From Methanolobus sp. (GTDB lineage Archaea; Halobacteriota; Methanosarcinia; Methanosarcinales; Methanosarcinaceae), in contig NZ_JADQBY010000013.1 of the NCBI RefSeq assembly GCF_016278385.1, positions 1 to 64,000 of the forward strand: a DNA stretch of 64,000 nucleotides, given 5' to 3'. The notes beneath the pieces were generated by a model. That model searched no databases and had not been told where the DNA came from. It saw only the letters and a program-made list of their open reading frames with translations. Positions 1 through 64,000 of the stretch are shown here, piece after piece; positions within the stretch are counted from its first letter, which is position 1, and each line of letters opens with the position of its first letter. Position numbers and translations under genes: made by a program.

Positions 1-17
1 AAATTGAGTTTGAATAC

Positions 18-395
18 TTAAGTGAATCTAAAATGAAGGTATATCGAAATCCTCTTATGTGTCTCATTTAATATTTTTAATAGATGGGGTGGGATAAAAT
101 TAAGATTACGAGTGCCCCAATAGTTAATGTCAATATCCAGAAGCTTAATCGTATCTAGTAAAGGAATCATTTCATTAACGATCAGTTTTCCAATAATTGT
201 CAATTCATAAGTATCGTTATAATGAGTTACAAGATAATTATCTTCCAGAATTTTAGTTTGAGGAAGTAAGGCCTGTCTTGTTGTCTCCAGGTATTTGAGA
301 AGGTTTTCCATTTCTGTTGGTCCTTCCTGTAATATTATCAATGTGTTTTTTCGTTTTTCCGATTTGAAGATAACATCTAGTATCAATTTTTTCAT
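18..395 (-). pseudogene. Truncated winged-helix transcriptional regulator (FilR1/DUF1724-type N-terminus)
   Basis: The 125-residue product begins MKKLILDVIF and has the helix-turn-helix half typical of the large methanogen regulator family with a C-terminal FilR1 (DUF1724) ligand domain: a KRKNTLIILQEGPTEM helix, a QALLPQTKILED recognition segment and a YWGTRNLNFIPPH linker. Family members are normally about 250 residues. Here the reading frame leaves the family pattern just after ILNE and stops 14 residues later, so the sensor domain is missing. The start at 395 was preferred over more upstream codons because GGTGG lies 8 bases before it and because the family starts there. The gene is probably a decayed regulator. 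A DNA-binding fragment that still works cannot be excluded. Family recognition is from memory. Confidence 0.55.
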
Positions 396-632
396 ATATA
401 TGGCCACCAACATTTGTATCCATGTGATGGAGTTATATAAGTAAATTGGATGGTAGTAGCAATGGAACTTAAAACCTCTTCGAATATTTAGTCTATGTGA
501 AAGTAACAATACCTGAGAAGTGGTAACAAATGATGAAACTTGGGATCTATCGCTATCCATGCCTGTATTTATTATTGTGCAAAATCAGTGAGCTTGCTGT
601 AAAGAAAAAGGTCAGAAAAAAATAGCATCTTT

Positions 633-1151
633 TCATTCTATTTCAATATCAAAGACATTCAAAAGAGCGATTACTTCTGGAATGGAGAATTTTGTCTTTT
701 TCAGGAAATTATTATTCGGATCGATGTCATAGTTCCTTGCATTCCTAAATGATGTGAAACTCAGGTTTGTATTTCTAAAGAGAGTGTTATTTAGATTAGA
801 ACCTTCAAAATTTGCGTTTTTGAGGTTGGTATTCATAAAATCACAGTCATAAACCTGACAATTAGTAAAATCGGTATTCTCCATATTTATATATGAAAAT
901 ATTGAATAAGAAATGAAAGAGTCTTCAAATCCAATCGTAAATATAAAATCGTTGCATTTTGAAAAATCCAGTCCCTGGATTTTGCAGTTCCTGAACCTTA
1001 CATCCTGAAATCTTGTGTTATTCAAATCTACGCTTGGTAAATTGCAGTTTTCAAAATTACAATCGATGAACTTTGAATTTTGAAAGGATATACCTGTAAA
1101 ATTGGTGTTCTCAAAGTTTTCTCCTTCAAACTCTTCATTCTGGTATTCCAT
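633..1151 (-). CDS. Pentapeptide-repeat protein
   Basis: The 172-residue protein consists mostly of tandem five-residue repeats of the A(D/N)LXX type, such as NFENTNFTG, CNFENCNLP and ANFEGSNLNN, in two blocks from about residue 5 to 60 and 88 to 140. Such repeats fold into a right-handed quadrilateral beta-helix. There is no signal peptide or membrane segment, so it should be cytoplasmic. The C-terminal 30 residues are not repetitive. Pentapeptide proteins have varied roles, from DNA-gyrase protection to scaffolding, and nothing here chooses among them. It is transcribed in the same direction as the P-type ATPase upstream, with a 41-base gap, so it could be the last gene of the oxidase operon. 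That link is only positional. Confidence 0.8.
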   Translation of the reverse strand: MEYQNEEFEGENFENTNFTGISFQNSKFIDCNFENCNLPSVDLNNTRFQDVRFRNCKIQGLDFSKCNDFIFTIGFEDSFISYSIFSYINMENTDFTNCQVYDCDFMNTNLKNANFEGSNLNNTLFRNTNLSFTSFRNARNYDIDPNNNFLKKTKFSIPEVIALLNVFDIEIE

Positions 1152-1192
1152 GTTCTATAACAGTTGTTCCTATCTAATATAGTTTTTTTAGT

Positions 1193-3643
1193 TCATCTAT
1201 GGAAGATTAAGTCACTATGGTCCAGCAGGTCATACAACCTCACCTTTATCAGGTCTGTGATAACAAAAGCCACCAGTGCATACAGCCACACGATACCTGC
1301 AAGTTTCCAGCCAATTGGCGATATATAGAAACCATAAACCACAACGAGAGTTGCCAGGAACTTTGTGCCTATTGTTGACCAGAACAGGATACCGCTTGGC
1401 CTGATAGACCAGAAAGGACCTCTTGTACGGGCAAGGAATATCGTCAGGTGTCCTGCAACTGCAAGCTTTAGGAATATAAAAGACTGCAATACACCCTGAC
1501 TGAGATTGAGGACATTCAACCCTATGTAAAAGATTGTAAAGGAAGAAATTACACCTATAATTCCCAGGAAAGTTGCCATACTCAAGACTTCCCTGATGTT
1601 CCACTTTTCCGGCATATTGGAATATTTCACATTATCATAGGCTATAGCCATGATAGGACCATCATTGAACAGTGCAAGTAACACTATCATGATGGCGGTC
1701 ACCGGATAGAAATTAAACGCAATGATAGAAACTGTGATGAAAAACAGGACTCTCACAGTCTCAGCTATTCGGTAAATGGAATAGCTCTTCATGCGCTGGA
1801 AAATTTTGCGACTCTCTTTGATGGCATCAATGATCACTGAAAGTCCCGGAGTTGTAAATACGATGTCTGCAGCAGACTTTGCGGCATCTGTAGCTCCGAA
1901 AACGGCAATTCCTGCATCAGCTTTCTTCAGAGCAGGAGCATCATTGACACCATCCCCGGTCATACCAACAATGTGCCCTTTTTTTTGGAGAAGCTCGACT
2001 ATTCTGTATTTATGTTCCGGAAACACCTGGGCAAAACCATCTGATCTTTCAATTAGATCCTGTGCCTGAAGATCAGTTTTGCCTTCAAGCTCCGGAGCAC
2101 TTATGATATTCGTACCCATATCTATCTGACTGGCAATCTCCTTTGCAATTGCAACGTGGTCACCAGTTATCATCTTAATATCAACGCCCATGGAATTAGC
2201 AGTCTTAATGGTCTGAGCTGAATCTTCATGAGGTGGATCATACAGACCAATGAGTCCTACAAAGCTGCATGTTCCATTATCCTCACACTTTGCCACACCC
2301 AGCGGACGATAACCTTTAACTGCAAGATCATTTACACTCTTTTCCACCTTCTCTGTTATCATTTTCTTATTTGTGGACATGTCAAGAATGACCTGCGGCG
2401 CTCCCTTGATAACCTTAAAGTGCATGCCTTCAGGACTTTCGACACTGGCCTCCGTATGTTTTATTACAGGATCGAAAGGCTTGAACTCTGTTATTTTATA
2501 GTCGTCCAGCTTTTTTGTTGAATCTTCCATGGAACTTATTTTTCTGAAGACAGCATTATCGATGGGATCATTATCCTCTTTCCTCGATGCAAAAGCACTG
2601 TAGATTAAGAGGTCTTCATCTGTAAAACCATCAAAAGGAATAAGCTCTGATAAAGTCAATTCGTTCTTTGTAATTGTACCTGTTTTATCTGAACACAATA
2701 TGTCCATACCTGCCATCTCTTCAATTGCCACGAGTTTACTGACAATCGCACCTTTTTTGGCAAGTTCGGTTGCGCCTACGGCCATAGATACTGACAGAAC
2801 AGCAGGTAGCGCAGCAGGTATTGCTGCAACCACCAGAACAAGAGCGAATTGAAGAGTATCCGGAAGACTTTCGTGCCTGAATATAGCAACCATGAAAACT
2901 ATGGCTACCAGTCCGGCAGCAAGGAATATCAGGTAATCTCCTATCTTTACGATTGCTTTCTGGAAATGACTCTGTGTCTTGACATCTGCAAGCAGTTCTG
3001 TGGTTTTACCAAAAAAGGTATTCATCCCGGTGGCAAATACTAACGCATTCATTTCACCTTTCTGAATAATGGATCCGGAATATGCAATATCTCCTAAAGC
3101 TTTGTCTACCGGAAGTGATTCTCCTGTCAGGGCGGATTCATCCACCTGAAGATAATCACCATCAATAAGTTTAACGTCAGCAGGAACAATATCTCCTGAA
3201 CGTAAGCGGACAATATCTCCGGGAACAAGTTCTCTGGAAGCCATTCCTTTCCAGTCTTCATCCCGTAATACTCTGGCCTGCAAAGCCATTTTCTTTTTTA
3301 GCAATTCAATGGCATTATCAGCCTTATTTTCCTGCCAGAACCCAACCACAGCATTAAGGAGCAACAATATTGAGATAATGATGAAATCTCCCCAGTGTTG
3401 TATGATTGCCGAAAGGATAGCAGCAATTTCAATCATCCAAGGAATAGGGGCCCAAAAATAACCGATGAATTTTTGAAACGGATTGGTCTTCTTTTCAATA
3501 AGCTCATTGTAGCCATATTTCTGAAGACGCTCACCAGCTTCAGCATCAGAGATGCCCCCTATGCTGGAATCTAGTTTTGTAAATAGCTCATCGATATTTA
3601 GCTCTTTTACATTTCCAATTGTGTGTGATGCAGGTTCTTCCAT
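1193..3643 (-). CDS. P-type H+-ATPase (plasma-membrane P3A type)
   Basis: The 816-residue protein is a cation-transporting P-type ATPase. Visible landmarks are the actuator loop motif TGES (about residue 173), the phosphorylation site CSDKTGTITKNE with Asp319, the nucleotide-domain KGAP motif, and the hinge GDGVNDAPALKKADAG. There are four N-terminal-side and about six C-terminal membrane segments. It lacks the N-terminal metal-binding CXXC domains and CPC motif of copper pumps, so it is not a CcoI/CopA-type ATPase. The overall pattern matches P3A proton pumps, known in yeast, plants and some methanogens. The start at 3643 (MEEPASH) was chosen because GGGAGA precedes it and the family begins there. 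It lies 22 bases downstream of the CcoP-like gene, so it is probably cotranscribed with the oxidase. Proton export is inferred from family, not shown. Confidence 0.88.
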   Translation of the reverse strand: MEEPASHTIGNVKELNIDELFTKLDSSIGGISDAEAGERLQKYGYNELIEKKTNPFQKFIGYFWAPIPWMIEIAAILSAIIQHWGDFIIISILLLLNAVVGFWQENKADNAIELLKKKMALQARVLRDEDWKGMASRELVPGDIVRLRSGDIVPADVKLIDGDYLQVDESALTGESLPVDKALGDIAYSGSIIQKGEMNALVFATGMNTFFGKTTELLADVKTQSHFQKAIVKIGDYLIFLAAGLVAIVFMVAIFRHESLPDTLQFALVLVVAAIPAALPAVLSVSMAVGATELAKKGAIVSKLVAIEEMAGMDILCSDKTGTITKNELTLSELIPFDGFTDEDLLIYSAFASRKEDNDPIDNAVFRKISSMEDSTKKLDDYKITEFKPFDPVIKHTEASVESPEGMHFKVIKGAPQVILDMSTNKKMITEKVEKSVNDLAVKGYRPLGVAKCEDNGTCSFVGLIGLYDPPHEDSAQTIKTANSMGVDIKMITGDHVAIAKEIASQIDMGTNIISAPELEGKTDLQAQDLIERSDGFAQVFPEHKYRIVELLQKKGHIVGMTGDGVNDAPALKKADAGIAVFGATDAAKSAADIVFTTPGLSVIIDAIKESRKIFQRMKSYSIYRIAETVRVLFFITVSIIAFNFYPVTAIMIVLLALFNDGPIMAIAYDNVKYSNMPEKWNIREVLSMATFLGIIGVISSFTIFYIGLNVLNLSQGVLQSFIFLKLAVAGHLTIFLARTRGPFWSIRPSGILFWSTIGTKFLATLVVVYGFYISPIGWKLAGIVWLYALVAFVITDLIKVRLYDLLDHSDLIFHR

Positions 3644-3665
3644 TTTGACTGTCTCCCATAAAAGG

Positions 3666-3947
3666 TTACATGGACATATTGCTAAACTCACCCCAATGAG
3701 CTGCAAAATATGCAATGGTCCAAACCAGCATTATAAAGTAAAGTACATAAAGGAAAGTTGTGATAGGACCATGAGATTCGGCAATTATTCCACCAAATTC
3801 CTCTGCATGGGAATTTGCATCTTTCAGAGAGTAGTGATCCTGGTTCTTTGCGCTCAGCCATACCAGTACCAAACTTGAGAGTACTATGAGAACGGTTATC
3901 CATACTAAAGAGTTCACATAGCTTGCATATTCCAAGGTGAAACTCAT
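3666..3947 (-). CDS. CcoP-like membrane subunit without heme domains
   Basis: The 93-residue protein has two predicted membrane segments (about residues 14-32 and 62-82) joined by a short polar loop reading AEEFGGIIAESHGPIT. In cbb3 oxidases the N-terminal domain of CcoP (FixP_N) also has an acidic EF-GI-E...P motif just before an aromatic LY.LY...W..AY helix, and this small protein shows that pattern. It has no CXXCH, so it would provide only the membrane anchor, while the two cytochrome c domains normally found on CcoP are fused to the main subunit upstream. Its ATG overlaps the ccoS stop by four bases (ATGA), indicating translational coupling. The CcoP relationship is pattern recognition; membrane topology and operon position are directly visible. 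Confidence 0.6.
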   Translation of the reverse strand: MSFTLEYASYVNSLVWITVLIVLSSLVLVWLSAKNQDHYSLKDANSHAEEFGGIIAESHGPITTFLYVLYFIMLVWTIAYFAAHWGEFSNMSM

Positions 3948-4135
3948 ATTTTCTCCCCCTGATGATTATTTGTTTCACTCCTATTTGACATTTCGTCAGG
4001 TATCTCCAGGATCCTGTATTTTGCTTCCTCGATATCTGTGAACTGTCCGGTTCTAATTCCCCATATCAGAAAACCAAGGAAAATAAGGAATAATGAAAAT
4101 GCTGTGATGAGCATTGCCAGATTATATTCATCCAT
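3944..4135 (-). CDS. ccoS: CcoS-like cbb3 oxidase assembly protein
   Basis: This 63-residue protein has one N-terminal membrane helix (about residues 7-28) followed by the sequence IRTGQFTDIEEAKYRIL. The CcoS/FixS family is defined by a single helix followed by a (V/I)RSGQFDDLEGPAYRIL-like block, so the match is close over the diagnostic region. In bacteria CcoS is needed for cofactor insertion into, and activity of, cbb3 oxidase. It starts only 4 bases after the stop of the large oxidase gene and overlaps the next gene. The hydrophilic C-terminal tail (SNRSETNNHQ) is unremarkable. Its presence is independent support for calling the upstream gene a cbb3-type enzyme rather than another heme-copper oxidase. 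Confidence 0.82.
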   Translation of the reverse strand: MDEYNLAMLITAFSLFLIFLGFLIWGIRTGQFTDIEEAKYRILEIPDEMSNRSETNNHQGEKI

Positions 4136-4139
4136 ATCA

Positions 4140-6995
4140 TCAGCTCCTCATATTTCTTGCATAGTTACTTTCGTACAATGGTCCCCATTTTGCATTGTAG
4201 TCATCCGGTGTGGCAAAGTGTTGGATGTAGAATATCGCCATGTACATCTCATCATCACTTAGAGAATACTTCCATGGAGGCATATTCGTAGTTTCCACGC
4301 CCTCCTTAACTTTCCAGACGTACTGTCCATAGTACTTGAAATCAGCACCTGATTCTGTGAAATTTGCAGGTTCCGGATCAATGTATCCTCCAGAGCTTAG
4401 AATAGAGGCAACACCATCTCCCTGTCCGCCCTCACCGTGACACTGTGCACAGTACAAGTTGAAAATCATCTGTCCCTTCTCGAACTGGTCCTGAGTACCT
4501 TCAATAGGCGGCACGATATGGGTCTGATTTGAAAAATTAATAGCTTCACCATCAGATACATCACCACTGACCGTCCTTATCGATCCTGTTGTAAAACTCA
4601 TTTCATAGAGATTTATCTTCCATATCTCAGTTTCATTGAGACTTAGTTTCCAGCTTGGCATTGCCGTACCTGGCACACCCTCGCTTACTCTCCAGAAATG
4701 ATATGAATCGCCTGTTTCAGGCATGTAGCTCATGATTCTTTCGTGAAGATTGGCGGGCTGGGTTACAACATGTCTTGCATATGGACCCTGGGCATTTCCT
4801 GAACAACCATGACATGCAAGACAACGTTCCGTGTAAGTTTTCTTACCTTCTTCAAAGATAGCTGCAAACTCTGCCCCTGTTTTTTCGTCTCCTGTATATG
4901 TCTGATTACTGGAATTATAATTCTGCATCGCAACAGACATAGAATCGGCAAATGGTTGCGTTTTATCTTGATACTCATAAGGTACTTCCGGATGGAAACT
5001 CATTACAGTAAGGTTATTTGTACCGAGGTTCTGGATATATGCAACCAGGGAATCCAATTGCGTATCTGAAAGGAATCCGAAAGGTGGCATAATGGAACTC
5101 GGACTGGTTGTTCTTGCATCCGTGTCATGAAGATAATGCCACTCAGTTGGTCTCATACCGCCTATCTGCGATAAATCCGGACCAGTACGTTCTGTTCCCA
5201 GAAGATGAGGAGAATCATAATAATAATCTCCCTGCTCAGATATTCTTCCAATAGCCCAGTCCTGAGGTCTTACAAATTGTGAATGACAGTAGAAACAGCC
5301 CATATCTGTGTATATTTCCCTTCCCTTTGCTTCTTCTATCGTATATGGATGAGCTATATCCGTGGCATTCACAGTATCAAGATTAAGTGCTGGCATGGCA
5401 ACGACCATCCAGGTCATGAGAAGGAAAAGAGCCAGACCACCCACCACTATAACAGGCATACTCATGGCATGCTGAGACCGTTTCTGCAACTTAGAATGTG
5501 GCCTTGAACTTTGTTCGGGAGATATACTGAAAATATCTTCTTCAACATGGGGTTCTTTTGAATGTGTAAAGGTCAGCAGTGTATTATATGCAAAGACATA
5601 CCCTGCCAGTACAACCATTCCTCCACCCATGGCTCTGGTAACATACCAGAACTGGAGGAGCTTTAATACAGGAGCAACAGTGATATTCTGGAACCAGGCT
5701 GAATTGGCGACCAGTCCTGCTATGGTCATGGATAGAAAAAAACTGGTAAAACCAATAAGTGCAAGCCACCAGCTGATACTCATAAGCCTGTCACTGTATA
5801 TTTTTGTCCGGGTTATTTTAGGTATCAGCCAGTACATCATTCCGATTGCTAGAAATCCGAATCCTCCGAGTATTGCCAGATGAGCATGTCCTACTGTCCA
5901 CTGGGAGAAGTGCAAGAATGAGTTTGTCCCCCTGAGTCCCTGAAGACTTCCCTGTACAGAAGTGAGAACGTAGAAAAAGAATCCTGTTACAATGAATCTG
6001 AATGGGATGTTCTCTGTAAAAATGTTCCATGAACCTCTGAGCGTCATTCCCAGATTTACTGCAAATGTAACTACAGGTACTAACATCAAAATACTCATAA
6101 CAACTGCAATAGTCTTCACCCATTCAGGGATTGCAGTTTGAAGTAAATGATGGCCTCCAACACCTGTATAGAAAAAAGCAATGGTGAAGAAACTGATCAC
6201 AGAAAGGAGATGACTGTACAGAGGCCTATTTATGATACGTGGGACCGCATAATACCATGTACCTATTCCAAGGGTGGTAAACCAGAGCCCCAGGACATTA
6301 TGGCCGTAGTACCAGTTAAATATAGAATCCGTAATTCCTACCAATGCTCCCGATGGAGGTCTCCACATGACATTACCGATGAAATAGACTATAGGGAACC
6401 AGATGAAAGTGCCTGTGTAGTACCAGGTTGATACATAGAGTTTTTTCTCGGTCCTTCGCCCAAAAGTCGACAATATATTGTACAATATCATCAACAATGT
6501 CACCATAATCAGAACATCAATTGACCATGGAAGTTCTGCATATTCCCTTCCCTGAGTATTTCCAAGAAACAGGATCATTGCTATACCAGTCAAAAGAGCA
6601 AGATTCCATAAAATCGCAGAAAGTTTTGTAAGTCTGGCACTATAAATGGGAGTATTGACCAGCCTCGGAATGGCCCAGAACATCCCGCCTATCAGACCAG
6701 ATGAAACAAAACCAAAAAGTACACCGTTAACATGAGCAGGCCTTATTCTGCCAAAGGTCAAAAAAGCTGCGTCGCCTAAAAAATACGGCTGGAAGAACTT
6801 AATTGCCAGTATGAACCCAAGTGTGGCAAATATCGGGAACCATATAAGTGATCCCAAAAACCAGTATTTTACAGCATCGTCGCCTTCGAGGAACTTATCC
6901 TTGGCAAGCTCGTTTCTGTTATCATTATCTTTTATTTCAGTTCCATCTTGAGCAGATAATTCGCCTTCTACTCCCCCACCGTCGTTAAATTCCAT
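4140..6995 (-). CDS. ccoNO: cbb3-type cytochrome c oxidase, CcoN-CcoO-CcoP heme domains fused in one chain
   Basis: The 951-residue membrane protein would reduce O2 to water. Residues 40-475 form a CcoN-type core with about 12 helices. His88 (RPAHVNG) and His372 fit the low-spin heme b ligands, His370 (VGHAH) the heme b3 ligand, and His232 (YYGHN), His282 and His283 (GGHHLL) the CuB ligands. Tyr276 is 44 residues after His232 and 6 before His282, as in the cross-linked Tyr of Pseudomonas cbb3. After a helix at 511-534 comes a CcoO-like domain with C567-C570-H571 (CFYCHSQFVRPQ) and Met636. Two more cytochrome c domains follow (C725-C728-H729 with Met779; C849-C852-H853 with Met905), equal to the usual CcoP heme complement. 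An AGGAGGT site lies 8 bases before the ATG. Normal enzymes have three separate subunits. A cbb3 oxidase is not something I know from methanogens. Confidence 0.95.
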   Translation of the reverse strand: MEFNDGGGVEGELSAQDGTEIKDNDNRNELAKDKFLEGDDAVKYWFLGSLIWFPIFATLGFILAIKFFQPYFLGDAAFLTFGRIRPAHVNGVLFGFVSSGLIGGMFWAIPRLVNTPIYSARLTKLSAILWNLALLTGIAMILFLGNTQGREYAELPWSIDVLIMVTLLMILYNILSTFGRRTEKKLYVSTWYYTGTFIWFPIVYFIGNVMWRPPSGALVGITDSIFNWYYGHNVLGLWFTTLGIGTWYYAVPRIINRPLYSHLLSVISFFTIAFFYTGVGGHHLLQTAIPEWVKTIAVVMSILMLVPVVTFAVNLGMTLRGSWNIFTENIPFRFIVTGFFFYVLTSVQGSLQGLRGTNSFLHFSQWTVGHAHLAILGGFGFLAIGMMYWLIPKITRTKIYSDRLMSISWWLALIGFTSFFLSMTIAGLVANSAWFQNITVAPVLKLLQFWYVTRAMGGGMVVLAGYVFAYNTLLTFTHSKEPHVEEDIFSISPEQSSRPHSKLQKRSQHAMSMPVIVVGGLALFLLMTWMVVAMPALNLDTVNATDIAHPYTIEEAKGREIYTDMGCFYCHSQFVRPQDWAIGRISEQGDYYYDSPHLLGTERTGPDLSQIGGMRPTEWHYLHDTDARTTSPSSIMPPFGFLSDTQLDSLVAYIQNLGTNNLTVMSFHPEVPYEYQDKTQPFADSMSVAMQNYNSSNQTYTGDEKTGAEFAAIFEEGKKTYTERCLACHGCSGNAQGPYARHVVTQPANLHERIMSYMPETGDSYHFWRVSEGVPGTAMPSWKLSLNETEIWKINLYEMSFTTGSIRTVSGDVSDGEAINFSNQTHIVPPIEGTQDQFEKGQMIFNLYCAQCHGEGGQGDGVASILSSGGYIDPEPANFTESGADFKYYGQYVWKVKEGVETTNMPPWKYSLSDDEMYMAIFYIQHFATPDDYNAKWGPLYESNYARNMRS

Positions 6996-7003
6996 AATAT
7001 ACG

Positions 7004-7010
7004 ACCTCCT
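7004..7010 (-). promoter_or_regulatory. Strong ribosome binding site of the oxidase gene
   Basis: AGGAGGT (reverse complement of acctcct) lies 8 bases upstream of the ATG at 6995 and is complementary to the anti-Shine-Dalgarno end of 16S rRNA. It fixes the start of the 951-residue protein and suggests efficient translation. Confidence 0.85.
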
Positions 7011-7090
7011 TCAAGGAAAACATTGAGTGGATTTGAAGCATAAAAGGTTCCCCAACCTTTACTTCTCAATAACAAAGGGAAGTGATTACT

Positions 7091-7100
7091 ATTTAATTAT
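7091..7100 (-). promoter_or_regulatory. Possible TATA box of the oxidase operon
   Basis: On the minus strand this reads ATAATTAAAT, an AT-rich box that would place transcription start near 7065-7072 and give a leader of about 70 bases before the oxidase ATG. It lies immediately downstream (in the direction of transcription) of the TGTACAA dyad. No transcript data are available, so this is a position-based guess. Confidence 0.35.
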
Positions 7101-7109
7101 GTCTATAAC

Positions 7110-7140
7110 TGTACAACTTTTCATGTTTCATCATTGTACA
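7110..7140. promoter_or_regulatory. TGTACAA...TTGTACA dyad, candidate operator
   Basis: TGTACAA at 7110-7116 and its reverse complement TTGTACA at 7134-7140 form a 31-base inverted repeat with a 17-base spacer. It sits between the divergent oxidase operon and cytochrome gene, directly upstream of the likely oxidase TATA box. A dimeric regulator controlling both units could bind here. No known consensus is recognised. Confidence 0.4.
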
Positions 7141-7200
7141 AATTATATTAGATAAATAAGTCTGGATATTTTAAGACCTACCCCTTATTCCAGGGTCAAA

Positions 7201-7212
7201 AGTATTTAAATA
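7201..7212 (+). promoter_or_regulatory. Possible TATA box of the cytochrome c gene
   Basis: The sequence around 7201 reads agtatttaaatac, a good archaeal TATA-like box. A start of transcription about 25 bases downstream would leave a short leader of roughly 20-25 bases before the ATG at 7256, including the ggggtga ribosome binding site. Confidence 0.45.
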
Positions 7213-7255
7213 CCCAACAACTAAGTTATTATTAACTGGAAAATGGGGTGAATAT

Positions 7256-7795
7256 ATGAAATATAAATTAATTCTTGTATTGTTCTTAGCAGCGATAATG
7301 TTGACAGTGGCACCTATGGCATCAGCAAAATCAAGTTTTATGAGTTCTTTCAACAATTACTATGATACCGGAGACACCAGGCTTGATTCATGTGCAATCT
7401 GTCACTCAGGTCCGAATGGTGGTTCTTTGAATTCTTATGGAAGAGCATATGGGGGAAATTATGCGTCAATTGAAGATCGTGATTCAGATGGTGATGGATT
7501 CAGCAACCTGGATGAGATAAATGCCCTGACTTTCCCGGGTAATGCCAATGATTTCCCCGAAATTGCAGCTGAACCTGTAGTTGAGGCTATACCTGAACTC
7601 ATATCTGAAACACCAGTCGAAGAAACAGTAGACGATCAAAACATGGAAGAGCCAATTGTTGATGAAACTCAGGAAGAAACAACAATTGAAGAGCAAAGTG
7701 ACGAAGCAACAACTGAAGAGCAATCTCCAGGGTTTGAAGTTATTCTTGCAATTGCCGGAATTTTTTCAGTAGCATATCTGAAAAGACGGGTATGA
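7256..7795 (+). CDS. Secreted monoheme cytochrome c with EF-hand-like motif and PGF-CTERM anchor
   Basis: The 179-residue protein has an N-terminal signal peptide (about residues 1-24, ending near ASAKS) and one heme c site, CAICHSG, at about residue 46. A calcium-binding DSDGDGFSNLDE motif follows near residue 80, a combination common in small bacterial cytochrome-like proteins. Residues 105-155 are a Glu/Thr-rich low-complexity stalk. The end reads SPGF, a hydrophobic stretch, then LKRRV, which fits the PGF-CTERM signal recognised by archaeosortase A. The mature protein should therefore be lipid-anchored on the outer membrane face. It is transcribed divergently from the cbb3 oxidase, so it is a plausible electron donor to that enzyme. 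The donor role is inference; the heme site and sorting signal are visible. Confidence 0.85.
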   Translation: MKYKLILVLFLAAIMLTVAPMASAKSSFMSSFNNYYDTGDTRLDSCAICHSGPNGGSLNSYGRAYGGNYASIEDRDSDGDGFSNLDEINALTFPGNANDFPEIAAEPVVEAIPELISETPVEETVDDQNMEEPIVDETQEETTIEEQSDEATTEEQSPGFEVILAIAGIFSVAYLKRRV

Positions 7796-7995
7796 CCTGA
7801 AATGAGTTGAAATCAGACAAACTATATTAGAATTAGTATATTTTATTCTGACATTCAGTCAGGATTTCTCTTTTTTATGTAAGGTTATGAAACAGAGGCA
7901 TAGTCATCGTTGATATTTATATTTTTAATTTATTTTTTAATCTGGTGTTTTTGTTTAGATATTTTGTATGGAGTAAGGATTACTTTTCACAGATA

Positions 7996-8127
7996 TCAAT
8001 TAATTTCATTAGTAATTCCGTTCTGCTTCATCCAATCTACTAAATATTCAATTTCAGCAAGCTTATCCTCGAGAGATTGGAGACGCTTATATTCTTCATT
8101 TAAGGCAAAGTCAGTAAAAGAGTCCAT
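7996..8127 (-). pseudogene. Remnant of an IS5-type transposase N-terminus
   Basis: The 43-codon frame begins MDSFTDFALNEEYKRLQSL and continues to IEYLVDW, which I recognise as the N-terminus of transposases common in Methanosarcinaceae (normally several hundred residues). After LVDW the sequence loses the family pattern and stops within 12 codons. The rest of the 7796-8379 interval has no gene. A short open frame at 8160-8235 (minus strand) ending KLPSIPCTIR may be another fragment. No intact terminal inverted repeats were found. Confidence 0.55.
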
Positions 8128-8379
8128 GATACTAAAATTACTTTACTAATACTTAGTTTTTATCGAATAGTACAGGGTATCGATGGCAGTTTATCGAAAT
8201 CCTCTTTAGACAAATCCAACATCTCGTTTTTAAAAGTAGAATCCACAGAAGTCGAATATCACATACTCAACACTATTATATATCATGGGTTATATATTAC
8301 CGCACTAATTAATGTAATGATTATTTTTAAAAAAAGTTCATTTGGATACGTAGGTTCTTTTTGATAGGAAAGGTGTCGT

Positions 8380-10488
8380 ATGAATGCAGAAATACTACTA
8401 GCCCTCATAAATAATGCGGCTTTACTTCTTGCTATAGGTGTTTTGTACGAAGTTCTTTTCTTCAATATGGACACTAACACACGCTTTAAAGGAATAGCTG
8501 CGGGTATAATCATTGGTTTGATAGGCATTGCCTTGATGCTAAATCCATGGGAGCTTTCCCCAGGATTATTCTTCGATACACGTACTATTCTGCTAAGCAT
8601 AGTTGGTCTATTCTTTGGATTTATTCCCGCAGTTGTTGGAGCACTTATCATCAGTTGTTACCGCCTCTATGAAGGTGGTGTTGGAACAATTGTTGGTATT
8701 GCTACAACAGTAAGTTCTATGACATTGGGACTGCTATGGAGACAGTTCCATGACAGATTCCAGAAGCTCTTCGGTAAGTTTGATTTATACTTTTTTGGTA
8801 TTCTAGTTCACATTGTCATGCTTATTTGCATTTTACTGCTTCCCTGGCCGTTTGCTTTCGAAGTTCTAAGCCATATCAGTTTTCCGGTAATGCTGATCTA
8901 TCCGATTGGAACTGTATTGCTGGGAAGTCTTCTGAAAAATCAGTTGTCTCGTAAAGAAACTCAGGTTGCTCTGAAAGAGAATGAGGAAAAGCTTCAAAAC
9001 TTCATAGATAATGTCCCGGTTGGAATTTTCCGCACAAGTTCCGAAGGAAAAATAGTTCAGGTAAATCCGGAAATGGCTCATATTGTCGGTCAGAGTACCC
9101 CTGAGCAAGCCATCAGTTACTTACAGGATATGGACGAAAACTATTATGTTGACCCCAATTGCCGTAAAGAACTAATCAACTTCCTTAAAACGAAAGGCTA
9201 TGTTGAGAATTTTGAATATGAGGCTTTACGTGCAGATGGTAAGCACATTTGGCTACTGATGAATGCAAGGACAAGCGATGAACTGAAAGGAGGTTCATTC
9301 GTAATTAATGGTTTTATCCTTGATATCACAGAGCGCAAACGAGTGGATGAAGCACTGAAACAAGCCGAACGCAAGTACCGGCGGGCATACAATCTCATGC
9401 AGGGAGTGATTGAAAGCCCTGAAGATGTCGTTATATTCGCTCTTGATGGAGAATATCGATATCTTGCCTTCAACAAAAATCATCAGATAACAATGGAAAA
9501 TATATGGGAGGCAAAGATAGAGGTTGGCGTTAGCATGCTCAATTACATCAGAGACCCTGCAGACAGAGAGAAAGCAAAAGTGAATTTTGACCGGGCACTC
9601 GCTGGTGAAGCTTTCACTCTAATTGAAGAATACGGTGATTTGTTATTCGAAAGAAGATGGTATGAGAATGTGTATAGTCCTCTTGAGGATGACGAAGGAA
9701 GTGTTATTGGAATCACACTGTTTTTATCAGATATCACTGAGCGCAAGCAGACTGAAATGGCTCTTATTCAAGCCAGGGCACTTGCTGAAGAATCAAACCG
9801 CATCAAATCGGAATTCATTGCAAATATGAGTCATGAGTTACGTACACCCCTCAATTCAATTATTGGTTTTTCCCAAATTTTGACTGAAGAGATAGTTGGT
9901 AATTTGAATGAAAAGCAAGTGAAATATGTCTCTAATATTCAAAAAAGTGGGAATCATCTGTTGGGTCTAATCAATGATATACTTGATATTTCTAAAATTG
10001 AATCCGGCAATATGAAATATGAACCTGATAAAATAAATCTGCAACAATCAATTAATGAAGCTATTTTGTTAATGGAGCCTATGATTAAAACGAAATTAAT
10101 TGATTTTAAATTCAACACGGATCTTAAAAATCTGGAAACGTATGCTGATAAGATAAAAATAAAACAAATTATGTATAATCTTCTTAGCAATGCAATTAAA
10201 TTCACACCTAAAAATGGGAAAGTCTGGATCGATTCCAAACTTATTAATAATAAGATTCAGATTTCCGTATCTGATAATGGCATTGGTATTCCTCTGGATG
10301 AACAAAAAACCATCTTTGATTCATTCAAGCAGGTAGATTCATCCGAGAATCGTGTTTATGGTGGAACCGGATTGGGACTTGCAATTGTTAAACATTATGT
10401 GGAGATGCATTCCGGAGAAATACATGTTGAAAGTGAAGTTGGAAAAGGAAGTACATTCACGTTCACAATACCTATAGATACTATTTAA
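8380..10488 (+). CDS. Membrane sensor histidine kinase with LytS-type 5TM sensor and two PAS domains
   Basis: The 702-residue protein starts with a 5TMR-LYT sensor (about residues 1-190): six hydrophobic stretches including DTRTILLSIVGLFFG and a conserved YRLYEGG. Two PAS domains follow (about 205-320 and 335-460), each ending in a DITERK PAC-like motif. The kinase core has the H-box FIANMSHELRTPLNS with phosphorylatable His485, an N-box with LLSNAIKFTPKNG, and G-boxes DNGIGIP and GGTGLGLAI. The start has GGTG five bases upstream. The LYT domain in bacteria senses cell-wall or small-molecule cues; the ligand here is unknown. No cognate receiver lies next to it, so it is an orphan kinase. It follows the oxidase block but lies beyond the transposase scar, so a functional link is unproven. 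Confidence 0.92.
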   Translation: MNAEILLALINNAALLLAIGVLYEVLFFNMDTNTRFKGIAAGIIIGLIGIALMLNPWELSPGLFFDTRTILLSIVGLFFGFIPAVVGALIISCYRLYEGGVGTIVGIATTVSSMTLGLLWRQFHDRFQKLFGKFDLYFFGILVHIVMLICILLLPWPFAFEVLSHISFPVMLIYPIGTVLLGSLLKNQLSRKETQVALKENEEKLQNFIDNVPVGIFRTSSEGKIVQVNPEMAHIVGQSTPEQAISYLQDMDENYYVDPNCRKELINFLKTKGYVENFEYEALRADGKHIWLLMNARTSDELKGGSFVINGFILDITERKRVDEALKQAERKYRRAYNLMQGVIESPEDVVIFALDGEYRYLAFNKNHQITMENIWEAKIEVGVSMLNYIRDPADREKAKVNFDRALAGEAFTLIEEYGDLLFERRWYENVYSPLEDDEGSVIGITLFLSDITERKQTEMALIQARALAEESNRIKSEFIANMSHELRTPLNSIIGFSQILTEEIVGNLNEKQVKYVSNIQKSGNHLLGLINDILDISKIESGNMKYEPDKINLQQSINEAILLMEPMIKTKLIDFKFNTDLKNLETYADKIKIKQIMYNLLSNAIKFTPKNGKVWIDSKLINNKIQISVSDNGIGIPLDEQKTIFDSFKQVDSSENRVYGGTGLGLAIVKHYVEMHSGEIHVESEVGKGSTFTFTIPIDTI

Positions 10489-10708
10489 ATAAAATATTCA
10501 GATCGATTGATAATTCCTTACTTTCCTCGTTTTCTTTATGGGAGAATTCAGAGCAAATAGTCAATCAATCACAGGATTATATTTTAGGCTTTAATTGTCT
10601 CATCTATGATTTTCAGGAAACAATTTTACGATAGAATGGACAAATGATCAAATCGATTTGCAAAAACTACAAATTCAATGTAAACGAATTTATTCATGGA
10701 GAGTATCA

Positions 10709-11347
10709 ATGGATAATGACAATAAACCTGTGATCAAGGTTTCAAAAAATGGACCACTCATTGTGAAAAATCTAAAAACGCTTAGAAATTCAAAGAGTGC
10801 TTTCATTGAAACTCGTCCTACTATGACACTGTGCAGATGTGGAGAATCCGAAAAAAAGCCATTCTGTGATGGAGTGCATCTGAAGAATGGATTCTCAGGG
10901 GAGAAAAAAGATGACCGTATTCCTGATAAAGTAGACAGCTACGAAGGAAAGCAAATCACCATCCATAATAATAAGGGAGTATGTTCACATATTGGCAACT
11001 GTGTCTTCAATTTACCTTCAGTATTTAGAAAAGGAATGACACCCTGGATCGATCCTGATGGTGCAGACCCGGAAGAAATAATAAAAATCATCAAAACCTG
11101 TCCTTCAGGTGCATTGAGTTATACCGTTAACGGAGAATTTCATAAGGAATATCCTCATGAACCGGAGGTCTTCATCATAAGGAATGGACCTTACAATGTT
11201 ATTGGTGGAATAAAATTCGATGATTCGGATGGTTCAAAGCCTGAAACAGAGGACCATTATGCTCTGTGCAGATGTGGTGCTTCCAAAAACAAACCGTTCT
11301 GTGATGGTACCCATCTATTTATTGAATTCAAAGACAGGAAAAACTAA
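10709..11347 (+). CDS. Double-CDGSH iron-sulfur protein with a central ferredoxin-like module
   Basis: The 212-residue protein has two CDGSH [2Fe-2S] motifs: C42-C44-C53-H57 (CRCGESEKKPFCDGVH) and C187-C189-C198-H202. Between them is a divergent ferredoxin-like domain with C92, C98 (CSHIGNC) and C131 in TCPSGAL, as in Fer4_19 proteins that are often fused to CDGSH. Such proteins bind redox-active Fe-S clusters and are thought to act in electron transfer or cluster handling; no specific substrate is known. There is no membrane segment. The start at 10709 is chosen because GGAGAG lies five bases before that ATG, whereas the upstream in-frame codon has no such site. The gene stands alone between a kinase and a small Trm112-like gene. 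Confidence 0.88.
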   Translation: MDNDNKPVIKVSKNGPLIVKNLKTLRNSKSAFIETRPTMTLCRCGESEKKPFCDGVHLKNGFSGEKKDDRIPDKVDSYEGKQITIHNNKGVCSHIGNCVFNLPSVFRKGMTPWIDPDGADPEEIIKIIKTCPSGALSYTVNGEFHKEYPHEPEVFIIRNGPYNVIGGIKFDDSDGSKPETEDHYALCRCGASKNKPFCDGTHLFIEFKDRKN

Positions 11348-11451
11348 ATCTTTCTGCTTTTCATTTATTATATTTCATCATTGGCACTATTATACTGGGT
11401 TTGCGATAGAAAAACCTTATATTGATGGCAACCTATTGGAAGGCGGTGATC

Positions 11452-11637
11452 GTGTTGAAAAAAGACCTTATGGAAATTCTTGCATGTCCTGTGTGTAAAG
11501 GGGACCTTGTCCTCAACATAGAAAAAGAAGACAGCAATGAGGTTTTATCGGGCACCCTGTACTGTTCTGTATGTAATGAATACTACCCTATAGAGGAGGG
11601 TATACCAAATATGCTTCCTCCTGAACTCAGGGAATAA
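11452..11637 (+). CDS. Trm112/UPF0434-family small zinc-binding protein
   Basis: The 61-residue protein begins (M)LKKDLMEILACPVCKGDL and has a second cysteine pair CSVC, giving a CXXC...CXXC zinc ribbon, followed by YYPIEEGIPNMLPPE. This is the pattern of Trm112-like proteins, which activate SAM-dependent methyltransferases acting on tRNA and translation factors. The start is non-ATG: either GTG at 11452 or TTG at 11455, both just after ggcggtgat. An upstream ATG in frame would add ten residues without family similarity. It is separated by 19 bases from the next gene and probably cotranscribed. The methyltransferase partner is not in the window. Confidence 0.8.
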   Translation: MLKKDLMEILACPVCKGDLVLNIEKEDSNEVLSGTLYCSVCNEYYPIEEGIPNMLPPELRE

Positions 11638-11656
11638 CACTGGTGAGGAAATTCAA

Positions 11657-12364
11657 TTGCAACAGGTGCATATTAACAGACTGGGAGTAAATTCGATAGA
11701 ATTCGAAATGGATACTGTTGAGTTACCTTTATCCCCTGGTGAGGAACGTAGTTTTGAAATTGTAATGATCAATTACGGTGCACCAACTCATATTAATTTA
11801 TCCGTCGGTGAATCCTTAAGGGAAAACATTACTGTTCTTGAAGATAATCCATATGTGAGGCATGAGGAGTATATTCCTTTGATTGCAAGGATTCCATATG
11901 ATGGGAGAGTCTATACTAAAGGACAGTTCTTTATTACAGTTGGTTATGGTTCCAAAAGACAGGCATTTGATCTGAATCTGGGTTATCCGAATCCAAGTGA
12001 AAAAAATTATGGCGTAGACGTTGACGAATCATTGTACAAGCCAGCACAGTCTTCTAAACAATCCAAATCTCCAAAACATTCTAAGTCTTCTTCTTCTGGT
12101 ATGTATGAGCGTGAACATTGGAGTGCTCAGCTTCCTTCAATATCTGCTGAAATGATACAATCTGCTTTGAAAATAGCTGCTCCTCATTCAGGAAGTATTT
12201 TCAAAGTATTTATAGTATTATTAATATTCTCTGTGCTTGCCATAGTAGTGACGTCTATAGATTTTTCACGGTTCTTTGGTTTTTACCCATCTGTATTCTA
12301 TTCAATTTTACTGACGTATTTTATGGTTTATCTGTTAATAGGACTTCCAAAAACGAAAAGATAA
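11657..12364 (+). CDS. Conserved membrane protein of unknown function (methanogen family)
   Basis: The 235-residue protein has an N-terminal beta-rich soluble domain (residues 1-120, with a PLSPGEERSFEIVMINYG block resembling an immunoglobulin-like fold), a low-complexity Ser/Lys linker (about 130-155), and two C-terminal membrane helices (about 180-202 and 210-230). The start is a TTG at 11657, supported by GGTGAGG eight bases upstream; no ATG fits. It lies directly between the Trm112-like gene and pyrG with short gaps, consistent with an operon. I do not recognise a function. The topology suggests a membrane-tethered binding domain with no cleavable signal. Confidence 0.7.
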   Translation: MQQVHINRLGVNSIEFEMDTVELPLSPGEERSFEIVMINYGAPTHINLSVGESLRENITVLEDNPYVRHEEYIPLIARIPYDGRVYTKGQFFITVGYGSKRQAFDLNLGYPNPSEKNYGVDVDESLYKPAQSSKQSKSPKHSKSSSSGMYEREHWSAQLPSISAEMIQSALKIAAPHSGSIFKVFIVLLIFSVLAIVVTSIDFSRFFGFYPSVFYSILLTYFMVYLLIGLPKTKR

Positions 12365-12382
12365 TCAAGGTAGATGATTAAT

Positions 12383-13963
12383 ATGAAATATATCATAGTA
12401 ACCGGCGGCGTAATGAGTGGGCTTGGAAAAGGTATTACCACTGCTTCTATCGGGCGTAACCTGAAGAACAAGGGGTACAAAGTTACGGCCATCAAAATTG
12501 ATCCTTACATAAACATTGATGCAGGTACTATGAGTCCTTTCCAGCATGGTGAAGTTTTTGTTCTTAAGGATGGAGGTGAAGTCGATCTTGATCTTGGAAA
12601 TTATGAACGTTTCCTTGATACCGAACTTACAAGAGAGCATAACCTGACCACAGGAAAGGTGTATGAGTCTGTCATATCCAAGGAACGCAGGGGCGAATAT
12701 CTTGGAAAGACCGTGCAGATTATTCCTCATATTACAAACGAGATCAAGGACCGTATACGTAGAGTAGCTGCTAAGAGCGGTGCTGATATTTGTCTTATAG
12801 AGGTAGGTGGTACCGTTGGTGACATTGAGAGTATGCCTTTCCTTGAAGCTGTAAGGCAGATGCACAGGGAAGAACCAAAGGAAAATCTTGCTTTTGTGCA
12901 CGTTACCCTTGTTCCTATGGATCCACAGGGTGACCAGAAGACTAAACCCACGCAACACTCCGTAAAAGAGCTAAGGGAACTTGGTCTTAAGCCCAATATT
13001 ATAGTTACAAGATGTCATGAACCTCTGCTTGAAGGAACCATTTCCAAGATATCACTTTTCTGTGATGTTTCAGAAGAGGCTGTCATAAGTGCTCATGATG
13101 CCAATGATATCTATGAAGTGCCCTTGATGCTTGAAAAAGACGGACTTACTGATTTCCTGATGAAACACCTTGAACTGAGCTCCGCCGAATCAGATGATTC
13201 ATGGGCCAGAATGGTTGACAGGATGCACAACCTCAAAGGTGAGGTAAAGATAGGAATTGTTGGTAAATACACACACCTTGAGGATTCATACTTGAGTATA
13301 AGTGCTTCTATTAAGCATGCTGCAATTGAATGTGGCGTTAATTATGAAGTATGCTGGATTAATGCGGAATCTTTTGAAGAACATCCTGAAATAATTTCTT
13401 CACTTTTCGGATACGATGGTATACTTGTTCCGGGAGGTTTTGGTGAAAGAGGTACTGAGGGTAAAATCAAGGCAATACAGTTTGCCAGGGAGAACGATAT
13501 TCCTTACCTTGGTCTTTGTCTTGGTATGCAGCTGGCTGTCATAGAGTTTGCTAGAAATGTAGCAGGTCTTGAGAATGCAAACAGTACAGAGTTCGATGAG
13601 AACACGCCTTACCCTGTAATTGATCTGCTTCCAGAGCAGGAAAACGTTGTTGACATGGGTGCGACAATGCGTCTTGGTGATTATTATGCAGACCTGAAAG
13701 CAGGTTCATTGGCAGAAGAGATATACGGACAGTCTCAGATAATAGAGCGCCACAGGCACAGGTACGAGGTCAATCCTAACTATGTTGAAAGGATAGAGGA
13801 TAGTGGAATGTTGTTCTCCGGTAAAAACAGGAACAGGATGGAAATAGCAGAGATACCTGGCAAGAAATTCTTCTTTGGATCACAATTCCATCCGGAATTC
13901 AAATCTCGTCCCGGTAATCCATCACCACCTTTTAAGGCTTTTATTCAGGCGATGCTGGATTAA
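12383..13963 (+). CDS. pyrG: CTP synthase (glutamine-hydrolysing)
   Basis: This 526-residue enzyme converts UTP to CTP with ATP and glutamine. The N-terminal amidoligase domain starts [19 protein letters not shown] with its P-loop, followed by [15 protein letters not shown], the [11 protein letters not shown] motif and the [12 protein letters not shown] region. The C-terminal class I glutamine amidotransferase domain carries the nucleophile Cys in YLGLCLGMQ, and the His-Glu pair in [12 protein letters not shown]. Length is normal for the family. The start at 12383 matches the family N-terminus and has AAGGTAG nine bases before it; an ATG at 12374 is an alternative. It follows the unknown membrane protein by 18 bases and ends near a convergent terminator. 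Confidence 0.97.
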
Positions 13964-13983
13964 ACGTAAAGAGCTTATTGATT

Positions 13984-14014
13984 TAAAAAAGAAAGCCCGC
14001 TTTCTGTGGGCTTT
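13984..14014 (-). terminator. Hairpin terminator between pyrG and truD
   Basis: AAAGCCC at 13992-13998 pairs with GGGCTTT at 14008-14014 across a 9-base loop. Read on the minus strand the stem is followed by CTTTTTT, so it is a good terminator for truD, whose stop codon lies in the stem. It may also stop convergent pyrG transcription. Confidence 0.7.
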
Positions 14015-15326
14015 AACTCATTTTTAATGGATTCGTTTTCATATACTCCCTAAGCACAGTTGTTGCATAACTTCCCTTTGGAAGGGAAAATGTTAGTGTT
14101 GCCTTGCTTTTTCCAGGGTTAAGCTCGTCCTCTTCGGTTTCAAATTCAGGTTTGCAGTTGAGAAGTATTTCCCTGCGCAGTCCTTTTGATGCAAGAGCAG
14201 GCATTTGTTTCATTCGGAAAGCTTCCTGTGGCACTCCGTTATCTTCAAACATCTTCCTCTCGAGTTCTCCTGGCACATCGGTAGCGAATTCAGTTTCATA
14301 CCCTACAAGGGGTGCTGTTACAAATGCCCTTTTTCTTTTGAGGAGATTGTTCATGCCATCAACGTTATTTTCAGCTGTTTTCTGCATTTTTTTAACATCC
14401 GGAAGACCTTCTTTGTTCTTGAAACAGATGATATCTCCTGGATGGGCTTTGTCCAGTGGAAGTCCCTGCTCTATTCTTTTGCAGATAACGCGGTTAAAGA
14501 TGTATGACTGGTATGCATGTATGAACATCCTGCTTATATTTTCTGAAAGTACACCGAATGAACCTGCAAAATCGCCCGGATTTTCTACAAGATAATGCAT
14601 CATTGCTCTTTCATACCTCAGGCGCAATGGGTATGTTTTAAGTCCTTCAACAAAATCTCTTGTTTCCCATACATGGTCCCTTGCGTTTTGCACATCTTCC
14701 GGCTCATCCAGGAAGGACTGTGCAATGTATATGAGTGCAGCTTTTTCGAAATCGCCTTTAAGGAGCTGTTCTCCAACCATGTGGGTAACAGGCCTGATCG
14801 CTCCAAATCTCTGAATACCAAAAAAGTTTGGAACTCCACCAAAAGCAAGTATCTCTTCAGTTGTGTTCCTTAGTATTTTTTCCAGTTCATCGGGCTTAAG
14901 GTCAATATCTCTTATCGTAATTTTGAATTCGTTGCCATAGAGATCACCGAGTCCAATGGACCGTGTAGACTTTCCTATTACTTTCACTTCCACATCCTTA
15001 AGGTAAAAGTTCTCAATATCCTTTTCAGAAATATCATATATGCTGATCTTCTGAGTGGTCTTTGCTCTTTTGTCCTTTGTACCGGCAAATCCTATTCTCT
15101 TCTGACTGATGCCAAGTTTACGTGATACATCTCTGATAAGGTGGTGCATATCCCAGTTTGTCTTCGTAATTTCAAGAATTAGCTGCTTTCCGCTGTCACC
15201 TTCTTCACGGTTTGTTATTTCTCTGACAATAAAATCCTCAGGTTCCTGTCTCAGCACACCACCAATTCCTTTGGCATGTGTACAATAAAGCTCAATTCCC
15301 ATTTTTTTTTCAATCGGTGGTATCAT
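14013..15326 (-). CDS. truD: tRNA pseudouridine synthase TruD (Pus7 family)
   Basis: The 437-residue protein is a TruD-family pseudouridine synthase, which in archaea modifies tRNA at position 13 or 35. Diagnostic blocks are DFIVREI near residue 30, the RIGFAGTKDKRAKTTQ motif with the catalytic Asp, FFGIQRFG and the HAYQSYIFNRVI segment of the TRUD insertion domain. The length is typical of archaeal members, which are longer than bacterial TruD. It is 11 bases downstream of the transglutaminase-like gene's start side in a minus-strand run (transglutaminase, truD), so the two are probably cotranscribed. Its 3' end carries the terminator hairpin. Nothing unusual was seen in the active site. Confidence 0.95.
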   Translation of the reverse strand: MIPPIEKKMGIELYCTHAKGIGGVLRQEPEDFIVREITNREEGDSGKQLILEITKTNWDMHHLIRDVSRKLGISQKRIGFAGTKDKRAKTTQKISIYDISEKDIENFYLKDVEVKVIGKSTRSIGLGDLYGNEFKITIRDIDLKPDELEKILRNTTEEILAFGGVPNFFGIQRFGAIRPVTHMVGEQLLKGDFEKAALIYIAQSFLDEPEDVQNARDHVWETRDFVEGLKTYPLRLRYERAMMHYLVENPGDFAGSFGVLSENISRMFIHAYQSYIFNRVICKRIEQGLPLDKAHPGDIICFKNKEGLPDVKKMQKTAENNVDGMNNLLKRKRAFVTAPLVGYETEFATDVPGELERKMFEDNGVPQEAFRMKQMPALASKGLRREILLNCKPEFETEEDELNPGKSKATLTFSLPKGSYATTVLREYMKTNPLKMS

Positions 15327-15337
15327 TTGTAATCATC

Positions 15338-16507
15338 CTATATGTAGGGTGCAGTATCAATCACGGTGACTGTGCTAGTGTTAAGGAAAGTCCAGCCTTC
15401 ATCGGTGGGGGCTGTTCCGCTAGGCAGCCCGCCTGCATATATGCTGGATGTCGGGTCAAGCATAAGCCAGGATCCATACTGATCAGTAGTATAATATATA
15501 GGCACAGAGCCGTAATAATTCTCTATAGACCTTCCTACTTCTTCAATGTCGTTTCCTATATATACTGTCGCAAAGGCATGTGTGTCTGTCAGATATACTC
15601 TTGAAGTCCCTCCAATGGCTTCTATTAACGATGCCAGGAGGATTGCATAGTCATCACAGTCTCCTGCGCCCACTGTAATTGTTTCATCAGGTGTGGACCA
15701 TAGGTCTCTTCCTCTGGGATCACTGATATACTCTATGCTTCCCCTGGTATCATCGAATAATGCACACACCTGGTATATGTTATATTTCCCCGGATACTTC
15801 TTTGCAGAAGCTGCAGCCATTGTCCTGACTTGTATATTATGAGGGTCTATTTTACTGTTTACCAGGTTAAAGACATATTCAGGGTTTGAAGAATATTCCG
15901 GTTCCTGCATGGATGCACTTTCCCGAACATTGATAGTCATCTCTCTAAAATCCTCAATCCCGTAATCATGCCATTTTCCCAAATCAGTCTGTGCAAGTAT
16001 TGCCATCTCAGGCCGGACTTTAAGTTCTTCTACATCATCTGGAACATTCAGTGTAATTATTCCTATATTCCGCTCCTCTTCCGGAAGTATGGTCACACCG
16101 GTATCAACCATCGTAGTTTCATTTTCAGATAACAGCAGAAAACCAAATTTGTATATGAAAATTGGGGTATCACCTGTGTTTTTTACGTATACGGTGACAA
16201 CATTCTTTTTTCCTTCGTAAAATTGCATGTACTGATAATAGCTTGAAATTTGAAAACCCGGAAACAGCTTTGAAGAATTATCCGGTATCTTTTCAGACCT
16301 GCTTACTTGCCTGCCTGTAGTAACCGGAACAGTAAGATCATTTGTTTTTATCCTATAATTATCTTTATTGTCTAACTCGCTGGTAGAATAAGAACTTAAA
16401 ATCTCTCTTACTCTGTCAGTTTGTCCCAAAAGGAAACCCGACGCCAGGATTATTCCAATCAATATTATATAAAAGATGGCATTCCGAACATGATTCTTTT
16501 TCATCAA
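15338..16507 (-). CDS. Membrane-anchored transglutaminase-like protein
   Basis: The 389-residue protein has an N-terminal membrane helix (about residues 10-28, uncleaved or signal), a beta-rich region (about 80-200) with YVKNTGDTPIFIY, and a transglutaminase-like domain (about 215-370). The putative catalytic triad is Cys in VGAGDCDDYAIL, His in TDTHAFATVY and Asp in WLMLDPTSS. The domain should lie outside the cell. Archaeal transglutaminase-like proteins are generally predicted proteases or amidases; no substrate is known. Start may be either of two adjacent ATGs at 16507 and 16504. It precedes truD by 11 bases in the same direction. The assignment to the superfamily is strong, the exact activity is not. 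Confidence 0.85.
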   Translation of the reverse strand: MMKKNHVRNAIFYIILIGIILASGFLLGQTDRVREILSSYSTSELDNKDNYRIKTNDLTVPVTTGRQVSRSEKIPDNSSKLFPGFQISSYYQYMQFYEGKKNVVTVYVKNTGDTPIFIYKFGFLLLSENETTMVDTGVTILPEEERNIGIITLNVPDDVEELKVRPEMAILAQTDLGKWHDYGIEDFREMTINVRESASMQEPEYSSNPEYVFNLVNSKIDPHNIQVRTMAAASAKKYPGKYNIYQVCALFDDTRGSIEYISDPRGRDLWSTPDETITVGAGDCDDYAILLASLIEAIGGTSRVYLTDTHAFATVYIGNDIEEVGRSIENYYGSVPIYYTTDQYGSWLMLDPTSSIYAGGLPSGTAPTDEGWTFLNTSTVTVIDTAPYI

Positions 16508-16582
16508 GATCCCTTACCAAATATAAATTCGATAAACCCAACGAAAATTGAATTCACACATTTATATAATTTATGGTTATAT

Positions 16583-16930
16583 TTATACAAGCTTCAGGTT
16601 CCCTGTAATTTTATCGATATCATCGGCTTTTGCAGGTCCGATACCAAGTACTGTTACGGTTCCGGGAGCTATTTCTGTTAATCCTGCATCCTGTATGAGT
16701 GCTGTTGGAAGTCCCTGTCTTCTTGCCACTTCCTTTAGTTCAAAAAGATCTTTTAATGCAGGTACTCTGAGAACTACTTTTTTCTGCCCGCCTTCTTTCC
16801 ACTTATCAAGGGTTGTACGGTCAGCCCATTCAGAAGCTGAAACTGCAGCATGTGCAACCTGTACGGCAAGTTTTCCTTTAGATAATTTGAGGTCGTCCCT
16901 GATAACGATACATTGTTTATATTCGCTCAT
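16583..16930 (-). CDS. pth2: Peptidyl-tRNA hydrolase, archaeal/eukaryotic type
   Basis: The 115-residue protein is Pth2, which frees stalled peptidyl-tRNAs by cleaving the ester bond between peptide and tRNA. The family pattern is clear throughout: [20 protein letters not shown] with the catalytic Lys/Asp region, [21 protein letters not shown], and the C-terminal [11 protein letters not shown] plus [10 protein letters not shown]. Length is as expected. It lies 11 bases downstream of the RimK-like ligase gene, with which it is probably cotranscribed. The gene is free-standing from the transglutaminase by about 75 bases. Confidence 0.96.
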
Positions 16931-16941
16931 TTTTTTATCCT

Positions 16942-17862
16942 TTAAGGCTGATTTTGAAGCCTGTTTTCTATAGTATTCAATATATGTTCTGCAACATTAA
17001 TATTAAGGGAGTTATATATACCTGCTCCGGAGGGAGTTGCATTCACTTCCAGAACGAAACACCCATTTTTACCTTCAATAAGGTCTACCCCGGCAAATAC
17101 TGCTCCAACAGCTCTGGCAGCATTTAAGCAGATATTTTCCTGCTCAGTTGTGAGTTTGCATTCCTCAGAAGTGCCACCCTGGCTCAGGTTATTCAGCCAT
17201 CCTCCATCTGGTGTTTTCCGATATATTGCTCCTACAACGCTGTCATTGACAATAAATGCACGGATGTCCCGTCCCGGATTCTCTATAAATTCCTGTATGT
17301 AAAGAATTCCATTTTCTTCTATATAATGTGTTATAAGGTCATATACTTCTGTTTTATCGGGAGTCCCGTCCGGATTTATGACTTTATTACTTTTTATGCG
17401 CTTAATTCCTATCCCTTTGTATCCGAAAATCGGCTTGATTATAACATCTTTCAGGCTTTCGATAAGTTTCATGGCCGATCTAGTTTCTTGTGTGACAATG
17501 GTTTTCGGTGTGGGAATCCCGGCTTTAGAGATCAAGCAGCTTGTATGGAACTTATTCGCTGCATTCTGTATGGCAGCTGGGGAATTGATCATAAGTACTC
17601 CGCTTTCTTCAAGTTCCCGGAGTACATCAAAACGGAAAACGTGTGCATCGTTTTTTCCAGGTCCCATGTCCCTTATGATAATTGCATCTAACTCTGAAAG
17701 GTTAACTCCGTCAGCTTCATGTTTAATGTCTTTTCCAATGGTAGTTCCCACCTTTCCAAGGTCCAGGCAAAAGGTTTCAAAACCTCTTTTTCTGGCTTCC
17801 TGTATCAATGCATTTGCAGTCCAGTCGTTTGTGTCTGTAACCACTATTCCCAGTTTTTTCAT
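16942..17862 (-). CDS. RimK-family ATP-grasp glutamate ligase (MptN/CofF-like)
   Basis: The 306-residue protein is an ATP-grasp ligase of the RimK family: an N-terminal domain with DLGKV and [13 protein letters not shown], a central ATP-binding part with [32 protein letters not shown], and the metal site [21 protein letters not shown]. In methanogens close homologues add glutamate to tetrahydromethanopterin (MptN, making tetrahydrosarcinapterin) or to coenzyme F420 (CofF). Both fit; I cannot separate them from sequence alone. The gene is 11 bases upstream of pth2 and 56 bases after a DUF434 gene in the same direction. Confidence 0.85.
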
Positions 17863-17918
17863 GTGGGTTCCTTAAGTATTCTGTATAATTAGACTTGTTG
17901 CTTATCTGACATTAATGC

Positions 17919-18584
17919 CTATATCTGCCTGTTACTCAATTTCCTGGATATGCAGCCGGGGACATCAACAACACTTTTCACAGCATCGATTATGATTCCA
18001 TCTGCTGTAGCTACAACATATGACGAGTCGCAGTTCTTCAGGCCATAGTCTGTATGTTTAGATGTTCTTGCATCTCCTGATATTGAAAGATCTTTCATTC
18101 TCTTTCTGATCAAGGCTGCAAGTTCTCCACTGTGCTTCATCTGGGTGTCCAGCAGTATAGTTGCTTTCTTCACTTCTGACATTACAAGGAAAGAGAGCAT
18201 TTCTTCAACAGTTTCATATGTGATTTTATCGTTCGAATGATTTCTGAAAAGTCCACGAATATCCCTGATAAAAGAATCATCTGCAACCCATGTTCTTTCC
18301 CCCTGAAGGATACTTTCCAATGTGATAAGTACATTGTATCCGTCAATAAGGAGTGTTTTTCCTTTGAGTTCCTCGCATTTCAGTTTCTTTTTTCTGCGTT
18401 TCACGGATGTATCTGGTGAAAACACCGTACGTGCAAGTATAAATCTGTCATTTTTTCCAAGCCGATAATGATCACTGGTAAACCTGATTGAGCTATCTCT
18501 TCTGTATCCTCTTTCAAGGAGATAGCGGATATCTGCTGCAGCTATTGCAAGCTTTTTTGTCTCTTCATCAGCTATTTTTATCAT
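17919..18584 (-). CDS. DUF434 / DUF5616 domain protein
   Basis: The 221-residue protein has an N-terminal DUF434 segment (residues 5-60: AAADIRYLLERGYRRDSSIRF followed by DHYRLGKNDRF, shown here in parts) and a C-terminal domain with LLIDGYNVLITLES and several conserved acidic residues such as LLDT and DGIIIDAV. The acidic pattern resembles a PIN/NYN-like nuclease fold, which is an inference. Such genes are common in methanogens with no proven function. There is no signal or membrane segment. It is the first gene of the minus-strand run leading to the RimK-like ligase and pth2. Confidence 0.7.
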   Translation of the reverse strand: MIKIADEETKKLAIAAADIRYLLERGYRRDSSIRFTSDHYRLGKNDRFILARTVFSPDTSVKRRKKKLKCEELKGKTLLIDGYNVLITLESILQGERTWVADDSFIRDIRGLFRNHSNDKITYETVEEMLSFLVMSEVKKATILLDTQMKHSGELAALIRKRMKDLSISGDARTSKHTDYGLKNCDSSYVVATADGIIIDAVKSVVDVPGCISRKLSNRQI

Positions 18585-18831
18585 CAGATGTCAATATATA
18601 ATTCTGTATTTCAGGGGAATTATATGTATCGGAATAAGATGAACAATGTATTGGATTCAAATCGAGTGAACTATATCGTATGAAATTTGCTATTTTCCTG
18701 TCCCAGAGTTATTTTATTTATTAAAATCGGGTTTTGTTTATATAGTTTTAATAATATACAGTTTCTGGCTTTGATATTTGTTTATTTAATTTGAAAATAA
18801 ATGCTAACTGAACATTTTATGAGTGACCGGG

Positions 18832-20457
18832 ATGGATGAGCAAAAAAGAGGAAAGGTGCTTGTAGTTGATGATGAAGTAATGAACATCAGGCTGCTGGAA
18901 GCCTATCTAACCCATGATTATGATATATTCTCCGCATCAGGTGGAGTTGAAGCACTGGAAAAAGTGGAGATTCATAATCCTGATATAATTCTTCTCGATC
19001 TGATGATGCCTGACATTACAGGTTATGAGGTATGTAAGATACTAAAGAAATCTGAAAAAACCCGTTTTATACCTATTATAATGGTCACAGCACTCTCAAG
19101 TCTTGAAGATCGTATCAAGGGTATAAATGCAGGTGCTGATGATTTTTTGACAAAGCCTCTTGACAGGCTTGAGATTAAGACAAGGGTAAGTTCTCTTCTG
19201 AGAATAAAAAATCTGCACGATGAACTTATTGCTGAAAGAGATCAGGCACAGAATTATCTGGATCTTGCAGGAGTCATGCTTCTTGTTCTTGATGAAAAGG
19301 GTATTGTAAAGCTGATTAACAGGAAAGGATGTGAGATTCTTGGTTACAGTGAAAATGAAATAATCGGTAGTGATTGGTTTGAAAATTATGTACCTGAACT
19401 TTTCAGGGAACACGCCCAGCAAGGATTCACTAAACTTCTGTCCAGTGAAAATGTTGGAAATGGGTACTTTGAAATACCATTTCTCAACAGCAATCAGCAA
19501 AAAAGAATAATGAGCTGGAACAATATTGTTCTGCGGGATTCTGATGGTACTATAAATGGTCTGCTTGTTTCAGGTGATGATAGTACAGAAAGACTTGAAG
19601 CAGAGTCCAAGATTAAAAGAGCCAATGAATACCTCGACAATCTTTTGAAAGCATCTCCGATTGCCATACTTTCTCTTGACGGTAAAAAAAAGATAGTTAC
19701 AGCTAATAAGAATGCTGCAGATCTTCTCGGTTATGATGTGGGTGAACTAATTGCAAAGCCTGTTAGAAATATTGTGGATGATGTGGACTTACTGGAATTT
19801 GCTGACAAAAAAGACTTTGAGATGGCATTTTTCACAAAACACGGCGAAAAAGTCTGGATGAATGTTTCAACTTCTCTCCTTAAGGAAGATGGTGAAAAGG
19901 AAGGATTGATAGTTGCACTTCAGGATCGCTCCAGCCTAAGGGGGTTATTCATTACTCCTCTTACTGAAGATGTAGGGGATGATACACAAGATACTGAAGT
20001 TGAACTGGAAAGTGGTTATGTTTATCTTTCGGATTGTGAATTTCCTGAAAAATGTTACCAGTTATTCTCTGAACTTGTTAAAAGCGGAAAACCAGGACTT
20101 TGCATCACAAGGAGGAACCCGGACAAGGTTCGAAATATGTATGGCATCGCAAAGACGCCTATTGTCTGGTTGACAAAGAATAAGGTAGAAGGCCAGCAAT
20201 CAATAGATTCAACTGAAATTTTCAGGATATATCCTACAATAGCTGATTTTGTTAATAAGGTAGAAGATGGCGTTGTTCTGATGGATGGTCTGGAGTACCT
20301 TATATTGGACAATGATTTCTTATCAGTTGTAAAGCTTGTTGAGCAGACTAATGATACTATAATGGCATCAAATTCAAGGATGGTGCTACAATTGGATTCC
20401 GATGTCCTGGAAAAGAAGGAGTTCCATCTGCTCAAAAGATGGATGAAGTCGGTGTAA
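18832..20457 (+). CDS. Response regulator with receiver, two PAS domains and C-terminal DUF835
   Basis: The 541-residue protein begins with a CheY-like receiver (residues 7-125): VLVVDDE, the phospho-acceptor Asp56 in LLDLMMPDITG, and the Lys in TKPLDRLE. PAS domains follow at about 140-255 and 265-380. The last 135 residues are a DUF835 domain (from SGYVYLSD to LKRW), a small archaeal signalling domain of unknown action. There is no DNA-binding or kinase domain, so output is probably by protein contact. The start at 18832 has GAGTG six bases upstream; a GTG at 18823 is the alternative. The KaiC-like ATPase gene follows after 142 bases, and DUF835 proteins and KaiC-like ATPases often occur together in Methanosarcinaceae, so they may act as a pair. 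Confidence 0.88.
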   Translation: MDEQKRGKVLVVDDEVMNIRLLEAYLTHDYDIFSASGGVEALEKVEIHNPDIILLDLMMPDITGYEVCKILKKSEKTRFIPIIMVTALSSLEDRIKGINAGADDFLTKPLDRLEIKTRVSSLLRIKNLHDELIAERDQAQNYLDLAGVMLLVLDEKGIVKLINRKGCEILGYSENEIIGSDWFENYVPELFREHAQQGFTKLLSSENVGNGYFEIPFLNSNQQKRIMSWNNIVLRDSDGTINGLLVSGDDSTERLEAESKIKRANEYLDNLLKASPIAILSLDGKKKIVTANKNAADLLGYDVGELIAKPVRNIVDDVDLLEFADKKDFEMAFFTKHGEKVWMNVSTSLLKEDGEKEGLIVALQDRSSLRGLFITPLTEDVGDDTQDTEVELESGYVYLSDCEFPEKCYQLFSELVKSGKPGLCITRRNPDKVRNMYGIAKTPIVWLTKNKVEGQQSIDSTEIFRIYPTIADFVNKVEDGVVLMDGLEYLILDNDFLSVVKLVEQTNDTIMASNSRMVLQLDSDVLEKKEFHLLKRWMKSV

Positions 20458-20599
20458 TATTTCCTATGTATATTGCAAGGTAGTTTTATTTTAATTAGAC
20501 AGTATTACCAATAAGTGTTGTTTTCTCCATTAAGGATATATATTATTTTTACACTAGTATACTTATTTATTCTTTGCACATAAAAGAAAGAGGAGTACA

Positions 20600-21298
20600 A
20601 TGCGATTTGTGGACACCATAGGCGGCTTGAATGAGGTCTTTACGACTGATATACCAAAAGGCAGTGTTGTGCTTGTTACTGGTGCAGCAGGTACGTTAAA
20701 GTCAGGCTTTACTTTTCAGGTCCTTTCTAATTATCTGGAACAGCAGGATGAGTATGGACTTTATATAACTCTCGAGCAGAGTAAGGATAATCACCTTCAA
20801 AATATGGATAGTATGGGCATTAGCCTATCCAAAAAGCTGCATATATCTGATTTTAGTGACTATAGGGTACTATTCGATGATTTCTCAGGTGATTTTCTAA
20901 ATATTCTTGAGGAGAACATCATCCAGTTCAAAAAGAATGTGGGGGATAAATGCACTTGTGTTGCTATTGATTCTCTTGGTGCGTTGTATTCTCTTCTGGA
21001 TCTGGAATCCCCAGTTCTAAGGAAAAACATGTACAAAATGCTTGAAACCCTGCGGCGTGAACAATTTACAATTTTCCTCATCCTTGAGGAGGAAAAGCTA
21101 TCAGGTATGGCAGATTCATCAACTGGTATGGAAGGCTACCTTGCGGATGGTATAATTGAACTTGGTCTTCAACTTAAAGGCAATGTTGCCAATAGGTATC
21201 TGAGAGTTCGAAAAATGCGTGCTACTTCTCATAGCATGGAACCCTGGATACTGACGGTCTCAGAGAGTGGCCTCAAAGTATATAAGGGTAATTTCTAA
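20600..21298 (+). CDS. KaiC/RadA-like ATPase with variant Walker A
   Basis: The 232-residue protein is a single-domain RecA-superfamily ATPase of the KaiC-like type, with a P-loop region at residues 28-35 reading GAAGTLKS. The usual GXXXXGK(S/T) has Leu33 where Gly is expected; Lys34-Ser35 remain. A Walker B strand, CVAIDSLGALYS, lies near residue 120. The C-terminal LRVRKMRATSHSMEPW matches KaiC-like proteins. ATPase activity should be checked given the P-loop change, although similar loops occur in this archaeal subfamily. AGAGGAGT precedes the ATG. It follows the DUF835 regulator and precedes a small membrane protein, suggesting one signalling unit. Confidence 0.82.
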   Translation: MRFVDTIGGLNEVFTTDIPKGSVVLVTGAAGTLKSGFTFQVLSNYLEQQDEYGLYITLEQSKDNHLQNMDSMGISLSKKLHISDFSDYRVLFDDFSGDFLNILEENIIQFKKNVGDKCTCVAIDSLGALYSLLDLESPVLRKNMYKMLETLRREQFTIFLILEEEKLSGMADSSTGMEGYLADGIIELGLQLKGNVANRYLRVRKMRATSHSMEPWILTVSESGLKVYKGNF

Positions 21299-21375
21299 TA
21301 TTTAAAGCTAATATTTTTATACTCTGACATATCATATTCCTGTTGTACAAAAAAAGGGATGGGGGTACGCAGAAT

Positions 21376-21795
21376 ATGTTTACACAGTTCAATCAGGCTT
21401 TTGCAAATATATTGTTACAATTATTGTCAGTTCTTGTACTGGTTATTGCTGTATCGCAGGTGTCAAAAGACCCTGTGCGCAGACACTGCAAACTTGTAAG
21501 TGTTGCAGTATTACTGCAATTTGTATCCATCATTGTGTTCATGTTCCCTGCCATGTCAACATATACTGAGATTGGGGTTGGTTCCTCACTCAGCACACAA
21601 ATGTACGTGCATCATTTTGCAGGTTTGTTGGTGATTATTTTCTCTATTTACATTAAACTTGCAGTCGATGGCAGAATCAAGCATATAGTTAATCCCTTTA
21701 AATTGATGAAAATAACTCTTGTATTGTGGGTAATCGTTTTTATTGGAGGTCTTAGCCTTTATCTTTCACTCTGGGAAGGTATTTCGCTTCTATGA
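21376..21795 (+). CDS. Four-helix membrane protein, possibly DUF420-like
   Basis: The 139-residue protein has four predicted membrane helices (about residues 8-28, 38-58, 78-98 and 112-132). Helix 3 begins with a YVHHFAG His pair and helix 4 reads LWVIVFIGGLSLYLS. This spacing recalls DUF420/CtaM-like proteins associated with heme-copper oxidases, where conserved His and a final W...G...Y helix occur, but the similarity is weak and unconfirmed. The start at 21376 has GGGGGT nine bases before it; the TTG at 21343 lacks support. The gene is 77 bases after the KaiC-like gene and its stop abuts the convergent F390 synthetase gene. Confidence 0.55.
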   Translation: MFTQFNQAFANILLQLLSVLVLVIAVSQVSKDPVRRHCKLVSVAVLLQFVSIIVFMFPAMSTYTEIGVGSSLSTQMYVHHFAGLLVIIFSIYIKLAVDGRIKHIVNPFKLMKITLVLWVIVFIGGLSLYLSLWEGISLL

Positions 21796-23151
21796 TCATC
21801 TTCTGTCAACTATGCGTTTTGGTCTTCCTTTGACACGGTAAAATTCCAGTTCTCCGGGTTTTGCATAGTTGAAAAGGATATTCAGGCTTCCGTCAATATA
21901 TGAATTCTCAAGTTTTTTCTTATAAGCAAAGAAAGAGCGGAGGAAGTTTTCCTGAATGAACTCCTCGTCACATTTCAGACTATCATTACACTCCATACTT
22001 ACTCTCAGGGTTGTTTCTCCTTCGTCATCCCCTCCATAAAGGAAAGCCTCGTATTCTCCGGTCAGGTACTCCATATTTTCTCTCTGAAAAACTCCCTTTT
22101 CAACATCGACACGATTAAATGGAGTGCCTGAGACCCAGAACGTCTCAGCTTCCCTTTCTGGATTCATTATTTTCATGTGACTTCTTCCACAGGCACATTT
22201 ATCCCGGCTGACAACCACAGTTGTGTCTTCTGTATCATAGTTGATTAGTACATTTCCACTTTTTGCGCCGACAGGTAAAAGTGTCGTGAGTACTACCCTG
22301 CCACATTCCCCGTCCCTGACGAACTTGTCCATATGAGGATCATATACATCCAGATGCAGAAGGTCTTCAGGTACATGCAGACCGCTGATATCCGTGCATT
22401 CTCCGCACATGGTGCCCTCAGTACTTCCATATGTGTTATAGACTTCACAGCCCCATATATCAGATACGTAATTCCTTGCTTCTTCTGCAAAACTCTCACC
22501 ACCTATTACAAGGCGTTCAATGCTTGAGCTTGCAGGGTCTGTGCCCTGTTCTTTCATCCTTTTTGCCAGACGGATCAGCTTGAAAATACTTCCAACGATC
22601 GATGTCGGTTTGTACGCTTCCATTACTCTCACAGGGAACGTGCACTTTCCTTCAGGTATCATTGTCATACCAATATTCCTGGCTGCAAGAGTCATTGTGT
22701 TTGCACCCACGTTCATTCCATAGGAGGCACATACAATAACACGATCACCAGCTCCAAATCCCTGGGACTGGAAGCTTCTTGCATATTTTTCTGCATATCT
22801 TTCCCAGTCATCCCATGTAAGGAAAAATGATTTTGGTGTTCCGCTGGTTCCACTTGTTTCATGAATTGTGAATACATCTTTCCAGTCCACCGTCTTAAAT
22901 CCAAAATCCTCATTCACAGGTGGCTGGTTCTCACGAATAGTTTTTCCAGATATTATGGGAAGTTCCAGGAGATCATCATGTGTCCTGATATCAGAAGGTT
23001 TGACACTATTTTCCCTGAACCATTTCTTGTAGAACAATGAGTTCTCTGCAGCGTAGTTTACAGTGTACCTGATTCTCTCCTCCACAAGGGTGTCAAGTTC
23101 ACTTCTGTCCATTGTTTCTATGTCCGGATTATAGAATCTACCTGATGTCAT
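21796..23151 (-). CDS. ftsA: Coenzyme F390 synthetase (phenylacetate-CoA ligase family)
   Basis: The 451-residue protein is an adenylate-forming enzyme of the PaaK/F390-synthetase family. Signature blocks are the P-loop-like HETSGTSGTPKSFFLTW (about residue 95), YNTYGSTEGTMCGECTD and a zinc-like cysteine cluster CACGRSHMKI. F390 synthetase attaches AMP or GMP to coenzyme F420, a reaction seen when methanogens meet oxygen; the product has been proposed as an oxidation signal. Among methanogens this family is widespread, and closely related PaaK enzymes cannot be fully excluded. The start at 23151 has GGGTGAT seven bases before it; a GTG at 23163 and ATGs at 23160 and 23157 are alternatives. 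It lies directly downstream of the DUF255 gene. Confidence 0.8.
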   Translation of the reverse strand: MTSGRFYNPDIETMDRSELDTLVEERIRYTVNYAAENSLFYKKWFRENSVKPSDIRTHDDLLELPIISGKTIRENQPPVNEDFGFKTVDWKDVFTIHETSGTSGTPKSFFLTWDDWERYAEKYARSFQSQGFGAGDRVIVCASYGMNVGANTMTLAARNIGMTMIPEGKCTFPVRVMEAYKPTSIVGSIFKLIRLAKRMKEQGTDPASSSIERLVIGGESFAEEARNYVSDIWGCEVYNTYGSTEGTMCGECTDISGLHVPEDLLHLDVYDPHMDKFVRDGECGRVVLTTLLPVGAKSGNVLINYDTEDTTVVVSRDKCACGRSHMKIMNPEREAETFWVSGTPFNRVDVEKGVFQRENMEYLTGEYEAFLYGGDDEGETTLRVSMECNDSLKCDEEFIQENFLRSFFAYKKKLENSYIDGSLNILFNYAKPGELEFYRVKGRPKRIVDRR

Positions 23152-23168
23152 ATTCATCATCACCCACT

Positions 23169-25286
23169 CTAAATATGTGTAAGTGCTTCTATCTGGCCCT
23201 TTATTGTGTCCATATCATTGGAAGGCAGTTTACAACTATGGTTCTGGCATATGTGCACTGTTACCCTGCCATCCTTCATTTCCATATTCTTTGTATAAGC
23301 TGCAATATCTGATATTCTGTCTTTTCCGTTTCCATCTTTGAAAAGCAGTACTTTCCCGGGGATAAATCTCTCATTTATGAATTCTATTATATCTCTTGTA
23401 TCAACACTTTCCAGCTCCCCGACAATGACTATTTCTAAGGATTCATTCATAGCCAGGTCCGCAGCAGACATGAACTGTGTATAACCCACCGGTGCAGAAC
23501 TTACTTTGCTCGTAAAGGCCTTCATTGTTGTGTGGGCCATGTCCTCAAGTTTGGAATCAGCAGTTATCTTTGCCAGTTTCAAGAGATTCAGTATACACAC
23601 GGAGTTTCCTGAAGGAATGGCGCCATCATATACTTCCTTGCTTCTGAATATGAGTTCTTCAGCTTCATCAGATGTATGGAAAAATCCTCCGTTCTCATTA
23701 TCAATGAAATGGGCCATAATATAATTGTTAATCTTGAGTGCATGTTCCAGATACTTTTCTTTAAAGTTTGTCTGGTAGAGTTCTGTAAGTCCCCAAATGA
23801 AAAAGGCATAGTCCTCAAGGAATGCATCAATGGCAGCTTCCCCTTCACGATACCTGTGTTTCATTTTTCCATTATTATCTGTCATTTTGGTAATGAAAAA
23901 ATCTGCTGCATTTTCGGCTATTTTTACGTATTCTATTTCACTAAAAGCCTGTGCAGCTTTACAGAGTGCAACTATCGCAAGTCCGTTCCAGTCAGTGAGT
24001 ATTTTGTCATCCTTTAAAGGATGAATGCGTTTTTCCCGTGCATTGAACAGTTTTCTTCTGGATTTCTCAATAGATATCATTATATCTTCCATGTGCTCAG
24101 ATGTTGAAGATGTGATTTCATTCATGCTTTTTGTCATGTGGGGGATGTTTTTTCCGGTGAGCACTTTTGTGTGTTCCTCAACAAAGTTTCCCTTTGGTTT
24201 AATGTTGAAAAGATCGCTGAAAAGAACACTATCATCTTTTCCAAGTATGTCTTCCAACTGTTCAGTTGTCCATAGGTAAAATTTCCCTTCTTCTCCTTCA
24301 CTATCGGCGTCTTCAGCTGAGTAGAATCCACCTTCCTTTGAAAGCATATATCTTTTGAGGTAAGTCAGTATCTCCTTTGCAGTGTTTCCGTATTCCGGGT
24401 TTCCGGTCACTTGATACGTTTCTGCGAGGGCGACTATCATTAAAGCCTGGTCATATAACATTTTCTCGAAATGGGGCACAAGCCACTGCCTGTCTGTAGA
24501 ATAACGATGAAATCCAAAACCGATCTGGTCGTAAATACCACCCATGAGCATTGCGTCCAGGGTTCTTTCAACCATTTCCAGTGCATTTGGATTGCCGGTT
24601 CTTTTCCAGTATCTCAGAAGAAAAGTGAGATGGTGGGGGGTAGGAAATTTGGGTGCTCTTCCGAAACCTGCATATTCGCCGTCAAAGCTTCCTTGTATCT
24701 GCTGGAATGCCATGTGCAGCACCTTTTCATCGATATTGGTACCATGATCCTGTTTTCCGTAAGCTGATACCGCGGAAGTGATTGCTTCAGAACTATCGAT
24801 AAGTTCACTTCTTTTATTTGCCCAGAGGTCTCTTATGGCCGGGACCAGATCTAACATTCCCGGCATACCTTGCCGGCTTTCCCTGGGGATATAGGTGGCT
24901 GCATAAAATGGTTTTTTTTCCGGTGTCATAAGGATTGTTAGTGGCCAACCTCCTCTTCCGGTAAGTGCCTGGCAGACCGACATATAAATATTATCAATAT
25001 CCGGCCTCTCTTCCCGGTCGACTTTAACGCAGATGAACGACTCGTTCAAAAATTGTGCAACATTATTATTTTCAAATGACTCTTTCTCCATCACATGACA
25101 CCAATGGCATGTGGAATAGCCTATTGACAGGAATATTGGCTTGTCGTTTTTCATTGCAATTTCAAAGGCTTCTTGTCCCCATGGGTACCAGTCTACCGGG
25201 TTATGGGCATGTTGTAGCAGGTAAGGACTTTTTTCTCCAATTAACCTGTTCTTTTGTTTAGGAACTTTATCTTCGTCTTTTGTCAA
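23169..25286 (-). CDS. DUF255 thioredoxin-like/glycosidase-fold protein (YyaL/SPATA20 family)
   Basis: This is a 705-residue member of the YyaL/SPATA20 family. The N-terminal thioredoxin-like domain carries [18 protein letters not shown], the CXXC motif in [15 protein letters not shown], and the RGGWPLTI cis-Pro-like region. The remainder is an (alpha/alpha) barrel related to N-acylglucosamine epimerases and glycosidases, with [14 protein letters not shown] and [11 protein letters not shown]. Function is not established; a redox role is usually proposed. The start at about 25286 is a TTG preceded by GGGAGTGA, matching the family N-terminus; the frame stays open 37 codons farther upstream to 25397 without similarity. 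It precedes the F390 synthetase gene and may be cotranscribed. Confidence 0.88.
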
Positions 25287-25646
25287 TATGTCACTCCCAA
25301 CTTCGAGCTTATTTTTGAATACAAGGATATATTCAATTAAATCCTGAAATACTCTCTCATGAAGTTGCCTGTAATTTGTGTTTCTTGTTTGCATCAACTT
25401 CCTAAAGTCAATATATTATAATAATGATGAGAATTGATTATTTTAAATGTTCTATAAGATATTTATGGGCTTAAAAAGAGACTAATAGGAGCAAATAAAT
25501 ACTTTAATAAGGCAAAGAAGCTTAAATTTAAATTATTTTGACGTAATTTCTATGGAGTATTTGAATTATATTTTTCATTGTATAAAGATTTATATGCAGT
25601 CATTTTAATGGTAACATATAAATTGTTTTAAAGAGCATTATATTCC
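25287..25646. other. Intergenic interval before the UDP-GlcNAc cluster
   Basis: No gene is supported. The interval contains the untranslated or extended 5' region of the DUF255 gene and, near 25586-25594, an AT-rich box (atttatatg) that could be the TATA element for the plus-strand cluster starting at 25647. An aagagcattata leader lacks a strong ribosome binding site. Confidence 0.4.
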
Positions 25647-26864
25647 ATGAAAGCTGTCATTCTTGCAGCCGGCGAAGGTAAAAGATGCCGGCCTCTCACA
25701 CTTACCAGGTCAAAGGTCATGCTTCCAGTGGCAAACAAGCCAATCCTCGAGCACGTAATCAATGCTCTGGTTAAAAACGATATTAAGGAAATCGTACTGG
25801 TAGTAGGGTACAAAAAAGAGCGTATAATGGACTATTTTGAAGACGGTATTAATTTTGGTGTCAAAATCAAGTACGTTGAACAAAAAGCACAAATTGGAAC
25901 CGCGCATGCCATTCTCCAGGCACGGCAAATAATTGGTGAGGATGAAGGGAAATTTATAGTTGTTAATGGTGACAACATAATAGGACAGGATACAATATCT
26001 GCCCTGATAAACGGATCAGAAGGCGACGCAACAATTCTTGTATGCAAAAAGGATGATGTCAGCAATTGTGGAGTAATTGTTGCAAAAGGAAAGGATGTTA
26101 AGGAAATAATTGAAAAGCCAAAGACCCTTGTAAGTCATCTGATAAACACAGGTATCTATCTTTTAACGCAGGATATATTTGATCTGATCGAAAAAACGCA
26201 AATATCCACCGCCGGCGAATATGCCATTACTGATACACTCCAGTCTATGATAAATGCTGGAATGAATGTGACTATGGCAATGACCAATACGGAATGGCTT
26301 GATGCCGTTTACTCCTGGAACCTACTCGAAGCAAACAGCATCGTTCTTGGCGATCTGGAATCTGATATCAGCAAAGGAAAAGTTGAAGATGGTGTAAACA
26401 TCAAGGGCAGTGTGTCAATTGGGAAGAACACTACCATAAGAGCAGGTTCATACATAGTGGGGCCGGTGGTTATTGGCGATAATTGCGATATCGGACCGAA
26501 TGTTGTTATCCTTCCTTCCACAAGCATTGGAAATAATGTATCAATTGGGGCATTCTCCTATATCAAGAACAGCATACTTATGACTGATATACGTGTCAGC
26601 ACCCATAGTAACGTGTCTAGTTCTGTTATCGGGAGCAATGTTTCAACTGGTCCTAACTTCCTCACTGAAGAAGGCAAAGATTTGTTAGTAAAAATTGAGA
26701 AAGAGCTACACAGTGCAGAAAAACTCGGGACAGTCATAGGGGACGATGTTGAAATTGGTGGAAATGTGCTTGTACGTGCAGGAAACCTAATCTCGGCAAA
26801 CAGTCGCATCAGTTCGGGCAAAACAATATCTGAAGATGTTCCGACAAATTCAGTTGTAATTTAG
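25647..26864 (+). CDS. Sugar-1-phosphate nucleotidyltransferase/acyltransferase, GlmU-like paralogue 1
   Basis: The 405-residue protein has an N-terminal nucleotidyltransferase domain (residues 1-235) with MKAVILAAGEGKRCRPLT, the FIVVNGDNII metal site and the NTGIYLL strand, and a C-terminal left-handed beta-helix (about 250-400) of hexapeptide repeats such as VSIGKNTTIRAGS and VVIGDNCDIGPN. This is the archaeal bifunctional GlmU-like arrangement, which makes NDP-sugars from sugar-1-phosphates and may acetylate an amino sugar. A second copy lies at 30031. The two share motif order but differ over much of their length, so their substrates may differ. It is 16 bases before glmS and leads the cluster. 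Confidence 0.88.
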   Translation: MKAVILAAGEGKRCRPLTLTRSKVMLPVANKPILEHVINALVKNDIKEIVLVVGYKKERIMDYFEDGINFGVKIKYVEQKAQIGTAHAILQARQIIGEDEGKFIVVNGDNIIGQDTISALINGSEGDATILVCKKDDVSNCGVIVAKGKDVKEIIEKPKTLVSHLINTGIYLLTQDIFDLIEKTQISTAGEYAITDTLQSMINAGMNVTMAMTNTEWLDAVYSWNLLEANSIVLGDLESDISKGKVEDGVNIKGSVSIGKNTTIRAGSYIVGPVVIGDNCDIGPNVVILPSTSIGNNVSIGAFSYIKNSILMTDIRVSTHSNVSSSVIGSNVSTGPNFLTEEGKDLLVKIEKELHSAEKLGTVIGDDVEIGGNVLVRAGNLISANSRISSGKTISEDVPTNSVVI

Positions 26865-26880
26865 GTACAGGGTGGTTATA

Positions 26881-28710
26881 ATGTGCGGAATAGTTGGATA
26901 TATTGGAAGTGAACAGGCAGTACCTATTTTAATTGATTCACTCAAGACATTGGAATACAGGGGGTATGATTCAGCCGGTGTTACAGTTTATAATGGAAAA
27001 CTTGAAACATACAAAGTTGCAGGGAGAATAATGGAACTTGAAAAAGTTCTCCCTATAGATACTCCTGGAAATGTTGGTATTGGGCACACTAGGTGGGCAA
27101 CACACGGTAAGCCTGAAACCAGAAATGCACATCCTCACCTGTCATCCAATGTATCAGTGGTTCATAATGGGATCATTGAAAATTATATGGTACTCAAGGA
27201 AAGGCTCATAGGTCTTGGTTATGAGTTCAAGTCTGATACAGATACTGAAGTTATTGCACATCTTTTGCATTTCAACATGAATCATGATGGTGGAAAACAC
27301 CTTCTTGACGGGCTAACAGAGACAATAAAGGAACTTGAAGGTTCATATGCAATTGCTGCTATGTGTGAAGAAGAGCCAGATATAATTGCTTTTGCCAGAA
27401 AGGACAGTCCTCTGGTAATTGGAATTGGGAAAGGTAGCAATTATGCAGCATCTGATGTGACTGCTTTTTTAAAGCACACAAGGGAAGTCATCTTTATCAG
27501 TGACAATGAGGTGGGGCTTCTAAGGTCGGATTCATTTGAGATATTCGATCTTAATGGGAACAGCGTCTCCAGAGATATAGAAATCATAGAATGGAATCTT
27601 GAAGCTGCTGAAAAAGCAGGTTATGAACATTTCATGCTCAAAGAGATACATGAACAACCTACTTCAATCCGGAATACCTTTGCAGGGAAATTATCCGAAA
27701 TAGAGGGAACCGTTACGCTGGACGAACTTTACCTCCAACCAGAAGAGGTTAAAAGGCTTAAAAGAGCTACTATTATAGCCTGTGGTACTTCATGGAATGC
27801 AGGCATACTTGGCAAATACCTCTTTGAAAAACTTGCAGGTATCCATACTGATATTGAAACAGCATCAGAGTTCAGGTACAGTAATCCTATTCTATGTGGG
27901 GAAGAACTTACAATTGCAATAACTCAATCTGGTGAAACAGCAGATACTCTGGCTGCGGTAAGGAGCTCAACTTCATACGGATGTCGTAGTATTGCAATCA
28001 CAAACGTTGTTGGAAGTACTATCACAAGAGAATCTGATAGTGTACTCTATACCAGGGCAGGACCTGAGATAGGAGTTGCAGCAACTAAGACCTTTACAGC
28101 ACAGTTGCTTGTGCTCTATATGCTTGCTATCAATCTTGGAAGAACACGCGGAGTTATTAGTGCAGCCGAAGCAAAGGATCTTATTGCTGGAATTAAGCGT
28201 CTTCCAGGGCAGATACAGAAAGTACTCGACAGGAAGGATGCAATAAACGAATGTGCCATACAGTTTGCAGACAAGAGGGACTATTTCTTCATCGGACGCT
28301 ATCTCAATTATCCTGTAGCCCTTGAAGGAGCCCTTAAGCTAAAAGAAATATCATACATACATGCTGAAGGATATGCAGCAGGCGAACTCAAGCATGGTCC
28401 TCTGGCGCTCATTACAGATGAGACTCCGGTGGTTGCAATAGCCACAAAGGGACACACATACGAGAAAATACTTAGCAACATCAAGGAAGTAAAGGCACGT
28501 AATGCTACTGTTATTGCAGTTGCAAATGATGATGACACTGAGATTGAAAAGTATGTGGATGTTGTTATCAGGGTGCCTTCTTCACATGAGTTGCTTGCAC
28601 CGGTACTTTCGTCTGTAGCTCTGCAGTTGCTTTCGTACTATACTGCATTGGCGAGGGATTGCTCCATCGATAAACCGAGGAACCTTGCAAAAAGTGTAAC
28701 TGTTGAATGA
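26881..28710 (+). CDS. glmS: Glutamine-fructose-6-phosphate aminotransferase (isomerising)
   Basis: The 609-residue enzyme makes glucosamine-6-phosphate from fructose-6-phosphate and glutamine, the first step to UDP-GlcNAc. The start at 26881 places the catalytic Cys at position 2 (MCGIVGYIG), as needed for N-terminal nucleophile amidotransferases; the ATG at 26872 would hide it. Visible motifs include [18 protein letters not shown] and HPHLSSN in the amidotransferase domain, and the two SIS domains with [17 protein letters not shown] and the C-terminal [19 protein letters not shown] precedes the start. The neighbours glmM and GlmU-like genes complete the pathway. Confidence 0.97.
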
Positions 28711-28732
28711 TTTTTTAATGAGAGGATGTCGA

Positions 28733-30031
28733 ATGAAGTTATTTGGTTCTTCAGGTATTCGTGGACTTGCAAATGTAGAAGTCACCGTAGACCTGGCATT
28801 GAAAGTAGGAATGGCTCTTGGAAAGTCAAAAAAGACAGCAGTCATTGGAAGAGACCCTCGCGTAGCCGGAGAAATGATAGAACTTGCAGTTATTTCAGGC
28901 TTGATGTCAGCGGGATGTGATGTAATCCGTGTCGGTCTTGTTACCACACCTACGCTTGCATATGCAGCACGTAATTATGACTGTGGAGTGATGATTACTG
29001 CATCACACAATCCTGCCCCGGATGTTGGTATTAAATTATGGAACTCTGATGGGATGGCATTTGACTCTGTTCAGCAGGAAGAGATAGAGAACATTATTGA
29101 GAAAGAGGATTTTGTCTATGTGTCATGGAACATGGTAGGTAAGATCTCCATATATGAGAATGCTGTAAGGGATCATATAGACATGATACGAAGCCACTCT
29201 ACCGGTGCGCCGATCCGTGTTGTTATTGATTGCGGAGGCGGTGCCGGCGGGACTATCACTCCTTTCCTTTTGCGGGAAATGGGATGTGAGGTCATTACGC
29301 TGAACTCCCAGCTCGATGGGCATTTCCCGGCACGCAATCCCGAACCCAATGACAAGAATCTCTGGATGCTGAAAAAAGCAGTAAAGGAATTTGAAGCTGA
29401 GCTTGGTATAGGGCATGATGGGGATGCTGACAGGATGATGGCTGTGGATGAGAATGGAATTTTCTTGTCTGGTGACGAAATGCTTGCCATATTTGCACGA
29501 TATGAATGCAAGGAAAATGCAACGGTAGTAGTTCCTGTAGACACATCAATGATAGTTGATGACGCACTTCCAGGTTCAACTGTTATTCACACGAAGGTCG
29601 GCGATGTATACGTAGCTGAGGAAATGAAGAAACTTAAGGCTGATTTTGGAGGGGAACCTTCAGGAAGCTGGATATTTCCACGAATATCCTATTGCCCTGA
29701 TGGGATCTATGCCGCAGCCCTGCTTGTGGACATTGTGAAAGAAAAAAAGCTCTCACTCCTAAGGGATGAATTGCCAAAGTATCCAACACTCAGAAGCACG
29801 GTAGTCTGCGATAACTCTAAAAAAGCAAAGGTTATGGAAGCTATCAGCTCAAAGCTTGCCACCATGGGTGATGTTTCAAACATTGATGGTATCAGGGTTG
29901 ATATGGAGGATGGCTGGGTACTTGTTAGGCCATCGGGAACAGAGGCAAAGATAAGGATTACAGCAGAAGCCCGGAAGAATGTGGAAGAACTACATGCGAA
30001 GGTTGAGCATATCGTACAGGGGTGCCTCTGA
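28733..30031 (+). CDS. glmM: Phosphoglucosamine mutase / phosphohexomutase
   Basis: The 432-residue alpha-D-phosphohexomutase starts [14 protein letters not shown]. It has the phosphoserine loop in [13 protein letters not shown], the metal-binding DGDADR motif, and the sugar-binding GGEPSGSW loop near residue 305, plus the C-terminal [12 protein letters not shown] phosphate-binding loop. It should interconvert glucosamine-6-phosphate and glucosamine-1-phosphate, linking GlmS to the GlmU-like enzymes. Start at 28733 was chosen for its GAGG site and family match; the ATG at 28703 would overlap the glmS end. Its stop TGA overlaps the next gene's ATG (TGATG), indicating translational coupling. 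Archaeal phosphohexomutases can be broad in substrate, so phosphomannomutase activity is possible. Confidence 0.92.
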
Positions 30032-31239
30032 TGAAAGTAGTTATACTTGCTGCCGGTGAAGGCACACGCATGAGACCGCTGACTGCATCTAAGCCAAAGG
30101 TAATGCTTCCCATTGCGAATAAACCCATGATGGAACATACTATTAATGCTGCTGTGGGGGCTGGAGTCAAAGATTTCCTGATTGTAACCGGTTACCGGGA
30201 AGATGCAATCATGGATTACTTCAAGGATGGCAGTGAATTTGGAATCAGTGTTGAGTATGTGCATCAAGAAGAACATCTGGGAACTGCTAATGCCATAGGT
30301 TATGCAAAGGAGTTTGTGGAAGGTCACTTCATTGTACTTAATGGGGATATGCTTGTAAGCACGGAACACATCAGCCATCTGGTGTCCCGGACAGAAGATG
30401 CCATTATCAGTGTAAAGGAAGTGGAAAATCCTTCTCAGTTCGGCGTAATTGAAACTGATGAGGAAAAGGTTATCAGGATAGTCGAGAAACCAAAGAACCC
30501 GCCTACAAATCTTGCAAATGCCGGAATTTATCTTTTTGATGAGGTTATTTTTGATTATATTGACAGAACAGGGAAATCAAAGAGGGGGGAATATGAAATA
30601 ACCGACTCCTTGCAAATGATGATAGATGATGGCTGCAGCGTTGGTTATGACCTTCTGGAAACTGAATGGATAGATATCGGCAGACCTTGGGATATGCTGG
30701 ATGCTAATAAGGTGCTGCTTGAGAATATTGATAACACACGGGAAGGGACTATTGAGCCTTATGCAACTCTACACGGAAATGTGAAAGTTGGAAATAATAC
30801 CATTGTCAGAAACGGTGCTTACATTGTTGGCCCGGTTATTATTGGTGATAACTGCGACATCGGACCCAATTGTTTCATCAGAGCTTCAACTGCAATTGGT
30901 AATGATGTCCACATCGGTAATGCTGTTGAAGTCAAGAACAGTATAATTATGGATGGCACAAAGATAGGACATCTCAGTTATCTTGGTGACAGTGTCATAG
31001 GTGCAGCCTGTAATTTCGGTGCCGGAACAAAAGTAGCAAACCTGCGACACGACAACAAGAATGTAAAAACCATGGTGAAAGGTGAGATCGTGGACACCGG
31101 ACGCAGAAAACTTGGTGTGATCATGGGAGATGATGTTCATACTGGTATCAATACCAGTATCAACATTGGTGCTGTTATGGAGCCGGGAAGTTCTACAATG
31201 CCCGGTGAGGTAGTGACCCATAAAAGGAAAACTAATTAA
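30031..31239 (+). CDS. glmU: Bifunctional sugar-1-phosphate nucleotidyltransferase/acetyltransferase, GlmU-like paralogue 2
   Basis: The 402-residue protein begins [18 protein letters not shown] with the nucleotidyltransferase signature, contains FIVLNGDMLV (metal and nucleotide site) and NAGIYLFDE, and ends with a left-handed beta-helix from about residue 250 (NTIVRNGAYIVGP, VIIGDNCDIGPN, YLGDSVIGAACNFGAGT). The last motif is the acetyl-CoA binding signature of GlmU-type acetyltransferases, clearer here than in paralogue 1. It should convert glucosamine-1-phosphate to UDP-GlcNAc by acetylation and uridylylation. The ATG overlaps the glmM TGA. The longer start at 30022 is less likely since GGGGTG lies eight bases before 30031. 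Confidence 0.92.
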   Translation: MKVVILAAGEGTRMRPLTASKPKVMLPIANKPMMEHTINAAVGAGVKDFLIVTGYREDAIMDYFKDGSEFGISVEYVHQEEHLGTANAIGYAKEFVEGHFIVLNGDMLVSTEHISHLVSRTEDAIISVKEVENPSQFGVIETDEEKVIRIVEKPKNPPTNLANAGIYLFDEVIFDYIDRTGKSKRGEYEITDSLQMMIDDGCSVGYDLLETEWIDIGRPWDMLDANKVLLENIDNTREGTIEPYATLHGNVKVGNNTIVRNGAYIVGPVIIGDNCDIGPNCFIRASTAIGNDVHIGNAVEVKNSIIMDGTKIGHLSYLGDSVIGAACNFGAGTKVANLRHDNKNVKTMVKGEIVDTGRRKLGVIMGDDVHTGINTSINIGAVMEPGSSTMPGEVVTHKRKTN

Positions 31240-31271
31240 GGCTCATTACCATCGTAATCCCGGAGATTCGG

Positions 31272-32612
31272 ATGAACTTAAATATCGAGATGCAAAAACT
31301 CAAGGAACTGGCAAGAGAAGCAGCAGACAAAATTGAGAAATATGAACATGTCCGTATCATCTCTCACAACGATGCAGACGGCCTGACATCTGCAGGAATC
31401 ATCTGTCAGGCGCTGATGAGAAAAGGCATCCATTTTCATGTAAGCATCGTGCCACGTCTTGATAAATCTGTAGTGGACATGGTAAAAGAAACTGCATCAG
31501 ACGGTGATCTTGTACTGTTCTGCGACATGGGCAGCGGGCAGTCCGATATTATATCCGAGATCAAACAGGATATAGTTGTACTTGACCACCACGTTCCGGT
31601 GGGTGAGACTCCTGCAAAGGTCTTTGTGAATCCTCATCTTGTGGGAATTGACGGAGCTATGCATATATCAGGTTCTGGAGTTACTTTTTTTGTGGCAATG
31701 GAAATGGAACCTGCAAATGTTGATCTGGCAGGACTTGCCATTGCAGGTGCTGTGGGTGATAAGCAGCTTTTTAACACCCTTAACGGTCACATACTTGAAG
31801 AGGCTGTGAATGCTGAAGTGGTTTCTGTAAAGAAGGGACTTAAGGTCGGCGATGGTGACCTTGCTAAGGTGCTTGAATACACACCAGAACCTTACCTGGA
31901 TATAACCGGGGATAGTGAAAAAATAGAGCAATTTTTGGATTTTCTTGGTATTAGCGGAAATATTGAAGACCTGAATCCTGATCATACTAAAAGTCTGACA
32001 TCAGCTATCGCGCTTAAACTTGCAAAGAACGCCAGTCCTGAAGCTGTCGATGCTGCAATTGGTGACCTCTACATCCTGAACAAGGAAATAGTACACAATG
32101 TCTATGACCTTGTTGCAATATTGAACACCTGTGGCAAGGCTGAAAAAGGGGGTATGGGACTGTCAATTTGTATGAAAGATAAAACACATCTGGAAGAAGC
32201 CATAGATATGACAATATCCCATCAGATATCTATTGTTGAGAATATCAAGAAAGGTATGGATATGGTGAAGCAGGGTAATAGCATAGGTTACCTGATAGGG
32301 GAAGATATGGAATCCACTGGCATGATTGCCAGTACATTTGTCAGGTATGTAAATCCAGAAATGCCTTTTATTGCTGTAAATCAGGTAGAGGGTCTTGTAA
32401 AGGTTTCTGCAAGAGGCACCCGTGCACTTGTGGAAAAAGGACTCGACCTGTCATTTGCACTCCGCGAAGCTGCAAAGCTTGTTGGTGGCGAAGGCGGTGG
32501 GCACAATGTGGCATCCGGTGCATCGATTCCTCCGGGAACTGCTGAGCAGTTCATTGCCAAAGTTGACGAGATAGTTGCAGAGCAACTCCCAAAGCAGGGG
32601 AAAGCTGAATGA
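31272..32612 (+). CDS. DHH-family nuclease (archaeal RecJ-like, GAN type)
   Basis: The 446-residue protein belongs to the DHH phosphoesterase superfamily. The metal-binding motifs are SHNDADG, CDMGSG and VLDHHVP near the N-terminus (residues 35-110), and a DHHA1 domain with GGEGGGHNVASGA near residue 410. Archaeal RecJ-like proteins associate with the GINS replication complex and degrade single-stranded DNA or RNA 5'-3' or 3'-5'. It is followed by Pcc1 with a four-base overlap. No deviation in metal-binding residues was seen. Which of the archaeal RecJ paralogues it represents is not decided. Confidence 0.9.
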   Translation: MNLNIEMQKLKELAREAADKIEKYEHVRIISHNDADGLTSAGIICQALMRKGIHFHVSIVPRLDKSVVDMVKETASDGDLVLFCDMGSGQSDIISEIKQDIVVLDHHVPVGETPAKVFVNPHLVGIDGAMHISGSGVTFFVAMEMEPANVDLAGLAIAGAVGDKQLFNTLNGHILEEAVNAEVVSVKKGLKVGDGDLAKVLEYTPEPYLDITGDSEKIEQFLDFLGISGNIEDLNPDHTKSLTSAIALKLAKNASPEAVDAAIGDLYILNKEIVHNVYDLVAILNTCGKAEKGGMGLSICMKDKTHLEEAIDMTISHQISIVENIKKGMDMVKQGNSIGYLIGEDMESTGMIASTFVRYVNPEMPFIAVNQVEGLVKVSARGTRALVEKGLDLSFALREAAKLVGGEGGGHNVASGASIPPGTAEQFIAKVDEIVAEQLPKQGKAE

Positions 32613-32842
32613 AGATTGAAACAACTATCGAGTTTAAGGATGAAGGTGGCATGAATGTAGCAAAGAGGATTGTCAATTCACTGGCTCCTGATAACATGAC
32701 AAACATGCATACTGAAATTAAAGAGGATAGTGTGTGTATTCATATCACGACTGAGAAGATAACATCACTTATAGCTACAGTTGATGATCTCATGATGAAT
32801 GCAAAACTTGCAGAAGAGATTGCTGAAGACCTCGGTGAATAA
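32609..32842 (+). CDS. pcc1: KEOPS complex subunit Pcc1
   Basis: The 77-residue protein matches Pcc1: MKIETTIEFKDEGGM, an internal VAKRIVNSLAPDN helix, a central VCIHITTE strand and a final TVDDLMMNAKLAEEI helix. Pcc1 is the small dimerising subunit of KEOPS, which makes threonylcarbamoyl-adenosine (t6A37) on tRNAs that decode ANN codons. Its start overlaps the DHH nuclease stop by four bases (ATGA), as is frequent in Euryarchaeota. Other KEOPS subunits (Kae1-Bud32, Cgi121) are not in the window. Confidence 0.9.
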   Translation: MKIETTIEFKDEGGMNVAKRIVNSLAPDNMTNMHTEIKEDSVCIHITTEKITSLIATVDDLMMNAKLAEEIAEDLGE

Positions 32843-32866
32843 GATTTCTAATCCTCGTTTTTCTTT

Positions 32867-33436
32867 TTATTCCCACAGATGCCTGTTACTATCAATAAGA
32901 TTATTCTGCTCCTCAATCCTTGAGCGCTGATAAATAAGCGCTGCTGGATGGTATATTTTAAGAAGTGTGTATTTTCCGTTGACTATCCTTGGGACTCCCC
33001 ACTCTAGTTTCTCCCCATCACAAAAAGCTTTCTCTGCCGTGTTTCCCAGCAGAATTATAACTTTAGGGTCAAGGAGTTCTATCTGTGCCTGAAGAAATGG
33101 TTTGCAGGCATTTATTTCACTTTTAAGAGGATTGCGATTTTTAGGGGGACGACATTTTATAGTGTTTATGACTGCGTAATCATCCCCGGAGAGTCCCATA
33201 TAATCGATCATACCATCAAGGTTCTTGCCAGCCCTGCCACAAAACGGGATGCCTGTTTCATCTTCATTTTTCCCAGGTGCCTCTCCGACAAAAACCACCC
33301 TGGGATTTCTGGAGCCTTTGCTGATTACTCTGTTTGTAACAGTTTCATGTAGTTGGCAGTCAGTACACTCAACAATCTCTTTTTCAATACCTTCAAATCC
33401 CTGCTTTACAAGTTCACTCACTGTTCGGATTGCCAT
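32867..33436 (-). CDS. Uracil-DNA glycosylase, family 4 (iron-sulfur)
   Basis: The 189-residue protein is a family 4 uracil-DNA glycosylase. It has four cysteines for an Fe-S cluster in the expected places: CTDCQL near residue 25, CRPP near 98 and CKPF near 112. The active-site motif is GEAPGKNEDETGIPFCGRAG, and the C-terminal DNA-intercalation motif is YHPAALIYQ. It removes uracil arising by cytosine deamination and starts base-excision repair. The start at 33436 has AGGTG five bases before it; the five extra residues from 33451 have no support. It is convergent with pcc1. Confidence 0.93.
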   Translation of the reverse strand: MAIRTVSELVKQGFEGIEKEIVECTDCQLHETVTNRVISKGSRNPRVVFVGEAPGKNEDETGIPFCGRAGKNLDGMIDYMGLSGDDYAVINTIKCRPPKNRNPLKSEINACKPFLQAQIELLDPKVIILLGNTAEKAFCDGEKLEWGVPRIVNGKYTLLKIYHPAALIYQRSRIEEQNNLIDSNRHLWE

Positions 33437-33479
33437 GTACACACCTGTCAACTATAGTTACATCAGTTCAATAAATAAT

Positions 33480-34409
33480 TTAAGAATGTTCTTGTTTTTC
33501 TGCCTGCAATGCTTCCATAAAACGTATCTGTTCTGAAATAAAAGTATTGTAAGGGGTATCAATACCCAGTTTTTTTGCCCTTGTCACTATGGCACCGTTG
33601 AGGAACTCAATCTCAGTCTTTCTTCCTGACGAGATATCCTGGAGCATTGATGAATGGTGTTCTGCTGTATTTGGCAGCTGGAAATTACGCAGAAATTCAA
33701 GGTATTCATCTGCTGTTCTCCATGGAAGGGGAACACCTTCAGCTTTTGTTACCATGCAAGCTTCCTTTACAATATTCTTAATTATACTCCATGCATGTTC
33801 GTTTTTCTCTTTGCCGTATGGGACGCCCATAACAGCACCAAGAGGATTGAGGGCTGAATTGTACAGAACCTTTGACCAGACAGAACTCATGATGTTCTCT
33901 GTTCCTGTAACCTGGAGACCTGCACTTTTTATCAGTTCTACAAGCTGGAGTACATTGTCATCAATTCCTGAGGGGAATCTTCCAAGGTTCATAGGCCCCG
34001 TTTCCACGGAAACATGTATCTGTGCATCACCTGCCCATTCAAAGCCTGTGATTATAGTGCCACCAATCACTTTATCGGTATATCTGGCGATAATCTCCTC
34101 GTTTCCAATACCGTTCTGCATGCTGATTACTTCTCTGCCTTTGATAACATCAGAGAACTGTTCACATATGGACTCGGTTGCAGTGGACTTGGAAGTGATG
34201 AATATATAATTGTAATCTTCCTCTGGCACATCTTCAGAGCAACTGAAAGTACAGGTGGATTTTCCCCAGAGGCCTGTCATCTTGAAACCTGCATCCTTTA
34301 TCCTGTTAGCATGTCTCTGGCGGCAGACTGCGTGTACGTCACAAACTGAAGATAGTTTTGCAGCAAGGCTCAGACCTACTGCTCCTGCACCTAGTATCAG
34401 GACTTTCAT
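33480..34409 (-). CDS. 2-dehydropantoate 2-reductase (ketopantoate reductase) family
   Basis: The 309-residue protein has the N-terminal Rossmann motif MKVLILGAGAVGLSLAAKL, a conserved SKSTATES-like nucleotide segment, MQNGIGNEE, and the C-terminal helical domain with SKVLYNSALNPLGAV and SMLQDISSGRKTEIEFLNG. That pattern is ApbA/PanE ketopantoate reductase, which uses NAD(P)H to make pantoate for coenzyme A. GAGGTG lies five bases before the ATG at 34409. In some archaea paralogues serve other 2-keto acids, so the substrate is probable rather than proven. It is monocistronic, divergent from serS with a 190-base gap. Confidence 0.88.
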   Translation of the reverse strand: MKVLILGAGAVGLSLAAKLSSVCDVHAVCRQRHANRIKDAGFKMTGLWGKSTCTFSCSEDVPEEDYNYIFITSKSTATESICEQFSDVIKGREVISMQNGIGNEEIIARYTDKVIGGTIITGFEWAGDAQIHVSVETGPMNLGRFPSGIDDNVLQLVELIKSAGLQVTGTENIMSSVWSKVLYNSALNPLGAVMGVPYGKEKNEHAWSIIKNIVKEACMVTKAEGVPLPWRTADEYLEFLRNFQLPNTAEHHSSMLQDISSGRKTEIEFLNGAIVTRAKKLGIDTPYNTFISEQIRFMEALQAEKQEHS

Positions 34410-34598
34410 AGAGCACCTCATTTCTGGCTTAGATGTTTTTTACCGTTAAAAGAATAACTCTTGGTTAACAGCCAACTAAGAGAAGCTCTTAATTAGCAAA
34501 AGATACATCATGCATAAAGTAACCAGACGCAGAAAAACATTTGTTAAAAGCAGGTGTAGCTGCTTACTTATCATAATCATACAGAGGAATGGAAATCT

Positions 34599-36170
34599 AT
34601 GGAAGCAAAGAAAAGAGATGAATGCTGCCCGGCGGATAAACCGGAAGGTGTCGGAAGTGTAATGAATTTCAAATTCAGGCTGGAGTGTTCACTGAAGACA
34701 AGTGCCGATGCAACACAGGCTGTAGATGTTATTGACGAATATATACACGAGGCAAATCATAGCGTTCTGGCCAAAGGTGCACCGGAAGGACAGGGTGCAA
34801 AGGTCACAGGTTGGAGGGTTGAGGGTGACAGGATCAAGCTCATCATCGAGTCAGGTAGGCATGTTCGTGTACACGATGCACTGCTCCGTATGAGGAAACC
34901 ACTTGCTGGAAAGCTTGGGAAAGAGTTTAAGATCGGTATCCGTGGAATAGAGGTTGAATCATATACTATTGAAGTACCTTCCGAAAAGGAACTTCCTGCA
35001 ATGAAGATTCCCTATGTCAGTGAGATGACATATGAGGATGGGATCATTAAATTGGTGCTTGATGTTGATGAGGCTGCAATGTCAAACCGTGTGCCTGACC
35101 GAATACTTTCCCTGATGGAAGATAAACTGGAGCAGGGGGAATACGGCGGTAAAACAGAACACTGGCATGTACTCTGGCAGAGTGAAAAAAAGGAACATAC
35201 GTTCACAGAAGACCCTACCAAAGCTATGATGGAGGCTGGCTGGCTTAAGAGAGGTGCCAGCAGGGGACAGTGGATACACGGTCCTCAGTCCACAAGGATG
35301 TTCAGGACTTTTGAGAAGATAGTGCTTGACGAACTGCTTGAACCATTGGAGTACAGGGAAATGATCTTCCCAAAGCTTGTACCATGGGAAGTCTGGCAGA
35401 AATCCGGGCATGCTAAGGGTGTCTATCCTGAAATATATTATGTGTGCCCTCCAAAGACGAGAGATCCTGAGTTCTGGGAAGAAGTAATTGACCATTATAA
35501 AGTAACTCTTGAGGTTCCAACAGCCCTTATCAAGGAGAAGATCGGTGACCCTATTGGTGGAATGTGTTATGCGCAGTGTCCTCCATTCTGGACATACCTT
35601 CAGGGAGAGACAATACCAACTGACGAGTTCCCAATAAAGGTGTTCGACAGGTCCGGAACCTCACACAGATATGAGAGTGGTGGAATCCATGGCATGGAGC
35701 GCGTGGATGAGTTCCACAGGATCGAGATTCTCTGGGTAGGAAACAAGGAACAGGTTATCAAAACCGCAAACGAGCTTCATGAAAAATACATGTACATTTT
35801 CAACGAGCTCCTTGATCTCGAATGGAGAAAAGCATGGGTCACACCATGGTTCATGGCACAGGAAGGACTTACAGGAGTTTCTGAGCAGACCGAGGCCGGC
35901 ACAACCGACTATGAAGCTGTACTGCCTTACCGCGGCGAAGACGGAGAATGGCTGGAATTCCAGAATGTCAGTGTGAACGGTAACAAGTATCCATCAGGTT
36001 TCAATGTAAAATGTCAGTCAGGTGAAGAACTCTGGTCCGGATGTTCCGGTGTTGGACTGGAAAGGTGGGCATCAGCTTTCTTTGCACAGAAAGGTCTGGA
36101 TCCTGCTAACTGGCCTGAAGAATTCAGAAGAAGAGTAGGGGATATGCCAGCAGGTATCAGATTCCTCTGA
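34599..36170 (+). CDS. serS: Seryl-tRNA synthetase, methanogenic type
   Basis: The protein is the rare methanogenic-type SerRS rather than the common bacterial-like enzyme. It has the unusual N-terminal tRNA-binding domain (residues 22-180) with [15 protein letters not shown] and [14 protein letters not shown], and a class II catalytic core with RIEILWVG and the zinc ligand cysteines in CYAQCPPFW, plus [15 protein letters not shown] as motif 3. The zinc site uses one Cys, one Glu and one Cys in characterised homologues; the corresponding Cys residues are present. Two starts are possible: 34599 (523 residues) or 34662 (502 residues, the usual length). The extra 21 residues include CC and lack family similarity. 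A hairpin terminator follows. Confidence 0.95.
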
Positions 36171-36188
36171 TTATTTTTAAAAATTTCG

Positions 36189-36206
36189 AGAGGGTTAATT
36201 CCCTCT
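36189..36206 (+). terminator. Hairpin terminator after serS
   Basis: AGAGGG at 36189-36194 pairs with CCCTCT at 36201-36206 around a TTAATT loop, followed by gtatattttt. It lies 19 bases after the serS stop and can end its transcription. Confidence 0.6.
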
Positions 36207-36222
36207 GTATATTTTTAAATAT

Positions 36223-36708
36223 CTAGTACATTACTTTTGTGAAACCGCCTATCTGTTTCTTACAGATACTTGCGTGAACATCTTCATCTTTGATCAATTG
36301 TTCCAGGTCAGTCAGAAAATCAGTGACATCCTCTTCATTAGGAAGCAATTCTTTAATGATGTCCGAATTAGTGTTTTTCATGTCCTTGTAAACATTCATT
36401 GCCAGGATCTCATACTTCATTATGGACCTGAACATTTCTTGGTTTGCCATTCCGTCAAAATTAAATATGTGCTTTGGAAGTCCTGGTGGAGCTTCTTCTG
36501 GAATGGTAATGTTTGCTTTAATAAGCCACTTTTTCATAATATCTCCATGTCTGTCAGAGTCATGTGATAATGTTTCAAGTGCAGCCACGTTATCATCCAT
36601 CATCTCTATGCGTCCTTCCCAGGTGCCGAGTTGCTCCATTTCAGCTTCTATCCAGTACATTCGCTGGAGCGTTTTCTCAAGGGTTACTTTATTTTTGATT
36701 GCTGGCAA
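36223..36708 (-). CDS. Small helical protein, ferritin-like fold suspected
   Basis: The 161-residue all-helical protein has acidic and histidine residues spaced as in ferritin-like four-helix bundles: EAEMEQLGTWEGRIEMM, LSHDSDRHGDIM, SIMKYEILAMNVYKDM and DEDVHASICKKQ. Those E...E/H...E...D..H elements would form a two-metal site in rubrerythrin or ferritin relatives. No CXXC rubredoxin domain is present. I do not recognise the exact family, and the metal role is inference. The start codon is a TTG at 36708 with GAGGA seven bases upstream. It is convergent with serS and divergent from queC. Confidence 0.6.
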   Translation of the reverse strand: MPAIKNKVTLEKTLQRMYWIEAEMEQLGTWEGRIEMMDDNVAALETLSHDSDRHGDIMKKWLIKANITIPEEAPPGLPKHIFNFDGMANQEMFRSIMKYEILAMNVYKDMKNTNSDIIKELLPNEEDVTDFLTDLEQLIKDEDVHASICKKQIGGFTKVMY

Positions 36709-36854
36709 AATTATTCCTCATATTTATTATAGTCATTTTTATATTTATCTCTTTTGAAATACCTGGCGATGATTATTTATAATCATATATTCTTTTAGTA
36801 GTCCTACAATAATACTGGAGTATTACTTATTACTCCTTTTACGGAGGGATCTCT

Positions 36855-37562
36855 ATTAGCGCAATTGCTTTGTTAAGTAGCGGCCTTGACTCTGTTACTG
36901 CGGTCACCATGGTCCTGCAGCAAATGGAAATCAAAATGGCTCTTATATTCAACTATGGCCAGCGTTCGGTGAAGCGTGAGATACAGAATGCAGTAAAGGT
37001 CTGTGAAAATCTTGGAATAGAATATAATGTCCTTGATATAACATGGATGAAAGGAATAACCAATACATCCCTTGTAAATACAGATGCAGAAGTCCCTTCT
37101 CTTAGCATGGATGAGATATCTGATGATGCAGATCCTTCTATTACCATAGAGTCTGCAAAAGCTGTATGGGTGCCGAACAGGAACGGTATTCTCATAAACA
37201 TTGCAGCAGCATTTGCTGAAAGCATGAGTTGCGACTATGTGATTGTCGGTTTTAATAAAGAGGAAGCAGTAACCTTCCCGGACAATTCTGGAGAGTTTAT
37301 CGCTGCCATTGATGATTCACTTTCCTATTCAACACAAAATGGTGTAAAAGTGTATGCACCACTTATTGGTATGGATAAAAAAGAGATAGTTGTCAAAGCC
37401 ATGGAACTTAAAGCCCCTCTGGAATATAGCTGGAGTTGTTATCATGGTGCGGATGTGCCATGCGGTGAGTGTGAGAGCTGTACTAGAAGAAGAAGGGCAT
37501 TTGAGGCAGCAGGCGTTAAAGATCCTCTTCTTGAAAGGCTTGGAAATAACAGGACTAATTGA
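36855..37562 (+). CDS. queC: 7-cyano-7-deazaguanine (preQ0) synthase QueC, probable ATT start
   Basis: QueC converts 7-carboxy-7-deazaguanine to preQ0 with ATP and ammonia, on the route to archaeosine in tRNA. The protein (about 235 residues) has the PP-loop [11 protein letters not shown] (Ser in place of the first Gly of SGGXDS), [13 protein letters not shown], and the zinc cysteine cluster [20 protein letters not shown]. No ATG, GTG or TTG sits at the expected start. GGAGG at 36843-36847 is 7 bases before an ATT at 36855, which would give (M)SAIALLSSG, matching the family. The first conventional start, TTG at 36870, is 22 bases from that site and cuts into the PP-loop strand. The gene heads a queC-DUF366-queE-queD operon. 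Confidence 0.93.
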
Positions 37563-37574
37563 TTGGTGCAAATA

Positions 37575-38132
37575 ATGGAATGTATAGTCCTTGATAAAAA
37601 AACAGATTATGACGGTAGCCAGATATCATCACTCTGGGCCTATAATTTTGCAGACATACAGTCAGACTCTATAATTGCCTTCAGGGGTGGTTGTGATGTT
37701 AAGATCGAACACATGATTGACCTTGAGGACAAAAAACATGGAGACATGATTTTCTCTACTGATATGATACACTTCATAGTAGAACACTTTGATTCAACAG
37801 ACCTGAAACTTGTTTATGCAAGACAGCGTTTGTTCACTGCGATTGTAAAAGAGATACTTTCTGAATACCGTGCTGATATCATAAGAAATGGTGATGACCT
37901 TTTTGTGGACGATAAAAAGCTCACTGTATCCATAGCCAGCACATCGGCAGTTTCACAGAAGATCCATTTCGGGATCAATGTGGAACATGACTATTATGGC
38001 AGCCTTGAAGATCTTGGACTTGGCAGTGATGATGTGCAGGATTTGATGGAAAAGATTGCCAATCTTTACTATAATGACTTCCTCGATATTGAGAAAGACC
38101 TTCGCAAATCCAGGCCATTGGATGTGGTATGA
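37575..38132 (+). CDS. DUF366 family protein
   Basis: The 185-residue protein starts MECIVLDKKTDYDGSQISSLW and continues with a DSIIAFRGGCDVKIEHMIDLED block, quoted in part, typical of DUF366, a family found in archaea and some bacteria next to queuosine/archaeosine genes. A central FSTDMIHFIVEHFD motif and SIASTSAVSQKIHFGINV are also conserved. The biochemical role is unknown to me. The start at 37575 fits the family; a TTG at 37563 is less likely. It lies 12 bases after queC and its stop overlaps the queE start, so translation is coupled and a role in preQ0 or tRNA modification is plausible by context. Confidence 0.8.
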   Translation: MECIVLDKKTDYDGSQISSLWAYNFADIQSDSIIAFRGGCDVKIEHMIDLEDKKHGDMIFSTDMIHFIVEHFDSTDLKLVYARQRLFTAIVKEILSEYRADIIRNGDDLFVDDKKLTVSIASTSAVSQKIHFGINVEHDYYGSLEDLGLGSDDVQDLMEKIANLYYNDFLDIEKDLRKSRPLDVV

Positions 38133-38848
38133 TGCAGGCATCAATCAGTGAGGTATTTTGTTCTGTGCAGGGAGAAGGTCCTTATGTGGGATACAGGCAG
38201 GCTTTTGTCCGTTTTACCGGATGCAACCTGAATTGTAATTATTGTGACACTCCTGTGGAAGTGACAAACGTTTGCAGGTATGAGGCGGTTCCGGGATCAA
38301 ATGTATTTCTGGATATTGAAAACCCTCTTCTTCCTGCCAGGGTAGGCGAGATGGTAAATTCCTATCCGAGATTACATTCGGTGTCGCTTACAGGTGGTGA
38401 ACCTCTTCTATGTGCGGAATTCATATCTTCGCTGATTACGGATGCTCCATTGTATCTTGAATCAAACATGACATTGCCTCGTATGGCTAAAAAAATAAAG
38501 GATAAAATTTCCTATGTTTCCGGTGATGTGAAGCTTCTTCCTCATTCATTACTTGAGGACCCGGAGTTGCATCTTGACAGGACAATTGAGTGCTTCAGAA
38601 TCCTGAAGGCTACAAAGGCCAGGGATTGTTTCTGTAAGATCGTTGTGACTAAGGATACGCCAGTTGATGAGATTGAAGGTGTTGTTGGTGCTATATCGGG
38701 CTATATATCCAGCCTTATACTGCAGCCTGTTACACAGAAGGATATGCAACCGGAACCTGGCTGTCTGCTGAAACTGCAGAAGTCATTCCTTAATGATGTT
38801 AATACGAGAATAATACCACAAACCCACAAAATGTGGGGGTGCTTATGA
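38129..38848 (+). CDS. queE: 7-carboxy-7-deazaguanine synthase (radical SAM)
   Basis: The 239-residue protein is QueE, converting 6-carboxytetrahydropterin to 7-carboxy-7-deazaguanine by a radical SAM ring contraction. The N-terminal SEVFCSVQGEGPYVG motif and the cluster-binding FTGCNLNCNYCDTP (CX3CX2C) are diagnostic, as is SLTGGEPLL for SAM binding. The ATG at 38129 overlaps the DUF366 TGA (ATGATG); the second ATG at 38132 is an alternative. The C-terminal half is a little longer than many bacterial QueE proteins. Its stop overlaps queD. Confidence 0.93.
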   Translation: MMQASISEVFCSVQGEGPYVGYRQAFVRFTGCNLNCNYCDTPVEVTNVCRYEAVPGSNVFLDIENPLLPARVGEMVNSYPRLHSVSLTGGEPLLCAEFISSLITDAPLYLESNMTLPRMAKKIKDKISYVSGDVKLLPHSLLEDPELHLDRTIECFRILKATKARDCFCKIVVTKDTPVDEIEGVVGAISGYISSLILQPVTQKDMQPEPGCLLKLQKSFLNDVNTRIIPQTHKMWGCL

Positions 38849-39192
38849 TGAAAATGAAACTTGGAATAATTGATTATATTGACAGTGCCCACTATCTTCC
38901 GGGGCATGAAACATGTGGAATCGTTCACGGCCACACTTATAAAACTGAAGTTGTGATCGAAGGCGAGAAAAAAGAATCTGGCATGGTTATGGACTTCTAT
39001 GAGATCAAGAAAGTAATAAAAGAAGTTCTCAAAGAATATGATCATGTGCTTTTGAACAACATACTGGAGTTTCCGAGTGTTGAGAATCTGTGTGAGCATG
39101 TTCATGCAAAGCTGTCTTCACGGCTTGATTTCCCGATGTCTGTAAAGATGTGGGAAGGCGAAGGCAAGTGGTGTGAAATAAGTACCCTTTAA
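38845..39192 (+). CDS. queD: 6-carboxytetrahydropterin synthase (QueD/PTPS family)
   Basis: The 115-residue protein is in the 6-pyruvoyl-tetrahydropterin synthase fold. Zinc ligands are the His in DSAHYL and the two in VHGHTY, and the catalytic Cys is in HETCGIVHGH. A VMDFYEIKKVIK segment and a final WEGEGKWCEI complete the pattern. QueD makes 6-carboxytetrahydropterin from dihydroneopterin triphosphate, the substrate of QueE. The start is one of two tandem ATGs (38845 or 38848) with GGGGGTG a few bases before; the longer GTG start at 38833 is not needed. It ends the archaeosine operon. Confidence 0.9.
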   Translation: MMKMKLGIIDYIDSAHYLPGHETCGIVHGHTYKTEVVIEGEKKESGMVMDFYEIKKVIKEVLKEYDHVLLNNILEFPSVENLCEHVHAKLSSRLDFPMSVKMWEGEGKWCEISTL

Positions 39193-39279
39193 GTCAATCT
39201 ATACAAAAGTATATCTAGTAGTTTCCCTTAAATTGAGCCGTGTTTATTGGAGCTGCTCAGAACCATAGGAGCTATAAAT

Positions 39280-40221
39280 ATGGAAACGGAAAATGAAAAA
39301 GACATTTGCGAAATAGAAATTTCCAGGGATGAAGATGTCAAGAGAATGATTTCACAGCATCCTTGTTATTCCAAAGAAGCCCAGCATAAGTTCGGCAGAA
39401 TCCACCTTGCAGTAGCTCCGAAATGCAATATTCAGTGCAATTATTGTGATCGTAAGTTTGACTGCGTAAATGAGAGCAGACCCGGTGTTACCAGTGAAGT
39501 ACTGAGCCCACAGGCTGCCCTTGAAAGAACAAAGCAGGTACTAAAGGATTATCCTTTCATTAAGGTAGTTGGTGTCGCAGGTCCCGGTGACCCTCTGGCC
39601 AACGATGCAACCTTTGAGACACTGGAACTCATCAAGAAAGAGTTCCCTGATGTGACTCTCTGTCTGAGTACCAACGGACTCGCACTGCCTGAGAGACTTC
39701 CTGATCTTTTGAGGGTAGGAGTCACTACATTGACAGTGACCATGAATGCAATTGATCCTGAGATCGAAGCTCAGTTGATAGGTCATATTTCCTATAAGGG
39801 GAAGATCTACAGAGGACTTGAAGCTGCCGAGATAATGGTGAAGAACCAGCTTGAGGGTATCAGGCTTGCCGTGGAAGCAGGTCTTGTGGTAAAGGTCAAT
39901 ACGGTGCTTGTTCCAGGCATCAACGATAAGCATATCATTGAGGTTGCCAAGAAGATCAATGAGCTTGGTGTCTTTATCATGAATGTGATGCCCCTTATTT
40001 GTCAGGCAAAGTTCGCTGACATGGAACCGCCAACGCCCGAAGAGTGCAAGGCTATTCAGAATGAATGTGAACCTTATGTACAGCAGATGAGACACTGCCG
40101 TCAGTGTCGTGCTGACGCAATCGGTCTGATTGGACAGGATCTTTCACAGATGAGTGAAGAGCGTAGAAATATTATTAAGCTTGATATGAAAAAGAAGATG
40201 GGTTCAGATGAAAAGGCTTAA
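39280..40221 (+). CDS. nifB: NifB-like radical SAM protein
   Basis: The 313-residue protein matches stand-alone archaeal NifB. Key elements are HPCYSKEAQHKFGRIHLA, the cluster motif CNIQCNYCDRKFDCVNE with extra cysteines typical of NifB, SRPGVTSEVLSP, and the later VAGPGDPLA, plus a C-terminal HCRQCRADAIG motif carrying two more cysteines. NifB fuses two [4Fe-4S] clusters and inserts carbon and sulfur to make the precursor NifB-co for nitrogenase. No nitrogenase gene lies in the window. The start at 39280 has GGAG eight bases before it; a TTG at 39247 is unsupported. It follows queD by 87 bases. Confidence 0.88.
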   Translation: METENEKDICEIEISRDEDVKRMISQHPCYSKEAQHKFGRIHLAVAPKCNIQCNYCDRKFDCVNESRPGVTSEVLSPQAALERTKQVLKDYPFIKVVGVAGPGDPLANDATFETLELIKKEFPDVTLCLSTNGLALPERLPDLLRVGVTTLTVTMNAIDPEIEAQLIGHISYKGKIYRGLEAAEIMVKNQLEGIRLAVEAGLVVKVNTVLVPGINDKHIIEVAKKINELGVFIMNVMPLICQAKFADMEPPTPEECKAIQNECEPYVQQMRHCRQCRADAIGLIGQDLSQMSEERRNIIKLDMKKKMGSDEKA

Positions 40222-40296
40222 GCCTTTTCACTGGAACATTATTTAGTAACTTACATAATTTACTATTAATTCTATTATCGTTATGCAGGTGTTTTT

Positions 40297-41268
40297 TTGA
40301 ATATTGAAGAGCTTGCGGCAAATTTAAGGAACTTTGAAGGGGTCACCCGGAAAAAGCCAATCGCAGATATTGTGAGTATATTCGAAACAGTTCGTTCGGA
40401 GTACGGTGAGGTCATTGATGATTTCGGAGATGATGCTGCAGTTATTGACATTGGTACTGATGATGTGATACTCTTTGCAGCTGATGCTATCTGGGGAAAG
40501 ATAGTCAATAAGAGTCCCTGGTGGACAGGTTACACTTCAGTTGTTGTCAATGTGAATGATATATCGGCGATGGGTGGTCGTCCTCTTGCCATGGTCAATG
40601 TCATGGCTTCCAGTGACCTGAAATCAACTGAAGAGATTATGAGAGGTATCCGGGATGGAATTAAGAAATTCGGTGTTCCTATGGTAGGTGGGCACATGCA
40701 TCCTGACACTCCTTATAATTCACTTGCAGTATCAATTATAGGTATTGCTAAGAAAGACTGTGTGATTCGCAGCGACAGTGCAAAGCCCGGGGATGTTGTG
40801 ATAGTTGCCTATGACATGGATGGCAGGGTAGGGCAGAATTCTCCTTACAGCTGGGATACAACTTCATTCAAGGAAGCTGCTGTTGTTCGAGAGCGTTTTA
40901 TGGTCATGCAGGAGATAGGTGAAAAGAAACTGGTAACTGCCGGCAAGGATATCAGTAATCCAGGTACAATCGGCACTCTTGGTATGCTCTGTGAAGTGAG
41001 CAGGATGGGTGCTTCTGTGGACCTTCGAAAAATACCACGACCTGATGATGTTGACTTTGAGCAGTGGTTGAAGATATATCCTGCAACTGGTTATGTTGTT
41101 ACTGCAAAAGCAGAGAATGCTTCTCAATGTGTTGAGGTATTTGAGAATGCTGGCCTTAAGGCTGCTGTTGTTGGTGAGATCAATGCTAGCCAAGTCATTG
41201 ATATTTATGAAGACAGTGGCAAAGCAATTGTATTCGATCTCAGAAATGATACAATAACTGGAATTTGA
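40297..41268 (+). CDS. Methanogenesis marker 2 protein (AIR synthase-related)
   Basis: The 323-residue protein belongs to the PurM/ThiL/HypE/SelD ATP-binding superfamily. The N-terminal region shows DFGDDAAVIDIG, the TSVVVNVNDISAMGGRPLAM motif quoted in part, and VGGHMHPDTPYN. The family is listed as methanogenesis marker 2, present in nearly all methanogens and absent elsewhere; the reaction is unknown, probably phosphorylation or dehydration of a methanogen cofactor or protein. The start is TTG at 40297, preceded by AGGTG five bases upstream. This gene is one of the better taxonomic anchors in the window. Confidence 0.88.
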   Translation: MNIEELAANLRNFEGVTRKKPIADIVSIFETVRSEYGEVIDDFGDDAAVIDIGTDDVILFAADAIWGKIVNKSPWWTGYTSVVVNVNDISAMGGRPLAMVNVMASSDLKSTEEIMRGIRDGIKKFGVPMVGGHMHPDTPYNSLAVSIIGIAKKDCVIRSDSAKPGDVVIVAYDMDGRVGQNSPYSWDTTSFKEAAVVRERFMVMQEIGEKKLVTAGKDISNPGTIGTLGMLCEVSRMGASVDLRKIPRPDDVDFEQWLKIYPATGYVVTAKAENASQCVEVFENAGLKAAVVGEINASQVIDIYEDSGKAIVFDLRNDTITGI

Positions 41269-41309
41269 AAGGACCGGCCACAGAGCCTGTGCGCTTTCAT
41301 TTCTATTTT

Positions 41310-41618
41310 TCAATCGCTGTTGATCCAAGCCTGTAGTTCTTCATGCAGGTACTTTTCAGCAGCCTGTACTTCTTCCAGGATTCCCCTGAGAACGATTAAT
41401 TCCCTTTCGTCGGCCTCTACTATTTTGACATTCAATTTCCTTCCAAGAGGTTCAAGATCGAATTCCTCTACGAGATCGTAGATAATGTATGAAGGAGTCC
41501 CAGGTGGTATTATAAGATCATATAGGTCTTCAAGATTCTGCTCTTCAGGTCTTGCTTCTTTTTTGTTCTTTGATTTTTGAAGATCTTCAAGTTGTAGTTT
41601 CTTTGCCAATGTAATCAC
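41310..41618 (-). CDS. Conserved small protein of unknown function
   Basis: The 102-residue protein is acidic and leucine-rich without membrane segments. It has a charged N-terminal third (KNKKEARPEEQNLED), then a compact domain with LIIPPGTPSYIIYDLVEEFDLEP, given here in two parts of one strand-helix unit (LIIPPGTPSYII and YDLVEEFDLEP), VKIVEADERELIVLRGI and an amphipathic C-terminal helix. I do not recognise the family. It is convergent with marker 2 and divergent from the radical SAM gene at 41760, and it has no visible operon partner. The start codon at 41618 is weakly supported by a GGTGATTA stretch just upstream. Confidence 0.6.
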   Translation of the reverse strand: MITLAKKLQLEDLQKSKNKKEARPEEQNLEDLYDLIIPPGTPSYIIYDLVEEFDLEPLGRKLNVKIVEADERELIVLRGILEEVQAAEKYLHEELQAWINSD

Positions 41619-41759
41619 CGTCTATTCTGGTTTGATAGTGGAATACACATAAAAAGTAATCGCTGTGGTTTGCAGGGTTTAACTATTAATAGTGTTAGTT
41701 ATAAAAATGGACATAGTTGAAATGTGGTAAAAACCACATGTGACATCCGGAGGGAATGA

Positions 41760-42458
41760 ATGAGATTAATCGATTTATCAGAGGCAAAGGGGCAGATAAG
41801 GGTTGAGTTTGGTGGATGTAACATGAAATGTCCTTATTGTGTCCATATACACCAGTCTGTGAAAGAGTGGACTGTTGATGAGATTGTGGAATATGCCAGC
41901 AAGTCTACAACAGAGAATGTTTATCTTGGAGGTGCTGAGCCTACTCTTCAAAAAGATCTTCTGCCTCTAATAGAGGAATTACAGAGAATAGGCAAGAGTA
42001 TAATACTAAAATCAAATGGTATGAAGCCTGATGTGCTTGAAAGTGTCCTTCCGTTGGTGCATGGTTTTGTACTTGAGGTCAAGACGGCAAATGATGATAT
42101 CAAGGGCATCATGGAGCTTACGGGGATGTCAGAGCAGCGCAGCATAAAGTATGTGAATCTCCTAAAAGAGTCCCTGGTCATTGCTAAGAAAAAGTGGCTG
42201 AGGGTCTGGATAAGGGTCATACCTGAATATGTGAATGAGGATACTCTGCTACGTATAATGCCTGATTTAAAGGGTGCTTCTGAGGTAATGTTGTACCAGT
42301 TCATGAGCAATCCTGAGTTTGACGATCCTTTCATGGGCCATGATAACCCGACGCCTTCATGGACAGAGATGAAAAAGCTTGGGGAAATCGTGGCAAAAGT
42401 GATTCCAACAGTGAGAATTGTTGGAGAGAGAGGCCAGATATTGTTGCAGGAACAATGA
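41760..42458 (+). CDS. Radical SAM protein of unknown substrate
   Basis: The 232-residue protein starts MRLIDLSEAKGQIRVEFGG and carries the cluster motif CNMKCPYCVH (CX3CX2C), a VYLGGAEPTL SAM-binding motif and SIILKSNGMKP. It resembles short radical SAM activases such as the PflA/QueE-like group. A GGAGG site is five bases upstream of the start at 41760. No glycyl-radical partner or peptide substrate is beside it; the following gene is a DUF5611 protein. The substrate is unknown. Confidence 0.8.
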   Translation: MRLIDLSEAKGQIRVEFGGCNMKCPYCVHIHQSVKEWTVDEIVEYASKSTTENVYLGGAEPTLQKDLLPLIEELQRIGKSIILKSNGMKPDVLESVLPLVHGFVLEVKTANDDIKGIMELTGMSEQRSIKYVNLLKESLVIAKKKWLRVWIRVIPEYVNEDTLLRIMPDLKGASEVMLYQFMSNPEFDDPFMGHDNPTPSWTEMKKLGEIVAKVIPTVRIVGERGQILLQEQ

Positions 42459-42609
42459 TGTTGGTGATATTGCAATGTGTCTGAAGGTATTTGAGATTCT
42501 TTTGTTCTCAAATACATCTGCATGATAACCAATAGGATTAAAAACAGTGTGATGTATGATACATAACAGAATTTTATTCAATTCAAGCCTATTATAGGGG
42601 ATACTATTA

Positions 42610-42921
42610 ATGCAGAAATATAAATTAAAGCGTGGTTATACACCTGATATGGATAGGATCTATGAATGCATGACTGAGATCTTTCCAAGTGAGGTCAAGA
42701 AGGAAGATGACAAATTCGTTACTTCTTATGGTGTTCTTTCCAGCCTGACGGTTTGGATAGAAGACAAGAGGATGGCTGTTGATACGGTGTCTGATACTAC
42801 TTTAACGGATGATGAACTTATACTTGACTCTAATAAACGTTTCAGAGATTTCCTTTTACAGTCTACAGGCTACACCGCAAAGGAACGTTTGAAGCAGGCA
42901 AAGAAGGATGTTTCCAAGTAA
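42610..42921 (+). CDS. DUF5611-like conserved methanogen protein
   Basis: The 103-residue soluble protein begins MQKYKLKRGYTPDMDRIYEC and has a YGVLSSLTVWIEDKRMAVDT strand pair and a C-terminal helix RDFLLQSTGYTAKERLKQA. The family is common in Methanosarcinales with no assigned function (DUF5611 from memory). The start has a weak ribosome binding site (ggggatac). It precedes the DUF98 lyase gene by about 40 bases in the same direction, so the two may be linked. Confidence 0.6.
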   Translation: MQKYKLKRGYTPDMDRIYECMTEIFPSEVKKEDDKFVTSYGVLSSLTVWIEDKRMAVDTVSDTTLTDDELILDSNKRFRDFLLQSTGYTAKERLKQAKKDVSK

Positions 42922-42960
42922 ATTTCCTTTATTCTTTTACTAATGCCAGGGATTACTAGC

Positions 42961-43467
42961 ATGGGATTTCTCGAAAAACTGAAGAGCTTTGATATTCCCA
43001 CATGCCTGAGGGTGTGCGCAGGAACTGACGGTTCGGTTACTTTCCTGCTTGAGATCATGACTAAATATCCTACTGCCGTTGTTACGGAGTGCCAGCATAT
43101 CATTCCTGCAGATGAACACATGGCAGATATCTTCGGGGTGGATGTGGGCGCAGACATAAATGAGCGCGTGGTCACTCTCACAGCAGGTGATGTCCCGTAT
43201 GTATATGCAAAATCCCTGTCAGCTATTGAGAAGATACCTGAAGGTGTCCGTTGTGACATGATGAAAGCTGATATCCCCATAGGCAGGATACTGCGTGACC
43301 ATGATATTGAGACTCGCAGGGACTTCGAGGGCATTGATATACTCGAGAATGAGTCACTTTTCGGAGTTAAAAAAGTTCTTTCACGTTCTTATCGCATAGT
43401 CCATCACAACGGTGTCCTTATGTGGATCAATGAGAAATTCCCGGTTGATGACCGCTGGTGCTTATAA
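42961..43467 (+). CDS. DUF98 chorismate pyruvate-lyase family protein
   Basis: The 168-residue protein belongs to DUF98, a UbiC/UTRA-like fold. Conserved parts include LRVCAGTDGSVTFLLEI, RVVTLTAGDVPYVYA and IGRILRDHDIETRRDF. In Methanocaldococcus the homologous enzyme converts chorismate to 4-hydroxybenzoate, the aromatic precursor of methanopterin, and that is the likely reaction here. The start at 42961 has GGGAT eight bases before it; the ATG at 42943 has none. It ends 75 bases before the tRNA-Thr gene. Confidence 0.75.
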   Translation: MGFLEKLKSFDIPTCLRVCAGTDGSVTFLLEIMTKYPTAVVTECQHIIPADEHMADIFGVDVGADINERVVTLTAGDVPYVYAKSLSAIEKIPEGVRCDMMKADIPIGRILRDHDIETRRDFEGIDILENESLFGVKKVLSRSYRIVHHNGVLMWINEKFPVDDRWCL

Positions 43468-43542
43468 ATCAATGTTCTTCCAACCGAAAACTTATTAATC
43501 GAGTCTGTGTATTAAGGGAAAGCACCCCAATACATCTTGTGT

Positions 43543-43614
43543 GCCTCGGTGGCTTAGGGGTATAGCGCGTCCTTGGTAAGGACGAGGTCGTGGGTTCAAA
43601 TCCCACCCGAGGCT
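43543..43614 (+). tRNA. tRNA-Thr (anticodon GGT)
   Basis: A complete cloverleaf is visible. The acceptor stem GCCTCGG pairs with CCGAGGC, the anticodon stem CGTCC pairs with GGACG around loop TTGGTAA, which gives anticodon GGT at 43575-43577. The T arm reads GTGGG TTCAAAT CCCAC, and the discriminator is T, as usual for archaeal tRNA-Thr. CCA is not encoded. It reads ACC and ACU codons. No intron is present. Confidence 0.97.
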
Positions 43615-43756
43615 CTTAATTCTAATTCTTAAGCCGACAGGTTTAGATATAGCATTCTACTGTTTTATTTGTAATCAAGTCTAAATCTCAAAAAGGAATT
43701 TATGGATATTTGAGTCCTCTTTATTTTTAAGCAAAGTTCTGTTTTAAAAAATTGAC

Positions 43757-43856
43757 CGGTTGAATTACTGCGTAAATCAACCTTTTAGTAAACGGTTGAT
43801 GTGTCAATACGGCTGTTCGCCGCATTCACACAAGACGAAGGGATTACCTGAAAGGT
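43757..43856 (+). ncRNA. Candidate structured RNA downstream of tRNA-Thr
   Basis: Three adjacent hairpins lie in 100 bases without a convincing gene: ATCAACC/GGTTGAT (43776-43782 with 43794-43800), GTGT/ACAC enclosing CGGC/GCCG (43801-43831), and ACCT/AGGT (43846-43856). The TCAACC strand could also pair with an upstream GGTTGA at 43758-43763, so two alternative folds are possible. It may be a tRNA processing/terminator region, a small RNA, or remnant of a mobile element. The rest of 43615-43883 shows nothing further. Confidence 0.3.
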
Positions 43857-43883
43857 AGGTATTTATAATTATTCTGTGACAGT

Positions 43884-44678
43884 TTATTCCTCTACAGTTT
43901 CCAACATATTCTGTTCTCTTTCATCCCATACGCCGTCGATGATCGCGAATACAACATTACTGTTGTATAATGTCATCTCTATTGTGTGGTTGGTTACTAC
44001 TTGGGTGACCATCTGGTCTGTCCTGTTACCGTAACCTCCGTGGCTGCTGGTGAACGTGTAAGTGAGGGTATGTTGTGAAGGATATTCGGTGTCGGAATGG
44101 TAGTCTTCAAAGGCTAAGTTTGAACCATCGAAATTGTATGTAGGTGCATTCATGATCCACTCCTTGGCAATCACTTTTGCTTCGTCCTCAGATATTGACA
44201 TGGCATAGCTCCTCAGATCAGTCAATGCATCATTTATTTCCTGCAGATTGGCAGGCATGTAATCATTGAAGTATGGATCTATCTTTACAGTCTTAGTCAT
44301 TCCGTCCTGAGTCACTGTGATTTCTGCAATTCCGGTGTCAACTACAAGTGGCTGTCCTTTCTGTGGTTCATAGAGTTCTTGCATCCCGGTAAAACCATTA
44401 TTTCTTAGAAGATCAAGCAAGTTGTTGCGAGTTTCCTCGTCAATTGGTTTGATGTATCTGGCTGTCAGTTCATTATCATAGTTGTAGTAGCTCAGATTAA
44501 CCGTTGTAGAGTTAACAACAAGTTCCCCCATCGCCATCTCAGCTGGGGAGAATGCTCCGTATGTCAAAAGGGTGATGATAGCGTCATCGGATATCTCTGG
44601 TGTATTATTTTGTTCTTCTGTACATCCCGCACTGAGAATAACAAGTGCCAGAAGGAATACTATTATAATTCGTTTCAT
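43884..44678 (-). CDS. Predicted lipoprotein of unknown function
   Basis: The 264-residue protein has a classic lipobox: an N-terminal hydrophobic stretch ending LVILSAGC, with the lipid-bearing Cys at about residue 18, followed by the acidic EEQNNTPEISDD linker. The mature part has two similar-looking halves rich in beta strands (TGIAEITVTQDGMTKTVK; LTYTFTSSHGGYG) and a helix EDEAKVIAKEWIMNA. It should sit on the outer face of the cell membrane. I do not recognise a family. The start at 44678 has GGAG six bases before it; two upstream ATGs are weaker. It is the first of several predicted lipoproteins in this accessory block. Confidence 0.7.
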   Translation of the reverse strand: MKRIIIVFLLALVILSAGCTEEQNNTPEISDDAIITLLTYGAFSPAEMAMGELVVNSTTVNLSYYNYDNELTARYIKPIDEETRNNLLDLLRNNGFTGMQELYEPQKGQPLVVDTGIAEITVTQDGMTKTVKIDPYFNDYMPANLQEINDALTDLRSYAMSISEDEAKVIAKEWIMNAPTYNFDGSNLAFEDYHSDTEYPSQHTLTYTFTSSHGGYGNRTDQMVTQVVTNHTIEMTLYNSNVVFAIIDGVWDEREQNMLETVEE

Positions 44679-44941
44679 AAAATTCTCCATAATTGTTAAT
44701 CTGTTCAAGTTTATGATTGTTGCTGGCCTGTCAGCTATTGTGTGGTAATGTAAGTTAACTTATTAAATAATTGTCTAAACTTCAAATTGAGTTGTAGTTA
44801 TGGTTTTGGGGAAAAATGGTTGGGGAGGCGTTATTGGTCTAAAATGGATTCTAAGTGATTGTAATTGAGTATTGATATGAAAAATCGTATTGCAAATTGA
44901 CTCTAGCACACACGCTTTCATCGTGTACCTATAAGGGAACC

Positions 44942-45046
44942 TTCCAGAAAAGCCATGGGCACCGCGAAGCGGCGCGAGTGCTGGGTAGATTGGGTTTTAA
45001 AATATAATCTTCATAATCTAGAAACGCTATCGGTTGTTTTCTGGAA
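44942..45046 (+). ncRNA. Candidate GC-rich structured RNA
   Basis: TTCCAGAAAA at 44942-44951 is perfectly complementary to TTTTCTGGAA at 45037-45046. Inside lies an unusually GC-rich stretch, GCACCGCGAAGCGGCGCGAG, in which CGC/GCG and GCAC/GTGC can pair. In an AT-rich genome such an island is a common mark of structured RNA. A 60-codon frame at 44955-45137 overlaps it but has no ribosome binding site and no recognisable similarity. The rest of 44679-45287 holds nothing supported. Confidence 0.3.
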
Positions 45047-45287
45047 AGAAAAATATCACGATTTTTACAGTCCCGAGAATCCAGCAGCTCCACCGGAAAC
45101 AATACAGGGTTACTTGCTTAATAAAACAACAAAATAATTTCCGATTAGTCAAACTAATATGAAAATTTCTTCCGCAAATGAGCAGTATGTCAGAAAATCA
45201 GATTTAGTATCTAAATAAAAAAGGGTTTTTAAAAATGCTGTTGGAAGCATTTCCTTTACTTGGCAGTTTAGGCAATATTATTAGAGT

Positions 45288-45512
45288 TTATTTCATAAAA
45301 GCATCTACTTTCCGCATTAAATCATCTGTAATTGTTTTTTCGATATCAGCGGCTATAGAATGTGCTTCATCATCTGTCTTTGCACTAGCAAAGGCAGTTT
45401 GGAAATTAGTTCTTATACTAATCTCTTCAGCTTCTGATGTTGATATTTTTGCCTTTGCAGACAGCATTGAAATACGATTCCAATTATAATACATGATTTT
45501 TCCAGAGTCCAT
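45288..45512 (-). CDS. Small hypothetical protein
   Basis: The 74-residue protein is helical and charged with no membrane segment: it begins MDSGKIMYYNWNRISMLS, has a run rich in Ala, Ser and Glu (STSEAEEISIRTNFQ), and ends RKVDAFMK. A GGTGAT site lies a few bases upstream of the ATG at 45512, which is the main reason to accept it. No family is recognised. It stands alone between the candidate RNA at 44942 and the Cache-cupin gene. Confidence 0.5.
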   Translation of the reverse strand: MDSGKIMYYNWNRISMLSAKAKISTSEAEEISIRTNFQTAFASAKTDDEAHSIAADIEKTITDDLMRKVDAFMK

Positions 45513-45575
45513 TATAAAATCACCAGATTCTATTTAGGTAAACTTAATATTTCAACTTCTGCCTTCCTTTATTAT

Positions 45576-45591
45576 GGGTAACTGGAAACCC
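45576..45591. repeat. GGGT-ACCC hairpin repeat, copy 1
   Basis: The 16-base sequence GGGTAACTGGAAACCC, with GGGT/ACCC ends, occurs again with one change (GGGTAATTGGAAACCC) at 49607-49622. Both copies lie downstream of a Cache-cupin lipoprotein gene, which supports duplication of a longer segment. The rest of 45513-45848 has no supported gene. Confidence 0.45.
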
Positions 45592-45848
45592 GGTTTATTT
45601 TATTCATCTGGCTATCCAAGCTGTTTATTCTTGCATAGCTATGGCTATTAGAATACACGGCTATGCCTCATTGTGTTATGATTTGACCTACAGCAATCTT
45701 ACGAACAACACCAAGTTCTTTAAGAGTCTTATATAGTCGGTTAGAAATCAGCACAAACACGAAATTGATATTATAAAACAGAATGAACTTGACCTATATT
45801 CAATCGATATTGGTCTGCTCGTTAATCTCTTCAAAACAAACGTCTATT

Positions 45849-45874
45849 AAAAAAGCGGAGTGAAAGATCACTCC
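45849..45874 (-). terminator. Terminator of Cache-cupin gene 1
   Basis: On the minus strand GGAGTGA-TCTT-TCACTCC (45857-45874) is followed by GC and six T residues (45849-45854). The stop codon of the gene lies inside the stem. The same hairpin is found after the paralogue at 49697. Confidence 0.7.
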
Positions 45875-46776
45875 AGGATTATCTCGTTCTGCGGTTCCCA
45901 TGCAGGCTGGTTTATGGAAAGGAGCACAAGGTCAACATCTCCTGTATTCTTGATGTATTGCTTTGCGTTTGCAGGTACGAGGACAAGTTGCCCTTTTTTC
46001 AGTTCAAATGGTACATCTTCTATGTAGAGCATACCTTCGCCCTCAAGAACATAATATGTTTCGGGGTTCTTCATAATGAGGGAATCAAGGGTAGCACCTG
46101 TTTTAACTGTAAAATGTGCAATGCTGTAATCCATGTCCATATCCATTTCAACTCTATTCGGGTTGATCAGATTTCTAACGGTTGCATCTCCGAAGTAGTT
46201 GATATCTTCAATGTCTTCAAGGTTTTTGTTATAGACGTAGTCATCTACGTAAAAGCCTGAATGGACAAGGTATGTCTGGTTACCGATAGAAGTTATCTTG
46301 GTGAATGTGCACTTCTTTGAAGGTTCTGTTTCGCCTGGTTTTGGCCAGTCATAATTGACCCATCCCTCGCCCTCTTCGCTTAAAGCAGTGTCTATGAGCA
46401 TCCTGCCTAACGGTTTCCCATTATAATCTTTAAGATCGCTCACGTTCTCGCCCTCACCGCTTACTTTAGGAGGGAAGACAACACGTATTCCTTCAGTTTT
46501 CCAGACGGTGATGTAGGAATCATTATGATACCACTGGCTGTCCTTTTCTCGGAAATCATCAAATGCCAGCTCTCCTTTTTCATTCATGAGGTCAATAGCA
46601 GCATTGACCAGTGACATCCTATTCTCTTTCTGGGCTAAGAGTTCGTTCTGTTCATTTTCATTTATTTTTTCTTCTTGTTCAGTAATAACTATTTTTTCTG
46701 ACTGTATGCAACCAGCAACAGCCAGCAAGAGAACAGTAATTAACATAACACAAAGTAGTTTTTTAAAAATATTCAT
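45868..46776 (-). CDS. Lipoprotein with Cache-like sensor domain and C-terminal cupin (paralogue 1)
   Basis: The 302-residue protein has a lipobox (VLLLAVAGC, Cys about residue 22), an acidic coiled linker (EQEEKINENEQNELL), and a single Cache-like domain at about residues 50-200. That domain shows AAIDLMNEKGELAFDDF, WVNYDWPKPGETEPSKK and a final HSGFYVDDYV, all typical of sCache-type ligand sensors. The C-terminal 95 residues are a cupin, with YYVLEGEGMLYI, GQLVLVPANAKQYIKNTGD. Cache domains normally sit on kinases or chemoreceptors; here it is joined to a cupin on an extracellular lipoprotein. A role in small-molecule binding is likely, the ligand is unknown. AGGTGA lies six bases before the start. 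A close paralogue is at 49697. Confidence 0.82.
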   Translation of the reverse strand: MNIFKKLLCVMLITVLLLAVAGCIQSEKIVITEQEEKINENEQNELLAQKENRMSLVNAAIDLMNEKGELAFDDFREKDSQWYHNDSYITVWKTEGIRVVFPPKVSGEGENVSDLKDYNGKPLGRMLIDTALSEEGEGWVNYDWPKPGETEPSKKCTFTKITSIGNQTYLVHSGFYVDDYVYNKNLEDIEDINYFGDATVRNLINPNRVEMDMDMDYSIAHFTVKTGATLDSLIMKNPETYYVLEGEGMLYIEDVPFELKKGQLVLVPANAKQYIKNTGDVDLVLLSINQPAWEPQNEIILE

Positions 46777-47067
46777 AACGTCTCACCTGTCAAATTAAAA
46801 TTAAAATGCTAAACTGTCAGTTTCCACCTGATACAGTTCATCCGGCTTATCTTCAACAGTTCTAAGCTGGATTCATCAGGATATTTCTAAAGCTCAAATT
46901 AGTACAATCAGTATTGAATTTCTGTTGTTCTATTTTAGTTCTATGTTTCGCATAAAGGGGGTGATTGTATTTGAGCCGCTAAGTTCTGCTAAACACTTAT
47001 TATATCAAATAGTCTATATTAATCAATACTATATTTATTTTGTTAATGATTTCAATGATTAAGATTG

Positions 47068-47121
47068 TAGGGTATGGAGTACAGTGCTTCTTTAGTAAAG
47101 ACGAGATGTCAAATCCACACA
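47068..47121 (+). pseudogene. Decayed tRNA-Thr-like sequence
   Basis: This stretch aligns with the intact tRNA-Thr at 43543: TAGGGTAT corresponds to the D-arm region, TTCTTTAGTAAAGACGAG matches the anticodon arm at 14 of 18 positions, and TCAAATCC matches the T loop. The anticodon position would read AGT, also a Thr anticodon, and one stem change (C-G to T-A) is compensated. The acceptor stem and T stem are lost, so it should not be functional. It lies 3.5 kb from the intact gene. The remainder of 46777-47304 has a TTAAGCG/CGCTTAA hairpin near 47165 and no supported gene. Confidence 0.45.
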
Positions 47122-47304
47122 AGGATAAGAGATTAAAGAATGAGATGTTCAATGACTGCGTTCTTCATAAGTTCCTTAAGCGTTAAGCCGCTTAATCACA
47201 ATTACAGGGTAGGTGCTTTTAATAACTTTCAGCTTTTAGTTCCAAAACAGGTTGCTGCAGAAAAAGAAAAGTTAAAGTGCCTGCAAAGCAGGCATCTGGA
47301 TATT

Positions 47305-47892
47305 TTAACTGCAAGAGGAATCAAAATCGAATCCCAGCAGGAAAGTACCTTTCCCGTGGAGACACTCAAGTCCCATTTTTCCCTTCAGATATTCATCGCT
47401 TGGCGTGGATGGTGATGCGAGGACTACATTGCATACCTTATCTACACACTCTACCTCTTTACAGGGTTTTGGAGGTAATACAACAATCAGCGGATTTGTC
47501 TTGGAATTCATTCCTTTTAAGACGCTTGTGTCATATATGACAATGTTACCGATCAATAATTTATCCTTGCAGGATTTCATTTCCTCAAGTTTAGCTTCAT
47601 CGTCAAGGTTCTGGCCTACAATACGATCGCCGTGCATTAGTATAACACTTGGTCCTTCAGGCCAGTTAAAATCCATATTTGTGGTGAAAGCGAAGATCAC
47701 ATTATTTTTCAGGACCGCTTTTACACCTTTATTATCACCCCTGCCAAGTCCCATCAGGGTCATCTCATCAGCCTTCTTCTCAAGTTCCCTGACAATTTCC
47801 TGATCATCTTCATTGAGTAAATAGGTAGTTTCTACACCCTTTATATGGACAATAGCATTTCTTACATTGTTAATGATTTCATCATGTTCCAT
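47305..47892 (-). CDS. Conserved hypothetical protein with C-terminal cysteines
   Basis: The 195-residue soluble protein starts MEHDEIINNVRNAIVHIKG and has a central part with RIVGQNLDDEAKLEEMKSC, KLLIGNIVIYDTSVLKGMN and LIVVLPPKPC. Six cysteines lie in the last 75 residues (CKEVECVDKVC, LECLHG, SSC), which could bind metal or form disulfides. I do not recognise the family. The start at 47892 is preceded by GGGGAG; the longer frame from 47952 adds 20 residues without support. It is a lone gene in the accessory block. Confidence 0.6.
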   Translation of the reverse strand: MEHDEIINNVRNAIVHIKGVETTYLLNEDDQEIVRELEKKADEMTLMGLGRGDNKGVKAVLKNNVIFAFTTNMDFNWPEGPSVILMHGDRIVGQNLDDEAKLEEMKSCKDKLLIGNIVIYDTSVLKGMNSKTNPLIVVLPPKPCKEVECVDKVCNVVLASPSTPSDEYLKGKMGLECLHGKGTFLLGFDFDSSCS

Positions 47893-48006
47893 GTATACTC
47901 CCCTTCCCTGATAATGCGCAGTTGAAGCCTTACAGCAACCCAAATACCTCATACAATTGTTGTATGAAGTTCAGTTCTATCTAAAAGCACTGGATCCTAT
48001 TAGTAT

Positions 48007-48102
48007 CTATAAATAGGCAAGGACATAAAGAATACTGGCCAACCCAATTCCCATAAATGCAAACAGTGCCATGTACAATAGAATTTCTAGATCTGCGTCC
48101 AT
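48007..48102 (-). CDS. Possible 31-residue membrane peptide
   Basis: A short frame encodes MDADLEILLYMALFAFMGIG followed by a hydrophobic tail, essentially one membrane helix with an acidic N-terminus. Its composition is far from random translation of AT-rich DNA, but it has no clear ribosome binding site and no recognised homologue. The rest of 47893-48371 has no supported gene. Confidence 0.25.
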   Translation of the reverse strand: MDADLEILLYMALFAFMGIGLASILYVLAYL

Positions 48103-48371
48103 TATATATATTGATGCCACTTTCAGTTATGAACTTGATGCTCTTTTTTAAAAATAGTTACTAAAAAGTATAGAGTGTTGCTGGTAGTCGAGTGTTTGAG
48201 AGAGATTGATAGATCATTGAATCACCGGTGTGTGAATCTCAACACATTTCCAACATCGCATTCGTACGGTAGATGCAACTGCAAAAAGGTTTTAGTGGTT
48301 TTCGGTCATTTAGTGAGTATGGTCTGCATGTTTGTTTTTTGGCCTGAACATGATATTCTATAAATAAATGC

Positions 48372-48812
48372 CTATGGGTCGATATCATTCTCTTCATATT
48401 CCTTGATGTTCTCCAGAATATCCCGTTCCATTTCTTCCTGGGTATTGCCCGAATCCCACAGAAAATTCGGAATTCCCCAGGATTTTCTTTCCATTTGTTG
48501 TTTTCTGAAATATTCACCACTAGCATTAACAAAGCCTAACAATATTCCAAGTCCCATGAAAACGTACACTATGGTAAAGATCTTCCCCAGGTCAGTAGCA
48601 GGTACGAAATCCCCAAAACCGATGGTTGTCAGGGTCATCACAGAAAAATATAATGAATCAAGCCACCTCCATCCTTCTATTGAATGATAGGCGACAGTTC
48701 CGAAAGCCAGTGTCAGTATAACGAGCATAAAAAAGTTTCTGAACTCCGGCTGCCTGAGCATTTTAAAGAGTGAACCGAGTGATATGAAGAATGTTACAAT
48801 AACTGGAATCAT
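48372..48812 (-). CDS. Two-helix potassium channel (Ion_trans_2 type)
   Basis: The 146-residue protein has a hydrophobic helix near residues 5-20, then helix-pore-helix: FFMLVILTLAFGTVAYHS, the pore with the K+ selectivity filter TTIGFGD in VMTLTTIGFGDFVPATD, and IVYVFMGLGILLGFVNAS. The cytoplasmic tail is short and acidic (EEMERDILENIKEYEEND) and lacks an RCK/TrkA-N domain, unlike MthK-type channels. It should form a tetrameric K+ channel. The start at 48812 has AGGAG four bases before it; a TTG at 48830 is the alternative. No transporter partner is adjacent. Confidence 0.88.
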   Translation of the reverse strand: MIPVIVTFFISLGSLFKMLRQPEFRNFFMLVILTLAFGTVAYHSIEGWRWLDSLYFSVMTLTTIGFGDFVPATDLGKIFTIVYVFMGLGILLGFVNASGEYFRKQQMERKSWGIPNFLWDSGNTQEEMERDILENIKEYEENDIDP

Positions 48813-48978
48813 GATTCTCCTATTACTCAATCTTTCTTCATCTGCAAATACTATTCGCTATTCTTTTTCAATGATGTCAGTTAAATGAAAGGTATGGATT
48901 AATTATCACAATTTAATGTTATTTTATTGTAAATCTTAATTCAGTCTAATGATTACGAAAATTATTATTTTGTAAAAT

Positions 48979-49554
48979 TTAGACTCTTAGTGAACCACGA
49001 AACCCCCTAACATCATAGTAAGATGGTGCACTATTGTGATACACGAAGACATGTTCATAGCGGCGATCAGCAAAGAGGGCACCGCCAAGTTTTCTAATAT
49101 CAGAAGGTGTTTTCACCCAGCTCGACGTTTTAGTATCGAAATTTCCAAGTTTCTGCAATTCCCGATATTGTTCTTCCGTTAAAAGCTCAATACCCATGGC
49201 ACCTGCCATATCAATAGCGTTATTTTCTGGTTTATGTTCTTTCCTTGACTCCAGTGCTTCACGGTCGTAACAAACATTTCTGCGGTCTTTAGGACTTTCA
49301 GCTGAACAATCATAAAAAATGTATTCGCCTGTTTTGTCATCATGACCAACAACATCCGGTTCACCGCCAGTTCTCTCCATTTCATTGAGTGACCACATTT
49401 TTCCAGTATTATCTTCCAGCTTTGCTTGTACTTTAGTCCATTCAAGACCTTTGTGGTGGTTCATGTTTTTCTCAAAACGGGTTTTCAACGCTCGGAGTAG
49501 TTCTTCACGTTGTTCTGATGACAACTCCTTTTTATTGCTATCAATGTTGTTCAT
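48979..49554 (-). CDS. DUF4256 family protein
   Basis: The 191-residue protein matches DUF4256 nearly end to end: LSSEQREELLRALKTRFEKN, KGLEWTKVQAKLE, LNEMERTGGEPDVVGHD, YIFYDCSAESPK, MGIELLTEEQYRELQKLG and the final VRGFRGSLRV. The family is widespread in bacteria (Firmicutes, Bacteroidetes) and is poorly known biochemically. Its occurrence here in an accessory region makes lateral transfer from bacteria likely, though I cannot test that without trees. No signal or membrane segment is present. Confidence 0.85.
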   Translation of the reverse strand: MNNIDSNKKELSSEQREELLRALKTRFEKNMNHHKGLEWTKVQAKLEDNTGKMWSLNEMERTGGEPDVVGHDDKTGEYIFYDCSAESPKDRRNVCYDREALESRKEHKPENNAIDMAGAMGIELLTEEQYRELQKLGNFDTKTSSWVKTPSDIRKLGGALFADRRYEHVFVYHNSAPSYYDVRGFRGSLRV

Positions 49555-49606
49555 ACTCTTATATTACCTATGTTGGTATTAGGCATTTAGTTAACGCCAT
49601 TTTTAT

Positions 49607-49622
49607 GGGTAATTGGAAACCC
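49607..49622. repeat. GGGT-ACCC hairpin repeat, copy 2
   Basis: GGGTAATTGGAAACCC repeats the element at 45576-45591 with one base changed. It lies 55 bases from the terminator of the second Cache-cupin gene. Confidence 0.45.
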
Positions 49623-49676
49623 AAATTTCAGTTACAAATCGATTCAAATTCCATAGATTACCGAAATGACTCTTTT

Positions 49677-49702
49677 TAAAAAAGCAGAGTGAAAGATCAC
49701 TC
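49677..49702 (-). terminator. Terminator of Cache-cupin gene 2
   Basis: On the minus strand GAGTGA-TCTT-TCACTC (49687-49702) is followed by TGC and a T run (49677-49683). The stop codon lies in the stem, as at 45849. Confidence 0.7.
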
Positions 49703-50611
49703 CAGTACTTCCTCATTCTCCTCTGCCCAGGCTGGCTGGTCTATGGCAAGGAACTCAAGATCAGTATCTCCTGTGTTAACCGTAGATTGCTTTGCGTTTG
49801 CCGGTATGAGCACTATCTGCCCTTCACTCAGTTCGAATGAAACATTTTCTATGTAGAGTATACCTTCTCCGGCAAGGACATAATGAGCCTCGGGATTCTT
49901 CATCAGGTGAGATTCAATAGATCCACCCGGCTTGATAATCACGTGGGCAATGCTATAATTCACACCTAAATCCATGTCAGTGGTTGCTGGATGAAGGAGA
50001 TTTCCGAGTGATACATTTCCAAATCGGGTGAAATGTTGCATCTCATTGATATTTTCACTGTAAACGTAGTCATCCACATAGAAGCCGGAACCTACAAGAT
50101 ATTTCTCGTTTCCAATGGAAGTGTTTTTGATGAATGTGTGTTTCAATGAAGGCTCAGTTTCTCCGGGCTTTGGCCAGTAGTAATCAACCCAGCCCTTGCC
50201 GTCTTCGCTCAAAGCTGTTTCGATGAAGACACTGCCTATGGATTTGCCGTTGAAGTCTTCAAGATCGTTCATATCCTGACCTTCACCGCTTGTGTCCGGA
50301 GGATAAACCACACGTATTCCGTTGGTTTTCCAGACGAAAATATAGAAGTCATCATGGAACCATGTGCTGTTGTTCTCTCTGAAATCAGGAAATGCAGTCT
50401 CTCCTTTTTCTTCTATCAGGTCAATGGCTGCGTTGACCTGGGATATTGTGTACTCTTCCTGTGAGGATAGTTCGGTCTGTTCTTCTCCCGCCTCATCTGT
50501 TTGATTTTCTACTGTACAGATGGATGTGCCGTCTGGTTCTACACAGCCAGCAGCTGCCAGTAACAATGCAGATATTAACAACACGCTAAGTATGATCTTT
50601 GGTAAATTCAT
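49697..50611 (-). CDS. Lipoprotein with Cache-like sensor domain and C-terminal cupin (paralogue 2)
   Basis: The 304-residue protein is a close paralogue of the one at 45868, with the same order: lipobox (LLLAAAGC), acidic linker (TDEAGEEQTELSSQEE), Cache-like domain (AAIDLIEEKGETAFPDF, WVDYYWPKPGETEPSLK, GSGFYVDDYV) and cupin (HYVLAGEGILYI, GQIVLIPANAKQ). The two differ at many positions but keep the Cache and cupin signatures, so both are probably functional. AGGAGA precedes the start at 50611. The shared 3' terminator and downstream GGGT-ACCC element suggest one segment was duplicated. Function is unknown. Confidence 0.82.
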   Translation of the reverse strand: MNLPKIILSVLLISALLLAAAGCVEPDGTSICTVENQTDEAGEEQTELSSQEEYTISQVNAAIDLIEEKGETAFPDFRENNSTWFHDDFYIFVWKTNGIRVVYPPDTSGEGQDMNDLEDFNGKSIGSVFIETALSEDGKGWVDYYWPKPGETEPSLKHTFIKNTSIGNEKYLVGSGFYVDDYVYSENINEMQHFTRFGNVSLGNLLHPATTDMDLGVNYSIAHVIIKPGGSIESHLMKNPEAHYVLAGEGILYIENVSFELSEGQIVLIPANAKQSTVNTGDTDLEFLAIDQPAWAEENEEVLE

Positions 50612-50882
50612 GTGTGGTCTCCTATTAGATTATCAAATGAATAGTTTAAACATTATTTATATTTTATTTTTACATAGCTGTATGTTTTTGAAAGCCGAGT
50701 TTGTTGGCATTGAGTGGCATATTAGTATATCAAAATAACATATACTGTTCATATTTAATTATAAATACAAGTTTTATAAAACCAATCAGTTTCGACTGGA
50801 ACTTATTGAAATAGTAATTGCTTTATTTTACAGTTGTGTTCTGTATGGGCATATCATACATAACTTTATATCTAACCACCTC

Positions 50883-50935
50883 CATATGTAGTGATTAGAC
50901 TACATATGCTGAAAGACTGCTCATATGTAGCTACA
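50883..50935. promoter_or_regulatory. CATATGTAG operator-like cluster
   Basis: CATATGTAG (50883-50891) and its reverse complement CTACATATG (50900-50908) form a perfect dyad with an 8-base spacer. A third copy, CATATGTAG at 50922-50930, continues into CTACA. A TATA-like tttata lies just upstream at about 50871, so transcription would start within the first dyad. The arrangement suits repression of the gene at 50955; the ArsR-like protein encoded at 52152 is the obvious candidate. The rest of 50612-50954 has no supported gene. Confidence 0.55.
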
Positions 50936-50954
50936 ATTTAAAATAGGTGAAAAT

Positions 50955-51437
50955 ATGAAAAGAGCAATAATGTGGCTGACAATCGGAACACTCGTTCTCT
51001 TTGTTGGCGGAATGGGCACTGTCAGTGCACAGGCATATGAGAACAACAACGCATGGTACGATTCGATGTCCAACTGGATGGCAGGCCATATGGAAAGGTA
51101 TGGATATGGCCCTGGGGCCTGCTGGGGAGGCTATGGAGCTAACTATGCAGACACAACAGCTCAGGAAATAACAGTCAGTACTGTAGACGAAGCTTATACC
51201 ATTGCACAGAACGAGATTAGTGCCGATGTAACAACAGACAACATCAATCAGATGGGCAGATGGTGGGTAGTTTACTACACAGATGACAACGGTAAGGTCA
51301 AGCAAGGTCGCATTGACTCCTTCACAGGTGAAGTGATTAAAGACTTCAGCACAACCTCAGGGAATTACTACCAATCCGGTACATACGGTAGCGGTTACAG
51401 AGGTAAAATGGGTTCCGGTATGATGTATGGTTACTAA
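50955..51437 (+). CDS. Secreted PepSY-like protein
   Basis: The 160-residue protein has a signal peptide (about residues 1-26, ending VSAQA), a Tyr/Gly/Asn-rich part with two Trp residues, and a PepSY-like domain from about residue 70: STVDEAYTIAQNEIS, MGRWWVVYYTDDNGKVKQG and DSFTGEVIKDF. The C-terminus is Gly/Tyr/Met-rich (GKMGSGMMYGY). PepSY domains are extracytoplasmic modules tied to protease inhibition or metal handling. AGGTGA lies five bases before the ATG. It is preceded by the CATATGTAG cluster and followed by two small membrane proteins and an ArsR-like regulator, so the four form a probable regulated unit. Confidence 0.72.
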   Translation: MKRAIMWLTIGTLVLFVGGMGTVSAQAYENNNAWYDSMSNWMAGHMERYGYGPGACWGGYGANYADTTAQEITVSTVDEAYTIAQNEISADVTTDNINQMGRWWVVYYTDDNGKVKQGRIDSFTGEVIKDFSTTSGNYYQSGTYGSGYRGKMGSGMMYGY

Positions 51438-51478
51438 GCCATGTTTACAACAATAACTTCTAACACGGAGGTAAGTAT

Positions 51479-51745
51479 ATGATGTACGGAGGCTATGGCG
51501 GATTCGGAATGTTCGAAGGACTGGGTATGATATTCTATATCTTAATCTTCATTGCAATAATCTGGGCCGCATCTTCATTCTTTGGGAGAAACTGCAGAAT
51601 AAATGGCTGTGGCTCAAGGATGTCAGAACATGACCATGATTCAAGGGTATCAGAAAGTGAGTATGATCCAAGGATTTCAAAACTTGAAAAAGATCAGGAC
51701 GAAACTAGAGACTTATTGAATCAGATTCTTCGAAAACTCGAATGA
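51479..51745 (+). CDS. Small membrane protein with C-terminal coiled coil (1)
   Basis: The 88-residue protein begins with a Gly/Tyr/Met-rich leader (MMYGGYGGFGMFEG), followed by one membrane helix (about residues 15-35), a Cys-containing loop (NCRINGCGS), a His/Asp stretch (EHDHD) and a short coiled coil (ISKLEKDQDETRDLLNQILR). The Cys, His and Met residues could bind metal. Its layout resembles the protein at 51897. GGAGGT lies six bases before the start. Function is unknown. Confidence 0.65.
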   Translation: MMYGGYGGFGMFEGLGMIFYILIFIAIIWAASSFFGRNCRINGCGSRMSEHDHDSRVSESEYDPRISKLEKDQDETRDLLNQILRKLE

Positions 51746-51830
51746 TAGCAGTAATGAATATATTACACGCATAAAACTGACATGTGAATCCAGACATTGA
51801 TCGGTATTCATGTGGCAGATATGATGCTAC

Positions 51831-51841
51831 CTATAAATAGG
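51831..51841 (+). promoter_or_regulatory. Possible TATA box for the gene at 51897
   Basis: ctataaatagg is a good archaeal TATA-like box about 65 bases before the ATG at 51897, with a second AT-rich stretch (tatttatatattc) at 51845. It suggests that the second small membrane protein and the ArsR-like gene can be transcribed apart from the PepSY gene. Confidence 0.4.
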
Positions 51842-51896
51842 CAGCTATTTATATATTCTTTTTAGAAATAACAGAGTAAGGAAGGGTGAGGCGCAA

Positions 51897-52115
51897 ATGA
51901 TGGGTAGCAGCATGTATGGGACTGATGGCTTGATATGGGGCTTGCTTTTGAACATAGTATTTGTTCTGGTAATAGTCTGGGTTGCAGTGAAGCTGTTTAA
52001 CAGATCGGAGTTCGTTGGTTCAGGAGACAACGAACATCTTGCAAGAGTCGAAAAGGATGTTGAAGAAATTAGAAAAATGGTAAATGATATCAAAGAGAAA
52101 CTTGATGAAATTTAA
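51897..52115 (+). CDS. Small membrane protein with C-terminal coiled coil (2)
   Basis: The 72-residue protein has a Met/Gly-rich start (MMGSSMYGTDG), one membrane helix (about residues 12-34), and a charged coiled-coil tail (ARVEKDVEEIRKMVNDIKE). The same order occurs in the 51479 protein. It could anchor or sense at the membrane. GGTGAGG lies a few bases before the ATG. Function is unknown; it immediately precedes the ArsR-like regulator. Confidence 0.62.
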   Translation: MMGSSMYGTDGLIWGLLLNIVFVLVIVWVAVKLFNRSEFVGSGDNEHLARVEKDVEEIRKMVNDIKEKLDEI

Positions 52116-52151
52116 ATCGCTAACGTATCACCTAAAAAAGAAGTATCCGGG

Positions 52152-52445
52152 ATGACAAAAACACTTCAACAGATTACATTGGTGGGAGAGGCCGTATCAC
52201 ATCCTGTCAGGCTGAAATTGTTGTATTTGCTTTCCGAGAAGGAAAGGTATGTGTATGAGCTGTCTAAAGATCTTGATCTGTCCCGACAGGTAATACAGCT
52301 GCACTTAAAACGTCTTGAAAATGCCGGTTTTGTTGAAAGTGATCTGAGGCTTGAAGATGATGATAACCGGGCAAAGAAGTTCTTCAGATTGAAAAGTTTT
52401 GATGTTAAACTGGAAATTGAAGATCTGGCAAAAATATTCAAGTAA
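52152..52445 (+). CDS. ArsR-like winged-helix transcriptional regulator
   Basis: The 97-residue protein is a compact winged helix: GEAVSHPVRLKLLYLLSEKE, a recognition region LSRQVIQLHLKRLENAGFV, and a wing with LEDDDNRAKKFFRL. It has no cysteine, so it lacks the metal-thiol site of classic ArsR/SmtB sensors. It ends the PepSY/small-membrane-protein group and is a candidate for binding the CATATGTAG sites upstream. The start at 52152 has only a weak upstream site. Direct regulation is inference. Confidence 0.82.
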   Translation: MTKTLQQITLVGEAVSHPVRLKLLYLLSEKERYVYELSKDLDLSRQVIQLHLKRLENAGFVESDLRLEDDDNRAKKFFRLKSFDVKLEIEDLAKIFK

Positions 52446-52522
52446 ATTTATGAACATAAAATTTTGTACGTTATATAATTCCGGTGTATATCTTTGTATG
52501 ATGCCGTTTTTCAAAAAATTAA

Positions 52523-53179
52523 TTAAAAGGAATCACTTTGCTGTGCAAATCTGACTCCCATCTCAAATGCTTTCTCGCAGTCCTTTGGGAATTCTTCAAG
52601 ATGCCTTTTTGCTTTTTCTTCAGCATTGAATGCTGTTGATACATATTTTGAATAATCATCAAACTGGTATGTATCGGTAACGAACAGTGATTCTGAGACT
52701 CCAAAAATCCTGTTTAGTACCATCTCCATTACTTTCAGATTCTGTTCGTATCCTATTTGTTCCATAAGGCTCTGGTTCACATTCATCGTGTAGATCAAAC
52801 CTGTCGATATCTTTCTTTTGAAAAGAGTAGACCTTTCCTTGTCATAGACCAGATACTGAAACAACAACCGTTCCAGGAAAGACCTCATTTCCCCGGTCAT
52901 TCCTGCGAAATAGATAGGAGAACCAAAAATAAGAGCATCAGCTTCGTCTATTTTCTGAAGGACCGGAGTTAAGTCATCTTTCATAGCACAAGTGCCATAA
53001 CTTGATCCGTTTATTCTTTTACAGGCAAAACAACTGATACAGCCTTTATAATCAAGGTCATAAAGATGGATAAGTTCTGTCTCGGCTCCCTGTGACTCCG
53101 CTCCTTTAAGTGCGTGCTCCAGAAGTGTCGCAGTATTCTTATTTTCCCTGGGGCTTCCGTTAAATGCCATTATTTTCAT
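52523..53179 (-). CDS. NADPH-dependent FMN reductase / iron-sulfur flavoprotein
   Basis: The 218-residue protein is a flavodoxin-like reductase: MKIMAFNGSPRENKNTATLL with the phosphate-binding loop, LYDLDYKGCISCFACKR with a compact cysteine motif, and DALIFGSPIYFAGMTGEM for FMN binding. The CISCFAC spacing resembles archaeal iron-sulfur flavoproteins, which transfer electrons and may reduce O2 or peroxide, though Isf proteins usually have a slightly different CX2CX2CX4-7C arrangement. The start at 53179 has AGAGGT upstream; the 19 extra residues from 53236 lack similarity. It is a single gene. Confidence 0.85.
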   Translation of the reverse strand: MKIMAFNGSPRENKNTATLLEHALKGAESQGAETELIHLYDLDYKGCISCFACKRINGSSYGTCAMKDDLTPVLQKIDEADALIFGSPIYFAGMTGEMRSFLERLLFQYLVYDKERSTLFKRKISTGLIYTMNVNQSLMEQIGYEQNLKVMEMVLNRIFGVSESLFVTDTYQFDDYSKYVSTAFNAEEKAKRHLEEFPKDCEKAFEMGVRFAQQSDSF

Positions 53180-53383
53180 GTAATGTACCTCTTTTTTTGA
53201 TACAAGAACTGAGTTCTTTTCAATTAAATAGGTCACTATACGGCTTTTTATGCATATTAACTAAGCTAAAAAGTTGTAAGTCTGGAAATTTCCCGGGCCA
53301 GATGTTATTTATTTATTATAATCATACAAAAAATGCACATTTATCGACTATACTGATGGGTATTAAAGCAACTATCTCCTGCG

Positions 53384-54157
53384 TTATTTCTTCCCCTTGA
53401 CCCTCTTATCCCTTATATAAACAACAACACTCTTCCCTACACCATTCTGCGCTCTCTTATCAATATCAAACAGATTTGTCGCTTCAACCAGTTCACCGAG
53501 TTTCTTGTAACCATAGTTCCTCGGGTCAAAATCGGGACTGCGCTTGATAATATTTCCGCCAACATCTGCAAGAAAAGCCCATCCGTCATCATCGGCAGAA
53601 TCCTCAACTGCATTTCTTAGGTTGTTAACCAGTTTGGAATTTCCCTTGAGTTCATTGGTGCTCCACTTATCTGATTTTGCTGAAGTGGTAACGTCAGATG
53701 TCGCTGTTACTTCTTTCCTCAGGTTCTCGGTATAGATGAACTTGTCACATGCTGAAATAAAAGCCTGTGGAGTTTTCTTTTCACCGAAACCATATACTTT
53801 CAGACCTGTTTCCCTTATTCTCTGTGATAGGCGGGTGAAATCACTGTCACTTGAGACAATGCAGAAGCCATCCAGCTTATCGGTGTAAAGCAGGTCCATG
53901 GCGTCAATAATAAGTGAGCTGTCAGTTGCATTCTTGCCTGTGGTATAAGCGAATTGCTGTATTGGCTGTATGGAATGTTCAAGCAAGGAATCTTTCCATG
54001 AGCCCAGGTTTGGCGAGGTCCAGTCCCCATAAATCCTTCTGACACTGGCAACACCATAGATCGCAATCTCATCCATCAGTCCTTCTATTATTGATGGTTG
54101 TGCATTGTCAGCGTCAATTAACACAGCCAGTTTATCTTGAACTCCATTTTCTTCCAT
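53384..54157 (-). CDS. NYN-domain ribonuclease with C-terminal OST-HTH/LOTUS domain
   Basis: The 257-residue protein has an N-terminal NYN domain (limkain-b1 type) at about residues 8-145: LAVLIDADNAQPSIIEGLMD (in part), KNATDSSLIIDAMDLLY and CIVSSDSDFTRLSQRI. The Asp residues are those of a PIN-like nuclease. A C-terminal LOTUS/OST-HTH domain at about 180-250 includes ADVGGNIIKRSPDFDPRNYG and LFDIDK. The pair is widespread in bacteria and eukaryotes and is thought to process RNA. The start at 54157 has GGTG five bases before it; the ATG at 54169 is an alternative. The gene is alone in its direction before the terminator hairpin at 54253. Confidence 0.85.
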   Translation of the reverse strand: MEENGVQDKLAVLIDADNAQPSIIEGLMDEIAIYGVASVRRIYGDWTSPNLGSWKDSLLEHSIQPIQQFAYTTGKNATDSSLIIDAMDLLYTDKLDGFCIVSSDSDFTRLSQRIRETGLKVYGFGEKKTPQAFISACDKFIYTENLRKEVTATSDVTTSAKSDKWSTNELKGNSKLVNNLRNAVEDSADDDGWAFLADVGGNIIKRSPDFDPRNYGYKKLGELVEATNLFDIDKRAQNGVGKSVVVYIRDKRVKGKK

Positions 54158-54242
54158 TGTCAGCACCATTTTCTGTATTTCAAATAATTCCCTTACAAAA
54201 TGATATGGAGTACACTATGTTTATATTTTGGTATTACTGAAA

Positions 54243-54283
54243 AATAGCCTAGGTACGCGGTGTAACCAATAAATACCGCGTAC
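54243..54283 (-). terminator. GC-rich hairpin after the membrane gene at 54320
   Basis: GTACGCGGT at 54253-54261 pairs with ACCGCGTAC at 54275-54283 over a 13-base loop. Read on the minus strand it follows the stop at 54320 and is trailed by CTAGGCTATTTTT, so it can act as terminator. Its high GC content stands out in this region. Confidence 0.5.
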
Positions 54284-54319
54284 TTAGATTGTTCATGAGT
54301 TGCCTGTAATTTGAGGGCA

Positions 54320-54934
54320 TTAGGAAGTAATTGCTTCTATTTGCATCACTTCAACTTTGTCCTGGCCTGAATCTATGTATCCTTCCCCTATCAATTCAAA
54401 TGTAGCACCTGTAATGAACAATTCGGCAAACGGTGTTGCAACAAATAATCCAATTATTAAAGCTAGCGTTCCCAGATTGATCATTACAATGTAGAGTACA
54501 GTAACCAGTATTGTTTCTATTGGATACTGCGTTGCAATCTTTATGCTTTCTTTGCAGGATGCAAATCCTCCATATCCTCTAAGAATAAGTAGAGGCATAG
54601 TGTAAATTAAAAAGAAAAAGACTAGATATGCCAGGGCAGAATTGATGAGAGCAATAATAAAATAAGGTATTAACATACAAAGTGTTAAAACCCAGCTTCT
54701 AAAGAAGTTTCTCAGTTTGAATCCTTCAAGAATATCTGTGATATTTACTTTTTCATTCCTTAAACTTTTGATTGCCATCACATTGTAACCATAAGTAAGG
54801 GGTGCAAAAGAAATTATAAATATTGACCCGAAAAAGAGGATAAAGGTTGCTACTAAATAAGTTCCAAGATCTTTTTTCAGGAGGTAAAATGACGTTTTTA
54901 ATAGTTTTTCGTAATCCAAAAATAATTCCTCCAA
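54320..54934 (-). CDS. Multi-pass membrane protein of unknown function
   Basis: The 204-residue protein has five to six membrane helices (about 24-46, 80-105, 108-125, 145-170, 172-195) and a conserved-looking loop MAIKSLRNEKVNITDILEGF, given in one piece. This loop, with a charged turn followed by ILEGF, resembles DUF975/DUF4013-type integral membrane proteins common in methanogens, but the match is not certain. The start at 54934 is a possible ATG without a strong upstream site. It is separated by a terminator from the DUF3592-like gene upstream. Confidence 0.65.
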   Translation of the reverse strand: MEELFLDYEKLLKTSFYLLKKDLGTYLVATFILFFGSIFIISFAPLTYGYNVMAIKSLRNEKVNITDILEGFKLRNFFRSWVLTLCMLIPYFIIALINSALAYLVFFFLIYTMPLLILRGYGGFASCKESIKIATQYPIETILVTVLYIVMINLGTLALIIGLFVATPFAELFITGATFELIGEGYIDSGQDKVEVMQIEAITS

Positions 54935-55035
54935 GTATGAGTTTTCTACAATTCTGTCATATCTATTAAAAGTTTACTATTTAGTCTTATTATTTGGCTT
55001 AATCAATTAAATTATATTTTCTGTTTAGAAACGAA

Positions 55036-55061
55036 AAAAAGAGATTTAATTATCTCTTTTT
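55036..55061 (-). terminator. Ten-base-stem terminator
   Basis: AAAAAGAGAT at 55036-55045 pairs with ATCTCTTTTT at 55052-55061. It lies just past the stop of the gene at 55071 (minus strand) and ends in a T run on that strand. Confidence 0.7.
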
Positions 55062-55070
55062 GTTCTTTCA

Positions 55071-55562
55071 TCATAATATCTTTTTTACATATAGGTCTCT
55101 GATGACCGCTTTCTTTGGATTTTCAGGATCAACCATTAATGTTATTTCGTCGCCTTGTTGATAGTATTTTGTTCTTCCTGATTTGAAAATAGCATTATGG
55201 GATGTGTAATTGTTATTTCCATATGTGTACTCGTATCCCACTTTTCCTCTGTCTCGGTAGAAGTGGATATATGTAATGTAGCCGGTAACCTTTTCCGCGT
55301 TTTTGAACAAAGAGTTGAAAAAATTAATTCTCCATGTGAGAAGTGGTATTCCAAGAAGTGTACCTCCTATTGCTATCTTTAAAAATCCGGGTGCATCAGA
55401 GGTAGTTAGTGGATCACGTCCATATGTGCCTGGAATCTTGCCGTAGTACATCAATATAAGGTACATTCCCCATACTACAATAATCATAATCAACGATAAC
55501 CCTGCTGTGTAATCTGATTGAAGTATTCTGAATACAGAAGGGTTTTGAGTTTTATTCTCCAT
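55071..55562 (-). CDS. DUF3592-like membrane protein
   Basis: The 163-residue protein has two to three membrane segments in its first 85 residues (LSLIMIIVVWGMYLILMYY; LKIAIGGTLLGIPLLTW) and a beta-rich C-terminal domain with VTGYITYIHFYRDRGKVGYE, QGDEITLMVDPENPKKAVI. The last motif is typical of DUF3592 and related proteins. The start at 55562 is fixed by AAAGGAGGAAAAAA just before the ATG, an excellent ribosome binding site; the frame opens 13 codons earlier. Function is unknown. Confidence 0.7.
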   Translation of the reverse strand: MENKTQNPSVFRILQSDYTAGLSLIMIIVVWGMYLILMYYGKIPGTYGRDPLTTSDAPGFLKIAIGGTLLGIPLLTWRINFFNSLFKNAEKVTGYITYIHFYRDRGKVGYEYTYGNNNYTSHNAIFKSGRTKYYQQGDEITLMVDPENPKKAVIRDLYVKKIL

Positions 55563-55812
55563 TTTTTTCCTCCTTTGTTTACATCTAATTATTGCCTGCA
55601 AGCCGGTAGATTTTCAGCTTGTGTTCTTGTGCATTTTTGACTTTGGATATTACAGGCAAACTTCCTGATATGTTAGATACATATTAAATATATATTTATC
55701 TCTGATAAATATTTGTTGCGCTTTAACGACACAAAGGGAAAATGCATTTTTTCAAATATAATGGCAAATTAAAATATGAATGTAAAAAAAATTAGCATAA
55801 AAACGAAGTATT

Positions 55813-55846
55813 CCAAAAATAGAATTTCTACTATTAAGTAGAAATT
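55813..55846 (-). terminator. Perfect hairpin after the gene at 55869
   Basis: AATTTCTACT (55823-55832) and AGTAGAAATT (55837-55846) form a ten-base stem with an ATTA loop. On the minus strand it is followed by CTATTTTTGG, consistent with a terminator for the gene at 55869. Confidence 0.65.
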
Positions 55847-55868
55847 AAAATCGAAAAAGAGAACGCTT

Positions 55869-56210
55869 TCACTGATTTGCTTTCCTTAGGCTCTTCATTC
55901 TCGCAAGCTCGGCTTCAAGCTCTTCTATTTTTGAGTCATTGATCTTGTCCGAGAGTTGTGCAAGTTCCTGATCTGCCATCTGGACTGAATTCTGCAGTTT
56001 TCCAATTATATTTTTCTCCAGATCAAGTTTCTGTCTTTTAGTCTCACTTATAATGTCTTCAACAAGTATTTTGCCTTCCTCTTTGCTTAACTTGCCAGTA
56101 TCTACCTTTTCTTTTACGAATTCTCTTACTCTTTCTTCAGACAATGCTGCAAGGCCTGCACCAATAAGAGCTGCTGCTCCTAAAAGACCGATTTTTTTCA
56201 TTTTATCCAT
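55869..56210 (-). CDS. Small helical protein with N-terminal membrane segment
   Basis: The 113-residue protein has a weak hydrophobic N-terminus (MKKIGLLGAAALIGAGLAAL) and then long amphipathic helices with heptad-like spacing: REFVKEKVDTGKLSKEEGK, VDTGKLSKEEGKILVEDI and a coiled coil at the end. The KVDTGKLSKEEGK segment recalls phasin- or PHA-granule-like and YtxH-type proteins, but no assignment is secure. It is alone, and is followed by a strong terminator. Function is unknown. Confidence 0.6.
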   Translation of the reverse strand: MDKMKKIGLLGAAALIGAGLAALSEERVREFVKEKVDTGKLSKEEGKILVEDIISETKRQKLDLEKNIIGKLQNSVQMADQELAQLSDKINDSKIEELEAELARMKSLRKANQ

Positions 56211-56663
56211 ACATTCATCTCCGGTGTATTTTAAAAAATTGTACTGTTAGTATTCTATGGTATCTCTTTCTATATATTCAGGCAGGTCACCGGGGAATTG
56301 TCAAGATGTTAATTTATCTGTACCACAACTAACAGATTGTATTTAGTAACATGCAAATGTGAAATTTATGCCATAAGCTATACTTTTTAAATTATGGCCT
56401 GACCTTTACTATTTGCGATATAGGGAAACCTGCAACACTCCCGGATTGCATTTACTGACTGATTAGAGTCACTGATTTCTATTATGTGCGACTGAAATAT
56501 AAACCTGCTGAAGATTTATTATATCTGAAAGAAAAGCAATATGAGTTAATCAAACAACTTCTTTTTCTTAACAAAAGCATCAACTATCTTTACAACAGGT
56601 GCTTTTCATGCACCCGGATAACAATAAAATAAATTAAAAATGAATCTCTAAATATGTGTACTT
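56211..56663. other. Intergenic interval without supported gene
   Basis: No open frame with a ribosome binding site or familiar product was found. Two weak inverted repeats are present: GCCATAA/TTATGGC near 56370-56397 and AAAAGCA/TGCTTTT near 56574-56608. They may be terminators or promoters of nearby units. Confidence 0.4.
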
Positions 56664-56891
56664 CTAAGGCATTTCAAGGTGGCCGCATCCACAACTTCTT
56701 CCTAGGAATGTGGATACTCTGTGTTTAAGAGCATGTTCCTCCTGTTCGCTCATATCACCAAGGAGGTCCTTGTGTTCAGTTTCGATATGTGTAAGCATTT
56801 TCTTTTCAACTTCATCAAGGTCATATCCAAGTTCTATGTGGGTGCAATTGTTAATTCCCACATCACTGCATTTTACCATTCTAGTTTTCAT
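56664..56891 (-). CDS. DUF1059-like small protein
   Basis: The 75-residue protein starts MKTRMVKCSDVGINNCTHIE, then has ELGYDLDEVEKKMLTHIETE and an ending SCGCGHLEMP. The pattern of a first Cys, CXH-like middle motif and helix with HIE..H is that of DUF1059, small bacterial and archaeal proteins of unknown role, possibly metal-binding. The start at 56891 has GGAG eight bases before it; an upstream ATG at 56915 is weaker. It is divergent from the deformylase-like gene. Confidence 0.7.
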   Translation of the reverse strand: MKTRMVKCSDVGINNCTHIELGYDLDEVEKKMLTHIETEHKDLLGDMSEQEEHALKHRVSTFLGRSCGCGHLEMP

Positions 56892-57014
56892 GAAGGCTGC
56901 TCCATTGATACTCAATAAAAACTAATGTTGGTAGTAGGATATAAGCTAATTTATTGATTGATTTTAGTTCCACAAATTTATATAACAATCAATGCATAGT
57001 TATTTTGAACAAAC

Positions 57015-57548
57015 ATGAAGGTCAATGATCTCAAAGCAATTCTCAAATTCAGTGCAAAAGAAGAGGCCATGTTTGGCAGGTTCGGCCTTCCCAAAGATGC
57101 TTTTTATCCCATGATACTTTCCCTGAAGGTTGGCGGTGCCTGGAGTTATTCCACAGATGACCTGAATAGTATATCAGTGATGAAAGTCTTTACTACCTAC
57201 GATGAGGGGACAAAGACAGGCCACACTGTTGAAGAAGTATATCTTTTTTTAAGTCCTGAATATGTCTCAAAAGAAGGGACCGTGCATAGGCTGGAGAGAT
57301 GTGGCAACAAAGATGAACGTTCTCTTGTTACAAGGCCTTATTCAGTGACCTTGAAAGCAGAAAGAATAATCGTTGCAGCTATAAGTACGGCAAAAAAGAA
57401 AATATTTGTCAAAGAGCTTGATGAAAAAACAGTGTTATTTACAGGTCCTTCTGCTTTTTATGCTGCTCATGAGATGGAACATCTGGAACATATCGAAATA
57501 GAGGGACTTCCTATGTGGGCCTTTGATTATGAGGAAGTAAAAGAATAA
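57015..57548 (+). CDS. Divergent peptide deformylase-like metalloprotein
   Basis: The 177-residue protein aligns in pattern with peptide deformylase. LFLSPEYVSKEGT, then Cys96 in LERCGNKD, followed by LVTRPYSVTLKA resemble the INPE...EGCLS...V.RP..V block, and HEMEHLEHIEIEG (His152, Glu153, His156) gives the HEXXH zinc motif near the end. The Cys-to-His distance is 56 residues, against about 42 in E. coli Def, and the GXGXAAXQ motif is not clear. Archaea do not use formyl-methionine for initiation, so a role in another deacylation or in metal binding is likely. An atttatataac box at about 56976 would give an almost leaderless transcript. It is a single gene. Confidence 0.55.
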   Translation: MKVNDLKAILKFSAKEEAMFGRFGLPKDAFYPMILSLKVGGAWSYSTDDLNSISVMKVFTTYDEGTKTGHTVEEVYLFLSPEYVSKEGTVHRLERCGNKDERSLVTRPYSVTLKAERIIVAAISTAKKKIFVKELDEKTVLFTGPSAFYAAHEMEHLEHIEIEGLPMWAFDYEEVKE

Positions 57549-57726
57549 ATCCATAATCTGGCAAATATTTATTACTCGGTACAAACAACTTTATATTTCT
57601 TCCACATGAATAAAAATAAGCAAAAACAGTTATTCAATCAATCCATAATAGGTTAAAAGGTATAGAATATTTCAAACCGTGCTGGACGATGCTGGGGTAC
57701 GGTAATTAATCAAAAAAGGTGTTAAT

Positions 57727-58785
57727 ATGGGAATGTTAGACGACGTAAAAGCAAAGAAAAAGCAGAAATCAGCTGATAACTGGATGAAAATGGCCGAATC
57801 GGCCAAAACGATTGAAAAACAAATCGAGTACTATACAAAATCATTGGACATCGATCCTTATAACGCAGAAGCATGGATCAAGAAGGGTAAAAGCCTGGAA
57901 AAACTTGGACGTTTTGAAGAAGCTAAAAAATGCTTTGATATTGCAGTAGAGATCGAACCTGCTTATAATGATCTGACTGAGACTAAATATGAATCAAACG
58001 CAGCTCATGCAGTATCACCTGCATCTTCTGTAGTTGAAGATACTACCTTTATTTCAGAATCCGATGTTCCTTTAGTTGCTGAAGAACAAGATACGGGAGA
58101 TCAATGGTTCACAAAAACACCGGCAGCCGTGACTGCTGCAGATGATGTAATATCACAGAAGGATGAATATTCTTTTGCATCTCATGTAGGCGATGAATCT
58201 GCATTTAGTAATGTACTTATAGATGATGATAATGGTTCACCTGCATCTTTCAAAGAAAACGACGATGAAGTTTTTGGCAACAGCTATGAAGGCCCGTCTG
58301 TAATACCAGAACCTGAGATAATTTCAGGTGATGGCCGCATGGATGAAAATAAAGATGATGAAGCTTCCATATTTGCAGCTATTTCCAATGGTGTTGAAAA
58401 GGAACATGATGAAAGAGAAGGTACATTCTCCTCAATACCGGTACATACTCCGGAAGAAGAATCCTTTTCCTTTATTTCCGATAAGAATGTCATAAGCGAA
58501 AACACAGAAACAATCAATTATGCTCCCGTTAATGCTCCTGCTAACGCTCCCGTTATTCCTGAAGAAGAAAAGTCATCAGTTGGGTATGTCGCAGAAGCAC
58601 CTACAGCCGCTGCAGTTGTAAAAAGGGATGCAATATCTTCAGAAGCCATTACCAGACCGGCAGTAATTAAAACATCAGGAGTTGAACCTGTGGATATACG
58701 GATACCATTAAGTGAAGCAATTAAATTCTGGGCAATAGGTATTGTTGCAATGCTCATTGTTATGATACTATCATCCATGATCTGA
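57727..58785 (+). CDS. TPR-repeat protein with C-terminal membrane anchor
   Basis: The 352-residue protein starts MGMLDDVKAKKKQKSADNW and contains about two TPR units (residues 18-85): YYTKSLDIDPYNAEAWIKKG and RFEEAKKCFDIAVEIEPAY. A long acidic low-complexity region (about 95-290), rich in Ser, Glu and Asp, follows, then a Pro/Ala patch (APVNAPANAPV) and one hydrophobic C-terminal helix (FWAIGIVAMLIVMILSSMI). It is therefore a tail-anchored protein with a cytoplasmic TPR head. AGGTG precedes the start. Function is unknown; TPRs usually bind partner proteins. Confidence 0.75.
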   Translation: MGMLDDVKAKKKQKSADNWMKMAESAKTIEKQIEYYTKSLDIDPYNAEAWIKKGKSLEKLGRFEEAKKCFDIAVEIEPAYNDLTETKYESNAAHAVSPASSVVEDTTFISESDVPLVAEEQDTGDQWFTKTPAAVTAADDVISQKDEYSFASHVGDESAFSNVLIDDDNGSPASFKENDDEVFGNSYEGPSVIPEPEIISGDGRMDENKDDEASIFAAISNGVEKEHDEREGTFSSIPVHTPEEESFSFISDKNVISENTETINYAPVNAPANAPVIPEEEKSSVGYVAEAPTAAAVVKRDAISSEAITRPAVIKTSGVEPVDIRIPLSEAIKFWAIGIVAMLIVMILSSMI

Positions 58786-58901
58786 TATTCTTCGGTCGAT
58801 AGTTCTAACGGAATATTTTGCATACGCAATAATTTCAAAGTAATGTCTGAATGCTCAGATATCAAATTTCTTTTTTAGATTTCTTATGGCTGAGTTTATT
58901 T

Positions 58902-60137
58902 TTATACAAGGAACAACCAGTAGACAAAGACCTGTACAATAGTTAATGGAATACCCACTCTGGCAAACTCGAAAAAACCCAGGGATAGTTTACCTTTGCG
59001 TTCTGCATTCTGTACAATTATCACGTTACTTGCAGCTCCGAGGATGGAAAGATTTCCTGCAATGGTACTGCCAGCTGCCAGTGCAAGCAATCCCTCTGCT
59101 GTAACATTTGCATGTGAGAGTATTGGCATGTAAAGAGCAACCAGCGGTACATTAGATATAAACTGACTTAAAAATACACTAATTACCAGTATCATTGGAG
59201 TCATGGTAATATCTGCACCAGAATTATTAATTATATTCTGGAAAAAGCCGCTGCTCCAGACGCTTTCCATAAGAATGAACATTGATGCAAAGAAAACAAG
59301 CGTATGCCAGTCCAAATTCTTCAAAACATCTTTTCTTCTCTTGCTCAGCAGCAGTATCGGAAGTGCTGATAATACAGCTATATAGGTAAGTTTGAGATCG
59401 AATGGCTGTCCTGTTAATGCCAGCATTATCTTAACACATATAAGTAAAATCACAAGTCCCAGCGACACCCTGGAAATTCCTGCAAGTCTGATGTCAGTGA
59501 TTGGCTGTCTAGTATGGTTTAGTGAAGCCGTGTTGAAATGTTCCCTGAACGATAGTTTGAGAAATAGGTAAGCGATGAATAGATTGACTACAGTTGGGAT
59601 CAGCAGTTGTTCCATAAATGTGAGAAAAGGATTTTTCATTTCACTTCCAAGTGCTATCAAAAGGTTCTGGGGATTTCCAATAGGGCTTATGACACTTCCA
59701 GTTGTAACGGCAAAAGCCAGTGCAAGCAACAGCAATTTAGGATTGATCTTGTGTTCTTTTGCAAGTAAAAGAACAACTGGTGTGCCAATTATTGCCAGTG
59801 TATCATTCATCAGGAATGCTGAAGCAAAACCCATCCCAAACAGAATGTAAAGAATTACAGCATCAATTGACTTTGCATTTCTGAAAAAACGATATGATAG
59901 ATGAGAAAGATATCCGCTCATCTCAAGTGCCTGCCCGATTGTGAACATTCCGAAAAGGAATAACATAACATCAACGTTGACAGCGGTAATAGCATCATTT
60001 ATTGATATCTGGGCTGTAAGTAGAACACCTGCAGCTCCCATACTCATTATCTGCCATATTTCAAGCCGTATATCTCCAATCTGTCTCACAGCTATAAGAA
60101 AAAATACGATTGCAAGTACTACTACAGAAATTATCAT
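58902..60137 (-). CDS. SLC13/ArsB/NhaD-type membrane permease
   Basis: The protein has about eleven membrane helices and belongs to the ion transporter superfamily (CitMHS/ArsB). Motifs include FLFGMFTIGQALEMSGYL, NDTLAIIGTPVVLLLAKEH, SPIGNPQNLLIALGSEM and a mirrored SNVPLVALYMPI and AAGSTIAGNLSILGAASNVI. These GNP and SN/GAASN motifs are the substrate sites in the two repeats. Arsenite, Na+/H+ exchange or dicarboxylate are all possible substrates. A start at 60137 (MIISVVV) is preferred because a TATA box lies about 30 bases upstream (60161), which would make the upstream GTG at 60236 untranscribed. It is divergent from the FAH gene. Confidence 0.8.
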   Translation of the reverse strand: MIISVVVLAIVFFLIAVRQIGDIRLEIWQIMSMGAAGVLLTAQISINDAITAVNVDVMLFLFGMFTIGQALEMSGYLSHLSYRFFRNAKSIDAVILYILFGMGFASAFLMNDTLAIIGTPVVLLLAKEHKINPKLLLLALAFAVTTGSVISPIGNPQNLLIALGSEMKNPFLTFMEQLLIPTVVNLFIAYLFLKLSFREHFNTASLNHTRQPITDIRLAGISRVSLGLVILLICVKIMLALTGQPFDLKLTYIAVLSALPILLLSKRRKDVLKNLDWHTLVFFASMFILMESVWSSGFFQNIINNSGADITMTPMILVISVFLSQFISNVPLVALYMPILSHANVTAEGLLALAAGSTIAGNLSILGAASNVIIVQNAERKGKLSLGFFEFARVGIPLTIVQVFVYWLFLV

Positions 60138-60160
60138 TAGAAATCCAGAATCAGTGAGTT

Positions 60161-60172
60161 TACTTATATATT
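60161..60172. promoter_or_regulatory. TATA box between divergent permease and FAH genes
   Basis: tacttatatattt contains a symmetric TATATA element that can serve minus-strand transcription of the permease, giving a nearly leaderless transcript from 60137. The FAH gene on the plus strand starts at 60239 and may use the same box, with a leader of about 45 bases. Confidence 0.4.
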
Positions 60173-60238
60173 TATCCGTGACCTTGCCTGCAATTAAACA
60201 CTTATCCTTATCTAGAATGAAAACAAAAAGTCCCACTA

Positions 60239-60970
60239 ATGTTCGGACGATTCAGGTGCAAGGATGAAGTATTCTATGGAGAGGTAAATGGTAATACTGT
60301 TATTCCCCAGAATTGTACATTTATGGAGTATGAGCTCTCTGATCTGGAAATCCTGCCACCTTCACATCCTTCCAAGATAGTGTGTGTGGGACTTAATTAT
60401 CATGACCATGCAACTGAGCTTGGTATGTCTGTTCCTGAAGAACCTATCATTTTTATCAAGCCTCCATCAGCTGTAATTGGACAGCATGGGAAGATACTTT
60501 ACCCGAAGATGAGCAAAAGAGTTGACTATGAAGCTGAACTGGCTATCATAATCGGTAAAAAATGTAAAAATATAACATATGACCGGGCATTTGATGTAAT
60601 TGCTGGTTTTACATGTTTTAATGATGTAACTGCCCGTGATCTGCAGCAAAAAGACGGGCAATGGACAAGAGCCAAAAGTTTCGATACTTTTGCACCAGTA
60701 GGTCCTTTCCTGGTTCATGTTGCTGATTTCAACCCGGAGGATGCTTCCATTTCAACCCGTGTCAATGGTGAAGTGATGCAGGATTCAAATATATCTAACC
60801 TGATATTTGATGTGCCATACCTGATTGAGTTTATTTCAGGAATAATGACATTGGAAGTCGGTGATATAATTGCAACAGGTACGCCGGCAGGTGTAGGTGA
60901 GCTTCATCCCGGAGATACTGTAGAGGTGGAGATTGAAGGAATAGGAACTTTGAGTAACGAGGTTGTATAA
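60239..60970 (+). CDS. Fumarylacetoacetate hydrolase family protein
   Basis: The 243-residue protein has an N-terminal GRFRCKDEVFYGEVNG motif and an FAH core: VCVGLNYHDHATELG, a metal-binding DYEAELAIIIGKKCKN with Glu and Asp ligands, FTCFNDVTARDLQ, TRAKSFDTFAPVGP, and IATGTPAGVGEL. FAH-family enzymes cleave or decarboxylate beta-diketo or oxaloacetate-like acids with Mg2+. The substrate is unknown here; 2-hydroxyhepta-2,4-diene-1,7-dioate isomerase or oxaloacetate decarboxylase are possibilities. Its stop overlaps the next ATG (60970), so the small HTH gene is translationally coupled. Confidence 0.9.
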   Translation: MFGRFRCKDEVFYGEVNGNTVIPQNCTFMEYELSDLEILPPSHPSKIVCVGLNYHDHATELGMSVPEEPIIFIKPPSAVIGQHGKILYPKMSKRVDYEAELAIIIGKKCKNITYDRAFDVIAGFTCFNDVTARDLQQKDGQWTRAKSFDTFAPVGPFLVHVADFNPEDASISTRVNGEVMQDSNISNLIFDVPYLIEFISGIMTLEVGDIIATGTPAGVGELHPGDTVEVEIEGIGTLSNEVV

Positions 60971-61269
60971 TGCTATTCGATCAGGTTAACCGGGAGTTGG
61001 AACTAGCCCAGCGTCATCTGGAAGTTTTAAAGGTGGTTATCGAGCGTGGACCTATCGGTATACTCAAACTGGCAGAAGAGACACGTATGCCTACGCACAA
61101 GGTACGTTACTCTCTACGTGTACTTGAACAGGAACAACTGATAAAACCATCCTCTCATGGTGCCATTGCAGGTGATTCAGTGGGAAAGTTCATATCTGGT
61201 TTTGAAAAGGATATTGATGAGTTCATCAGCAGGGTAGAAGTGATAAAAAATACTGGTAAATCCTTCTGA
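60970..61269 (+). CDS. Small winged-helix DNA-binding protein
   Basis: The 99-residue protein has a winged helix: HLEVLKVVIERGPIGILKLA, ETRMPTHKVRYSLRVLEQEQ and LIKPSSHGA as wing, followed by a helix ERI.. KDIDEFISRVEVIK that could dimerise. The start overlaps the FAH stop by one base (ataATG), indicating coupling. It is a likely regulator of the FAH gene or of nearby genes. No ligand-binding domain is visible, so it is a minimal DNA-binding protein. Confidence 0.8.
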   Translation: MLFDQVNRELELAQRHLEVLKVVIERGPIGILKLAEETRMPTHKVRYSLRVLEQEQLIKPSSHGAIAGDSVGKFISGFEKDIDEFISRVEVIKNTGKSF

Positions 61270-61406
61270 ACAAAAAGATCGACCATCTATTTTAAGTTCA
61301 GTTCTTATAATTCATTCACTATGTCTACCATAACAGGGATTGCAGAATTATCTGGTCCCATTATTGCATTTTATTTGATAAATTTTGATTTTCCCGGAGA
61401 TATATA

Positions 61407-63116
61407 ATGACTTTAACTGACGATGATAAGAAGAATATAGAAAAGTATGCACTCCAGAATGCTGTAAAATACGGCCAAGCACCACAGATAGGTGCTGTTT
61501 TGGGCCGTGTCATGGGTGAGTGTCCCCACCTTCGTCCCAAAGCAAAAGACGTTTCACCTCTGATACAGGAAATACTTATAGAAGTTGCAAAGGAAACACC
61601 TGAACAGTGGCAAGTCCGTCTTGAAGCTCTTGCTCCTGAACTCATAGAGGAGCTAAATACCAAAAAAGAGCCTGATAAGGGATTAAAAGCACTGGACCTT
61701 GAAGAGGGTCAGAAGGTTGTAATGCGTTTTGCACCAAATCCCAATGGTCCTCCAACACTTGGAAGTACCCGCGGTATCATCGTAAACTCCGAGTACGTGA
61801 AGAAATACGGCGGTAAGTTCATCATTCGTTTTGATGACACAGATCCCCAGACAAAGCGCCCCATGCTTGAAGCATACGACTGGTATGTGGATGATTGTAA
61901 ATGGCTTGGTGCGAACCCTGATGAGATCGTCATCGCTTCTGACAGGATCCCCGTTTATTATGATTATGCACGCAAGCTCATAGAAATGGGACATGCATAC
62001 GTATGTTTCTGTGATGGTGCAGATTTCAAGAAATTCAAGGATGCGAAACAGGCATGTCCACACAGGGACGCAAGCTCAGAGGATAATCTCGGACATTGGG
62101 ATAAGATGCTTTCAGGCGAATATGAGGAAAAATCCGCTGTCCTGCGTATTAAGACAGATATCACTCACAAGGATCCTGCTTTACGTGATTTCGGTGCTTT
62201 CAGGATAGTCAAGACCCCTCATCCACGTCCTGAAGTAGGGGACAAATACAATGTCTGGCCATTGCTTGATTTCGAGGGTGCAATAGAGGACCATGAACTT
62301 GGTATGACCCATATCATCAGGGGTAAGGACCTGATGGACAGCGAGAAGCGCCAGGGTTATATTTACAAGTATCTGGGATGGGAGTATCCAAAAACAACCC
62401 ACTGGGGTCGTGTAAAGATGCACGAGTTTGGCAAGTTCAGTACAAGTGGACTACGTAAAGCAATTGAGGATGGGGAATATTCCGGCTGGGACGACCCCCG
62501 TCTGCCAACTCTGCGTGCACTGCGAAGGAGGGGAATCTTCCCTGAAGCTATCCGTAAGTTCATGATAGAAATGGGTGTAGGTGAGACTGATATCAGCCTC
62601 AGTATGGATACTCTCTATGCAGAGAATCGTAAGATCCTCGATCCTATTGCAAACAGATATTTCTTCGTGTGGAACCCTGTTGAAATTGAAATAACGGGTA
62701 CAGAACCATGCACCACAACTCCTGCACTGCATCCCACTAAGGATAGGGGATGTCGTGAGATCGAAGTGGACAATAAGGTCTATATCTGCAAAGAAGATGC
62801 AGAAAAGCTGGAGGAAGGTTCAAAGATCAGGCTCAAGGATCTGTACAACTTGGAAATAACTTCCATGGAACCTCTGCAGGCAAAGTATCTCGGTAACTCC
62901 ATCGAGTCTGTGAAAAAGGAAAAGATGAGGATAATCCACTGGGCTCCAATGGACGGAATTTCTGTAAAGGTTCTCTCACCTGATGGCGAGTTTACAGGTA
63001 TTGGAGAACGACAGATCGCTACGGAACTGGACAAGGTCGTGCAGTTTGAGAGATTCGGTTTCTGCAGAATCGATGCTGTGGCCGGAGAAGTAGTGGCTTA
63101 TTATACGCATAAGTGA
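61407..63116 (+). CDS. gltX: Glutamyl-tRNA synthetase (archaeal, non-discriminating type)
   Basis: The 569-residue protein is an archaeal-type GluRS. The class I HIGH-like motif is PNGPPTLGSTRGI, the KMSKS-like loop is FGKFSTSGLRKAI, and the FIIRFDDTDPQTKRP strand precedes the amino acid site. The N-terminal 100 residues are the archaeal/eukaryotic helical appendix (GQAPQIGAVLGRVMG), and the C-terminal beta barrel anticodon domain starts near residue 410. It charges tRNA-Glu, and in methanogens also tRNA-Gln, which is then converted by GatDE. GGAG is eight bases before the ATG. A 28-codon frame just upstream overlaps the start but has no ribosome binding site. Confidence 0.96.
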   Translation: MTLTDDDKKNIEKYALQNAVKYGQAPQIGAVLGRVMGECPHLRPKAKDVSPLIQEILIEVAKETPEQWQVRLEALAPELIEELNTKKEPDKGLKALDLEEGQKVVMRFAPNPNGPPTLGSTRGIIVNSEYVKKYGGKFIIRFDDTDPQTKRPMLEAYDWYVDDCKWLGANPDEIVIASDRIPVYYDYARKLIEMGHAYVCFCDGADFKKFKDAKQACPHRDASSEDNLGHWDKMLSGEYEEKSAVLRIKTDITHKDPALRDFGAFRIVKTPHPRPEVGDKYNVWPLLDFEGAIEDHELGMTHIIRGKDLMDSEKRQGYIYKYLGWEYPKTTHWGRVKMHEFGKFSTSGLRKAIEDGEYSGWDDPRLPTLRALRRRGIFPEAIRKFMIEMGVGETDISLSMDTLYAENRKILDPIANRYFFVWNPVEIEITGTEPCTTTPALHPTKDRGCREIEVDNKVYICKEDAEKLEEGSKIRLKDLYNLEITSMEPLQAKYLGNSIESVKKEKMRIIHWAPMDGISVKVLSPDGEFTGIGERQIATELDKVVQFERFGFCRIDAVAGEVVAYYTHK

Positions 63117-63150
63117 AAAGGGAATGTTGTTATTCCCTTTCTTTTATTTT
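63117..63150 (+). terminator. Terminator of gltX
   Basis: AAAGGGAAT (63117-63125) pairs with ATTCCCTTT (63132-63140), a nine-base stem, followed by cttttatttt. It follows the gltX stop directly. Confidence 0.8.
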
Positions 63151-63199
63151 ATCAGTTTCACCCAAAAACTCTTTTTTCTCGCTTACTGTTTAACATATT

Positions 63200-64000
63200 A
63201 TGGAAACTTGTCCTGATTTAAATTTCTCCAGTCCGATCATCGTGATTAGTAAATGTCTTGGATTTGCACATTGTCGCTATAACGGGCAAATAGTTCCATC
63301 TCTTTTTGTGGAAGCAATGAGTCCATTTGTTGAATTCATTGACATCTGCCCGGAGTGTGAGATCGGCCTGGGAGTTCCCAGGGAGCCGATTCTTATGGTT
63401 GATGATGGCAGTAGAAAGCTCATCCAGCCAGCCATCGGACTTGATCTGACAGAGAAGATGACAACATTTTCAAGGTCTTATCTTAAAGGACTGGAAGACT
63501 TTGACGGCTTCATCCTTAAATCAAAGTCCCCGTCATGTGGAATAAGGACCACTAAGGTCTTCATGGATCCTGATAGTGGTAAGTGCTTGTATCATGAAGG
63601 GAATGGATTTTTTGCAGAAACGGTCCTCAGGGATTATCCGGATCTTCCTGTAATTGATGAGAGACAAATTACTGATTCTTTTTTAATGGATCATTTCCTG
63701 ACACGGGCCTTTGCGCTGGCATCTTTCAGGGATGCATCGCTTTCCGGGAAGATTCATACGTTAGTTGAGTATCATACCAGGAACAAGTTGTTGTTCATGG
63801 CATATGACAAAGAGCTTCTTAATGAAATGGGGAATATTGTTGCAAACAGAAACGAGCTTCCGGTTGAGGAGGTTTATGAAAAATACCTGTCACTTTTAAC
63901 CAGGGTGCTATCAAAACCGTTAGAAACCGGTTATGTTGTTAATGCTTTTATGCATGCTTTTGGTTATTTCTCCCGGAACTTAAATGCCGGTGAAAAGTTT
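63200..64000 (+). CDS. DUF523 and DUF1722 (YbgA) protein, 3' end beyond the window
   Basis: The frame starts METCPDLNFSSPIIVISKCLG at 63200 and is open to the end of the window (267 residues). Residues 8-160 match DUF523, with a SKCLGFAHCRYNG cysteine motif, CPECEIGLGVPREPI and SPSCGIRTTKVF; cysteines may bind an Fe-S cluster. The next part is a DUF1722 (YbgA) domain (KIHTLVEYHTRNKLLFMAY and HAFGYFSRNL). In bacteria this fusion is linked to photolyase operons and 2-thiouridine degradation (TudS-like DUF523). The protein lacks its C-terminus only because the window ends. Confidence 0.85.
   Translation, partial: METCPDLNFSSPIIVISKCLGFAHCRYNGQIVPSLFVEAMSPFVEFIDICPECEIGLGVPREPILMVDDGSRKLIQPAIGLDLTEKMTTFSRSYLKGLEDFDGFILKSKSPSCGIRTTKVFMDPDSGKCLYHEGNGFFAETVLRDYPDLPVIDERQITDSFLMDHFLTRAFALASFRDASLSGKIHTLVEYHTRNKLLFMAYDKELLNEMGNIVANRNELPVEEVYEKYLSLLTRVLSKPLETGYVVNAFMHAFGYFSRNLNAGEKF

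Follow-up and report, generated by a model that had tools for sequence, protein, structure and literature searches.

In a 64,000-nucleotide stretch of a Methanolobus sp. genome (contig NZ_JADQBY010000013.1, positions 1 to 64,000; hereafter the window) we found a gene cassette that, judging from its sequence, probably encodes a C-family (cbb3-type) O2 reductase with its catalytic core and all three c-heme carriers in one polypeptide, for which O2 removal would be the likeliest use. The novelty lies in the arrangement of ordinary parts together with an unexpected host, and as sequence it is well supported; the archaeal methanogen as host is the more surprising part of the observation. The cbb3 oxidases have been regarded as bacterial enzymes (Ducluzeau et al.). 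In the open papers on Methanolobus or Desulfosporosinus with cbb3, or on ccoNOP fusions, we found no description of the one-chain protein.

Domain structure and integrity of the fusion gene

The fusion gene (4140..6995, minus strand) has an ATG start and encodes 951 residues without an internal stop. Its catalytic core (CcoN, residues 41-480) is followed by the CcoO part, an anchor helix with a mono-heme domain (about 502-700; C567/C570/H571 and M636), heme domain 1 (about 713-803; C725/C728/H729 and M779) and heme domain 2 (about 834-931; C849/C852/H853 and M905), the three CXXCH motifs starting at C567, C725 and C849. Pfam searches placed COX1 at 41-459 (275 bits, above its cut-off), FixO at 518-692 (116.8 bits against a cut-off of 29.6, identifying a mono-heme CcoO/FixO domain), and cytochrome c domains C-terminal to FixO, the best of these at 837-926. 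The Pfam domains and CXXCH positions bear out the first-pass annotation, which had placed CcoN, CcoO and two further CXXCH domains in one chain. All three CXXCH motifs and the candidate axial ligands M636, M779 and M905 were invariant in 12 homologues.

A search of PDB sequences with the fusion returned cbb3 CcoN chains on top (3mk7 first, 2.5e-66), and a fold comparison of its predicted model with CcoN chains gave TM scores of 0.84-0.85 on the target. Since the AlphaFold model (mean pLDDT 60) was weak in the heme domains, we used the core fold alone. We read the fusion as having 12 predicted membrane helices in the CcoN part and one in the CcoO part (502-541), and there was no hydrophobic anchor in the region holding C725 and C849. 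The CcoN equivalog TIGR00780 scored 271.8 bits, below its cut-off of 583, and TIGR00781 (CcoO) also scored below its cut-off. The earlier assignment of the C725 and C849 domains as the two CcoP domains could not be established: TIGR00782 (CcoP) gave 40.6 bits (cut-off 180), and the closest solved relative of the two domains was the generic diheme cytochrome 6h5l (50.6 bits, CcoP giving 22-27 bits). In place of a separate, membrane-anchored diheme CcoP, the heme domains lie in the fusion. The two C-terminal domains may be diverged CcoP domains, or other cytochrome domains may have replaced them.

We also considered that the fused frame might be a sequencing or assembly artefact, a concern raised in the first-pass annotation, or a decaying gene, and find this scarcely credible. 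The window copy offers it no support, a true deletion remnant being found in another genome (G004, see below), whereas frames of 879-985 residues with three CXXCH motifs were intact in 12 independent genomes, closed ones among them (including G019 in one contig and G005 in two contigs), and a dN/dS of about 0.05 within Methanolobus (0.05-0.07) indicated purifying selection. At the level of sequence this refutes an artefact or decay.

Active site and proton path

We mapped residues of the fusion onto P. stutzeri CcoN and judged invariance over the 12 homologues; the P. stutzeri residues named here are assigned the functions generally known from the 3mk7 work. The CuB ligands H207/H257/H258 correspond to H232/H282/H283 in the fusion, the heme b3 ligand H345 to H370, the heme b ligands H347 and H60 to H372 and H88, and E122/E125 to E151/E154, while the active-site tyrosine Y251 corresponds to Y276, six residues ahead of the CuB histidine pair; every one of these was invariant. 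The fusion has the core traits of the C family, namely the CcoN fold, three CuB histidines and a bis-His heme b. Since every catalytic ligand is retained, along with the active-site tyrosine of cbb3 enzymes, we read the fusion as an O2 reductase, with cofactor loading and O2 reduction as predicted properties.

Reduction of NO under nitrosative stress as the main activity seems to us quite improbable. Nitrogen oxides have been reported as substrates of C-family enzymes (PMC8780969), and NorQ/CbbQ AAA and VWA proteins are encoded upstream of the cassette in three carriers. Against this, the fusion keeps the active-site tyrosine, which our NorB controls lacked, and has none of the glutamates that NorB carries near its FeB site; moreover CbbQ was present in 27 of 27 Methanolobus genomes, with or without the oxidase, and so is not part of the system.

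The proton path of the fusion differed from the classical one at two positions in all 12 fusions, E323 of P. stutzeri being replaced by Gln348 and Y237 by His262, while Y223, S240 and Y317 (P. stutzeri numbering) were kept (Y248, S265, Y276 and Y342 being the kept residues in fusion numbering). The fusion thus has no K-type path with the entry glutamate (E323), a residue that is a trait of classical C-family members and no absolute criterion of the family. The two replacements are predicted to alter the proton-uptake path, which counts against the O2-reductase reading.

Host and distribution

Methanolobus species (Methanosarcinaceae) are methylotrophic methanogens and strict anaerobes, and the host genome is a 2.88-Mb, 100% complete Methanolobus genome. 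GC and third-position GC of the fusion were near those of neighbouring genes and the flanks hold archaeal genes, indicating that the window is not a foreign contig.

The intact three-heme chain was found in 12 genomes, seven archaeal and five bacterial (genomes or MAGs), forming a clade common to methanogens and distant anaerobes, which, like the archaeal host, the first-pass annotation had missed. Among the archaea, the chain was carried by four Methanolobus genomes, by one further genus of Methanosarcinaceae (G223, 84%), by an ANME-2 MAG (69%) and by a member of the same order (G058, about 55%); the bacterial carriers (54-60%) were labelled Syntrophaceae, Thermoleophilia, Clostridiales, Desulfosporosinus and Actinobacteria. 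PF00115 occurred in four of the 27 Methanolobus genomes, each time as the fusion gene, and the fusion protein in five of 345 genomes sampled from the phylum (E-value of 1e-20 or less), in agreement with the earlier suggestion that the architecture is rare; matches in Bacteroidota keep one CXXCH and a separate CcoP. A contig scan of genomes recovered seven complete fusions plus one truncated at the end of its contig; as its queries were short peptide patterns taken from the fusion protein of the window, it may miss distant members. A search of viral contigs gave no relative.

Cassette partners and neighbouring genes

The fusion gene is accompanied on the same strand by genes for a CcoS/FixS-like cbb3 maturation protein of 63 residues (3944..4135, minus strand; Pfam FixS 39.3 bits, cut-off 23.1; TIGR00847 25.7 bits, slightly below its cut-off of 28.35) and for a 93-residue two-helix membrane protein (3666..3947, minus strand; 4 bp overlap with the CcoS stop). 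The CcoS/FixS gene, which the first-pass annotation left unnamed, sits between the other two, and this order was kept in 12 of 12 loci. In profile comparisons the 93-residue family matched a rhizobial small protein (hhalign 94.9%, score 43.8; shuffles 12.6 +/- 2.6, maximum 20.2), and when pooled with the rhizobial proteins it matched the CcoP N-terminus (hhalign 77%, score 33.7; shuffles 15.7 +/- 3.1, maximum 25.1); alone it matched CcoP more weakly (hhalign 38%), and it is the latter half of the small protein that resembles the CcoP membrane segment. The pooled comparison supports the CcoP-like nature earlier proposed for this protein as a separate CcoP membrane anchor, and it is probably a detached CcoP-type membrane segment. 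In G223 the small anchor protein (L061:6957-7661) is lengthened to 234 residues by several extra predicted membrane helices.

About 22 bp downstream of the cassette, on the same strand, lies a gene for a P-type proton-efflux ATPase of about 816 residues (1193..3643, minus strand; TIGR01647 1083 bits), with 3643 as the likely start (the listed TTG ORF begins at 3715). It is probably co-transcribed with the cassette in Methanolobus, adjoining it in four of four Methanolobus carriers; it also occurs in five non-carriers, and the bacterial cassettes lack it. As part of the oxidase system the ATPase is not supported, since it occurs without the oxidase. This ATPase bears on another reading of the fusion, as an energy-conserving microaerobic terminal oxidase that passes electrons from methyl oxidation to O2 and pumps protons, and not as a detoxification enzyme. 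Its position after the cassette and the retention of most proton-path residues favour such a role, but the entry glutamate is glutamine and Y237 is histidine across the clade, the ATPase is found without the oxidase and is missing from bacterial cassettes, and there are strict anaerobes among the hosts; we think this reading unlikely, if less so than NO reduction.

Several neighbours were considered as electron partners of the proposed O2 reductase. A PGF-CTERM surface protein with one CXXCH (7256..7795, plus strand), divergent from the cassette, is a possible electron partner, and we rejected it as a specific one because it belongs to a multi-copy family found across Methanolobus. A cupredoxin gene adjoining the cassette in G223 encodes a candidate donor. 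A Met-rich mono-heme cytochrome (L111:4534-5178) was tried as a co-occurring donor and rejected, being present in 16 of 23 oxidase-free Methanolobus and missing from the carrier G019. This membrane-anchored cytochrome with a Met/Gly-rich stretch (L111:4534-5178; within L112:3260-6101) lies in G223 beside a His-rich 712-aa gene, which may encode a metal ATPase. A copper link is possible.

The NorQ/CbbQ and VWA proteins were rejected as dedicated maturation factors on the genus-wide occurrence of CbbQ; NorQ/CbbQ AAA is a core Methanolobus gene, beside a 1140-aa VWA protein where examined (L051:13099-17436). Two cytochrome c assembly genes (PF01578) were present in the host genome, which therefore holds the machinery needed for heme attachment. 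No CcoG scored above the cut-off in the host genome, and there was no copper ATPase within the cassette; both results weigh against the O2-reductase reading. In the Clostridiales MAG, cytochrome c assembly genes for ResB and a CcsA-type protein lie downstream of the fused cassette (L021:10031-12236).

Comparison with known oxidases

With the P. stutzeri CcoN1/O1/P1 enzyme (3mk7) the fusion shares the CcoN fold, the heme and CuB ligands, the active-site tyrosine, the CcoO domain and a CcoS-like assembly gene. P. stutzeri cbb3, however, has three subunits where there is one chain here, core identity is only about 30%, and the fusion differs in having Gln for E323 and His for Y237, its archaeal host, the absence of a canonical CcoP and the failure to find CcoG.

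CcoN-CcoO fusions are known from Bacteroidota/Chlorobi (PRK14485/NF011053), as in Melioribacter roseus Mros1513 (PMC3534657). These likewise have CcoN and CcoO in one chain, but they are about 705-760 residues long, have one CXXCH and a separate CcoP, and fall on a distant branch of the tree; the fusion scored 443 bits against the Bacteroidota CcoNO family (PRK14485), far from membership at its cut-off of 1080.

The same domain order as in the fusion was found in rhizobial plasmid operons (Phyllobacterium zundukense NZ_CP017941, Sinorhizobium meliloti CP140933), in which the second protein is a CcoO-c-c protein with CXXCH at 74/285/414. The Phyllobacterium operon continues with a FixS-like and then a small CcoP-N-like gene, in the order of the fusion cassette, and S. 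meliloti retains the small gene. In contrast to the fusion, CcoN is a separate gene in these operons (4 bp overlap with the next), identity is about 28%, and a copper-type ATPase and TauE/SafE are encoded nearby. These unusual cbb3 operons (L116:2746-6222, L117:2737-6213) differ from fixNOQP, and their annotation goes no further than naming subunits I and II.

A plasmid variant of Azoarcus sp. KH32C (NC_020548; L062:3806-7296) is 35% identical over N+O and, like the fusion, has Gln in place of E323 as well as the FFY...GGHH motif; it differs in having separate ccoN and ccoO genes and a 195-aa single-heme cytochrome, and its operon includes a gene for an SCO protein. Cytochrome bd of methanogens is also an O2 reductase in Methanosarcinaceae, but belongs to an unrelated protein family and is quinol-type. 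It was found in five of 27 Methanolobus (G001, G005, G007, G016 and G019) and was absent from the window genome; G005 and G019 have both cytochrome bd and the fused cbb3.

Origin, spread and loss

In the CcoN tree the 12 fusions formed one group (97/99), within which G058 branched first and the other archaeal sequences came together (100/99). Long branches leave the order of the fusion clade, the Azoarcus variant, and the rhizobial and classic types unsure. It is plausible that a rhizobial operon of CcoN and CcoO-c-c represents the step preceding the full fusion, and a single fusion event from an operon like it probably gave rise to the one-chain gene. Horizontal transfer probably spread the fusion among anaerobes.

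In G004, a one-contig sister Methanolobus with window-like flanks, about 3.1 kb had been deleted, leaving a scar (L103:6567-6842) where the first codons of the fusion run directly into the latter half of the gene for the small anchor protein. G010 keeps the flanking genes but not the cassette. The cassette is accessory, and its patchiness in Methanolobus is partly due to loss; its presence in only four of the 27 genomes and its deletion in a sister indicate that it is dispensable, a further point against the O2-reductase reading.

Proposed function and implications

We propose that the 12 CcoN helices and one CcoO helix would lie in the membrane, with the three heme c domains on its outer face. 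A presumed donor, which may be an outer-face cytochrome, a cupredoxin or a carrier linked to methanophenazine, would feed electrons into the C-terminal heme domains, and these would pass by way of the CcoO heme and heme b to the heme b3-CuB site, where O2 would be reduced. CcoS would aid assembly, and the 93-residue protein would stand in for the membrane portion of CcoP/CcoQ. For a strict anaerobe, the likeliest role of such an enzyme would be to clear trace O2 at the membrane, whether or not it also translocates some protons.

A broader proposal, to which we would give about an even chance, is that the 12 single-chain enzymes constitute a separate C-family subfamily specialised for anaerobes and common to methanogens, other archaea and anaerobic bacteria, with a rewired proton entry (Gln for Glu, His for Tyr) and a built-in three-heme wire, acting as a self-contained membrane O2 scavenger that needs only CcoS and a small anchor. 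The one-chain enzyme occurs in cultivable methanogens (Methanolobus vulcani) and offers a natural minimal enzyme for study. The fusion clade supplies natural variants at the proton-entry residue, and the fusion makes O2 handling by strict anaerobes testable.

Follow-up and report, generated by a model that had tools for sequence, protein, structure and literature searches.

Small cytochromes that end in a PGF-CTERM tail are described in ANME archaea, where they are proposed to be lipid-linked and to carry electrons outside the cell (available text of PMC9012536). In the acidic protein Kustd1711, calcium near heme c tunes the potential (PMC11791136, available portion). The accessible part of a survey of archaeal cytochromes c places CcmH homologs only in Ferroglobus placidus (PMC4429474), and losses of Ccm are described for Methanosarcina and Methanolobus in the accessible part of PMC9084895. 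The available portions of these four papers and of PMC5244752, PMC8470020, and PMC8280799 hold no account of the heme protein or of the Methanolobus oxidase described here. A literature search on temptin and heme and on the GEGP/diheme family, with most subscription journals outside its reach, likewise returned no account of the heme protein.

The window, a stretch of 64,000 nucleotides from Methanolobus sp. (genome G000), encodes a small, probably surface-anchored protein that stands divergently beside an oxidase. Its features are the following:

7256..7795, + strand: heme protein, an ArtA-type (PGF-CTERM) surface protein of 179 aa with a single CXXCH and an EF-hand-like loop
7319..7564, + strand: its putative heme/calcium domain, with C46, C49, H50, D76, D78, and D80
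7727..7792, + strand: its PGF-CTERM sorting signal, scored with PF18204 and TIGR04126

The N-terminus is signal-like, the single CXXCH reads CAICH, and the putative calcium loop is DSDGDG (DSDGDGFSNLDE). The acidic linker that leads to the C-terminal PGF-CTERM tail (SPGFEVILAIAGIFSVAYLKRRV) has 54 residues, 20 of them D/E and none K/R; the tail includes a membrane helix and closes with the basic end KRR. PF18204 matches this tail with 33.4 bits (cut-off 18.8), and TIGR04126 scores 23.0 bits, slightly below its cut-off of 24.5. The genome contains archaeosortase A (ArtA; 269.9 bits, cut-off 75), CcmB, CcmF-type and CcmC-type genes, and mcrA. The original prediction had listed a CXXCH, a DSDGDG motif, an acidic stalk, and a PGF-CTERM tail in one small protein, and all four are confirmed in the open reading frame. 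It had also proposed anchoring by archaeosortase, which the tail match and the ArtA gene support; the ArtA and Ccm genes that it named for a search elsewhere in the genome are there (ArtA, CcmB, CcmC, and CcmF), so that their absence cannot be held against it. The heme protein is probably fastened to the outer cell surface.

An alignment of 60 homologues shows no variation at either Cys or at D76, S77, D78, D80, and P94. Because the two Cys and three Asp are invariant and the His of the CXXCH is kept in 58 of the 60 members, we do not regard the motifs as products of chance. The other two members, in G405 (L095:3255-3773) and G439 (L096:3071-3517), retain both Cys and read CXXCM. No second His or Met that could serve as distal heme ligand is conserved across the 60 aligned sequences, which makes the heme protein unlike an ordinary low-spin electron carrier. 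Pfam comparisons of 59 members at E ≤ 0.01 returned no cytochrome family for any of them; the matches are to Temptin_C (PF24784; 38 members), PGF-CTERM (31), and TSP3_bac (16). Temptin is a mollusc pheromone protein. For the heme protein of the window, PGF-CTERM is the sole Pfam match at E ≤ 0.01, and Temptin_C does not match it even at E ≤ 1. NF041762 (GEGP motif-containing diheme protein) scores 58.1 bits over the heme/calcium region, a partial match with a cut-off of 300. A confident structure model of the 82-residue heme/calcium domain (pLDDT 92.6, pTM 0.82) gave no Foldseek match of any kind in the PDB, to cytochrome folds or to others. EF-hand proteins in the PDB match the heme protein weakly and in the calcium loop only (best E 0.017), and Kustd1711 is not among these matches.

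The protein is a member of a wider archaeal family with a Temptin_C-like domain, and by its ligands and family matches this domain is no classical cytochrome c. Of the earlier label “cytochrome c”, heme c likely stands; a classical cytochrome c is not supported, given the missing distal ligand and the missing cytochrome family match. In G420, the domain is N-terminal in proteins of 330 and 645 aa (L093:7241-8233 and L094:5891-7828), one of which has a long TP-rich stretch and the other repeated domains.

The same comparisons bear on a reading without heme, which we consider clearly improbable: the CXXC would form a disulfide in a calcium-stabilised surface module of the temptin or TSP3 kind, acting in adhesion or signalling, and the His would be incidental. 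This would fit a family that matches Temptin_C in 38 of 59 cases and cytochrome families in none, the lack of a cytochrome fold match in the PDB, and a Cys pair that is invariant whereas the His is Met in two of 60 members. Against it stand the retention of the His in the other 58 and the partial match to NF041762, an NCBI family named for a diheme protein. It is further opposed by a strong co-occurrence with Ccm genes in three samples and by linkage to ccmH-ccmF.

Among 111 Methanosarcinaceae genomes, CcmB is present in 28 of 29 carriers of the heme protein vs 49 of 82 non-carriers (p = 1e-4), where presence means a strong match (77 of 111 genomes) and nine genomes with weak matches count as lacking CcmB. 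The sole carrier without CcmB, G110, is an 83% complete genome. In genus g13, a subset of the same 111 genomes, CcmB is present in 10 of 30 genomes, and these include all four carriers (p = 0.008). Both p-values overstate the evidence, as gene presence is shared by kinship; linkage in operons is independent of them. A strong CcmF (E ≤ 1e-40) occurs in 18 of the 59 genomes in the class of G138; all 13 carriers belong to these 18, and none to the other 41. Within this class, 10 of the 11 genomes of f9, an Archaeoglobi-type family, have ccmH-ccmF immediately downstream of the family gene; CcmH and CcmF were identified by scoring the genes of G147, and the other f9 genomes were assigned by similarity. 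In those f9 loci that were read (among L097-L099 and L104-L110), a second ccmH-like gene follows ccmH-ccmF. The marks of a c-type protein were found together here, namely a CXXCH kept in 58 of 60 members, in an exported protein, in a Ccm-bearing genome (CcmB/C/F). Because the family tracks Ccm genes and sits upstream of ccmH-ccmF in f9, attachment of heme c is likely, and the heme protein of the window likely carries it covalently. The Temptin_C matches, the lack of a conserved distal ligand, and the two CXXCM members count against heme.

The neighbouring operon is organized as follows:

6996..7255: divergent intergenic region between oxidase and heme protein, alignable in the oxidase-deleted G042
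4140..6995, − strand: putative fused CcoN-CcoO-cytochrome c-cytochrome c oxidase, 951 aa, with three CXXCH
3944..4135, − strand: CcoS/FixS-like assembly protein, 63 aa
3669..3947, − strand: 93-aa membrane protein of the oxidase operon, of no known family, whose C-terminal half survives in the G042 scar
1193..3715, − strand: plasma-membrane proton-efflux P-type ATPase (TIGR01647, 1083 bits)
3829..6944: segment absent in G042 (deletion scar), 3.1 kb, covering the oxidase almost completely, together with the CcoS-like gene and the N-terminal portion of the 93-aa gene

The oxidase contains a COX1 domain, a FixO domain (PF02433, 116.8 bits), and further cytochrome c domains; a separate CcoP is absent, and the single chain carries two more cytochrome c domains in its place. 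Its closest solved relative is the cbb3 CcoN 3mk7 (2.5e-66), with NorB at 1.6e-9. Alignment with 3mk7 showed conservation of H88, H232, H282, H283, H370, H372, and Y276, which we take to be the heme, CuB, and active-site residues of cbb3 enzymes; Gln stands at the position corresponding to cbb3 Glu323. The CcoS identity in the window rests on the scoring of its ortholog in G061 (L052:11027-11221; PF03597 42.4 bits, TIGR00847 32.0 bits, both above cut-off). Judged by its sequence, the neighbour is a C-family (cbb3-type) oxidase, a kind rarely found in methanogens, and the oxidase that had been predicted is real; that its c-heme domains face outward, as had also been claimed, is supported by homology. 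A literature search, most subscription journals being outside its reach, returned no account of such an oxidase in Methanolobus or in methanogens.

The listed TTG start of the ATPase overlaps the preceding gene, and an internal ATG near 3643 is the likelier start, given the length of relatives. P-type ATPases beside other family members were considered as the same enzyme, which was rejected, as the cluster lumped H+, heavy-metal, and other ATPases. A shared operator in the divergent region was rejected as well: a pair of TGTACA sites at 7110 and 7135 (window 7110-7140), 25 bp apart, is kept in G042 and does not occur upstream of the other oxidases and heme proteins examined.

It is very improbable, in our judgement, that the neighbouring enzyme reduces NO instead of O2, with the heme protein belonging to NO detoxification. 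A CbbQ/NirQ/NorQ ATPase and a VWA protein nearby in G046, G061, and G062 (the G061 VWA protein was assigned only by its position and N-terminal similarity) are what such a reading would draw on, but these genes are still present in two genomes without the oxidase, G043 and G057. The far stronger match to cbb3 CcoN than to NorB, the aligned cbb3 active-site Tyr (Y276), and the CcoS gene also speak against it. Near the oxidase or its empty site, the CbbQ/NorQ ATPase and the large VWA protein are found at L053:1835-6172, L033:13099-17436, L119, and L120.

The original prediction paired the heme protein with the oxidase and set co-occurrence in relatives as a test. Among the 111 Methanosarcinaceae genomes, which include 27 of genus g1 (the genus of G000, taken to be Methanolobus), the oxidase is present in five, and all five also carry the heme protein, as had been expected (family-wide p = 9e-4, kinship ignored). 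At E ≤ 1e-30, the same five are the only oxidase genomes among 392 of the phylum. Intact heme proteins with CXXCH occur in at least 29 of the 111 genomes and at least 19 of the 27 in g1; 29 is a lower bound, as weak matches (e.g., G006, G022, G051, G077, G099, G101, and G103) were not counted. Of these, G077 and G103 have matches across the motif position, with E 3e-6 or weaker, and G051 has three stops; the broken copy in G005 was also left out. Within g1, the heme protein is found in four of four oxidase genomes vs 15 of 23 others, which is not significant (p = 0.29), and 24 of the 29 counted carriers have no oxidase. On this distribution, at least 29 vs five of 111 genomes, a dedicated cytochrome-oxidase pair was rejected. 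The two genes are adjacent in only two of the five oxidase genomes (G000 and G046), and the original interpretation is supported in part.

The oxidase is 88-89% identical to the window copy within the genus and 84% in G065, and PyrG, the one gene used for comparison, is 92-93% and 80% identical. Because the two sets of identities resemble each other, long residence and losses fit better than recent acquisition. In the ANME-2 MAG B4-08 (L077:5998-8808), a fused oxidase of 69% identity occurs with a 92-aa relative of the 93-aa gene, and no heme protein was found at that locus. A plasmid search gave no match for the heme protein; for the oxidase it returned 618 records, all below 60% identity and about 30% among the matches listed.

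Gene order records such a loss. In G042, a one-contig genome that has no oxidase, the flanking DNA aligns with the window at about 80-86%, and the 3.1-kb segment is missing. A scar ORF of 91 aa (L032:7567-7842) joins the first residues of the oxidase in frame with the end of the 93-aa protein, and the heme protein adjoins this scar. This scar shows at least one loss of the oxidase within the genus. Because G042 keeps the scar where the oxidase stood, the adjacency of heme protein and oxidase is older than this loss. The full-length heme proteins of G000, G046, and G042 group together in a tree, with modest support (84/83). The 93-aa gene was found in seven of the 111 genomes, namely the five oxidase genomes, G042 with its scar, and G033, which has a 50% relative.

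Shorter paralogues extend this picture. The order in G046 is ATPase, 93-aa gene, CcoS, oxidase, long heme protein, short heme protein, CbbQ ATPase, and VWA protein. In G043, the short paralogue has c41 on one side and the c216-c215-c214-c26 genes on the other; in G042, it lies beside c41-c42. In G061 and G062, the c41-c42 genes border the oxidase operon, and in G061 this operon stands between the same genes that surround the short paralogue in G043 and G042. On more than one occasion, a member of the heme-protein family has stood beside the oxidase, but most carriers have no oxidase.

Other loci show different company. The full-length heme protein of G061 and G062 is encoded away from the oxidase; in both genomes a CDGSH iron-sulfur gene starts 4 bp after a paralogue, which suggests a different partner for the paralogue there. 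A CDGSH/4Fe-4S gene follows a family member after 3-4 bp in G039, G060, G061, and G062, a second link of the family, to iron-sulfur chemistry; the CDGSH-linked loci are L034:8716-9907, L035:9416-10592, L038:7425-8646, and L050:6753-7925, and the window itself encodes a relative of these CDGSH genes at 10658-11347. G065 has two copies of the heme protein, neither near the oxidase, and in G081 a family member lies beside a NiFe-hydrogenase operon. FilR1-like regulator genes (cluster c1) are abundant near the genes of the family, with 23 in 11 loci (L034, L035, L036, L038, and others).

These settings lend weight to a reading that we consider a serious possibility, if one that falls short of an even chance: the protein would be heme-bearing and ArtA-anchored and no donor to the oxidase, acting alone at the surface in redox chemistry, sensing, or extracellular electron transfer, with a single His as heme ligand and the heme site perhaps open. 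That the gene stands next to the oxidase would then be a by-product of a redox-stress neighbourhood common to both. The excess of carriers over oxidase genomes, the lack of a conserved distal ligand, the CDGSH/4Fe-4S genes, the ccm operons of f9, and the hydrogenase neighbour in G081 all agree with this. It is countered by the place of the gene next to the oxidase in G000 and G046 and, via the scar, in G042, by the short paralogue at the oxidase locus, and by the heme protein in five of five oxidase genomes.

The reading that we favour, tentatively and at only a little under an even chance, is an ArtA-anchored, single-heme, calcium-binding general surface redox protein that is used with the oxidase where one is present and is not dedicated to it. 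The heme protein would be exported and then receive one heme c at its CXXCH from the Ccm machinery, calcium would bind in the DxDxDG loop, and archaeosortase A would cut the protein and anchor it to lipid. The result would be a small heme/calcium domain held outside the membrane by a flexible acidic stalk. In this lineage, the protein and a shorter paralogue stood beside the fused cbb3-type O2 reductase, and where the oxidase is present, electrons would most likely pass from the heme protein to its outward c-heme domains. Retained MP motifs (MPPF, MPSW, and MPPW), read in the sequences of the c domains within the oxidase, make such a transfer plausible. Against the favoured reading stand the missing distal ligand, the two CXXCM members, the carriers that have no oxidase, the full-length copies away from it in G061, G062, and G065, and the result that no bc-type cytochrome b scored above cut-off in the six genomes searched. 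A bolder version, which we hold to be unlikely, is a temptin-like new cytochrome with a His-ligated heme c beside an EF-hand calcium site, in which outside calcium would set the potential or open a free coordination site; tethered by archaeosortase, it would be used by some methanogens as an outside donor to an O2 reductase that their lineage is losing.

Genes on contig C7 of the oxidase-bearing G062 are 100% identical to those of a contig of Methanolobus vulcani PL 12/M (L078), and this cultured methanogen has a complete fused cbb3-type oxidase. The strain allows direct tests of whether a methanogen reduces O2 and of what the tethered heme protein does. The oxidase in a cultured methanogen is a surprise, as is a ccm-linked, temptin-like heme domain, in a family that has no classical cytochrome family match and is tied to ccm genes in Archaeoglobi-type genomes; the step from heme protein to oxidase is one that we infer.

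Compared with known systems, the oxidase resembles the cbb3 (C-family) O2 reductase 3mk7 in its CcoN ligands and Tyr, its CcoO domain, and its CcoS gene. It differs in that CcoN, CcoO, and two more c domains form one 951-aa chain, and in its methanogen host. The heme protein is related to Temptin_C (PF24784) through its family, most members of which match that domain, whereas the window protein does not. It is akin to the NF041762 diheme protein in the heme/calcium region, far below the cut-off, and has one heme site, not two. With Kustd1711 it shares an acidic character and would share a calcium ion close to heme c; Kustd1711, however, has a classical cytochrome c fold and binds calcium via backbone and propionate (PMC11791136, available portion). 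With the ANME PGF-CTERM cytochromes it shares the CXXCH and the archaeosortase tail, but those proteins are multiheme, as the available text of PMC9012536 has it, whereas the window protein has a single predicted heme site, an EF-hand-like loop, and the domain of a Temptin_C-like family.
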